Of a DNA stretch of 31,540 nt, positions 1 to 31,540 are shown piece by piece. The notes below the pieces were generated by a model that saw only the letters and a list, made by a program, of their open reading frames with translations, was not told the origin of the DNA and did not search any database. Position 1 is the stretch's first letter, and every line of letters starts with the position of its first letter. Where the stretch lies: positions 1-31,540 of the IMG/VR virus record IMGVR_UViG_3300030339_000168; one strand, 5' to 3'. The stretch is from a virus. The position numbers were made by a program, and so were the translations under genes.

Positions 1-148
1 AGAACTATTAGCGACCGAATTGATTGAAACCCTAATTTCACTAGGACTAAAATTACCACCGAAATCATCTTGTGGATATATCGCTATCTGGATACATTCG
101 GATTCAAGAAAAATAGAATTTGCAAATCAGGAAATACACTTTAAATAA
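1..148 (+). CDS. C-terminal end of an unknown protein (5' end outside the window)
   Basis: An open frame enters from the left edge (first complete codon at base 2) and stops with TAA at 146-148, giving 48 residues. The visible end runs from ELLATELIETL to the terminus NQEIHFK. No family is recognisable from so short a piece. It ends 6 bases before the ATG of the ATPase gene, so it looks like the preceding gene of the same operon. The frame being open for 49 codons and the tight spacing are the only support. Confidence 0.55.
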   Translation, partial: ELLATELIETLISLGLKLPPKSSCGYIAIWIHSDSRKIEFANQEIHFK

Positions 149-154
149 AACAAA

Positions 155-1924
155 ATGGAACAACAACAAGTACATATCCTCGGACTCCGCGCACAAGGAT
201 ATAAGTCAATTGAAGCGGTGGAATTAATGCCGGACATTTTTGCCGGCAAGTTAGTAAAAGTGGTAGGTGAGATCGGGAACGGCAAGTCCAGCTTGCTTGA
301 ACTTTTGCAGATTGCCCTATCCGGATCAGATGCAATTGCCAAAAAGGATGCGCTAAAGACTGGATTCCTTTCCGAAGTTCAAATCCTCGATGGAGAACAT
401 CGGCTGTTTATGGGCGTTCGTGTTCGGGATATTGAGAGAGGCGAAAGTAAAGGGCAACCAAAGTTTGAAACGTTTTTGTTTGAAAAAGATAAAGATAACA
501 AACCATATGTTCCGGTAATTGATGGACGCAAGGCAACCGCATCTGACTACATGAATATGCTGCATACTGACATTACTTTCAATATGCCAGTACTTTTCAC
601 TAATAATCAAACAGAACACCGCAAATTGCTTGAAAAACTGTTTGAAGCAGAACTGCAAAAGTTGGGTATTGAAGAAGTGATCAAACGAATCGAAGAAGCC
701 AAGAAGCGTCAGGATAATACAAGGGCTATTTGTGAGGCGAACGGTGCATTTAAAAGTACGTTTGAAGAAGAAGGATGGACTACTGAGGTATTGGAAACGC
801 TGAAAAAAGTGGATATTGAATCAGTTAGGCAGGCGATTACTGACAAAGAGATTGAAAAGGATCGCATCATACGAGATAGCGAAAATGGGAAACAACTAGC
901 CGAACAAAAAGCACAGAATGAGCGTGATGTACTTCTAAGGGGTATTCAGGATAAAGTTCAGGCTGTTACAGAACAGATCAGGGAATTGAATGAGAAGAAA
1001 CAAATGGAGTATGGGAAATTGAAGCAAGTTTGTGATGTATGGCAAATGAAATTTTCCGATCTTCAAACGAGATGGAGTTCTATTGATGGACAAATCAATT
1101 CATTTCCTGTTGAAGATTCAGCCAAAACAGCAATCAAAGCTATTGTATCCGGTCAAAAATCAAAACAGATACTCGCATTGGGAGCTGAACCTGAAGTACC
1201 AACTCAACCTAATACAATTGAAATAATAAATGGCGTACCTCAAGCAGTACCGATGGATGTCGATAAAGAATATAATCCGTTTATTGATTCAAGAACCAAC
1301 CTATTGTCTGAATACAGGGATTTGAAGGCAGCGCCACTAATCATAGCTGCTCCTGCTGATATTGATGTTTCAGCCATCGACACCGCAATCGAACAACTCA
1401 AAATCCGCCGTGATTCAGCCGACAAAAACAACCAGCTCGTCGCACGTTTCGGGTATTGGAATACGTGGATCGAAGCAAAAGGAATGTATGAAAAAGAGAT
1501 TGATGTGCTTCGGAAACTTTATGGCAAAGTCAATACAGGCGTATCCGGATTGATTATCTCACCAGAATTAACCGATACCGGACGAGTACAAATCTGGCTC
1601 AAATACGACGGCAAATACGATCCTGAGTTCTTTGGAAATGTTGTAGGTGAACATCGTTATCTGTTTGAATACTCAGCATTCCAGAGAAGTATTATCGGGC
1701 TACTACTCCAGGCATCTCGTCTTGACATGAAAGATAAAGTTCTTCGGATGGCTTTCGTTGATGATATTTCAGTTACTAAAAAGTCAATTGAAATGATCGA
1801 AAGGGTTTGTGGGGAATTTGATTTGAAGCTGTGGACGTCGTACGCTGAAGATAATTATGATCTGGAGAACATTCCAGAAGGAAAGGTTATCGTAGAAAAT
1901 GGTCACGTATTCTTTAACAAATAA
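155..1924 (+). CDS. SMC/SbcC-like P-loop ATPase with central coiled coil
   Basis: The 589-residue protein has a Walker A motif, GEIGNGKS, at residues 38-45, preceded by the short N-terminal strand with 'GYKSI' typical of RecF/SbcC/SMC ATPases. Residues about 165-300 are rich in E, K, Q and R with heptad-like hydrophobics, consistent with a short coiled coil. Near the C-terminus, YSAFQRSIIGLLL (about residues 507-519) resembles a degenerate ABC signature, and LRMAFVDD (DD at 536-537) fits a Walker B motif. Known family members bind DNA ends and work with a nuclease in repair or recombination; here a DNA-processing role early in infection is inferred from the downstream helicase, nuclease and SSB-like genes. 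No SbcD/Mre11-type nuclease is adjacent, so the partner is unknown. The ATG at 155 is chosen because it directly follows the preceding stop. Confidence 0.8.
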   Translation: MEQQQVHILGLRAQGYKSIEAVELMPDIFAGKLVKVVGEIGNGKSSLLELLQIALSGSDAIAKKDALKTGFLSEVQILDGEHRLFMGVRVRDIERGESKGQPKFETFLFEKDKDNKPYVPVIDGRKATASDYMNMLHTDITFNMPVLFTNNQTEHRKLLEKLFEAELQKLGIEEVIKRIEEAKKRQDNTRAICEANGAFKSTFEEEGWTTEVLETLKKVDIESVRQAITDKEIEKDRIIRDSENGKQLAEQKAQNERDVLLRGIQDKVQAVTEQIRELNEKKQMEYGKLKQVCDVWQMKFSDLQTRWSSIDGQINSFPVEDSAKTAIKAIVSGQKSKQILALGAEPEVPTQPNTIEIINGVPQAVPMDVDKEYNPFIDSRTNLLSEYRDLKAAPLIIAAPADIDVSAIDTAIEQLKIRRDSADKNNQLVARFGYWNTWIEAKGMYEKEIDVLRKLYGKVNTGVSGLIISPELTDTGRVQIWLKYDGKYDPEFFGNVVGEHRYLFEYSAFQRSIIGLLLQASRLDMKDKVLRMAFVDDISVTKKSIEMIERVCGEFDLKLWTSYAEDNYDLENIPEGKVIVENGHVFFNK

Positions 1925-1936
1925 AAACCAAAAATC

Positions 1937-2233
1937 ATGGAAATTCAAGTAATTTTAATTCTTGTGTGTATTGTATTGGCAGCAATTGCCTCGTATCAAT
2001 CAGTAAGAGCCTACAAGCTCAAAAAAGAAGTTGGCAATCAGGAATTTCTTGTCGATGCCAAAAATGACATCATTGAGAATCTGAATGGCGATAAAAAGGT
2101 ACTGAAGGCTACGATTGATGCCGGAAATGTGAAACGTAAGGAATTGGAAGATCAGGTATCGCTTCTTACAGAGCAAGTCAATGATGTTGGATTGAAGCGT
2201 GGTGCTAAAGGAAGATTTGTGAGTGCTGATTAG
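1937..2233 (+). CDS. Small single-pass membrane protein with coiled coil
   Basis: The 98-residue protein begins with a hydrophobic segment (residues about 3-22, VILILVCIVLAAIASYQ) followed by a charged, heptad-like helix to about residue 85 and a basic end (LKRGAKGRF). It starts 12 bases after the ATPase stop, so it is probably co-transcribed. The layout (N-terminal membrane anchor, cytoplasmic coiled coil) suggests a scaffold or an anchor for replication or repair proteins at the inner membrane, but no family is recognised and that role is speculation. Confidence 0.65.
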   Translation: MEIQVILILVCIVLAAIASYQSVRAYKLKKEVGNQEFLVDAKNDIIENLNGDKKVLKATIDAGNVKRKELEDQVSLLTEQVNDVGLKRGAKGRFVSAD

Positions 2234-2372
2234 GTGAAGCCATGAGCTATCGAGGTAACGGGCATAGTTATACTTTAAGACCTATTTGAACTAAAAAGAT
2301 AACGCTCCCGCCAATACACGCAGTTGGGGGAATTGAAACACAAAATTGTCAAACTTAAAATACACTACAAAA

Positions 2373-2621
2373 ATGAATGAACAAACAAAAACCAATGATA
2401 CCCCAATTGACGGGTATTTGGCTGTTATACGCCGTTTTTTCAGACGTATCAAACGGCAATGGTATAAGTTATTTGATTATGGTGAAATGTTGGATAATCA
2501 TAGAAGAAATGGTCATTTTAGAGTAGAATACCCTGACGGCAAAATAAGTCAGAAATTCTCTTGGCGATGTGCTAAGGATTATCAATCAATATTTGGTGGA
2601 ACTATCATAGACGCTTTTTAA
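2373..2621 (+). CDS. Small hypothetical basic protein
   Basis: Read from the ATG at 2373 this is an 82-residue protein (MNEQTKTNDTPIDGYL...). An in-frame TTG at 2346 would add nine residues but is less likely. It has a strongly basic stretch, RRFFRRIKRQWYK, near residues 21-33, then a beta-like C-terminal part (GHFRVEYPDGKISQKFSW). The basic patch could bind nucleic acid. No family is recognised. It follows a 139-base intergenic stretch and shares strand and spacing style with its neighbours. Confidence 0.5.
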   Translation: MNEQTKTNDTPIDGYLAVIRRFFRRIKRQWYKLFDYGEMLDNHRRNGHFRVEYPDGKISQKFSWRCAKDYQSIFGGTIIDAF

Positions 2622-2669
2622 ATGGCGTTATAACTTGTAAATACCCGCAACTAATTGCTCAAAATACCA

Positions 2670-2921
2670 ATGAAACCAATACTTTTAAAAATAGCTTATA
2701 GGTATCGCGGATTTGAATATTTAGTTGCTGATGATTCTGGAAACCTATACTTAATTCCTCATTTTCATTATCGAAGGACGGTTTATTTTAAAAAGTTAGA
2801 ACCGTTTGAGAATGGAAATAAAAAGGCGATCAACTATCATAAATCAAATGTGTCTTTCAAGCAATTACGAGAAAGAAAAATTTACCTATTTGAAACAAAA
2901 CAATTTAAACTTTTAGTATGA
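2670..2921 (+). CDS. Small hypothetical phage protein
   Basis: Reading from the ATG at 2670 gives 83 residues; an upstream in-frame TTG at 2655 is a weaker option. The protein is rich in aromatic and basic residues (IAYRYRGFEYLV; HFHYRRTVYFKK) and looks like a small beta/alpha domain. I have an impression of similar short proteins in Bacteroidetes phages but no function. Its TGA stop overlaps the next ATG as ATGA (2918-2921), which implies translational coupling with the lipoprotein gene. Confidence 0.5.
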   Translation: MKPILLKIAYRYRGFEYLVADDSGNLYLIPHFHYRRTVYFKKLEPFENGNKKAINYHKSNVSFKQLRERKIYLFETKQFKLLV

Positions 2922-3175
2922 AAAAAATTAAAATCACTTCATTTTGTTTTTTAATCATTGCCTTATTTTCATCATGTATGGGAGTTGAAACGCCAAGATT
3001 AACAAAAAGCAATCCATTTATTGTTAGTAAGGTTAAAGTATATGATCTTGATAATAACGAATATACAGGTGGAAGATATGTCGCTATGTTCAGTCAATTC
3101 TGGTCATATCATCAGACAATTATAGCACCAAGAGGAATGTATAATGTGGGCGATACTATCAAGGTGTGTAAATAA
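2918..3175 (+). CDS. Small phage-encoded lipoprotein
   Basis: The 85-residue protein has a clear lipoprotein signal: basic N-terminus MKKIKI, a hydrophobic core (residues 8-17) and a lipobox LFSSC with the lipidation cysteine at residue 20. The mature part (66 residues) looks like a small beta barrel, with NPFIVSKVKVYD near its start and GMYNVGDTIKV near its end. It would be exported and lipid-anchored, on the periplasmic or outer face of the host envelope. Phage lipoproteins of this size are sometimes superinfection-exclusion factors, but nothing here proves that. It sits oddly in the middle of a DNA-replication operon and overlaps the previous gene by 4 bases. Confidence 0.65.
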   Translation: MKKIKITSFCFLIIALFSSCMGVETPRLTKSNPFIVSKVKVYDLDNNEYTGGRYVAMFSQFWSYHQTIIAPRGMYNVGDTIKVCK

Positions 3176-3219
3176 CGTTTAGTTCAACTAGAGGAAGTAT
3201 CCGAACCAGCCCCACTACC

Positions 3220-4752
3220 ATGATCCAACTTTACTCATATCAACTAGCCTTCATCCACGATCTTCTTTCCGCGTTTACGTACGGGAAGCATATACTTGGC
3301 GAGGCTCCTTGTGGCTTCGGTAAATCATACTGCATTGCCGAAATTGCTCGTCGTGCCATTGAAAAGGATAAAAAGGTATTGATTTTGAGTCATCGGCTGA
3401 TTTTACTTCGACAAAACAACGGAGCGTTGCATGACTTCAACCATAAATTAATCACCATTAACGATCACGGCAAGTCAATGCCACTAGATCACAACCTATA
3501 CTGCTCAACCGTCCAAACAATTCAGTCACGAATAAAACAGCCAGAATTTTTGGCATGGATCGGCATATTTGATTTAGCCTTAGTGGACGAGAGCCACCTT
3601 CAGTACTCAAACTTTCTTTTCGAAACAGGAATACTCGACAATATTTTCGTAGTTGGATTCACCGGTAGTCCTCGGCGCGATGGGAATCAAAGACAGCTGG
3701 GCATGGATTACGATAAGATTGTCAAATCAATTTCAGTAAAAGAATTGATCGCACTTGGCAAGTTGGTTCCATGCCGATATTATGAAGTTCCATGTAGCAT
3801 CACCGGACTTGATGTTGACCCGATGACCGGAGATTTTACGCCAAAATCGAACTACAAGAAATTCGATACCCCGAAAGTTTACCAAGGGGCAATTATGAAT
3901 TATCGAAAGCATGGGCAAGATCGGCAGTTTATTGTATTCTGCTCAAATATTGCACACTGCATAAAAACGTGTCTGCAATTCAATGAATCTGGGATACCGA
4001 CTAAATTTGTAGTTTCAAATCTAAACAAGCCAAACGAACCAGCAGTGCGAGAATCTGGAGAGTATGAACGATATTTAGACCATCTGGAGAGTTATGAGCT
4101 ACTTCAGGATAACAAGCATTTACTACTGAAGCAGACCGAAGTAAAAGCGCAATTACAGTCTGGAGCCATCAGAGGCGTGATCTGTATTGACATTTTGAGT
4201 ATTGGATTTGATTACCGACCGTTAGCTTGCCTGATCATGCTTCGGGCAACTCAATCTCTTCAACTGCTCATCCAGATTGGAGGCCGTATTCAGCGACCAT
4301 TTGAAGGAAAGACTGATGGGATATTTTTTGACTTCGGGAGTAATATTCAGAGACTGGGGGAGTTGGAGCAGGATCGGGAGTGGAGCTTGTGGCATGAAAC
4401 GAACGACGTTCAAGGAATTCCTGCTGAAAAGATATGCCCAGGATGTGAAAAAAGCATCTTGGCTTCATATGCGATATGCCCCAAGTGCGGGTATCGTTTC
4501 GCAACAAAAGAAGAATTACGAGAAGTTGAACTTATTGAACGCCTAAAAGAAGAACCATCCGACTACAAATTAATGTCAGCAACTGCACTAAGGGATTTGG
4601 CTGAACTGCGAAAGTGGTCAAAGCAAAAGCTATTTCATATTCTTTGGTCAAGAGGAAGTTCTGAGTTTAGAAATGGGATGAGGGAGCTTAATTACAAAAA
4701 CGGATTTATTTATCGAATGCAAGATATGTATGAAAAAAACTCCAAAAAATAG
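3220..4752 (+). CDS. SF2 DEAD/DEAH-type helicase with C-terminal zinc ribbon
   Basis: The 510-residue protein shows the ordered superfamily 2 motifs: an N-terminal Q-like region (YQLAF), Walker A GFGKS with K35, Walker B DESH at 123-126, motif III TGSP near 148, and motif VI QIGGRIQRP at 352-360. After the two RecA-like domains come four cysteines, C406-x2-C409-x10-C420-x2-C423, a zinc ribbon. These features fit an ATP-dependent DNA helicase or translocase for phage replication or recombination. The stop overlaps the VRR-NUC gene by 23 bases; helicase and VRR-NUC genes are often paired in phages, suggesting the products act together. The protein also resembles restriction-type ResIII helicases, but no restriction or methylase subunit is present. 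Confidence 0.88.
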   Translation: MIQLYSYQLAFIHDLLSAFTYGKHILGEAPCGFGKSYCIAEIARRAIEKDKKVLILSHRLILLRQNNGALHDFNHKLITINDHGKSMPLDHNLYCSTVQTIQSRIKQPEFLAWIGIFDLALVDESHLQYSNFLFETGILDNIFVVGFTGSPRRDGNQRQLGMDYDKIVKSISVKELIALGKLVPCRYYEVPCSITGLDVDPMTGDFTPKSNYKKFDTPKVYQGAIMNYRKHGQDRQFIVFCSNIAHCIKTCLQFNESGIPTKFVVSNLNKPNEPAVRESGEYERYLDHLESYELLQDNKHLLLKQTEVKAQLQSGAIRGVICIDILSIGFDYRPLACLIMLRATQSLQLLIQIGGRIQRPFEGKTDGIFFDFGSNIQRLGELEQDREWSLWHETNDVQGIPAEKICPGCEKSILASYAICPKCGYRFATKEELREVELIERLKEEPSDYKLMSATALRDLAELRKWSKQKLFHILWSRGSSEFRNGMRELNYKNGFIYRMQDMYEKNSKK

Positions 4753-5221
4753 ACAAGAAGCCACCCTAATCGCTTCTCGTCGCCAACTCTCAATCGAAGT
4801 CGGCACAGAAGATACGCTTCAGGCATCGATAGTCAGAGCTTTCAATGAGAGGTGTCCAGAGCAGAAAGGACGACTGTTTGCAACGTTTCAGAATCCTTCG
4901 GGTGCAGGTCAATATGGCATCTGGATTGCAAGAGGAATGGTTGAAGGAGTATCTGATTTGCTATATACTGATGACCAGAGAAGGCTCGTGGCTATCGAAG
5001 TGAAGCACTTGGAGAAGTTGCACAAGCGTGATCATATCATCCGACAGGCGAACTGGATAATTAACAACTGCTACTCTGGTGGATTTTGCGTGTCAATTGA
5101 TATGTTTTTTAACATCATTGAAGGTCGGAGTAATGGGATTGATCCAAAAAAGCTGTTGTCCGACATGGAAAATAATTCCAAAAAGCAAACCATCGTATTT
5201 AAAGATTATCTATATTTGTAA
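4730..5221 (+). CDS. VRR-NUC domain nuclease
   Basis: The 163-residue protein carries the VRR-NUC (PD-D/ExK fold) signature: GVSDLL with D76, the E90-V91-K92 catalytic pair and Q106 in the following helix. About 25 N-terminal residues precede the domain, and there is a lysine-rich tail. VRR-NUC proteins are structure-specific nucleases (Holliday junctions or flaps). Standalone phage versions commonly follow an SF2 helicase, as here with a 23-base overlap. The inferred role is to resolve or trim replication and recombination intermediates. A TATATTTG promoter box lies inside the last codons of this gene. Confidence 0.85.
   Translation: MKKTPKNRQEATLIASRRQLSIEVGTEDTLQASIVRAFNERCPEQKGRLFATFQNPSGAGQYGIWIARGMVEGVSDLLYTDDQRRLVAIEVKHLEKLHKRDHIIRQANWIINNCYSGGFCVSIDMFFNIIEGRSNGIDPKKLLSDMENNSKKQTIVFKDYLYL
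5211..5218 (+). promoter_or_regulatory. Candidate Bacteroidetes promoter -7 box (TATATTTG)
   Basis: TATATTTG fits the Bacteroidetes -7 consensus TAnnTTTG and lies about 37 bases before the ATG of the SSB-like gene, so it could give that gene extra expression within the operon. No convincing TTTG/TTG -33 box is seen at the usual distance, and it overlaps the end of the coding sequence, so the call is tentative. Confidence 0.4.
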
Positions 5222-5254
5222 GACGAACGAAAAACAATCACTAAATTTATTTAT

Positions 5255-5659
5255 ATGTCAATATCATTAGAAATTACCGGCACTATTCACTTCATAGGTC
5301 AAGAACAGCAAGTAAGCGACAAATTCAAAAAACGTGATTTTGTGCTTCATGTAGCAAACGAAACAAATCCTCAGTATGACGATTATATCCAGTTGCAAAT
5401 GTCTCAGGATAAATGCGCCAAATTGGATGAAGTTGAGAAAGGCTACGAGATCAAAGCATTTGTGAACATTCGAGGCAAGGAATACTCAAAGAAAGACGGC
5501 TGCGGAATGGCTTATTTTAATACGCTTGAAGCATGGAAGTTTGATGTGCTGAAATCAGTTCCGGTTGGAAGTGGGGAGACTGGATTGATACAGAAATCTG
5601 ATCACATACCGCCACCGCCGGACATAAAAGAAGATGACGGTTCGGAATTACCATTTTAA
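5255..5659 (+). CDS. SSB-like OB-fold protein (DUF3127-like)
   Basis: The 134-residue protein begins MSISLEITGTIHFIGQ and contains FKKRDFVLHV and FVNIRGKEY, the pattern of the DUF3127 OB-fold proteins of Bacteroidetes and their phages. The linker is proline-rich (IPPPPDIKED), and the protein ends with an acidic tip, DDGSELPF. That tip matches the C-terminal acidic-hydrophobic tail by which bacterial SSB proteins recruit partners (E. coli ends DDDIPF). It probably coats single-stranded DNA at the phage fork and recruits host or phage enzymes. The gene stands 33 bases after the nuclease gene with a promoter-like box in front. The single-strand-binding role is inferred from fold pattern and tail. 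Confidence 0.8.
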   Translation: MSISLEITGTIHFIGQEQQVSDKFKKRDFVLHVANETNPQYDDYIQLQMSQDKCAKLDEVEKGYEIKAFVNIRGKEYSKKDGCGMAYFNTLEAWKFDVLKSVPVGSGETGLIQKSDHIPPPPDIKEDDGSELPF

Positions 5660-5928
5660 AATAAACCACCGATAGGTAAATATGGTTTAATGGGATATGA
5701 TTAGTTGAAGGCGATATAACGATAGCTAAATGCCGACAATGCTGTCTGAGTCGGAAGTAAACATTAACGGACAGCCAACTATTCAGAATACATTAAATTA
5801 GTAGCAATATTTACCGCACACCAGAGAAGCCACCGGAGTCAAATCTGGTGGCTTATATTTCTGCACTCATCGGAAAATTATTCCAAATTTAACCCTATCT
5901 TGCAACCTCCAAATTGAAAAAATCAAAG
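5660..5928 (+). other. 269-base non-coding stretch with hairpins between the SSB-like and HTH-like genes
   Basis: This is the longest gap in the early operon. Around 5731-5790 two short stems compete for overlapping bases: CCGAC with GTCGG, or CTGTC with GACAG. Further on is the perfect 8-bp hairpin annotated at 5827-5854. The only reading frame I see is 23 codons (5730-5801) without support. It could be a leader, an attenuator or part of a replication origin; no iterons are obvious. Confidence 0.4.
5827..5854 (+). terminator. Hairpin, possible weak terminator
   Basis: AAGCCACC (5827-5834) pairs perfectly with GGTGGCTT (5847-5854) around a 12-base loop whose ends can pair further (GA with TC). 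The downstream sequence is only moderately T-rich, so this may be a weak or conditional terminator, or an mRNA-stability element, between the SSB-like gene and the helicase genes. Confidence 0.5.
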
Positions 5929-6138
5929 ATGGATGTGATACTAAAACGAACTGACGGAATTGTAGAAATTGATGGAATGCAGTGGATGACAAGAGAAACA
6001 CTCATGTCTATTCATAAGATCAGAAAATCAAACTTTTACAATCTTCGCAACGACGGACATATACTTTCCGAAAGACTTTTCCTGAATAAAAAGACGGTAT
6101 TCTTTGTGTACCGTATGAGGGAGGTAGCCAATGATTGA
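5929..6138 (+). CDS. Small helix-turn-helix-like DNA-binding protein
   Basis: Reading from the ATG at 5929 gives 69 residues (an upstream TTG at 5914 would add five). The segment GMQWMTRETLMSIHKI followed by KSNFYNLRNDG resembles a MerR/excisionase-type winged helix: a first helix (MTRETLMSIHKI), then the recognition helix (KSNFYNLRN), then a beta wing (SERLFLNKKTVFFVYR). It could be a regulator or a replication-initiation accessory. It overlaps the D5 helicase gene by 8 bases. Confidence 0.55.
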   Translation: MDVILKRTDGIVEIDGMQWMTRETLMSIHKIRKSNFYNLRNDGHILSERLFLNKKTVFFVYRMREVAND

Positions 6139-7597
6139 CCTAGCTGCACTCCAACTTCAGATACGGGCATACTTCGACAAGAAAAGAGAAAATGAAATCA
6201 AGGCGGTTGCATCTGTGAATGATAAGATCGGAATCATTGGTAAATATATGAGCGATGCAGTTCTCAATAGCGACATCCGGATGTATCGCAGAGAAGTCTT
6301 TGCATTCAATGGAAAGTATTACGAAAGCATTGATGGACTACGATTCAACAAACTTATTATCGACGTAATGGAAGAAATGAAGTTTGGATATAATTTCATT
6401 GTCAACCATCGTAAGGCAGTCATTGAATTTACCATCGCAAATCTGATCACAAAAGATATTAAGCCGGAAAGAAACGTCATCCCATTTCAGAACTGTCTAC
6501 TCAATACAGCTACGATGGAAGTCATGCCACATTCACCGAAGCACGACATTTTATATTGTTTGAATTATGACTACGAGCCAAAAGCAACGTGTCCACAATG
6601 GCTAAAATTTCTATCTCAGGTACTTCCAAAACAAGGATTGATTGATGTGCTTCAAGAATATCTGGGATTGCTATTCGTTGATCGTGAAGGATTAAAACTT
6701 GAAGAAATGCTGATCCTGCTTGGTGGTGGATCGAACGGAAAGAGCGTTGTATTCGAAACGATATTTCGCATCCTTGGAGAAAGGAATGTATCTACATACG
6801 ATATTAGTGCGCTGATTAAAGGAAATTCAGCAGACTATAATCTGGCTGCAATCGACGGTAAGATACTGAACTATACCTCAGAACTTGACCCAAAAGACTT
6901 CTCTGGCGATTTGGCGAAGAAGCTAATATCCGGAGAACCTGTTATGGCAAGGCAGATTTACTCGCAGCCAATCATGTTAAAGAACATACCGCTGTTTATT
7001 TGTAATGCGAATAAATTACCTCAGACCGACGACAAAACATTTGGTTTCTTTAGGCGATTTCTGATTATTCCTTTTGAAGTTACCATTGCGGTGAAGGATC
7101 AGGACAAAGCATTATCTGTCAAGCTAAGGGAAGAGTATTCTGGGATACTAAATTGGATTATCGAAGGGCGAAAAAGAATATTGGCTAACAATGTTCAGTT
7201 CACCGAAGTATCAGACATTAAGCGAGTAAAAGAAGAGTATCGCATCATTCAGGACTCTATATACGGATTTATTAAGACGAACCGGTTGGAAGCTACCGGT
7301 GATTTTACAGACAGATACACCGTTTCAAATACTGAAATTTACGGACAATACATTGAGTACTGTAAGGAAGTCACGAAATCACCATACGGCAAAAATGTAT
7401 TTACCAATCACTTCACCAACCTTGGCTTCAAAACATATCGGGATTCAGGAAGTCGAGGTCTGTATGTTTATTGCGACAGAAACCCTGGACTTCATTGGAA
7501 TAAAGATATTGGCAATGTTTACGATGAAGCTGAGGTGGCGGTGATTGCAGAACAAGTGAAAGAAGAAGAGTGGAGACAAGAGAAAGTACCATTTTAA
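6131..7597 (+). CDS. D5-type SF3 replicative helicase (phage/plasmid primase family, no primase domain)
   Basis: The 488-residue protein has an N-terminal region like D5_N (about residues 20-170), then an SF3 helicase core: Walker A GGGSNGKS with K204, LNYTSELD as the B region, sensor-1 PLFICNANKLP near 288 and the arginine motif FFRRFLIIPF near 306. A winged-helix-like C-terminal domain follows (NTEIYGQYIEYCKE; GSRGLYVY). Known relatives are hexameric replicative helicases, usually 700-900 residues with an AEP or TOPRIM primase in front. That primase part is absent here, so priming must come from elsewhere. The last residues are acidic then hydrophobic (ending QEKVPF), like an SSB tail tip. 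The ATG at 6131 overlaps the preceding gene. Confidence 0.87.
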   Translation: MIDLAALQLQIRAYFDKKRENEIKAVASVNDKIGIIGKYMSDAVLNSDIRMYRREVFAFNGKYYESIDGLRFNKLIIDVMEEMKFGYNFIVNHRKAVIEFTIANLITKDIKPERNVIPFQNCLLNTATMEVMPHSPKHDILYCLNYDYEPKATCPQWLKFLSQVLPKQGLIDVLQEYLGLLFVDREGLKLEEMLILLGGGSNGKSVVFETIFRILGERNVSTYDISALIKGNSADYNLAAIDGKILNYTSELDPKDFSGDLAKKLISGEPVMARQIYSQPIMLKNIPLFICNANKLPQTDDKTFGFFRRFLIIPFEVTIAVKDQDKALSVKLREEYSGILNWIIEGRKRILANNVQFTEVSDIKRVKEEYRIIQDSIYGFIKTNRLEATGDFTDRYTVSNTEIYGQYIEYCKEVTKSPYGKNVFTNHFTNLGFKTYRDSGSRGLYVYCDRNPGLHWNKDIGNVYDEAEVAVIAEQVKEEEWRQEKVPF

Positions 7598-7607
7598 ATT
7601 TATACCC

Positions 7608-7853
7608 ATGAAAATAAAACACCCCCTACGCCCCAAATTCATAGAATTTCTCGTAGCACACAACTGCCTAATTCAATATGCCCAAAACAAAGTAAAGACA
7701 CCACCAGAACCGAAATGCTGGACTTCGAAAGCCTTCCTTTGGCATCGAACATCTGAGGGTGCTATTTATTGGGATGACATTGATTTTGAATGGCAGAAAA
7801 TAGTTAGAGAGTATGATACAGCATTGCAAAAAACTCTATTACCGTCGCAATAA
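7608..7853 (+). CDS. Hypothetical protein, 81 residues
   Basis: It begins 10 bases after the helicase stop and reads MKIKHPLRPKFIEFLVAHNC, with a tryptophan-rich middle (CWTSKAFLWHR; YWDDIDFEWQKIV). It is probably a small alpha/beta protein of the operon; no family is recognised. Its end overlaps the next gene by 41 bases, a long overlap that raises some doubt about the exact start of the next gene but not about this one. Confidence 0.55.
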   Translation: MKIKHPLRPKFIEFLVAHNCLIQYAQNKVKTPPEPKCWTSKAFLWHRTSEGAIYWDDIDFEWQKIVREYDTALQKTLLPSQ

Positions 7854-8226
7854 GTACGATAAGAGCCGATCAATTTCGGTCGCTGATCAGTACATCGCTG
7901 AACTCGAAGCCTATGTTCCAAATGAAATCATTGATGAGTACTCATACGAACAGGCATTTAAAGAAGTACTATCACTTGTATCTGAAACATTTCGGCCAGA
8001 TCATTTCGATTCCTATTTTGGGGGATTATTTCATTGGCTTGACTTTGAGTTTATGGAATGGTTATTACTGCATCAAGGAGAACTGAAAAAGAGGATGACA
8101 TGGAAGCAAGTATGTGATTTGCAATGTAATTGGATGGGGTGGAAGATAGCGAAGATGCTAAACCCAGAAATAATTGAGTTAACTTTAAAAGAAATGTGGA
8201 ATTATGACAGAACAAGAACAGCGTGA
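7813..8226 (+). CDS. Hypothetical mostly helical protein
   Basis: The 137-residue protein has a basic N-terminus (CKKLYYRRNKYDKSR), then acidic and aromatic helices (NEIIDEYSYEQAFKEVL; LFHWLDFEFMEWLLLHQGEL) and a tryptophan-rich C-terminal half. It overlaps the previous gene by 41 bases and the next by 23 bases, in the style of this operon. No family is recognised. The true start could be a later codon. Confidence 0.55.
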   Translation: MIQHCKKLYYRRNKYDKSRSISVADQYIAELEAYVPNEIIDEYSYEQAFKEVLSLVSETFRPDHFDSYFGGLFHWLDFEFMEWLLLHQGELKKRMTWKQVCDLQCNWMGWKIAKMLNPEIIELTLKEMWNYDRTRTA

Positions 8227-8353
8227 CTACGAGAGCCTACAAGGCGAATTCATTGGATTTTTGATCGGGTTATCGTGGTGGAAATTGCCTGAAGAACTCG
8301 TTGTAAAAATAAAAGAGAAAAAAAGAGAATTAATTGACAGATTTGGTGAATAG
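8204..8353 (+). CDS. Small hypothetical protein, 49 residues
   Basis: An ATG at 8204, overlapping the previous gene by 23 bases, opens a 49-codon frame: an acidic start (MTEQEQRDYESLQGE), a hydrophobic stretch (FIGFLIGLSWW) and a charged helix (IKEKKRELIDRFGE). It may be a short membrane-associated or helical protein. Support is the overlap, the unbroken frame and the amphipathic composition; no homologue is recognised. Confidence 0.45.
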   Translation: MTEQEQRDYESLQGEFIGFLIGLSWWKLPEELVVKIKEKKRELIDRFGE

Positions 8354-8377
8354 TATTCAGAATATTTTGTATATTTG
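8342..8377 (+). promoter_or_regulatory. Candidate Bacteroidetes promoter (TTTG ... TATATTTG)
   Basis: TATATTTG at 8370-8377 matches the -7 consensus TAnnTTTG. A TTTG at 8342-8345 could be the -33 box, although the 24-base gap is a little longer than usual. It lies in the 51-base gap before the 50-residue gene at 8405 and could start the second half of the early operon. Confidence 0.55.
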
Positions 8378-8404
8378 TATCATAAACTTTAAAACGAAAA
8401 AATT

Positions 8405-8557
8405 ATGGAACCACAAGAGAGACTTAAAATCAGAAGACAAATTAGCTGCAAGGATTTTCAAATGAGCATGCAGTCTATTGCAGATAACTGCTATAAAAGC
8501 TATTTAGAAAAAAGGGAACAAAAATCAAAAAGTAAGCCAAATCTGAAACAAAAATAA
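8405..8557 (+). CDS. Small basic hypothetical protein, 50 residues
   Basis: ATG at 8405 follows the promoter-like TATATTTG by 27 bases. The product is basic and helical (MEPQERLKIRRQISCKDFQ; NCYKSYLEKREQKSK) and ends in a lysine-rich tail. It might bind nucleic acid. The next gene begins 3 bases after its stop, supporting co-translation. Confidence 0.5.
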   Translation: MEPQERLKIRRQISCKDFQMSMQSIADNCYKSYLEKREQKSKSKPNLKQK

Positions 8558-8560
8558 CTT

Positions 8561-8704
8561 ATGGACAAACTTAAATTTTCAAACTCAGGAATCAAAGCAG
8601 TGTATTCTGCTGAACGTGGTGACCCAAAGACTGCTAAGTGGAAATTGATATGGTCAAATCCATTCGTAGTCCTTTGGCGCAAAATAAAAACTTGTTTAAA
8701 CTAA
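8561..8704 (+). CDS. Small basic hypothetical protein, 47 residues
   Basis: ATG at 8561 starts MDKLKFSNSGIKAVYSAERG and ends with a tryptophan-rich basic part (KWKLIWSNPFVVLWRKIK). The amphipathic, basic C-terminal end could associate with membrane or nucleic acid. It is 3 bases after the previous stop and 12 before the next start, typical for this operon. No family is recognised. Confidence 0.45.
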   Translation: MDKLKFSNSGIKAVYSAERGDPKTAKWKLIWSNPFVVLWRKIKTCLN

Positions 8705-8716
8705 AACATTCAAATT

Positions 8717-9319
8717 ATGAAGTACGAAGTTCGCGTAACCTACGCACATCTTGACCTGACGTCAGGAAAAGAAAAGAAAACAACCGAAAATTACATCATT
8801 GCCGATGCTGAAACTTGGGCAGATGCAGAACAACAGCTTTACACCCAGATGGCAAAGATTACCAATGCCACTATCGCAAAAGCTATCAAGATCAGCGACA
8901 TTATTGACATTGTTAAATCGGAAGGCGATTTCTGGTATAAAGTAAAGTTGGAAATTGAGGTTATTGACGAAGTTTCCGGCAAGAATAAGCCAATCAAAGA
9001 AACGATATTGGTTCAAGCAGAAGGATTCAAGGATGCTTGCGATAAAGCTCAGGAGTATTGCCTGGAAGTTGTTGTTCCGGTTGAAATAACTTCGGTGGCT
9101 AAATCGAATATCGTTGATATTTTTGACGATGAATTTGTGCCTGTGGTGAAGGTTATAGCAGACGATGAGAATCCACTTGATGAGTTATACACTGATGGGA
9201 AGGTAGAAGAATTGCATAAATCACTAGCCGGAAACATCGAGTGGGGCGGGATCCAGCCATTGATAAATGAAATTGAAAAACGGATGGGATTTAATTCTGA
9301 CGACGATGACAACGACTAA
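8717..9319 (+). CDS. DUF4494-like protein with internal duplication
   Basis: The 200-residue protein contains two alignable halves without gaps: residues 3-41 (from YEVRVTYAHLDLTSGK) and 73-111 (from YKVKLEIEVIDEVSGK), each followed by a strand-and-helix pattern ending in A/DA residues. This matches my recollection of DUF4494, a Bacteroidetes family common in phages and mobile elements, with no known function. The C-terminal 60 residues are acidic and end in NSDDDDND, resembling a DNA-mimic or protein-recruiting tail. It overlaps the HU-like gene by 14 bases, and a role near DNA replication or packaging into nucleoid-like complexes is only inferred from that. Confidence 0.65.
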   Translation: MKYEVRVTYAHLDLTSGKEKKTTENYIIADAETWADAEQQLYTQMAKITNATIAKAIKISDIIDIVKSEGDFWYKVKLEIEVIDEVSGKNKPIKETILVQAEGFKDACDKAQEYCLEVVVPVEITSVAKSNIVDIFDDEFVPVVKVIADDENPLDELYTDGKVEELHKSLAGNIEWGGIQPLINEIEKRMGFNSDDDDND

Positions 9320-9605
9320 CGAAAAAAAGATTGTGAGCGGTGTTATCAAATCGAAACACCCTCACTTGGTCGCAGTAGAAGATGACATCATTGATGTGGT
9401 TCGTGTCACCTTTGCTGAGATCGGAAGGGAAGTAAAGGAAGGTAACAAAGTTCTGGCAAAGAATCTTGGCACTTTCGAACTCGAACAACGCAATCCACGA
9501 CCACGCTATGATACAGGCAAAAAAGAGGTAGTTACTACCGAGCCTGCACTTCGAATGAAATTCACGCAATCACCTAATATTTTTCGAGATGGAAAAGATG
9601 ATTGA
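9306..9605 (+). CDS. HU/IHF-like DNA-bending protein
   Basis: From the ATG at 9306 the protein is 99 residues. It shows the HU pattern: helices (IIDVVRVTFAEIGREVKEG), the turn KNLGTFELEQRNPRPR that corresponds to GFGTFEVRxRxAR in HU, an arm region, then ALRMKFTQSPNIF that corresponds to the closing strand FKPGKxLK. HU-family proteins bend DNA and support replication, recombination and packaging. An in-frame ATG at 9267 would add 13 residues inside the preceding gene; 9306 is preferred because it gives the normal HU length. Confidence 0.72.
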   Translation: MTTTNEKKIVSGVIKSKHPHLVAVEDDIIDVVRVTFAEIGREVKEGNKVLAKNLGTFELEQRNPRPRYDTGKKEVVTTEPALRMKFTQSPNIFRDGKDD

Positions 9606-9747
9606 TGGAAAACTTTTTGAAATGGTAGATTCAGAATCTCCATGCGATGAGTGCTGCTTCTGGAAAGAAGATACTTGCGCTACAAAAGATAGAGATTGTT
9701 TAACCGAACAGAACGAAAATAAATATTGGCATGAAAAAGAAGTATAA
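9589..9747 (+). CDS. Small cysteine-rich protein, 52 residues
   Basis: ATG at 9589 overlaps the HU-like gene by 17 bases, and the stop overlaps the next gene by 17 bases. The product has cysteines at 19, 22, 23, 30 and 37 (SPCDECCFWKEDTCATKDRDC), a likely zinc-binding cluster of the kind seen in many short phage proteins. Function is unknown; a zinc-stabilised adaptor is plausible. Confidence 0.5.
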   Translation: MEKMIDGKLFEMVDSESPCDECCFWKEDTCATKDRDCLTEQNENKYWHEKEV

Positions 9748-10042
9748 CGAAAACATAACTCTCCAGACGCTAAAGGTTGGCGACTTTGAAATCAGACTGT
9801 CAGGAGCTAAGATTGAAATTGAACAGTTAAACAAGTCATGGAAAACAGTTTATGTTGCTAAAACCCGACCATATGCAGAGATCGTGAATCTCATTGCAAA
9901 AAATAAAGTTGAAGCGATTGGACTTCTTTGCAATGCACTTTATTCGACCACCATATTTTTCTACGATCAGGAATTTTGTATGAAGTGGGTTCAGACAAGT
10001 ATTGACTATGTACAAGCAATGAAACAAGATGAAACAAATTAA
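9731..10042 (+). CDS. Hypothetical protein, 103 residues
   Basis: The product begins MKKKYNENITLQTLKVGDFE, appears to be alpha/beta, and contains a hydrophobic helical segment around residues 52-75 (IVNLIAKNKVEAIGLLCNAL). It overlaps both neighbours (17 and 14 bases). No family is recognised. Confidence 0.55.
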   Translation: MKKKYNENITLQTLKVGDFEIRLSGAKIEIEQLNKSWKTVYVAKTRPYAEIVNLIAKNKVEAIGLLCNALYSTTIFFYDQEFCMKWVQTSIDYVQAMKQDETN

Positions 10043-10199
10043 TTTCACTATGTCCTTTTCTTGCACCGATGAGCAATTCTTGGACACGAAGGTACAGAAC
10101 CTACTTTCCGATCAATGGAAAGAAGAACTAATCGAGTCCGCAAAACAGTCTGGCTTTGACGATGCGGAAGTTGAATGGAAAATTGAGGATTTAAACTAA
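10029..10199 (+). CDS. Small acidic hypothetical protein, 56 residues
   Basis: ATG at 10029 overlaps the preceding gene by 14 bases. The product is acidic and probably a beta-alpha unit: MKQINFTMSFSCTDEQF, then a helix (QWKEELIESAKQSG), then DDAEVEWKIEDLN. No family is recognised. Overlap and acidic composition resemble its neighbours, supporting real coding. Confidence 0.5.
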   Translation: MKQINFTMSFSCTDEQFLDTKVQNLLSDQWKEELIESAKQSGFDDAEVEWKIEDLN

Positions 10200-10213
10200 T
10201 AAAAATAAACGAA

Positions 10214-10495
10214 ATGAAAAAATCAGGAATTGAATTGATTGCCGAAGAACGTAAGGAACAAATTGAAAAACACGGCTACACAATTGAAAAAGATGTTATT
10301 GAGAATAGATTCTCTCAGCTTACTGACGCTGCAATGATGTTATTGATGACTGATCGTCACAAATTAACTCCGCCCAGCTTTTGGGATGTGTCAATTTGGA
10401 AGCGAATGATTGCCAAGCCTGAGAAAGAACGTATGATTGTATCAGCCGCCTTACTTGCTGCTGAAATTGATCGTATTCAATCGATGGAGGAATAA
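10214..10495 (+). CDS. Small helical phage protein (GIELIAEER... family)
   Basis: The 93-residue protein starts MKKSGIELIAEERKEQIEKH and ends AALLAAEIDRIQSMEE. This matches a common phage family that I recall with the pattern ERxxQI...E...DAA...AALIAAEIDR, for which no function is established. The all-helical layout with scattered glutamates is weakly reminiscent of MazG-like NTP pyrophosphohydrolases, but the metal-binding ExxE pairs are not clear, so that is not a claim. It ends 2 bases before the next ATG. Confidence 0.6.
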   Translation: MKKSGIELIAEERKEQIEKHGYTIEKDVIENRFSQLTDAAMMLLMTDRHKLTPPSFWDVSIWKRMIAKPEKERMIVSAALLAAEIDRIQSMEE

Positions 10496-10497
10496 TC

Positions 10498-11028
10498 ATG
10501 GCAGAACCAATTTTAAAACACTACCGTTACGGGGGAAAACTTACACATTGTGGAATAGAAATCCTTCCAAACGGCAAAGACATCAATGTAGTAATTGAAC
10601 GCATTGTATGGTCTGAAAACGAAGTAATCAATGGAGAGAAAAAACCTGCATGGATTGCGTACTTCAAACAGAATCAGCATTCATCGCTTCCGATGGTATT
10701 GAACGCCACTAACAAAAAGCGATTGGCACGACTTGCAGGCACTCCATACTTAGAATCAGTCAAAAATCTTCCGGTTACTTTGACTCAGGAAATGGATAAG
10801 GCTATCGGAGGAGGAAAGGATTGGGCATTGAGGGTGTCGCAAATCGCACCAAAAGTAACCGCATCTGGAGAAGCCGTTAAAATCGCATTGACTCCGACAA
10901 GTGGTAATTGGGCATCAATCGTTAAATGGGTTCAGGACGGCAACCCAATCGAATCCGTTTGGAAGAAATACGATGTAACCCCAGAAGATCAGGTTAAATT
11001 TAAAGAAGCGTTGGAGGTGAAAGAATGA
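10498..11028 (+). CDS. Probable OB-like protein of the recombination module
   Basis: The 176-residue protein has a beta-rich N-terminal half with GEKKPAWIAYFK and PMVLNATNKKRLARLAGTPY. The pattern of a strand, LNxTNxxxLAxLxG and then LRVSQI recalls a family of OB-like phage proteins of unknown function that often sit beside a DnaQ-like exonuclease. The C-terminal part (SIVKWVQDGNPIESVWKKY) is helical. Its TGA overlaps the ATG of the exonuclease gene (4 bases). No RecT, Erf or Sak-type annealing protein is recognisable elsewhere in the operon, so this is the best candidate partner for the YqaJ exonuclease. That is inference from position. Confidence 0.55.
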   Translation: MAEPILKHYRYGGKLTHCGIEILPNGKDINVVIERIVWSENEVINGEKKPAWIAYFKQNQHSSLPMVLNATNKKRLARLAGTPYLESVKNLPVTLTQEMDKAIGGGKDWALRVSQIAPKVTASGEAVKIALTPTSGNWASIVKWVQDGNPIESVWKKYDVTPEDQVKFKEALEVKE

Positions 11029-11594
11029 AACTATTTTTCTTTGACCTAGAAACAACCGGAACTAATCCGGCAAAGAACGGCATTCACCAAATAAGTGGCG
11101 AGATCGTAATTGACGGAGAAGTGAAAGAATCGTTTGACTTTAAAGTTCAACCAAATCCACTATGCCAAATTGAAGATGAAGCATTAGCAGTAGCTGGAGT
11201 CACAAAAGATCAGGTGCTTCGATATACGCCAATGTTTATTGTGTATGGAGAATTAGTAAAAATGCTCGGTAAGTATGTTGACAAATTCAATAAGACTGAC
11301 AAGTTCTTCTTAGTTGGGTACAACAACGCATCGTTCGATAACCAATTCCTTCGTGGATTCTTCCTGCAAAACAAGGATAATTACTTCGGCTCGTGGTTTT
11401 GGTCTAACTCACTTGACGTGATGGTTCTTGCTACTCCGCATCTGGCATCAAAACGTCATCAAATGGAAAACTTCAAGCTATCAACCGTTGCAGCAACTCT
11501 CGGAATTGTAGTGGAAGAGGAAAAGCTACATGATGCTAGTTATGACATTTACCTAACAAAATCAATCTTTAATATTGTTACGACATGGAAGTAG
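11025..11594 (+). CDS. DnaQ-like DEDDh 3'-5' exonuclease
   Basis: The 189-residue protein has all three exonuclease motifs: Exo I FDLETTG with D7 and E9, Exo II NNASFDNQF with D105, and Exo III H169-x4-D174 (HDASYD). These define the DEDDh exonuclease fold of the DnaQ/RNase T type, which removes nucleotides from 3' ends of single-stranded DNA or RNA using two metal ions. As a standalone domain next to YqaJ it may proofread or trim recombination ends. It overlaps its neighbours by 4 and 10 bases. Confidence 0.88.
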   Translation: MKLFFFDLETTGTNPAKNGIHQISGEIVIDGEVKESFDFKVQPNPLCQIEDEALAVAGVTKDQVLRYTPMFIVYGELVKMLGKYVDKFNKTDKFFLVGYNNASFDNQFLRGFFLQNKDNYFGSWFWSNSLDVMVLATPHLASKRHQMENFKLSTVAATLGIVVEEEKLHDASYDIYLTKSIFNIVTTWK

Positions 11595-12334
11595 AATACG
11601 ACCAACAACCAACCGCCCGTGATCGGGAGCTTGCATGGAAGCAAAAACGTGCAACTCGAATCACCTCGTCTGGACTTGAAAAACTGAATACAGGAGGACG
11701 AGGCAAAAACGAAATCTTTGGAAAGACTGCGATTGAATACATTGACGACATTGTTTTCCAGATCAGAGAAGGCGACTTAATCGACGAAGTAAAAGCATGG
11801 CAGATGGATTTCGGGAAAGATAACGAACCACTTGCAATGAATTGGATTCGTGAAAATTTCATGGAAGAAATCAAATGTGGAACAACTGATTTTGGTGATA
11901 TACTTTTCATGTGCGTCAATGAAAGCTATGGCGACAGTCCTGACGGATTGGTATATCAAGACGATGAACCAATCGCATGGGTAGAAATCAAAGTTCCTGC
12001 CAATAAAAAGAAGGCTTGCAACCTGACATTACCTACCGTTACTTTGGCTGACGTGGTTGATGAATATCGGTGGCAGTTTATTGGCCATTGGATTGGCAAC
12101 CCTGCTTGCGACTTGGGGTGGTATGTAATCTACAACGCCCACACCAACGAACTGACCGGAAAGCCATACAATCGTGGTGTTCGGTTCATTCTCAAGCGAG
12201 AAGATTTTGAACCATCAATCACTCTCACCGAGAAGAAGATCGAGAAAGTCTATCGGTTTATTCTCGAATGTGTTGCAGGAAAGTATAAGCCGGAAGATGT
12301 AAATGAATGGTGGGCGTTAAATACAGCAGAATGA
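11585..12334 (+). CDS. YqaJ-like recombination exonuclease
   Basis: The 249-residue protein fits the YqaJ/lambda-exonuclease family: RATRITSSG near residues 22-30, E81 in the helix NEPLAMNWIRE, catalytic D120 in SPDGLVY, E134-I-K136 in VEIKVP, and Q164 in WQFIGHW. Such enzymes degrade the 5' strand from double-strand ends, leaving a 3' overhang for annealing-type recombination. The gene overlaps the exonuclease gene by 10 bases, and its TGA overlaps the next ATG by 4 bases. Confidence 0.87.
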   Translation: MEVEYDQQPTARDRELAWKQKRATRITSSGLEKLNTGGRGKNEIFGKTAIEYIDDIVFQIREGDLIDEVKAWQMDFGKDNEPLAMNWIRENFMEEIKCGTTDFGDILFMCVNESYGDSPDGLVYQDDEPIAWVEIKVPANKKKACNLTLPTVTLADVVDEYRWQFIGHWIGNPACDLGWYVIYNAHTNELTGKPYNRGVRFILKREDFEPSITLTEKKIEKVYRFILECVAGKYKPEDVNEWWALNTAE

Positions 12335-12585
12335 TCCAATCCCTCCTCTCTCAACTAAACTTGCTTCGTGTTCTCGCTTCCAATACAGAGCAGCTAATCA
12401 ACGAAGCATACCGCCAATCAATTCCATTCAAGGTTGGCGATGAAGTGATACTGAATGGAAGTCGTGGCATAATAGCCGAGATAACATATTTCAAACCAAT
12501 CAAAGTGATGATGTATAGGAAGGATGGGGAATTGAGTAAGGTGCATCGGCTTGTCAGGAATTTAACAGAAATCACTAAAATGTAA
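12331..12585 (+). CDS. Small SH3/KOW-like protein
   Basis: The ATG at 12331 (4-base overlap with YqaJ) gives 84 residues. An N-terminal helix (SLLSQLNLLRVLASNTEQLI) precedes a small beta barrel, FKVGDEVILNGSRGIIAEI...KVMMYRKDG, which looks like an SH3-like or KOW-type domain. No specific function is recognised. An ATG at 12307 in frame lies inside the preceding gene and is less likely. Confidence 0.55.
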   Translation: MIQSLLSQLNLLRVLASNTEQLINEAYRQSIPFKVGDEVILNGSRGIIAEITYFKPIKVMMYRKDGELSKVHRLVRNLTEITKM

Positions 12586-12589
12586 TTAC

Positions 12590-12808
12590 ATGAAAAAACC
12601 ATTAGCCATAACATTTATGGTAGACGAAAAAGACGTTAGAAGATCAATTGCGCTTTTAACTGGTGAAGTTATCTCTGATGAAGATTTAGAGTCAAAATAT
12701 CTAAGCAATCCGGTTGAAATTGATTTAGAAAATACTGTCGGTAAGTCCGACGCATTCCAAATGATCGCAGGATTCGTTGGATTGATAATGGCAAGGCGCA
12801 TGGAATAA
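12590..12808 (+). CDS. Small hypothetical protein, last gene of the early operon
   Basis: The 72-residue protein starts 4 bases after the previous stop and reads MKKPLAITFMVDEKDVRRSI, then acidic DEDLESKYLSNPVEIDLE, then a hydrophobic helix FQMIAGFVGLIMARR. The short end helix could interact with membrane. It is followed immediately by the bidirectional terminator. No family is recognised. Confidence 0.55.
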   Translation: MKKPLAITFMVDEKDVRRSIALLTGEVISDEDLESKYLSNPVEIDLENTVGKSDAFQMIAGFVGLIMARRME

Positions 12809-12814
12809 TAACTA

Positions 12815-12842
12815 AAAAGCCCCACATCTCTGTGAGGCTTTT
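12815..12842. terminator. Bidirectional intrinsic terminator between converging operons
   Basis: AAAAGCC-C-CACA (12815-12826), loop TCTC, then TGTG-A-GGCTTTT (12831-12842): an 11-pair stem with one C/A mismatch and A/T tracts on both sides. It sits in the 37-base gap between the + strand early operon (ends 12808) and the - strand portal operon (ends 12846), so it can stop transcription from both. Confidence 0.85.
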
Positions 12843-12845
12843 CTT

Positions 12846-13247
12846 TTATTTATTATACACCTTCAAATACTTTTTCAGTTCCTCGTCCGTTTTATCCCTC
12901 ATTTTAGCCTCGTTCATGCCTTTAAACACCAACAGCTGAATTGCCTTATCTCTGTTGTATTCCTCGACCACAACAGGAGCAACGATAACGGTAGGCGCAA
13001 CGATCACAGGTTCTTCAACAATCACTTCCTCCACTTTCTTCCCCTTCACCACAGGATAAAACTCAACAATCTTCCTGACCGCTGACATTGGCTGTTTATC
13101 CATTATCACACCACCACCGTTTGCGATCACATAATCCTGTTCGCCTGACGCTCTTTCGACCAAAGCAATACATTTGCTATTGGACTGCTTTATCGGCTGG
13201 GGTAGGCTCTCCAGTTCCATTATTTGTAGGACTTGCTGTTTGTTCAT
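12846..13247 (-). CDS. Hypothetical protein downstream of the portal gene
   Basis: The 133-residue product has a mixed N-terminal part (CIALVERASGEQDYVIANGG), a valine/proline-rich linker with repeated VIVAP (about residues 78-97), and a C-terminal helix pair (RDKAIQLLVFKGMNEAK; DEELKKYLKVYNK). The linker looks like a flexible spacer between two small domains. It follows the portal gene by 22 bases on the same strand and could be a head-to-tail or scaffold-like protein, but that is position-based guesswork. Confidence 0.55.
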   Translation of the reverse strand: MNKQQVLQIMELESLPQPIKQSNSKCIALVERASGEQDYVIANGGGVIMDKQPMSAVRKIVEFYPVVKGKKVEEVIVEEPVIVAPTVIVAPVVVEEYNRDKAIQLLVFKGMNEAKMRDKTDEELKKYLKVYNK

Positions 13248-13269
13248 TTTGTTTTATATTTTAGTTACT

Positions 13270-14724
13270 TTATTTGAGTTTTTGCTCGTTTTCCTTTATA
13301 TCTTGGTTATTTAATCTACTCACTTCATCTGGAGAAGCAAAGTAATGTTTCTCTGCAATAGTTTCTATTGACACCGATCCGGCAACTAAAGATTCGTTCA
13401 TTAGCCGAACTTCCTCAGCAACGTTCATAGGAACATAAATATCTGGCTCTGAAATTACGACCAATTTTTTATAGTCCAGGGTTTTCTTTTCTTCAATGCC
13501 CAATCCTTCTTTCACAACAGATACAATCTTTTCAAGTGTAGGCTGCCATCTTGGTCGAGCGTCAAGAGCGTATTGGATAGCATCGTTATATAAATTTTTG
13601 ATGTACGCTCCAGATTGATCTCCACCTTTTAATAATTCCGGATCAATAACTACAGTTCCGGTCACACGACACAGCTGTTTCCAATATTGATCGAACTCAA
13701 ATTTAAGAGAAGGAGACATATCATTTTGCTGTAACATCTCAGCCTTTGAATTTTCATTCGTTGAAATAATTACCTTACCCTGAGAAGTCTTTGGCGGAAG
13801 TACTTTAACATCATCTCCGGCAAGAAACATAATGCCGAAGCTAAAATACGCATTGCTCTCACGTATATCTGAGAGCAATCTTTCAATCTTATTTATCAAA
13901 TCCTGACCCTTACCCCAAGCAACATCATCTTCCCGATGGTACGCGATAGGTATTTGAAAGAATCCATGCGATGCAGGTGCTTTAGTCTGAATCCAATTCA
14001 TTCCATCTAAGGCATATTGAGTGAATGTTTTCTCATCATAAACGTCAATTGTTTCCATCGCATTATCATACCCTTCATGGACGGTATTATATCTACGGAT
14101 GAACATTTCCATGTCCACACCATTTGGCTTATACACAGGAATCAATTGGTCGCCATCTTTATACGACCAGACTTTATATGCCAACCCATTAGCCGTCATA
14201 AAGAAATAAATAGCACCATCTCCGGTTGTAAGTGCAGATTTTGCCATCAAATAAGTAGCTGAAGAAGCATTTCTTTCAGTCCAATATTCTTTGAATCGCA
14301 TGAATTGATCAGAATCTCCGGTACGCCTTGAAGTGAATTTTGGAGTATTTGCCCAAAGATGGACGCATTGTTTTGTGGCAATCATCTGCTGAAGTGCAAC
14401 CGAAACACGAGCCACCTGATTCAATGTGAACTGCTCAGATTCAGTTCCATCTTCGTTTTTGACAGTCGACTTGATTATTTTATCAGGATAAATGAATGGA
14501 TTGTTTATGTCGTGTGATTCAGGATTCAGTTCAGCTAAGAACATTGCTTGAGTGACTTTCTGAAATTTTGTGATTGGCGCAATAGCTTCATCCATTTCAT
14601 AAGAATACGCTGCTGCTGTTGAAGTAAATTGCATTTGGATAGGACTCAACGCACGAACAAAGACTCTTTTTTTAAGCTTGTCGATTGGAAATCCTTGTTG
14701 GGTTTGTGTTTGTTTTTTTGCCAT
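13270..14724 (-). CDS. Portal-like protein (SPP1 gp6-type)
   Basis: The 484-residue protein shows the portal layout: an N-terminal helical arm, ALTTGDGAIYFFM (the core strand-turn), then DGDQLIPVYKPNG, then HREDDVAWGKGQDLINKIERLLSD followed by helices like the portal stem and crown. Length is normal for siphovirus portals. The portal is the dodecameric ring at one capsid vertex through which terminase pumps DNA. No terminase or capsid gene adjoins it in this window, which is unusual. ATG at 14724 follows the upstream gene by 14 bases. Confidence 0.8.
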   Translation of the reverse strand: MAKKQTQTQQGFPIDKLKKRVFVRALSPIQMQFTSTAAAYSYEMDEAIAPITKFQKVTQAMFLAELNPESHDINNPFIYPDKIIKSTVKNEDGTESEQFTLNQVARVSVALQQMIATKQCVHLWANTPKFTSRRTGDSDQFMRFKEYWTERNASSATYLMAKSALTTGDGAIYFFMTANGLAYKVWSYKDGDQLIPVYKPNGVDMEMFIRRYNTVHEGYDNAMETIDVYDEKTFTQYALDGMNWIQTKAPASHGFFQIPIAYHREDDVAWGKGQDLINKIERLLSDIRESNAYFSFGIMFLAGDDVKVLPPKTSQGKVIISTNENSKAEMLQQNDMSPSLKFEFDQYWKQLCRVTGTVVIDPELLKGGDQSGAYIKNLYNDAIQYALDARPRWQPTLEKIVSVVKEGLGIEEKKTLDYKKLVVISEPDIYVPMNVAEEVRLMNESLVAGSVSIETIAEKHYFASPDEVSRLNNQDIKENEQKLK

Positions 14725-14738
14725 TGTTGAATGTATCT

Positions 14739-15299
14739 TTATTTAGTTCCACCCCTCATTGTGCCTGAGAATATCTTTTTTACGAGCCAATTAAAGTTTG
14801 TTGTGTCAACTTTTGCGTATGGATTTCTCAAAAATTGATCTGAATTGTATGCTTGGGTTAATTCGTGCATCATTTTCATTTCCTCTAAAGTCACTACTTC
14901 TTTCCGATCTGCCTTCTGAGCCACTTCTTTATAGATTATCCCAACTGCCGCTCCAAGACAAAAAGTGACTCCAAGAACGATTGTAAGTATCCATTTTGAA
15001 TTTGTATTACGTTCAGATGCCTCTTTTTCTGTATGCTTAACAACATCACTTAATGTTTCTTTCGCATCTTTTAGGAACATTGCCCATTCATCGGACATTC
15101 TAGCCCTTTGCCTCGCATCTTTCTCCTCAGTCAATTCCCTCTGCTTGTTATCCTTCGCCTCAATTCCAGCCAAAAAAGTATTTACCGATTCTTGTACCTC
15201 AGAAAAACAAGTTATACATCCATCTGTGAATTTCTTTTTGTCGCTGCACATCTTACGAGTGTCTTTAGGGTCAATCACTATTTTAACTACTTTCTTCAT
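14739..15299 (-). CDS. Single-pass membrane protein with coiled coil
   Basis: The 186-residue protein has a cytoplasmic-looking coiled-coil half (residues about 35-95, EAKDNKQRELTEEKDARQR), a membrane segment WILTIVLGVTFCLGAAVGII near residues 103-122, and a soluble tail of about 64 residues. There is a cysteine pair in KMCSDKKKFTDGCITC near the N-terminus. It is the first gene of the - strand portal unit. It could be lysis-, injection- or exclusion-related; no family is recognised. Confidence 0.6.
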   Translation of the reverse strand: MKKVVKIVIDPKDTRKMCSDKKKFTDGCITCFSEVQESVNTFLAGIEAKDNKQRELTEEKDARQRARMSDEWAMFLKDAKETLSDVVKHTEKEASERNTNSKWILTIVLGVTFCLGAAVGIIYKEVAQKADRKEVVTLEEMKMMHELTQAYNSDQFLRNPYAKVDTTNFNWLVKKIFSGTMRGGTK

Positions 15300-15344
15300 G
15301 TCAAAAGTATGTTTTATAACTTATACTAGCGACCTGAATAAATG

Positions 15345-15377
15345 TTGTGTAAATGTACAAAAAATATTATAACTTTG
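15345..15377 (+). promoter_or_regulatory. Candidate Bacteroidetes promoter (TTG - 22 bases - TAACTTTG)
   Basis: TAACTTTG at 15370-15377 fits TAnnTTTG, and a TTG at 15345-15347 stands at an acceptable -33 distance. It precedes the 22-residue ORF at 15404. On the opposite strand TACTTTTG (15309-15302) abuts the ATG of the membrane protein gene, so this 100-base interval may hold divergent start sites. Confidence 0.55.
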
Positions 15378-15403
15378 GATTGTTGAACTTAAAACAAAAC
15401 ACC

Positions 15404-15472
15404 ATGCCACAAGACGAAGAGGAAATTGAAAAACCAACAACGGGTGGGGGATCAATTCCAACAAAACCATAA
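15404..15472 (+). CDS. 22-residue acidic peptide
   Basis: ATG at 15404 opens a short frame, MPQDEEEIEKPTTGGGSIPT, ending KP, stop at 15470-15472. It is acidic at the front and Gly/Pro/Thr-rich behind. It lies 26 bases after a good promoter box, and its stop is immediately followed by the GTG of the membrane protein, so it may be a leader peptide coupling translation to that gene or a functional micro-protein. No homologue can be checked here. Confidence 0.4.
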   Translation: MPQDEEEIEKPTTGGGSIPTKP

Positions 15473-15868
15473 GTGAGACTTGCTATTTTATCTGTTAAAT
15501 TTGTACCTATATTAGTATCTATCGCATTGATAATTCAATGTATATTGGCATTGCTAGATATGCGAACAACAGGATTTGTGTCCACTATTTATGGTCATTC
15601 TATTCTGTATAACGCTATGTTATTGGCTCTATCAAAGGCATTCCGATTCTGTTTTTGGCATCGGGTTATTATACTGAACCTTATCTTGATTAATTTAATT
15701 GAATGGGTTGACCGTAATTTGTTCTCGTTTGACTCACTTCAATATGTTTGGATGCTGATTATTTTATTATTGGCATCTTCTTTGGTGGCTACTTTATTAT
15801 ATATACGATATGGCTGCTTTAAAAGAAATAATAAAGCATTTGATTCGAGAAGTCGAGCAAATGGTTGA
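15473..15868 (+). CDS. Small polytopic membrane protein
   Basis: The 131-residue protein has about four hydrophobic segments (residues about 4-29, 37-57, 62-80 and 91-114) and basic ends (RRNNKAF-type tail after CFKR). The GTG start is chosen because it directly follows the 22-residue ORF stop (TAAGTG) and keeps the first membrane segment; a later ATG at 15559 would lose it. Small multi-pass phage membrane proteins can be holins, exclusion factors or antiholins; nothing here separates these. The end overlaps the HTH gene by 59 bases. Confidence 0.55.
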   Translation: MRLAILSVKFVPILVSIALIIQCILALLDMRTTGFVSTIYGHSILYNAMLLALSKAFRFCFWHRVIILNLILINLIEWVDRNLFSFDSLQYVWMLIILLLASSLVATLLYIRYGCFKRNNKAFDSRSRANG

Positions 15869-16097
15869 TAATGATAAGTGCAATTTAACTCCAGATCAGA
15901 TCGAAGAAATTGCATTGATCGTACACGAACCGGAGTTTGTGGGTCGCGAAGAAGCTGCTCGTATGTTAGGAGTATCGCTTAACCGATTTTATGAACTTCG
16001 GGATCAGGGGATTATTCCTATGCCTCGGAAAGTGAGAGGGCAGAAAGAGAAATTATATAGTGTTTATGAGTTGAATAAAGTGTGTATTCCGAAATAA
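15810..16097 (+). CDS. Helix-turn-helix (excisionase/MerR-type) DNA-binding protein
   Basis: The 95-residue protein ends in a winged-helix of the HTH_17 type: FVGREEAARMLGVSLNRFYE (helix-turn-helix) followed by LRDQGIIPMPRKV and a wing EKLYSVYELNKV. The N-terminal 40 residues form charged helices. It likely binds DNA as a regulator or recombination directionality factor; no integrase is in the window to pair with it. It overlaps the membrane protein gene by 59 bases, and its stop lies just before a second promoter box. Confidence 0.7.
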   Translation: MAALKEIIKHLIREVEQMVDNDKCNLTPDQIEEIALIVHEPEFVGREEAARMLGVSLNRFYELRDQGIIPMPRKVRGQKEKLYSVYELNKVCIPK

Positions 16098-16101
16098 TTT
16101 A

Positions 16102-16109
16102 TATATTTG
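16102..16109 (+). promoter_or_regulatory. Candidate Bacteroidetes promoter -7 box (TATATTTG)
   Basis: TATATTTG, 4 bases after the HTH gene stop, would start transcription near 16115, making a leader of about 105 bases before the PP-loop gene. No TTG is seen at the ideal -33 distance; the nearest, at 16071, is about 28 bases away. Confidence 0.5.
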
Positions 16110-16166
16110 TAATCGCTAATGGTCAAGATTGGCATTGAAAGACATTGAGTATTTATTTACTCACAG

Positions 16167-16208
16167 AACCCGATTTCAGTTGCTTGACCCAATTGATTTC
16201 GGGTTTTT
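16167..16208 (+). terminator. Strong hairpin with T tract in the leader of the PP-loop gene
   Basis: The arm 16167-16182 (AACCCGATTTCAGTTG) pairs with 16190-16205 (CAATTGATTTCGGGTT) around a 7-base loop, CTTGACC. This gives 14 pairs including one G-U, interrupted by a two-base T/T internal mismatch, followed by TTTAATTT. It is a convincing intrinsic terminator. It lies downstream of the TATATTTG box at 16102 and 14 bases before the ATG at 16222, so it could end the HTH operon, attenuate the PP-loop gene, or end a short RNA of about 90 bases. Confidence 0.72.
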
Positions 16209-16221
16209 AATTTAAACTAAA

Positions 16222-17139
16222 ATGTTTTCGAAAGTATCTAAAGAGTATCCAGTAATTGCATGGTTTAGTGGCGGTATTACATCAGCTATTGCCTGTTGGG
16301 TTGCAATATGTCTATTTGGTATAGATAATATACGAATAGTATTTATTGACACTCAAAATGAAGATGATGATACTTACAGATTTTTAGAGGATTGTGAAAG
16401 ATGGTATGGCAAGAAAATTGAAAGAATAACTGCTATCGACCCATCTGGAGAATACGCCTGCATTGAAGATGTGTGGGATAAATTTCTTTCATTAAACGTA
16501 GCGCATGGAGCTATATGTAGCTCTGAATTAAAACGAGCAGTTAGGTTAAAGTTTCAAAAAACAGAGCAGTATTCATTTCAGACTCATGGATTTGATTTGC
16601 TAGAAAATAAGAGAAGCCTTGGGATGACATTAAATTATTCTGACTCCAATCCAATTTATCCACTTCCGCTTATGGGATTAAGGAAAGTCGATTGTTTCAA
16701 AATAGCAAAGGATGCAGGAATAATACCTCCAAGAGCGTACAGCTGGGGATTACACAATAACAACTGTTTAAAAACTGGATGTGTTCAGGGAGGTATTGGA
16801 TATTGGCAATGGATGGGAAGAAATAAACCCGATTTATTTGATAACATGGCAGCCAAAGAACATGAGTTGACGAATAAAAAGGGCAGGCCTGTCACTATGC
16901 TAAAAGATCAAGGCAAGGACGGTGGATTTGTATTTTTAAAACCACATCCTGATTATCCTGACGTAAAAGACATTTCAATGATGTCTGGAAGGGAGCCAAA
17001 GCCACTTATGGAATGTAATGGCTTTTGTGGAATTGACGATCTTGGAGCTACTGATAAAACTGCGTTGGATGAATTAAATTTTGACAGTGATGATATTGTT
17101 CTGCCAAAAATCGAGTCCCCAAATTTGTTTGGATTTTGA
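16222..17139 (+). CDS. PAPS-reductase-like PP-loop protein
   Basis: The 305-residue protein has the PP-loop ATP-pyrophosphatase signature SGGITS at residues 16-21, a following FIDTQNEDDDTY as in PAPS reductases, and CSSELKRA at 99-106. Cysteines at 182 and 187 (NCLKTGC) and at 265 and 269 (CNGFCG) could bind a metal or an iron-sulphur cluster. Family members activate a substrate by adenylation and often transfer sulphur (PAPS reductase, TtcA, DndC). Phage copies are common, with mostly unknown roles; candidates are sulphur modification of DNA or tRNA, or defence-related chemistry. No DndA/D/E or Ssp partner is present in the window. Confidence 0.8.
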   Translation: MFSKVSKEYPVIAWFSGGITSAIACWVAICLFGIDNIRIVFIDTQNEDDDTYRFLEDCERWYGKKIERITAIDPSGEYACIEDVWDKFLSLNVAHGAICSSELKRAVRLKFQKTEQYSFQTHGFDLLENKRSLGMTLNYSDSNPIYPLPLMGLRKVDCFKIAKDAGIIPPRAYSWGLHNNNCLKTGCVQGGIGYWQWMGRNKPDLFDNMAAKEHELTNKKGRPVTMLKDQGKDGGFVFLKPHPDYPDVKDISMMSGREPKPLMECNGFCGIDDLGATDKTALDELNFDSDDIVLPKIESPNLFGF

Positions 17140-17206
17140 CTATCCCAACAAAATCAACCCATTCAGCCACGCTCTAAATTCATTCGTCCCTCTCATTTAT
17201 CCATTT

Positions 17207-17238
17207 TAATTTTGATGTGATAATTAATTTACTCACAT
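17207..17238 (+). promoter_or_regulatory. Candidate promoter with overlapping operator-like dyad
   Basis: TAATTTTG (17207-17214) fits TAnnTTTG. Immediately after it ATGTGA (17215-17220), 12 bases and TCACAT (17233-17238) make a perfect dyad at the expected transcription start, as an operator would. No TTG -33 box is obvious. The gene downstream starts at 17253. Confidence 0.45.
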
Positions 17239-17252
17239 TAAAATTTATAACA

Positions 17253-18029
17253 ATGATTACAACAGACGGTTTAGCCGTACCGGTTCTCGGAACAGGTGCA
17301 GGTATGGGTTCTGGGGCAGGGCTCGGTGTTGGTGGTGGTGTATTGGGTGGATTACTCGCTGGAGGGTTGGCTGGCGCATTACTTGGTGGTGGTCGTGGAT
17401 GGGGCGGTTGGGGAGGAAATGGTTCTCCCGCAGCTTCAGCAGTAGCAACAGATGTTGTTTTGAATCCTGCATTCCAAAGTCTACAAAACCAAATTAACAG
17501 CGTGGAAAACACGCTGAATGCACACAACATTGATCAGGGAATAACTTCAGTGAATCAGAACATTTCTGGAACTTCGCGTGATCAATTAAATTCTATTGCA
17601 AATCTTGCAACAGCGCAAGCAACATCGGCATTTACGACTCTACAATCAATAAATGCCTTGGGTCGTGACATTCAGACTGAGCAAAATCAAAATGCTCTTC
17701 AGCAATTAAACAGTTTTAATAACCTGACAACCACAACGCTTCAGGGGTTTAACGGTGCTGCAATGCAAGTTCAGAACTCAACGAACCAAATTATCGCTCA
17801 AGGAACTGCAAATGCTGCTGCTATGGCAGAATGTTGCTGCGAGATTAAATCTACAATTCTTGCCGACGGTAATGCAACACGTGCTTTGATCAACGATTTG
17901 AACGTTCAGAACTTGCGTGATCAGTTATCTGCTGCCAACAATAAGGTAAGCAATAACGAGCAAAATCAGTACTTGCTTTCAACTATTCTGACTCATTTGC
18001 ATCCGGTCGAAGGAAGTCGGGTGGTTTAA
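17253..18029 (+). CDS. Probable virion protein, Gly-rich N-terminus and CCC motif
   Basis: The 258-residue protein from the ATG at 17253 has a glycine-rich hydrophobic N-terminal part (residues about 10-65, e.g. GLGVGGGVLGGLLAGGLAG), then a long Asn/Gln/Thr-rich helical region, then AECCCEIKS with C194-C196, and NVQNLRDQLSAANNK before the end. The CCC-E motif plus NxxNLRDxL tail matches my recollection of a widespread gut-phage protein family (often CCCET... in Clostridia phages) found near virion genes; function unknown. A fibrous or injection-associated virion protein is plausible. The in-frame GTG at 17217 is rejected because it overlaps the promoter and dyad. Confidence 0.6.
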   Translation: MITTDGLAVPVLGTGAGMGSGAGLGVGGGVLGGLLAGGLAGALLGGGRGWGGWGGNGSPAASAVATDVVLNPAFQSLQNQINSVENTLNAHNIDQGITSVNQNISGTSRDQLNSIANLATAQATSAFTTLQSINALGRDIQTEQNQNALQQLNSFNNLTTTTLQGFNGAAMQVQNSTNQIIAQGTANAAAMAECCCEIKSTILADGNATRALINDLNVQNLRDQLSAANNKVSNNEQNQYLLSTILTHLHPVEGSRVV

Positions 18030-18040
18030 TTCACTCGATC

Positions 18041-18334
18041 ATGGCAAGTCCATTAACTGTCGGAGTAGCTGCAATCATTGCAGTACCGAGAAATGATAGA
18101 CGAGTAAAGGTTAGGTTTCAGAATACATCACCGACACAAACCCTTTATTTCGTGAAGCAACCTACAACTGCTGTGGCTATTCCTTCTGCTACGAATTATG
18201 AATTTCTATTAGCACCAGGGACTACTGCCGAGGTGAATGAAGCGTATATTGAAACGAATAGTACTTCACAATTCAACGTAGTCGCTTCCGCTGCTGCTGC
18301 AACATTGGCCGTATTTGAAACTGTCAGAGTTTAA
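18041..18334 (+). CDS. Decoration-like small beta protein
   Basis: The 97-residue protein is beta-rich with no charge clusters: VGVAAIIAVPRNDRRVKVRF, then NTSPTQTLYFVKQ, then LLAPGTTAEVNE and FNVVASAAAATLAVFETVRV. This resembles small virion decoration or fibre-base proteins. It starts 11 bases after the CCC-protein stop and is probably expressed with it. The virion role is inference. Confidence 0.55.
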   Translation: MASPLTVGVAAIIAVPRNDRRVKVRFQNTSPTQTLYFVKQPTTAVAIPSATNYEFLLAPGTTAEVNEAYIETNSTSQFNVVASAAAATLAVFETVRV

Positions 18335-18339
18335 CTACT

Positions 18340-18513
18340 ATGGAAGAGGACTATTTCAAGATCAGTTTCGCTAAAGTAATGGAATTGGTTATCAAAGAAG
18401 AAAGGGATAAGATCAGAAATTATTATCTCGACGTACTTGGAAAGCCGACTGCTGACTACATGGATCAATATGTTCCTACCGAATCTGAGATTCTTAAATT
18501 ATTCACTCGATAA
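18340..18513 (+). CDS. Small hypothetical protein, 57 residues
   Basis: ATG at 18340 follows the previous stop by 5 bases. The product reads MEEDYFKISFAKVMELVIKE... and is a helical, charged protein ending EILKLFTR. It is followed by the terminator at 18520. Its placement between two virion-like genes and a terminator supports real coding; function is unknown. Confidence 0.5.
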   Translation: MEEDYFKISFAKVMELVIKEERDKIRNYYLDVLGKPTADYMDQYVPTESEILKLFTR

Positions 18514-18519
18514 AACTTA

Positions 18520-18545
18520 GGGTGTGGGGCAACTCACACCCTTTT
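18520..18545 (+). terminator. Intrinsic terminator
   Basis: GGGTGTG (18520-18526), 8-base loop, CACACCC (18535-18541), then TTTT. Perfect 7-bp GC-rich stem with a T tail. It ends the CCC-protein transcription unit, although the two genes downstream may be reached by read-through. Confidence 0.78.
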
Positions 18546-18559
18546 AAACACTATCTACC

Positions 18560-18802
18560 ATGCAACCAGAAGAAAAAATAATTGAAAGCGTCAATCCAAA
18601 AATAGTTTACCCAACAGTAGAGGATTTGACATTCAGAGCCTATGTTTCAAGTGAAGCAGAAGCATTAGAATTACTGAAAAGCGTTCAGGCAGTTGTAAAT
18701 GCACTTGGAGGGGTTACAATCATTCAGTTGGTTAAATACATTGAGAAGAACCCAAAGACATTACAACAGGCAATGACTTATTTACCCTTAATAATGAAAT
18801 AA
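18560..18802 (+). CDS. Small hypothetical protein, 80 residues
   Basis: It starts 15 bases after the terminator T tract, reads MQPEEKIIESVNPKIVYPTV, and is mostly helical toward the end (ALELLKSVQAVVNALGG; LVKYIEKNPKTLQQAM). No promoter box was seen, so expression probably relies on read-through. No family is recognised; its position beside virion-like genes is the only hint. Confidence 0.5.
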   Translation: MQPEEKIIESVNPKIVYPTVEDLTFRAYVSSEAEALELLKSVQAVVNALGGVTIIQLVKYIEKNPKTLQQAMTYLPLIMK

Positions 18803-18803
18803 T

Positions 18804-19247
18804 ATGAGCTACTTTAAAGACTTGATAAACAAAGGCGATACGTCAAAGATGATTGCCTTAACTGACATTTTCGATGCGTACTTCACTGAACTCGAAGTTG
18901 AGGATAGCGAGGCTTATTGGGAGGTTATGACTGACATTTATGAACTGATTATCGGTGAACATTTCGATGAAGAATGTGTTTTATATGCGGTTTCGGAAAT
19001 GGTCAATGAAGATGGAACTATCGGAGGACATTGGACAATTGAAGAAACGGCAGATGTTTTATCATCAGCAGGATTGCCATACGATCCGTTTGATTGGCAT
19101 TATGTGCTGAACATGGTGTACAGTGATTACTCGCTACTCATCGGTTCAGATACAGCAAAATATATCGCATTCGCAAAGGCTTGGCTAGATGACAAAGATG
19201 CACCCAAAGGAAAGGCTTATAAGTATTGGAGAATGCTTAAAGGATAG
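18804..19247 (+). CDS. Acidic helical phage protein (recalled gut-phage family)
   Basis: The 147-residue protein starts MSYFKDLINKGDTSKMIALT and contains IGEHFDEECVLYAVSEM and GGHWTIEETADVL, then YVLNMVYSDYSLL, and a basic end KGKAYKYWRMLKG. I recall the same layout (HFDEE... HWT.E.T... NM.YSD... LKDKDAP) in many gut phages next to CCC-type proteins, without known function. It begins 1 base after the previous stop and is followed by a terminator. Confidence 0.58.
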   Translation: MSYFKDLINKGDTSKMIALTDIFDAYFTELEVEDSEAYWEVMTDIYELIIGEHFDEECVLYAVSEMVNEDGTIGGHWTIEETADVLSSAGLPYDPFDWHYVLNMVYSDYSLLIGSDTAKYIAFAKAWLDDKDAPKGKAYKYWRMLKG

Positions 19248-19281
19248 GTGGTATAGTGTGCGATTGTTGGATAAGTGTTTG

Positions 19282-19308
19282 AAGGGGAGTTGTTGAACTC
19301 CCCTTTTT
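19282..19308 (+). terminator. Intrinsic terminator
   Basis: AAGGGGAGTT (19282-19291), loop GTTG, AACTCCCCTT (19296-19305) and a T tract to 19308: a perfect 10-bp stem. It ends the + strand virion-like cluster. On the - strand it lies just past the end of the last tail-side ORF but has no T tail there. Confidence 0.85.
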
Positions 19309-19309
19309 G

Positions 19310-19372
19310 TTACCTCTTGTCGCCTGATTTTGGTTTGTGAGGTTTTTCTTTTTTGCGTGTGTCTTTTGACAT
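19310..19372 (-). CDS. Possible 20-residue basic peptide at the operon end
   Basis: On the - strand an ATG at 19372, four bases after the stop of the FISUMP protein gene, opens MSKDTRKKEKPHKPKSGDKR and stops at 19310. It is extremely basic, with seven lysines and three arginines. The close spacing suggests translational coupling. It may be a real micro-protein or chance; no homologue can be checked. Confidence 0.35.
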   Translation of the reverse strand: MSKDTRKKEKPHKPKSGDKR

Positions 19373-19376
19373 GATT

Positions 19377-20117
19377 TTAAATATTAGAGTGATCATTATT
19401 ATATGCACAGCAACCGCCAGTTGTTAATGCTGACCATGCTGTATTATCTGTTACCTCTGGAATGGTTGATCCGTCACGGTATTTGGTTTCTGCTAGGTTA
19501 TCTGCAAGCCATTCTTGTGTGCCTATGCAAATTGTACGGTAAGCCTTGCCGTCATTTCCGATATATTGTCCTGTCTGCCCATTAGTAAGGGTTGTTGTAT
19601 CTTTTAACAGTCTTAATGATTTACCCTCATAAGTTCGATGCGCTCCGTGTTGCTCTGTCGTATTATTATAAAACAAAGCGAAAAAATAAGCATAAGTTGA
19701 TGATTCAAGCGATGACGACCATGAATTAAAGTCTTGATATAAATGTCCATATACACCTAAAACCCTATATCCTGACCCACGTGCATTAAATCCAGAATAA
19801 TTTGTTGCACCTGTATTTGGTGTTTGCCAATTAGATAATCCAACTTCTTTTAAATATGCGCCAGCAGTTAGATTCGTACCTACATAATTTGCAAGGGTAA
19901 TATATTCAGTCCTAGTTGGTACACTCCACCCAATTGAAGCTATATTTCGACTGTCTGATGCTGCATACCAATTATAAAGCATCCCATATTTTATTGGAGT
20001 GAATGTAGGAGCTTTCTCCCAAACCAACTTATCCCCCACATACACCTTTTGCATCTGAGTACCCCCATGCGATATTTGCTGCTGATTTTTAGTTGATGTT
20101 CCGATATATATTGGCAT
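19377..20117 (-). CDS. Receptor-binding-like tail protein with circularly permuted FISUMP domain
   Basis: The 246-residue protein begins with a tail-attachment-like segment (MQKVYVGDKLVWEK at residues 22-35). A FISUMP-type domain follows with its halves swapped: residues 43-172 (YGMLYNWYA, GWSVPTRTEY, PNTGATNYSGFNARG, SLRLLKD) match the usual C-terminal half, and residues 189-243 (DGKAYRTICIGTQEW, NLAETKYRDGS, ending CAYNND) match the usual N-terminal half. In the canonical domain YNND leads into YGxLYNWYA. FISUMP proteins have a C-type-lectin-like fold and the gene is last of the tail module, so host-surface binding is inferred. Confidence 0.72.
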   Translation of the reverse strand: MPIYIGTSTKNQQQISHGGTQMQKVYVGDKLVWEKAPTFTPIKYGMLYNWYAASDSRNIASIGWSVPTRTEYITLANYVGTNLTAGAYLKEVGLSNWQTPNTGATNYSGFNARGSGYRVLGVYGHLYQDFNSWSSSLESSTYAYFFALFYNNTTEQHGAHRTYEGKSLRLLKDTTTLTNGQTGQYIGNDGKAYRTICIGTQEWLADNLAETKYRDGSTIPEVTDNTAWSALTTGGCCAYNNDHSNI

Positions 20118-20119
20118 GG

Positions 20120-21481
20120 TTATTCCTCCACAAAATAAATGGTGTTACTGTCTTTTGTTGTAATTGCCGTATATGCAGCGAGTGTTCCAGACCAGTAATC
20201 TTTTGGCGAGATAGAACCGAGTGCTTGCACTTTTGCCAATTCCGCTTCAGTTAAATGCCCGAAGAAGTTATTGTCAGGGTCGCCACCGTCAAGACCATTA
20301 AGGGAGTTGTGTTCTGTGAGATTTGTACTTTCAGCTAATGATAATTCATAATAACAGTATGAACCATTACCGTTGGTATATTCGTCGTTCCATTCTTCCT
20401 GTTTTTGTGCATGAATTATTGAGTTTCCATTTCTATATTTTGTTGAATATAAATCCTCTGCCATCCATACCTGATCACCGATTTTTATAGTTGAACAAGT
20501 ATTTCCATCATTGTCAACCATTGTACTATCATCTATATCATCATCTTTTATTAATCTAACTGCACCACCTAAATATATAGCCCCTCCAACAACTCTAATT
20601 TCTGAAGTATAATTATGTATTGAAAACGCAAGCTGATTATTACTACCTAAGTTATCATAGCTGTGGTATACTGTTGTTTCCTTATATCCACCAAAACCAA
20701 TTTCACTGCGAGTTCCTGTGCCTATTGAGCTAAATTCATAATCATTTGTAGCTCCAATGTTTGGTGAACGCCATAGATAAATGCTATTTGCCTTTAAGTA
20801 TCCTCCGGCATTTGGCCATATTCCATACGCCCCAATATCAATGTGGTCTAAAAGTTCATACCACTCATAAATAGTTGGTACGTGCCATCCAACAGGAGCT
20901 ATATTTCTACTGTCAATTATCGAATGAAAATTATATAACATAGAACCATACCCCATTATAATTTTTTCTGACAGAACACTCCCCAACTCATGCGTATGCT
21001 TCCCATCAGCCTGAACATTCCCTGTTTCAGAAGTAATGGTATCAGGAAAATAGTTCGTTCCACCACCACCTGCCTGTTCATTAACCGTCAACTCCTGAGT
21101 TGCCGGATCAATACTAGCATACGCAGCACTCGCCGGATTTACAGTAACCGGATTGTGCATTTTATACGATGATCCGTAAGCAGGTTGCAAAATACGAGAA
21201 CCTTCACGAACAGGATTAATTTGCCCCCACTCAAACATATAATACCCTTCAACATCCAATGCCTGAATTTTGCTTTCGGACAAGTACCATAAAGCAGTAC
21301 CATCATCAACATTTGATTTGATGTAAACCCAATAATATTTTACAGGATCAAGATCAAAATCTGCTTCTGTTGTAATTGTCCACGTTTGGTGTTCTAGGTC
21401 ATAAATGCCACCCCAAACAATATCTTCGTTCTTGTGGGTTACAGTTCCAGTTGATCCGTATGCTATGTTTATACTTCCCAT
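20120..21481 (-). CDS. Tail fibre/baseplate protein with circularly permuted FISUMP domain
   Basis: The 453-residue protein has an N-terminal beta-rich part (about 1-130, INIAYGSTGTVTHKNED...), a glycine linker near 138-142, then a FISUMP domain in the same swapped order as its neighbour: residues 177-313 (YGSMLYNF, GWHVPTIYEW, PNIGATNDYEF, VRLIKD) then 323-379 (DGNTCSTIKIGDQVWMAEDL, STKYRNGN). The end (HNSLNGLDGG...FFGHLTEAELAKVQ) resembles phage fibre shaft or tip segments. It probably builds or decorates the distal tail and contacts the host surface. The downstream gene starts 2 bases after its stop. Confidence 0.7.
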   Translation of the reverse strand: MGSINIAYGSTGTVTHKNEDIVWGGIYDLEHQTWTITTEADFDLDPVKYYWVYIKSNVDDGTALWYLSESKIQALDVEGYYMFEWGQINPVREGSRILQPAYGSSYKMHNPVTVNPASAAYASIDPATQELTVNEQAGGGGTNYFPDTITSETGNVQADGKHTHELGSVLSEKIIMGYGSMLYNFHSIIDSRNIAPVGWHVPTIYEWYELLDHIDIGAYGIWPNAGGYLKANSIYLWRSPNIGATNDYEFSSIGTGTRSEIGFGGYKETTVYHSYDNLGSNNQLAFSIHNYTSEIRVVGGAIYLGGAVRLIKDDDIDDSTMVDNDGNTCSTIKIGDQVWMAEDLYSTKYRNGNSIIHAQKQEEWNDEYTNGNGSYCYYELSLAESTNLTEHNSLNGLDGGDPDNNFFGHLTEAELAKVQALGSISPKDYWSGTLAAYTAITTKDSNTIYFVEE

Positions 21482-21483
21482 TA

Positions 21484-23406
21484 TTAGTGATTTATTTCAA
21501 AATAAGCGTTTAGGATAAAGTCAGATTGCCTTAAATCAAGACTCAATGATTCTGGTCTGACAGACTGTTGTTGAATCCTTGCACCTTTCAGCTTGCCATT
21601 ATTGTCGGTTATTGACTCCTTAAATATGGTAGCTGTTTTTAGGTTATTGTTTGTTTCCTGAGCAGCCTTATATTCTCCGGCAGAACTGTATTGGTTTATT
21701 CGTTTGATGCCACTCTCAATCTTGTCTATCCTACCTTTAACCGGAACATCTGATATGGTCAGCGAATATGTTGGAAGGATAGCGTTAGCTTTAAACGAAA
21801 TGGTTATCCCCTGAATCAGTACTGTTTCGTCAGCACCCAAAATATCATCATGGATAGTTACCGCATTGCTCTCTCTCAGGTAGTATTCAACACCTGAATA
21901 TTTACGGACAAATTCTTCGGTGACTGTTATAGCATATGCTTTTGGCGTCCTATCATGCAATGGCAACCATGCTTCAGTATCAGATTTCAACCTAAGTTCT
22001 GCAGCCTCGATATACTCAGTGGGAATGAAAATATCCAGAAATACATATTCATCACCAATGGCAGGTTGAATAATTGAATTTGGAAGCATATAATTTACAT
22101 CATTGGCATTTCGTTCCATCACAATCTTATACAGCTTATTCCCAAAACCATCATCCCACAACGGGACACCACCAATATTGTTGATGAATTTGTTATACGA
22201 TACGATCTTGAACTCATTTGCTTGTAATAGTCCTGTTGTGAATGACATTTTTGCCGGAGAAGTTGTTTTGATATTCTCGTCGTTAATGTCAAATCCTGGG
22301 TCTGCGATGTAAACGGTAAATGTGTTTGTTGAATAGGCTGTCTGCGGTACTAATACCTGTTCTGTTTCAGCAGGATGCTCCTCTGCTATTGGCTCAGGTA
22401 TCGCATATGGTATTCCTTTCCATGCAGGAGTTTCCCAAGTTGTGTATGCCGGAGTAATAATTCTTGTTTCGTATTGCGGTGTCGATATAATGGGAGTATC
22501 AATAATAGCATCTACTGCAAATATCGTATTATCAAGAGCAGTAAATGTCGGATAAATCTCGTCATTTACATAGATGCCTTCATGTATGTTATCCATGTCA
22601 ATATTTGGCGAATCAATATATCCAGGATCAGGTAAGCATAGTCTAGGGGAGTAATCATGTCCTGAAATACCCATGCGATAATTGGTCGGGATATTCCTTG
22701 TTGAGCCATACGCACGAACCCTTGTTATTACAGGCTGATCATTCTGAACTCTGGTAATTTCACACAATCCTTTATCTTTTCCGAACTCAAACGTATGTTC
22801 GACGCTTTCTACCCGAACAACTACAGGACTATACCCAACAACTATTTCTCTTGTCGAAAAATTAATCTTCCAATCAAGTCCAAACAATGTATTTATTTGA
22901 AGTAACGCATCATAACACGTTCCATTTTCAACTGATACATCTTTGGTTATTGAAGGAACTTCTGGGTTTAAATCATATGACCAAGCTGAAGGATATATTC
23001 GGTTCATATTTGCCATGATCCGATTCAATAGCATTGTTGGTGTTGCAAAGACGTAAACTTCGGCTGTATTGCGGTTATATGCAGCATCAGACTCGAATCC
23101 TTCAACGTAATCCATGAACACAACATTTTTCAACTCATATCCCACCCACCAAAAGGTAGCGGTATATGAAATCATCAGGCTGTTGTAAACTCTATTGCCG
23201 ATAGGTATTGACTGAAGCCAGAAGCGTTCGGTTATTTCGGGGTGTTCAAATAATGCCAGATCAATGTAGTCACCGATGTTAAAGTCAATAGCTGTCGGTG
23301 ACTGTATAGTGACGGTAACTTTCCGTTCTCCCATATGTGTACCGGAATAATCATAGTCGTATGATTTAGCAAGGATAACGTCAGTCTTTGATTTTACTTC
23401 GATCAT
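21484..23406 (-). CDS. Tail hub / tail-associated lysin-type baseplate protein
   Basis: The 640-residue protein directly follows the distal tail gene (4-base overlap), the usual position of the Tal/gp44-like baseplate hub. The N-terminal third (MIEVKSKTDVILAKSYDYDY; GDYIDLALFEHPEITERFWL) resembles the hub fold; the middle carries repeated aromatic and proline-rich strands (TPAYTTWETPAWKGIPYAI), and the C-terminal part is a helix-to-beta fibre-like end (SLSLDLRQSDFILNAYFEIN). No peptidase or lysozyme motif is visible. Placement and length support the hub call more than motifs. Confidence 0.6.
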   Translation of the reverse strand: MIEVKSKTDVILAKSYDYDYSGTHMGERKVTVTIQSPTAIDFNIGDYIDLALFEHPEITERFWLQSIPIGNRVYNSLMISYTATFWWVGYELKNVVFMDYVEGFESDAAYNRNTAEVYVFATPTMLLNRIMANMNRIYPSAWSYDLNPEVPSITKDVSVENGTCYDALLQINTLFGLDWKINFSTREIVVGYSPVVVRVESVEHTFEFGKDKGLCEITRVQNDQPVITRVRAYGSTRNIPTNYRMGISGHDYSPRLCLPDPGYIDSPNIDMDNIHEGIYVNDEIYPTFTALDNTIFAVDAIIDTPIISTPQYETRIITPAYTTWETPAWKGIPYAIPEPIAEEHPAETEQVLVPQTAYSTNTFTVYIADPGFDINDENIKTTSPAKMSFTTGLLQANEFKIVSYNKFINNIGGVPLWDDGFGNKLYKIVMERNANDVNYMLPNSIIQPAIGDEYVFLDIFIPTEYIEAAELRLKSDTEAWLPLHDRTPKAYAITVTEEFVRKYSGVEYYLRESNAVTIHDDILGADETVLIQGITISFKANAILPTYSLTISDVPVKGRIDKIESGIKRINQYSSAGEYKAAQETNNNLKTATIFKESITDNNGKLKGARIQQQSVRPESLSLDLRQSDFILNAYFEINH

Positions 23407-23843
23407 AAGTCAGTCTTATTTCCTGTCGGGTTAAACATAGTCACTTCAAATGTCATTTTCTTAGGAGTCAGGAAGTGATACCACGTGGCTTTCTTTCCTT
23501 CAAAGATACAACGAACTTTTGAGTTTTGTAGCGTATCGTAGTAATCAAATTGATGTCCTGTGCCTCCCGTATTTATAAAGGCAATAAAATCATCATACTT
23601 TGTCTTTGCGGTCGAGTCATCATCATCAATGGCAAAGCAATTCATTGTAACCTGAGTGGCTTGTCTACCTCTGACGGCGGGAACATAAATGTCAACTCCA
23701 TTCTCGGCAATCCAATCACGTTTGAAAATGTCCTTTGGATCACCTTTTTCAAGTCCACGAACTGACATTACCCGAATACCGAAAGTTGATTCGATGTCAA
23801 CTTCTGAGCCGTCTACTGGTTGAATATAAAAATTTGCTTCCAT
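23403..23843 (-). CDS. Distal-tail-like protein (Dit-type)
   Basis: The 146-residue protein begins MEANFYIQPVDGSEVDIEST and contains FINTGGTGHQFDYYD and FLTPKKMTFEVTMFNPTG, a beta-rich layout like the distal tail or phage-tail collar family. It stands between the tape measure and hub genes, as Dit proteins do, and overlaps the hub gene by 4 bases. Dit forms the ring that joins the tail tube to the baseplate. Short length compared with classical Dit (about 250) suggests only the N-terminal ring domain. Confidence 0.6.
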   Translation of the reverse strand: MEANFYIQPVDGSEVDIESTFGIRVMSVRGLEKGDPKDIFKRDWIAENGVDIYVPAVRGRQATQVTMNCFAIDDDDSTAKTKYDDFIAFINTGGTGHQFDYYDTLQNSKVRCIFEGKKATWYHFLTPKKMTFEVTMFNPTGNKTDL

Positions 23844-23852
23844 ATCTTTGAT

Positions 23853-26800
23853 TTATTGAACGTACACTTTGATTCCTTTGCCACCTGTACCATTTGTCGT
23901 TGTTGACCAATCGTTGAATATCCCAATCTGGGTAGCTAGGTTGGTATTTACCATCCGCAGTTCGCTGAGACTCTGCGCTGCATATCCCTGAATCATCTGA
24001 CTTGACTCAACTAACTGCTTTGTATTCCCCATGTTGATCACTCCGGACTCCCGAATTGAATTGATCAGTCCTTCAAGTCTGCGACCAGTATCTTCGGTGA
24101 GTGCTTGGATGCCTTTGGAGATACCGGCTGCGGAAGAAGATGCTGCACCCGTTGTTAAATCAATTCCAACCTGTTTCATAGCTTCGGATGCTGCTGCAAT
24201 TGCCGGAGCTACATCTTCAGTTATTCCTTTAATGGTATCTTTAAATTTAAGTGCCTCATCGGGTGTTATTCCATCAGCAGAATCACCCACCAATGTTTGA
24301 ATTGCCTGAGTTATAGGTTTGGTCAATAATTGTGCAATCAACTGTTGCTTGACCATATACTTTATAATATCATTAACCTTTGCACCCCAAGCCTCAGCAG
24401 CATTTTCTCCGGCAAGGAAAGCATCTACAATTGCATTTGACAGTTCGTTAATTGAAGTTCCGGTTATACTTTGAATACTTGAATCAATTGCATCAACTAT
24501 ATCAATGTACCCTTGTAATACAGCCTCAACAGCCTTTCGTTGTTCCTCTGTCAGATTGGGGTTTAGTAATTTACTCGACAGTAAAATTATCTGTTGATTC
24601 AGATATTCGGTTTGCTTGATCAAGTCAACAACAATCCTTTTACGTGCTTCGGTAGCATCAGAAGCCTCAGTTCTGTTTCCGCCAGTAGAAGTTCCAGCAT
24701 TTGTATTCCCAACCCCTCTACGACCTTCATTGTCTGCAATTATCTTTAATTGTTCATTCAATCTGGCAGCATCGTTAGCTAGATTAAGCATTTCTGATTG
24801 TAGTAATTGAACTCCCATTACAGATGCAGAACTACCCATCTTTGCTAACGTGTTATTTAACAAGGATATTTTATCAACAATGGCAGATATTTTAGCTTGA
24901 AGTTGTTCAAAATATGCAACCATTTCGCTTTCATCTGAACTGAAATTTTTAAATGATGTAAGTATTTTACTCACAACACCTAATGCAGCAGAAAGGTAAT
25001 CTCCTTTTGCAATGCTTTGTAGCGTGCTTACTGCCAATTGTAGGTTCTCGGCAGATTCTCCTGTCAGTCCTGCTTGCTTAATATATTCTTCTGATATTTG
25101 CTTTGCCCCATCAAGAATTTTCTGTTCAAGTTCTTTTTCTTGCTTTATATTAAATAGTTTTTCATCAACAGCAAGTGCAGCCTCTTTATTAATCCCTTCT
25201 TTCTGTTTATCAATAGATGTAGAACTTTTAAGAATTTTAATGCGTTCACGTTCGTATTTGACATACACATCGAAATTAGCCTTTTCTAACTTCATCGACT
25301 GAGCAGAACCGGAAAGCCTAATCTCATTTTTCTTATACTCAATTTCCCGAACAAAATCAAGCTGATCAAGCTCGTATTGTTTGTTAAGTTCAGATTGTGC
25401 TATCTTCTGATTAATCCCAATATCTGCCATTAATGTAATATCATTAGCAGCAGCAGCCTTTCTCATCCAATCATCATATTTTTCATCAATAGCGGCACGT
25501 TCCTTTTCTAATCCGGAAAGGAATTGATCGTTAGCATCACGACGTAATTCAGCAATTTTATATTGGTAGTCTTTCTCTGAATTAATATTCGCTTCGTCAA
25601 GAACCTTCTTTGCATTGATACGATATTGAGTATCATTCTTCAACCCCTCATCTGCTTTAGCCTGCCCTTCTTTCGATAGCCCAGTAGCATTAAAGTCAAG
25701 TATTTCATTCGGAGAACCCTTCTTACGACCTTCAATCTCATTTATTATATCTAGTCGTTGCTGTTTTTCCTTGTTAATAGCAGCAATCCGATTCTCATAA
25801 GCCAATTCATTCAGCTTCTTTTCTTTCTCGATACCATCTTCCATTGCAGCAATACGTCCGGCAGCAATACCAAGATCGAAATTGGCAAATTCTTCTTGAT
25901 CAGCAAGGTATTTGTCGTTGAGGCGTTTTAGGGCTTCGTTGCGTTTTTCATCTAATTTAATTGTTGGGTCTTTTTTTTCTTTGATCGAGGATATTTCATT
26001 TTCGATAGCAACTCTTGCTGTCTGGTTATTCTTAAATTCATCAAGAAGTCTTAATAGATATGCCTTGTAGGTATCAACTCCAGACTGCACATACTTGGAA
26101 TCAACTACGAATTGTTTTTTAGTTTCGTCTCCGATAAGCCCGCTAAATTTGTCAAATTCATCTTTGGCATCAGCTAAATCTTTCGGGTCAAAAATATCGC
26201 TTACTTTTTTCTTAGTTACAGAATAAAGTTCGGCAGCCATCTTCATCTCAGCCCTATTAATATCTCCGGCTTTTCTTAAATCAGTAGTCAGAGACACTAA
26301 TTTATTTGTATAGAATGAAGTCAGGTTATCTTTTTGTTCTTTGGTAAGTCCCTTTGAACCTTCTATTATTTCAGTTACCGTTTTTAATGCTCCAGTCTTA
26401 AGATCATCTAATGTTTCCTTTGTAGATTTAAGTCCTTTCTCTGCCGTATCTTTTACCTGCATTAGAATCTTATTCTGCTGATCACCTGAAAGCTCGAACA
26501 TTCCAAAATCAGCACCTTCTTTTTTGTATTGCTTAGATACCAATCCTCCAAAAGAAACATACTCATCTACATTCACAGGCTTAGTTGATATTTCTTGCTG
26601 TGTTTTCTTGACAACTTCACTATATTTAGCTATTGATTTTTCAAGTTCAGCCTGCTGTTCTTTCAATAGAATTTGATCAAATATAGCCTCATTTAATAAT
26701 TTGTACGCCTTTGATTGTTCTGTCAGATAATTATTTTCAGTCAGTAGATTATCTAAAAATCCACCGTTTGTCAGCATATTATTTATTTGGAACATGGCAT

Positions 26801-28916
26801 CTTTAAATTCATTCGACCCCTTAGTTGCAGTTCTTAATGAGTTAAATACCAATTCAAGTTTTGCTGTCTGTGCCGCCATATTATCAGCAAATCCAGTTAC
26901 CTCATTTTTTGCTTTTTTAGTGTCATCAATCAATAAATAAAAGGCAGTTCCAATTAAAGTTATTGCGGTAAGTATTGCGCCTAGAGGATTAGATACAAAT
27001 GCTATCTTCAATGCGTTCCAAGCCCTAGCCCACATCGTAGTACCAGCAGCAGCAGCGGTAGCGGTAGTAGCAGCCGCTAATTGCTGTGCGCTCAATAGCG
27101 GCAATAACGTGGTTTGTTCTTTTGTCAATATGAGCATTGCCTTCTGTATTGGTATCGAAAGAATTATACTTGCTTTCCAAGCACCTTGGGCAATTGCGAG
27201 TGTTAATAATACCTTTCCGGTAGTAATTATCACATCCATATAATCCTTTAAGAATCCAATAGCTCCGGCTATATTATTGATTGTATTTTTAAACGCATCA
27301 CTTGCCCCCAAACTTTTTATCAACCCAGTAAACTGAGTACTCAATCTTCCCTGAGCAGCAGCCAACGTATCAATTTTAGTCAATGCCTCAATACCATACG
27401 CTTTCTCTAATGCAATAGCGAATTTCGGCAAAGCATCAGCAGAAAGTATCTGACCTTTCTTTAGTAGTTTATCAAGTTGAGGTATTGTAACGCCTAATGC
27501 GTTTGCCATGATTCCAAATGCACCTGGAAGTCGCTCTCCGAGTTGCCTCCTTAATTCTTCTGTGGAAACTTTTCCCTTACTAATCATCTGTTCCAGAGCT
27601 AGATACACCCCAGAAAGCTCGTCAGTTTTCAATCCCAACGTTCCGGCTGCTTTACTCACAGAATCAAATATCTTCTGGGTATCGGATGCTGTCATATTGG
27701 ATTGTAATGCCGCTGCTCTGAACTTAATGTATCGTTCAGACATGGTTAGCAAATCGCCACCATAATTGATCGCAACATCAGAAAGGAATTTCTGTGTCTG
27801 GGCGAGTTCAGTCGAGGATTTGATTACAGTTTTCATTGAGAAGTTCAATGAATCTAAATCCTTAGTCTGCATATAGACAGCACGACCTAAACCCATTACA
27901 GCCTGAACAGAAAGGTAGGCTGTTGCATATGTTTTGATTGCAGAGGTTAGTTTGCCCCAAAATCCGAGGGTTGGTTGGAGATCAGTAATTTCTGATTTTA
28001 CACCACGAATTGATGCTTGAAGCTGTTGGACATTGGCAACAGCATTTGGATCGGTGAATTTAACCTGAGTAAGTTGAAATTTCAGTAAGGCATATTGCGC
28101 CCGAAGCCGTTCAATCGAACCGACTGCCTGTGCATCGACTGCCATTTTAAGTTTTTGTTCTTGCCAATTAGCACGCAACGCCAATTGTTCTTCCCTAAGT
28201 GCTTTAGTCTGGGTAGCAACGTATGCCTTTGACCTCTGAGCCTCTAATGCTCTCATTGCAGACTGTTGCGCCTTGATCTCGGCAGTCAATTCCTTTTCTT
28301 TCTGGATATTGCCTGAAACGTAAGCCTTTGATCGTTGAGCCTCAAGCGACCGCAATGCAGACTCTTGTTTTTTTAATTCAGCGGTCAGTTGCTTTTCTTC
28401 ATCAAGATTAGATTTGACAAATGCCTTTGATCGCTGAGACTCCAATGACACCTTAGCTGTCTGTTCTAGTTTAGCCTGATCAGCAGCAGCCTTAGCAGCA
28501 TCTTTTCGTGCCTGAATATTTGCACGAAGCGTTTTGTTATATTCGTTTAATTGATCTTTTTGGGTGTTTATTGTTGTGAGTAGCTTACCGCCAACTTCTA
28601 CATCTGCTCTTTTGGCTCTGGATAAAGCCTCGTATGCTTTTACGTTTTCTGAAAGTTCAGTTTTCAGTTTTTCAATGCTACTCTTTATTGCAACAGTACT
28701 CTGGGCAATCGCTTCATTTGCCTTCGTGACATTATTCAGATCGGCAACATTTATCTTCGGACTAGCGACAGTTCCTTGCCCCGAAAGTATTTCCTTCCAT
28801 TGCTTATCCTTTTCTTGTAATTTTTTGGTGATCTCGTCAAGTTGCTTATCAAGTAGTTTTTGATTGACAAGCATATCATATTCTAACGTGCCTAATTTAT
28901 CTGGAGAGTCTGCCAT
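23853..28916 (-). CDS. Tail tape measure protein
   Basis: At 1687 residues this is the longest gene here. Long coiled coils flank a tape-measure domain (about residues 315-520): FWGKLTSAIKTYATAYLSVQ, STEELRRQLGERLPGAFGIM, ILSADALPKFAIALEKAYG. A hydrophobic region (about 555-662: LLTLAIAQG, NPLGAILTAITLIGTAFYLL) could reach the host membrane during DNA ejection. Residues about 155-240 hold a 33-residue repeat starting LEAQRSKAY. At about 0.15 nm per residue the protein predicts a tail near 250 nm. A promoter box lies just upstream, after a terminator. Confidence 0.88.
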   Translation of the reverse strand: MADSPDKLGTLEYDMLVNQKLLDKQLDEITKKLQEKDKQWKEILSGQGTVASPKINVADLNNVTKANEAIAQSTVAIKSSIEKLKTELSENVKAYEALSRAKRADVEVGGKLLTTINTQKDQLNEYNKTLRANIQARKDAAKAAADQAKLEQTAKVSLESQRSKAFVKSNLDEEKQLTAELKKQESALRSLEAQRSKAYVSGNIQKEKELTAEIKAQQSAMRALEAQRSKAYVATQTKALREEQLALRANWQEQKLKMAVDAQAVGSIERLRAQYALLKFQLTQVKFTDPNAVANVQQLQASIRGVKSEITDLQPTLGFWGKLTSAIKTYATAYLSVQAVMGLGRAVYMQTKDLDSLNFSMKTVIKSSTELAQTQKFLSDVAINYGGDLLTMSERYIKFRAAALQSNMTASDTQKIFDSVSKAAGTLGLKTDELSGVYLALEQMISKGKVSTEELRRQLGERLPGAFGIMANALGVTIPQLDKLLKKGQILSADALPKFAIALEKAYGIEALTKIDTLAAAQGRLSTQFTGLIKSLGASDAFKNTINNIAGAIGFLKDYMDVIITTGKVLLTLAIAQGAWKASIILSIPIQKAMLILTKEQTTLLPLLSAQQLAAATTATAAAAGTTMWARAWNALKIAFVSNPLGAILTAITLIGTAFYLLIDDTKKAKNEVTGFADNMAAQTAKLELVFNSLRTATKGSNEFKDAMFQINNMLTNGGFLDNLLTENNYLTEQSKAYKLLNEAIFDQILLKEQQAELEKSIAKYSEVVKKTQQEISTKPVNVDEYVSFGGLVSKQYKKEGADFGMFELSGDQQNKILMQVKDTAEKGLKSTKETLDDLKTGALKTVTEIIEGSKGLTKEQKDNLTSFYTNKLVSLTTDLRKAGDINRAEMKMAAELYSVTKKKVSDIFDPKDLADAKDEFDKFSGLIGDETKKQFVVDSKYVQSGVDTYKAYLLRLLDEFKNNQTARVAIENEISSIKEKKDPTIKLDEKRNEALKRLNDKYLADQEEFANFDLGIAAGRIAAMEDGIEKEKKLNELAYENRIAAINKEKQQRLDIINEIEGRKKGSPNEILDFNATGLSKEGQAKADEGLKNDTQYRINAKKVLDEANINSEKDYQYKIAELRRDANDQFLSGLEKERAAIDEKYDDWMRKAAAANDITLMADIGINQKIAQSELNKQYELDQLDFVREIEYKKNEIRLSGSAQSMKLEKANFDVYVKYERERIKILKSSTSIDKQKEGINKEAALAVDEKLFNIKQEKELEQKILDGAKQISEEYIKQAGLTGESAENLQLAVSTLQSIAKGDYLSAALGVVSKILTSFKNFSSDESEMVAYFEQLQAKISAIVDKISLLNNTLAKMGSSASVMGVQLLQSEMLNLANDAARLNEQLKIIADNEGRRGVGNTNAGTSTGGNRTEASDATEARKRIVVDLIKQTEYLNQQIILLSSKLLNPNLTEEQRKAVEAVLQGYIDIVDAIDSSIQSITGTSINELSNAIVDAFLAGENAAEAWGAKVNDIIKYMVKQQLIAQLLTKPITQAIQTLVGDSADGITPDEALKFKDTIKGITEDVAPAIAAASEAMKQVGIDLTTGAASSSAAGISKGIQALTEDTGRRLEGLINSIRESGVINMGNTKQLVESSQMIQGYAAQSLSELRMVNTNLATQIGIFNDWSTTTNGTGGKGIKVYVQ
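28190..28450 (-). repeat. 99-base tandem repeat in the tape measure gene
   Basis: The + strand motif GCCTTTGA(T/C)C(G/T)(C/T)TGAG recurs at 28225, 28324 and 28423, exactly 99 bases apart, encoding a 33-residue repeat that starts LESQRSKAF, LEAQRSKAY and LEAQRSKAY, with two full units and one truncated. The period is a multiple of 11 residues, fitting a coiled coil. Such repeats let tape measure length, and so tail length, change by recombination. Confidence 0.75.
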
Positions 28917-28933
28917 AGCGATAAGTATTTTCG

Positions 28934-28941
28934 CAAAGATA
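28934..28941 (-). promoter_or_regulatory. Candidate promoter -7 box before the tape measure gene
   Basis: On the - strand this reads TATCTTTG, fitting TAnnTTTG, 17 bases before the tape measure ATG and directly after the terminator at 28944-28969. No clear -33 box. It would give the tape measure and downstream tail genes their own start site. Confidence 0.45.
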
Positions 28942-28943
28942 AT

Positions 28944-28969
28944 AAAAAAAGAGGTTGTTACGCCTCTTT
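28944..28969 (-). terminator. Intrinsic terminator between chaperone and tape measure genes
   Basis: On the - strand AAAGAGG, 8-base loop, CCTCTTT then TTTT: a perfect 7-bp stem with a T tail. The stop codon of the 67-residue gene (28958-28960) is inside the loop, so ribosomes finishing that gene would disrupt the hairpin, coupling termination to translation. Confidence 0.7.
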
Positions 28970-29161
28970 GTTTTTCTTTTCCCTAGCCTCCCTGATCTTC
29001 TTACTCGCCTCTTTATTGGCAGCAGCAACAGCATCAAATTCTGACTTCTTAATTTTTCCTTTATTGTAGTCAACTCTTGGCAAGTCAATGCACATAATTG
29101 TTCGTAGTGGTACTGAAATTCGGTGTTCGTAATCGTAATCACTTACACCGAACTCTTTCAT
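28958..29161 (-). CDS. Second chaperone-type protein (gpT-like position)
   Basis: The 67-residue protein reads MKEFGVSDYDYEHRISVPLR and ends in a lysine/glutamate-rich helix (KKSEFDAVAAANKEASKKIR). Its ATG overlaps the stop of the upstream gene as ATGA. Between the chaperone and tape measure genes this is where the T (GT) product is made in lambda-like phages. A reading frame shift could also produce a fusion (see findings). No family is recognised by sequence. Confidence 0.55.
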   Translation of the reverse strand: MKEFGVSDYDYEHRISVPLRTIMCIDLPRVDYNKGKIKKSEFDAVAAANKEASKKIREAREKKNKEA

Positions 29162-29634
29162 AAAACTAGCTTTTTCTCCGATTGAAGTTCTGCTGACAAT
29201 TGTTTCAGTTCGGTCTTCGTCAGCCTCATCTTCAACATATTCATCTGATCCAACAATACGATATTTTGAAAAAAAAAGCTGAGATCGAGTGCTTCGTATA
29301 CAGTGGATAGAGCTTCTGTTATCTGCCGTCCGGTATTATTGCGGTAAATTTTGCGCCAGAAATACCAATGACGTAACTTGATTTTCCAATACGATCCAAG
29401 AATTAACATTGAGATACACTTCGATGCCAGAGTATTATTCAATGCCATCAATGCGATCATTTCTTTGGCATCGGCTGTTGGGTTCGGTTCTCGCTGTGCA
29501 ATCAGGTACGAGATTTTACCGGAAGTCCATTCTTTTAAATATCGACATGGATATGTCTTTTTACCTAGAGTGACAAGGAATGGAATATCTTCTTTGATTT
29601 CGTGTTGGCGAAGTTGGGCTGCGGATGAGGTCAT
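29158..29634 (-). CDS. Probable tail assembly chaperone (gpG-like position)
   Basis: The 158-residue protein starts MTSSAAQLRQHEIKEDIPFL, has a beta-rich first third (VTLGKKTYPCRYLKEW) and is helical afterwards (EMIALMALNNTLASKCISML; QMNMLKMRLTKTELKQLSAEL). It precedes the small 67-residue gene and the tape measure, the classic place of the G chaperone that holds the tape measure during tube assembly. Role is inferred from order. It overlaps its upstream neighbour by 4 bases. Confidence 0.55.
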   Translation of the reverse strand: MTSSAAQLRQHEIKEDIPFLVTLGKKTYPCRYLKEWTSGKISYLIAQREPNPTADAKEMIALMALNNTLASKCISMLILGSYWKIKLRHWYFWRKIYRNNTGRQITEALSTVYEALDLSFFFQNIVLLDQMNMLKMRLTKTELKQLSAELQSEKKLVL

Positions 29635-30032
29635 AGATCAACCGTATTTAGCACCTCTTCCGTTAATGCAAAATATAAGTTTTGAAGTTGATGAACGTAT
29701 TTAATTACACGATCTGATGGTATCGAGTTCCAATATAAATACCCCCCATCTCTACGAAGCAATTCAATGCCATTAAACCCTAGTAGCGCAAGATTCGACT
29801 CTTTAAACCCAAATCTTCTTAGCCAATCCTCTGTTAATGGGATGGGATTAATTAATTCAAACGGAGTGATTTCTTCATCAATAATTCCCGTCTTTCGTCC
29901 GCTCTTCTTATCAACTCCATTCAAGTAATACTTAAAGAATTTCACTCCATCTACTTCGATTGTTACGATTGGTCTTTCCTTACCATCTTTGTCTATAAGC
30001 AGATTTCCAAATTCAAGTCCATTCTTTTCCAT
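29631..30032 (-). CDS. Bacteroidetes phage protein of unknown function
   Basis: The 133-residue protein has a conserved-looking end YVHQLQNLYFALTEEVLN and a middle with NPIPLTEDWLRRFGF, a pattern I recall from many Bacteroidetes phages and prophages with no known role. It begins 1 base after the upstream gene's stop and overlaps the next by 4 bases. It may help tail assembly given the neighbours. Confidence 0.6.
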   Translation of the reverse strand: MEKNGLEFGNLLIDKDGKERPIVTIEVDGVKFFKYYLNGVDKKSGRKTGIIDEEITPFELINPIPLTEDWLRRFGFKESNLALLGFNGIELLRRDGGYLYWNSIPSDRVIKYVHQLQNLYFALTEEVLNTVDL

Positions 30033-30033
30033 T

Positions 30034-30702
30034 TTATTTAGTTTTAGGTCTTATCAAATTATTCCAAATATTATACAGGTCTGTCATATTCTTAAAAAAA
30101 TAAAAATTACGATCAATATATACTATTCGTGCCTCCTGATCGTCTTTTATTTTTGGCAGTATATTAGCCTCGCCATCCATCCAACCGAGAAAGTCAACGT
30201 CAAATATGATTTTCCCTTTCAATTCTTCATTATCTTTTTCCAACCGCTTAATTTCATTGATCATGCCATTGATAGTTTGCCTAATGCTCCCAATCCATGA
30301 TTCGCTTTTCAATGAATAGCTCATAAAGTTTTCTTTCCAGTTGTCCCAAGTATGGTATTTTTTATCGTATCCATTCTCCGACAACTCCAAGACAAGCTCG
30401 TCTATTTCTCTGGCTGCAATTGCATTGTGTTGGATTTTTTCTGGATTGAAATTAGCCTCCAACGTAACTGCAAAGTTTTTTAACATCACGCCAAGTCCTG
30501 ACGAATCAATCTTGATTTCGTAGGGAATTGTTTTTTCTGATTGCAATAACTCGTGCCTATTACATAAAACAAATCTAGTTGAATATGTCGGATCGACAGT
30601 GCATACGAGGCGAGTGCAAATAGATTCTTTCTGGGCGTCAGTGAATGTTTCTTCAATGCCAAGATGTATGCAATTTTTGCATGATTTGGTTTTTTCTTCC
30701 AT
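30034..30702 (-). CDS. Hypothetical protein with N-terminal cysteine cluster
   Basis: From the ATG at 30702 the protein is 222 residues (a TTG at 30735 is open upstream but lies inside the promoter box region and is rejected). Cysteines occur in SCKNCIHLG and CTRLVC and again in VLCNRH, a probable zinc-binding module. The rest contains helices with a coiled-coil segment (INEIKRLEKDNEELKGK) and a C-terminal part (WMDGEANILPKIKDD). It is the first gene after the promoter and terminator between it and the major-tail unit. Unknown function. Confidence 0.55.
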   Translation of the reverse strand: MEEKTKSCKNCIHLGIEETFTDAQKESICTRLVCTVDPTYSTRFVLCNRHELLQSEKTIPYEIKIDSSGLGVMLKNFAVTLEANFNPEKIQHNAIAAREIDELVLELSENGYDKKYHTWDNWKENFMSYSLKSESWIGSIRQTINGMINEIKRLEKDNEELKGKIIFDVDFLGWMDGEANILPKIKDDQEARIVYIDRNFYFFKNMTDLYNIWNNLIRPKTK

Positions 30703-30724
30703 TTTTTTCCGTTTTAGTTCACCA

Positions 30725-30732
30725 CAAATATA
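30725..30732 (-). promoter_or_regulatory. Candidate Bacteroidetes promoter -7 box (TATATTTG)
   Basis: The - strand reads TATATTTG here, 22 bases upstream of the ATG at 30702 and just past the terminator at 30774-30801, so it could restart transcription for the chaperone group. A TTG -33 box is not evident. Confidence 0.5.
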
Positions 30733-30773
30733 CAAAATATTTTAGGGATTCATGGGTATATGCTATAAAACAC

Positions 30774-30801
30774 AAAACCCCTGTATTTCTACAAGGGTTT
30801 T
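30774..30801 (-). terminator. Intrinsic terminator after the major-tail unit
   Basis: AAAACCC-C-TGT (30774-30784) pairs with ACA-A-GGGTTTT (30791-30801) around a 6-base loop with one C/A mismatch. On the - strand it is followed by TTTTGTGTTTTAT. It sits just after the stop of the 85-residue gene at 30805. Confidence 0.75.
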
Positions 30802-30804
30802 GAT

Positions 30805-31062
30805 TTATACGGGTTCAATACTCGAATCTTTATGTTTGCACATTCGGATATAATTAGCGTACCCATCAGCAACTCCTTCCGGTATTCGTATCGCAGTAGA
30901 TTTATTGTTGGTCAAAGTAAACGGATGCCATTCTTTCAAATAACCATCTGCCACTTTTACAATAAACATCATTTCAACTTCTACCTTCAAATCCTCAGCA
31001 ATAGGAATCACTTCATTTTTGACCTCTATTGTCGGTTTGATGTAATGCCTATTCTTACTCAT
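30805..31062 (-). CDS. Small hypothetical protein following the major tail gene
   Basis: The 85-residue protein starts MSKNRHYIKPTIEVKNEVIP and includes DLKVEVEMMFIVKVADGYLKE and ATAIRIPEG-like turns. It is beta-rich. It begins 1 base after the major-tail-like gene's stop. It could be a tail tube accessory or connector, but there is no family call. Confidence 0.5.
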   Translation of the reverse strand: MSKNRHYIKPTIEVKNEVIPIAEDLKVEVEMMFIVKVADGYLKEWHPFTLTNNKSTAIRIPEGVADGYANYIRMCKHKDSSIEPV

Positions 31063-31063
31063 C

Positions 31064-31540
31064 TTACGGAGTTTTTGTTAATGCTACAAAGTCAGCAAGT
31101 TCACCAGCAGAATCACCAGCCAATACAGTTCCGGTTACATCCAGAGTGAAAGACTCAGCACCAGTTTTCTTCCATACGGAAACAAGTTCTACGTGAGTGA
31201 AAACCAATCCCCATTCTTTGTACATGAATTTAATCATCTTCACTGATGGAATGATCTGAGAAGAATAACCAGTTGCGGTGTACCCAGATTCAAACAATGT
31301 TGGAGCAGTAACGGCAATATCGCTGTAGAATAATCCAAGAATGTCATTGCTGACATCAGGAATACGCAAAGTGAATCCGAACGATCCAGAGGCATACGAT
31401 ACATTGATCGGAGCAGCCTTCTGATCCACAAAAGTTTCCGTCTTTGCACCCTGAGCCTGGTCGATAGATAATGAGCTTTTCAGCGTGTAAAAAGCCTCAT
31501 TCCAAGTAGTACCTGCCCCAACTGCTGCCCTGTCTGCGAT
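31064..31540 (-). CDS. Major tail-like protein, C-terminal part (5' end outside the window)
   Basis: The frame is open to the right edge, giving at least 158 residues (visible start IADRAAVGAGTTWNEAFYTL, end LADFVALTKTP). An apparent GTG start at 31429 is not needed because the frame continues upstream without a stop. Beta-rich composition, length and position upstream of the chaperone and tape measure genes suggest the tail tube subunit. This is inferred from order; motifs alone do not prove it. Confidence 0.5.
   Translation of the reverse strand: MADRAAVGAGTTWNEAFYTLKSSLSIDQAQGAKTETFVDQKAAPINVSYASGSFGFTLRIPDVSNDILGLFYSDIAVTAPTLFESGYTATGYSSQIIPSVKMIKFMYKEWGLVFTHVELVSVWKKTGAESFTLDVTGTVLAGDSAGELADFVALTKTP

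Follow-up and report, generated by a model that had tools for sequence, protein, structure and literature searches.

Two adjacent genes of a viral contig encode proteins, termed here P1 and P2, in which the block that ends a canonical FISUMP domain (the C-block) precedes the block that begins it (the N-block). This order is a circular permutation of FISUMP. Very probably the two proteins belong to the tail tip of a tailed phage, probably one of Bacteroidota, and both present a FISUMP domain, of the C-type-lectin-like kind, in circularly permuted form.

The window analysed is the whole contig (G000) of 31,540 bases. It encodes an SPP1-like portal protein, and the phage is considered tailed because portal, tape measure and tail-tip genes are all present. 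The tail-tip gene is followed on the same strand, directly downstream, by P2 and then by P1. The coordinates and open frames that the earlier note had given for the two proteins are correct. The features are as follows.

19377..20117, minus strand: P1, 246 amino acids; a putative N-terminal beta-hairpin anchor and one permuted FISUMP domain reaching the C-terminus
19989..20117, minus strand: P1 residues 1-43; a flexible start and beta strands 14-17, 20-27 and 30-35 in the secondary structure of the model; probable attachment part
19599..19988, minus strand: P1 C-block, residues 44-173 (YGMLYNWYA ... SLRLLKD), canonical FISUMP about 49-184
19380..19598, minus strand: P1 linker and N-block, residues 174-246 (TTTLTNGQTGQYIGNDGKAYRTICIG ... 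CAYNNDHSNI), canonical FISUMP about 1-50
20120..21481, minus strand: P2, 453 amino acids; a tail protein with an N-terminal tail part, a permuted FISUMP domain and a C-terminal tail-tip repeat
21167..21403, minus strand: P2 residues 27-105, resembling the inner part of the large phage protein family phrog_19846
20543..20950, minus strand: P2 C-block, residues 178-313 (YGSMLYNF ... AVRLIKD), placed by profile and rotation scan
20330..20542, minus strand: P2 linker and N-block, residues 314-384 (DDIDDSTMVDNDGNTCSTIKIG ... SYCYYE), placed by profile and rotation scan
20129..20200, minus strand: P2 residues 428-451, Phage_tail_C motif (PF24243), a profile match
21484..23406, minus strand: tail-tip protein (Tal/prophage endopeptidase tail-like), directly upstream of P2
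23853..28916, minus strand: tape measure protein (PF20155), which sets P1 and P2 in the tail module

The N-terminal part of phrog_19846 matches the gene upstream of P2. The relatives of the tail-tip gene are found in phages of Bacteroides, Parabacteroides, Porphyromonas and Riemerella. The N-block of P2 is not C-terminal but is followed by about 70 further residues that end in the Phage_tail_C motif. Elsewhere in the window, three 45-nt DNA repeats with a spacing of 99 nt (28223-28465) lie within the tape measure gene and encode repeated QRSKA-type units, and the phage gene at 16222-17139 has a weak likeness to PAPS reductase (PF01507), under the cut-off.

The reversed order is evident from profile matches and from rotation of the sequence. 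P1 scores 78.6 bits with PF09603 (curated cut-off 33.9 bits) and 73.4 bits with TIGR02145 (cut-off 41.65 bits); the corresponding scores of P2 are 73.4 and 72.1 bits. The best PF09603 stretch of P1, residues 43-169, corresponds to profile positions 49-184, with profile positions 3-50 found downstream of it. Residues 178-286 of P2 correspond likewise to profile positions 50-164, within a C half that spans 50-166, and are followed by positions 1-57. Both conserved halves of FISUMP are thus present in each protein, and the canonical run from profile position 1 to 187, N to C, is found in neither. Since their halves are reversed, P1 and P2 are classed as permuted relatives of FISUMP rather than as canonical members. 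In a rotation scan every rotation of the two domains was aligned to a canonical FISUMP protein (L064), with shuffled sequences as the control. The best cut in P1 is at residue 174, right after SLRLLKD, and raises the score from 72 unrotated to 322, while 200 shuffles reach at most 15. For P2 the best cut is at residues 314/320, right after AVRLIKD (277 versus 49 unrotated; shuffles at most 15). In the rotated register P1 and L064 are identical at 54 of 129 positions in the C-blocks and at 30 of 72 in the N-blocks. The P1 domain now begins with the conserved YGxLYNWYA strand and finishes at the YNND turn; in the canonical chain these two lie close to each other. The profiles of both models and the rotation scans therefore agree with the earlier note that the C-block comes first in both proteins, and, together with the structure models described below, that P1 is permuted exactly at the canonical YNND / YGxLYNWYA junction. 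An assembly artefact does not account for the order, because a copy of P2 that is 100% identical is present in a second contig (L058) and because 85 single-domain frames have this order.

These frames come from a survey in which viral contigs were scanned with P1, P2, an alignment of permuted sequences and an alignment of canonical ones, and an N model and a C model were then placed separately in the loci obtained. Among the distinct open frames of 220 loci, those of the permuted type comprise 85 CN, 17 CNCN, 1 CNCNCN, 3 CNCNN, 4 CCN and 1 CNN, and those of the canonical type 52 NC, 3 NCNC, 1 NCNCNCNC and 1 NCNCC; the counts depend on the queries, as loci were picked with both kinds, and are not frequencies. 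The permuted order thus occurs in 85 single-domain and 26 multi-domain frames, nearly all of them on viral contigs, which bears out the mention of similar-looking prophage proteins in the earlier note. OP947161.1 alone among the annotated phages has the permuted form. A viral structure library gave two full-length matches, one of which is annotated as Fibrobacter succinogenes major paralogous domain.

Cellular genomes present a different picture. The eight that were reached through the loci hold more than 100 FISUMP matches, nearly all canonical, and three Bacteroidales MAGs have one permuted copy each. In an even draw of Bacteroidota, FISUMP was found in 26 of 61 genomes, with about 100 matches, of which the sole permuted one is that of G001; none of the other 60 genomes has the CN order, though 25 of them carry FISUMP. 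The canonical FISUMP proteins of the sampled cellular genomes did not show the permuted order. Two of the three permuted cellular copies (L062 and L063) sit among phage genes. The third, in a Bacteroidales MAG (L061:5209-6633), has as neighbours PorP/SprF and a type IX secretion-signal protein of the CHU_C kind; its setting is not that of a phage, so that the permuted form is not strictly confined to phages and not every cellular copy is an obvious prophage. The permuted form is common in phages and rare in the sampled bacterial genomes. As a separate observation, one Bacteroidota genome (G061, contig C31, about 1.6-101 kb) carries a cluster of about thirty canonical FISUMP domains that extends over roughly 100 kb.

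The earlier note had derived both genes from one ancestral permutation and then a tandem duplication. The second step is unlikely: identity over the shared domain is 34% between P1 and P2 and reaches about 55% between P1 and domains of other phages, and in a careful tree of 56 rows P1 groups with L007/L017 (support 90/87) and P2 with L123 (94/92). A clade of P1 and P2 was not rejected by the AU test (p 0.24). A single permutation fits the trees without being demonstrated by them. On the full tree block order changes 5 times, compared with 33.8 times in shuffles, and the canonical rows held as one clade were not rejected (p 0.22). The clade tests were taken from the 56-row tree, as quick 81-row trees were under-searched (constrained trees scored above free ones). 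Several independent permutations at the same junction would account for the 5 changes on the full tree and the 4-5 on the 56-row tree. The deep branches are poorly supported, and this, together with the clustering of block order and the p value of the canonical clade, speaks against repeated events, which we regard as a possible but rather doubtful history. A single origin of the permutation is possible on these sequence comparisons.

As judged from circular permutation in general, the permuted form probably arose by duplication (NC to NCNC), with the outer halves of the array lost afterwards. Viral contigs do contain tightly joined canonical tandem arrays (L202, L215), and an NC-NC array of this kind is the likely source. 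A short linker would then have joined the first and the last strands, the former ends of the fold, which are adjacent in lectin-like domains, and the new ends would lie in the connection just ahead of the first helix.

The P1 structure was predicted with AlphaFold2 from an alignment of 64 permuted sequences (mean pLDDT 92.4, pTM 0.83), and the canonical protein L064 from 25 canonical sequences (pLDDT 87.4). The two blocks of P1, for which separate folds had been considered in the earlier note, are predicted to form one compact domain, with a pLDDT of about 98 over residues 44-246. The secondary-structure elements of the canonical model recur in the P1 model in rotated order, and after rotation the two agree at 110 of 129 positions in the C-block and at 66 of 72 in the N-block. 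The P2 domain probably has the same permuted fold, judging from its 34% colinear identity to P1.

Comparison with solved structures places P1, at modest Z scores and by its C-block, in the C-type-lectin-like fold, as far as a predicted model allows. With VIA-align the C-block (residues 44-176) matched 8oks at Z 5.8, 8q4e at Z 5.4 and 7qaj at Z 4.5, and unrelated rows gave at most 2.7; formylglycine-generating enzyme was also among the matches, and the N-block stayed unaligned. The canonical model matched the same three structures along its entire chain at Z 6.6-7.8. The P1 C-block covers residues 309-401 of 8q4e (Lcl), 539-627 of 8oks (Bd2740, C-terminal domain) and 16-124 of 7qaj (a snake lectin), compared with 271-400, 519-625 and 0-123 for the canonical model. 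The stretch left uncovered by P1 is that covered by the canonical N-block, as is expected of a circular permutation under a sequential aligner, and the Z scores of P1 are modest because the aligners are sequential. A plain Foldseek search of P1 against the PDB gave no significant match, which is likewise expected of a sequential method, and a sequence search for a solved FISUMP structure found none at a meaningful E-value.

The same model bears on whether the chains are closed domains at all. Tail fibres are usually trimers, and in a trimer the N-block of one subunit could complete the C-block of its neighbour by strand swapping. The linker between the C- and N-blocks, 5-38 residues long (median 10), suits either arrangement. 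Its short, conserved character (2.4 bits) suits a connection within one chain, however, and the P1 monomer is predicted as a compact single domain (pLDDT about 98, pTM 0.83); the swapped arrangement is therefore improbable. It is less probable still that P1 and P2 are remnants of a canonical tandem array cut at both ends, their blocks being halves of two incomplete domains: the arrays L202 and L215 are a likely source of such remnants, but 85 single-domain frames have exactly one C-block and one N-block, relatives are about 30-55% identical across both blocks, and the P1 model folds the blocks together.

Permuted domains also appear to be nested within one another. In 13 multi-domain proteins (L013, L018, L023, L028, L039, L103, L116, L120, L151, L176, L183, L184 and L205) the second C-block starts late, without up to about 16 of its initial residues, and a spare YGxLYNWY strand is found some 13-21 residues ahead of the first C-block. 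This pattern was found post hoc, the strand being called by a regular expression, and many of the 13 proteins are related; where the C-blocks are complete, as in 11 multi-domain proteins, no such strand precedes the first of them. Read from sequence, the 13 proteins would each have a permuted domain inserted in another just past its first strand. In three further proteins (L108:4344-6071, L117:3648-7610 and L131:2631-6599) the N-block of one permuted domain is interrupted at the ...YRNG/D.IP... turn by a second CN domain and continues beyond it. The stretch between the split blocks of L117:3648-7610 looks DUF1566-like by eye (DWFLPSHDEL...WSSTE...VRACRSF, then YNLRDTGLAGGLIF) and is possibly permuted too. 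The pairing of N- and C-blocks in nested proteins, judged by correlation of similarity, leans to adjacent pairing in 9 of 12, with weak correlations. The layouts y2-[y1-C1-N1]-C2-N2 and C1-N1a-[C2-N2]-N1b, in which y denotes the strand that opens a C-block, are proposed with moderate confidence. As the new ends lie close together along the canonical chain, a permuted domain should be able to insert into loops of other proteins, and this fits the nesting. On balance, the permuted FISUMP domain would seem to be a phage-enriched, insertable cassette that gives rise to nested lectin-like stacks in tail proteins.

P1 and P2 probably serve in receptor binding at the tail tip, a role to which their gene position beside the tail-tip gene and near the tape measure gene, the tail-tip repeat of P2 and the variability of P1 all point. 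Residues 119-164 of P1 are hypervariable (1.08 bits, compared with 2.2-3.1 elsewhere). Attachment to the tail tip would fall to the N-terminal part, and a ligand on the host surface may be contacted by the hypervariable sheet and loop region.

FISUMP proteins have been reported as targets of diversity-generating retroelements (DGRs), also in phages of Bacteroides uniformis (PMC4159848, PMC8143477). These published targets would favour the same for the permuted domains, which is nevertheless most improbable: neither the reverse transcriptase RVT_1 nor a convincing template repeat is present in the 31.5-kb window, which may be an incomplete contig, and reverse transcriptase is rare in contigs with the CN order (1 of 50, compared with 3 of 32 with the NC order). 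A DGR link was accordingly rejected for P1 and P2. A viral contig with a canonical FISUMP domain (L100, contig G030) also encodes an RVT_1 reverse transcriptase at 37934-38632, possibly part of a DGR.

P1 and P2 resemble FISUMP (Fib_succ_major; PF09603, TIGR02145) in all conserved blocks, in passing the cut-offs and in the predicted secondary-structure elements; they differ in the swapped order of the blocks, in a short linker that connects the old ends and in new ends at the ...YNND / YGxLYNWYA junction. The C-terminal domain of Lcl and other lectin-like domains (8q4e, 8oks, 7qaj; the formylglycine-generating enzyme fold), to which the P1 C-block aligns, have the fold of the canonical FISUMP model, but their first strand is N-terminal, whereas the matching part of P1 is at the C-terminus. 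The Fib_succ_major/DUF1566 variable proteins of DGRs in Bacteroides phages (PMC8143477, PMC4159848) are, like P1 and P2, phage lectin-like domains with a presumed role in receptor binding; block order is not discussed in the accessible portions of these reports, and the window of P1 and P2, unlike those systems, has no reverse transcriptase. Three phage proteins, A0A6J5N676, A0A1B1IUD2 and WBC28475.1 (Rhodobacteraceae phage LS06-2018-MD05), align colinearly with P1 along the entire permuted domain; where annotated, they are called Fibrobacter succinogenes major (paralogous) domain, with no mention of a permutation. No description of this permutation was found in a literature represented mostly by titles and abstracts, with few subscription journals; this absence is weak evidence, because such journals lay mostly outside the search. 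The fold and the family are already known, and the permuted, phage-enriched, nesting form is undescribed as far as that literature goes.

Because of the permutation, linear profiles split proteins of this type into two partial matches, and annotation by one linear model conceals the domain architecture, which calls for caution. Lectin-like domains are a main scaffold of phages for variable binding. The permuted form, widespread in uncultivated phages and nearly absent from the sampled host genomes, is a sequence marker for phage adhesins. It is also a natural case in which the benefits of circular permutation, namely a new attachment point, insertability and nesting, can be considered, and it suggests that phages use permuted FISUMP as an easily inserted sticky module.
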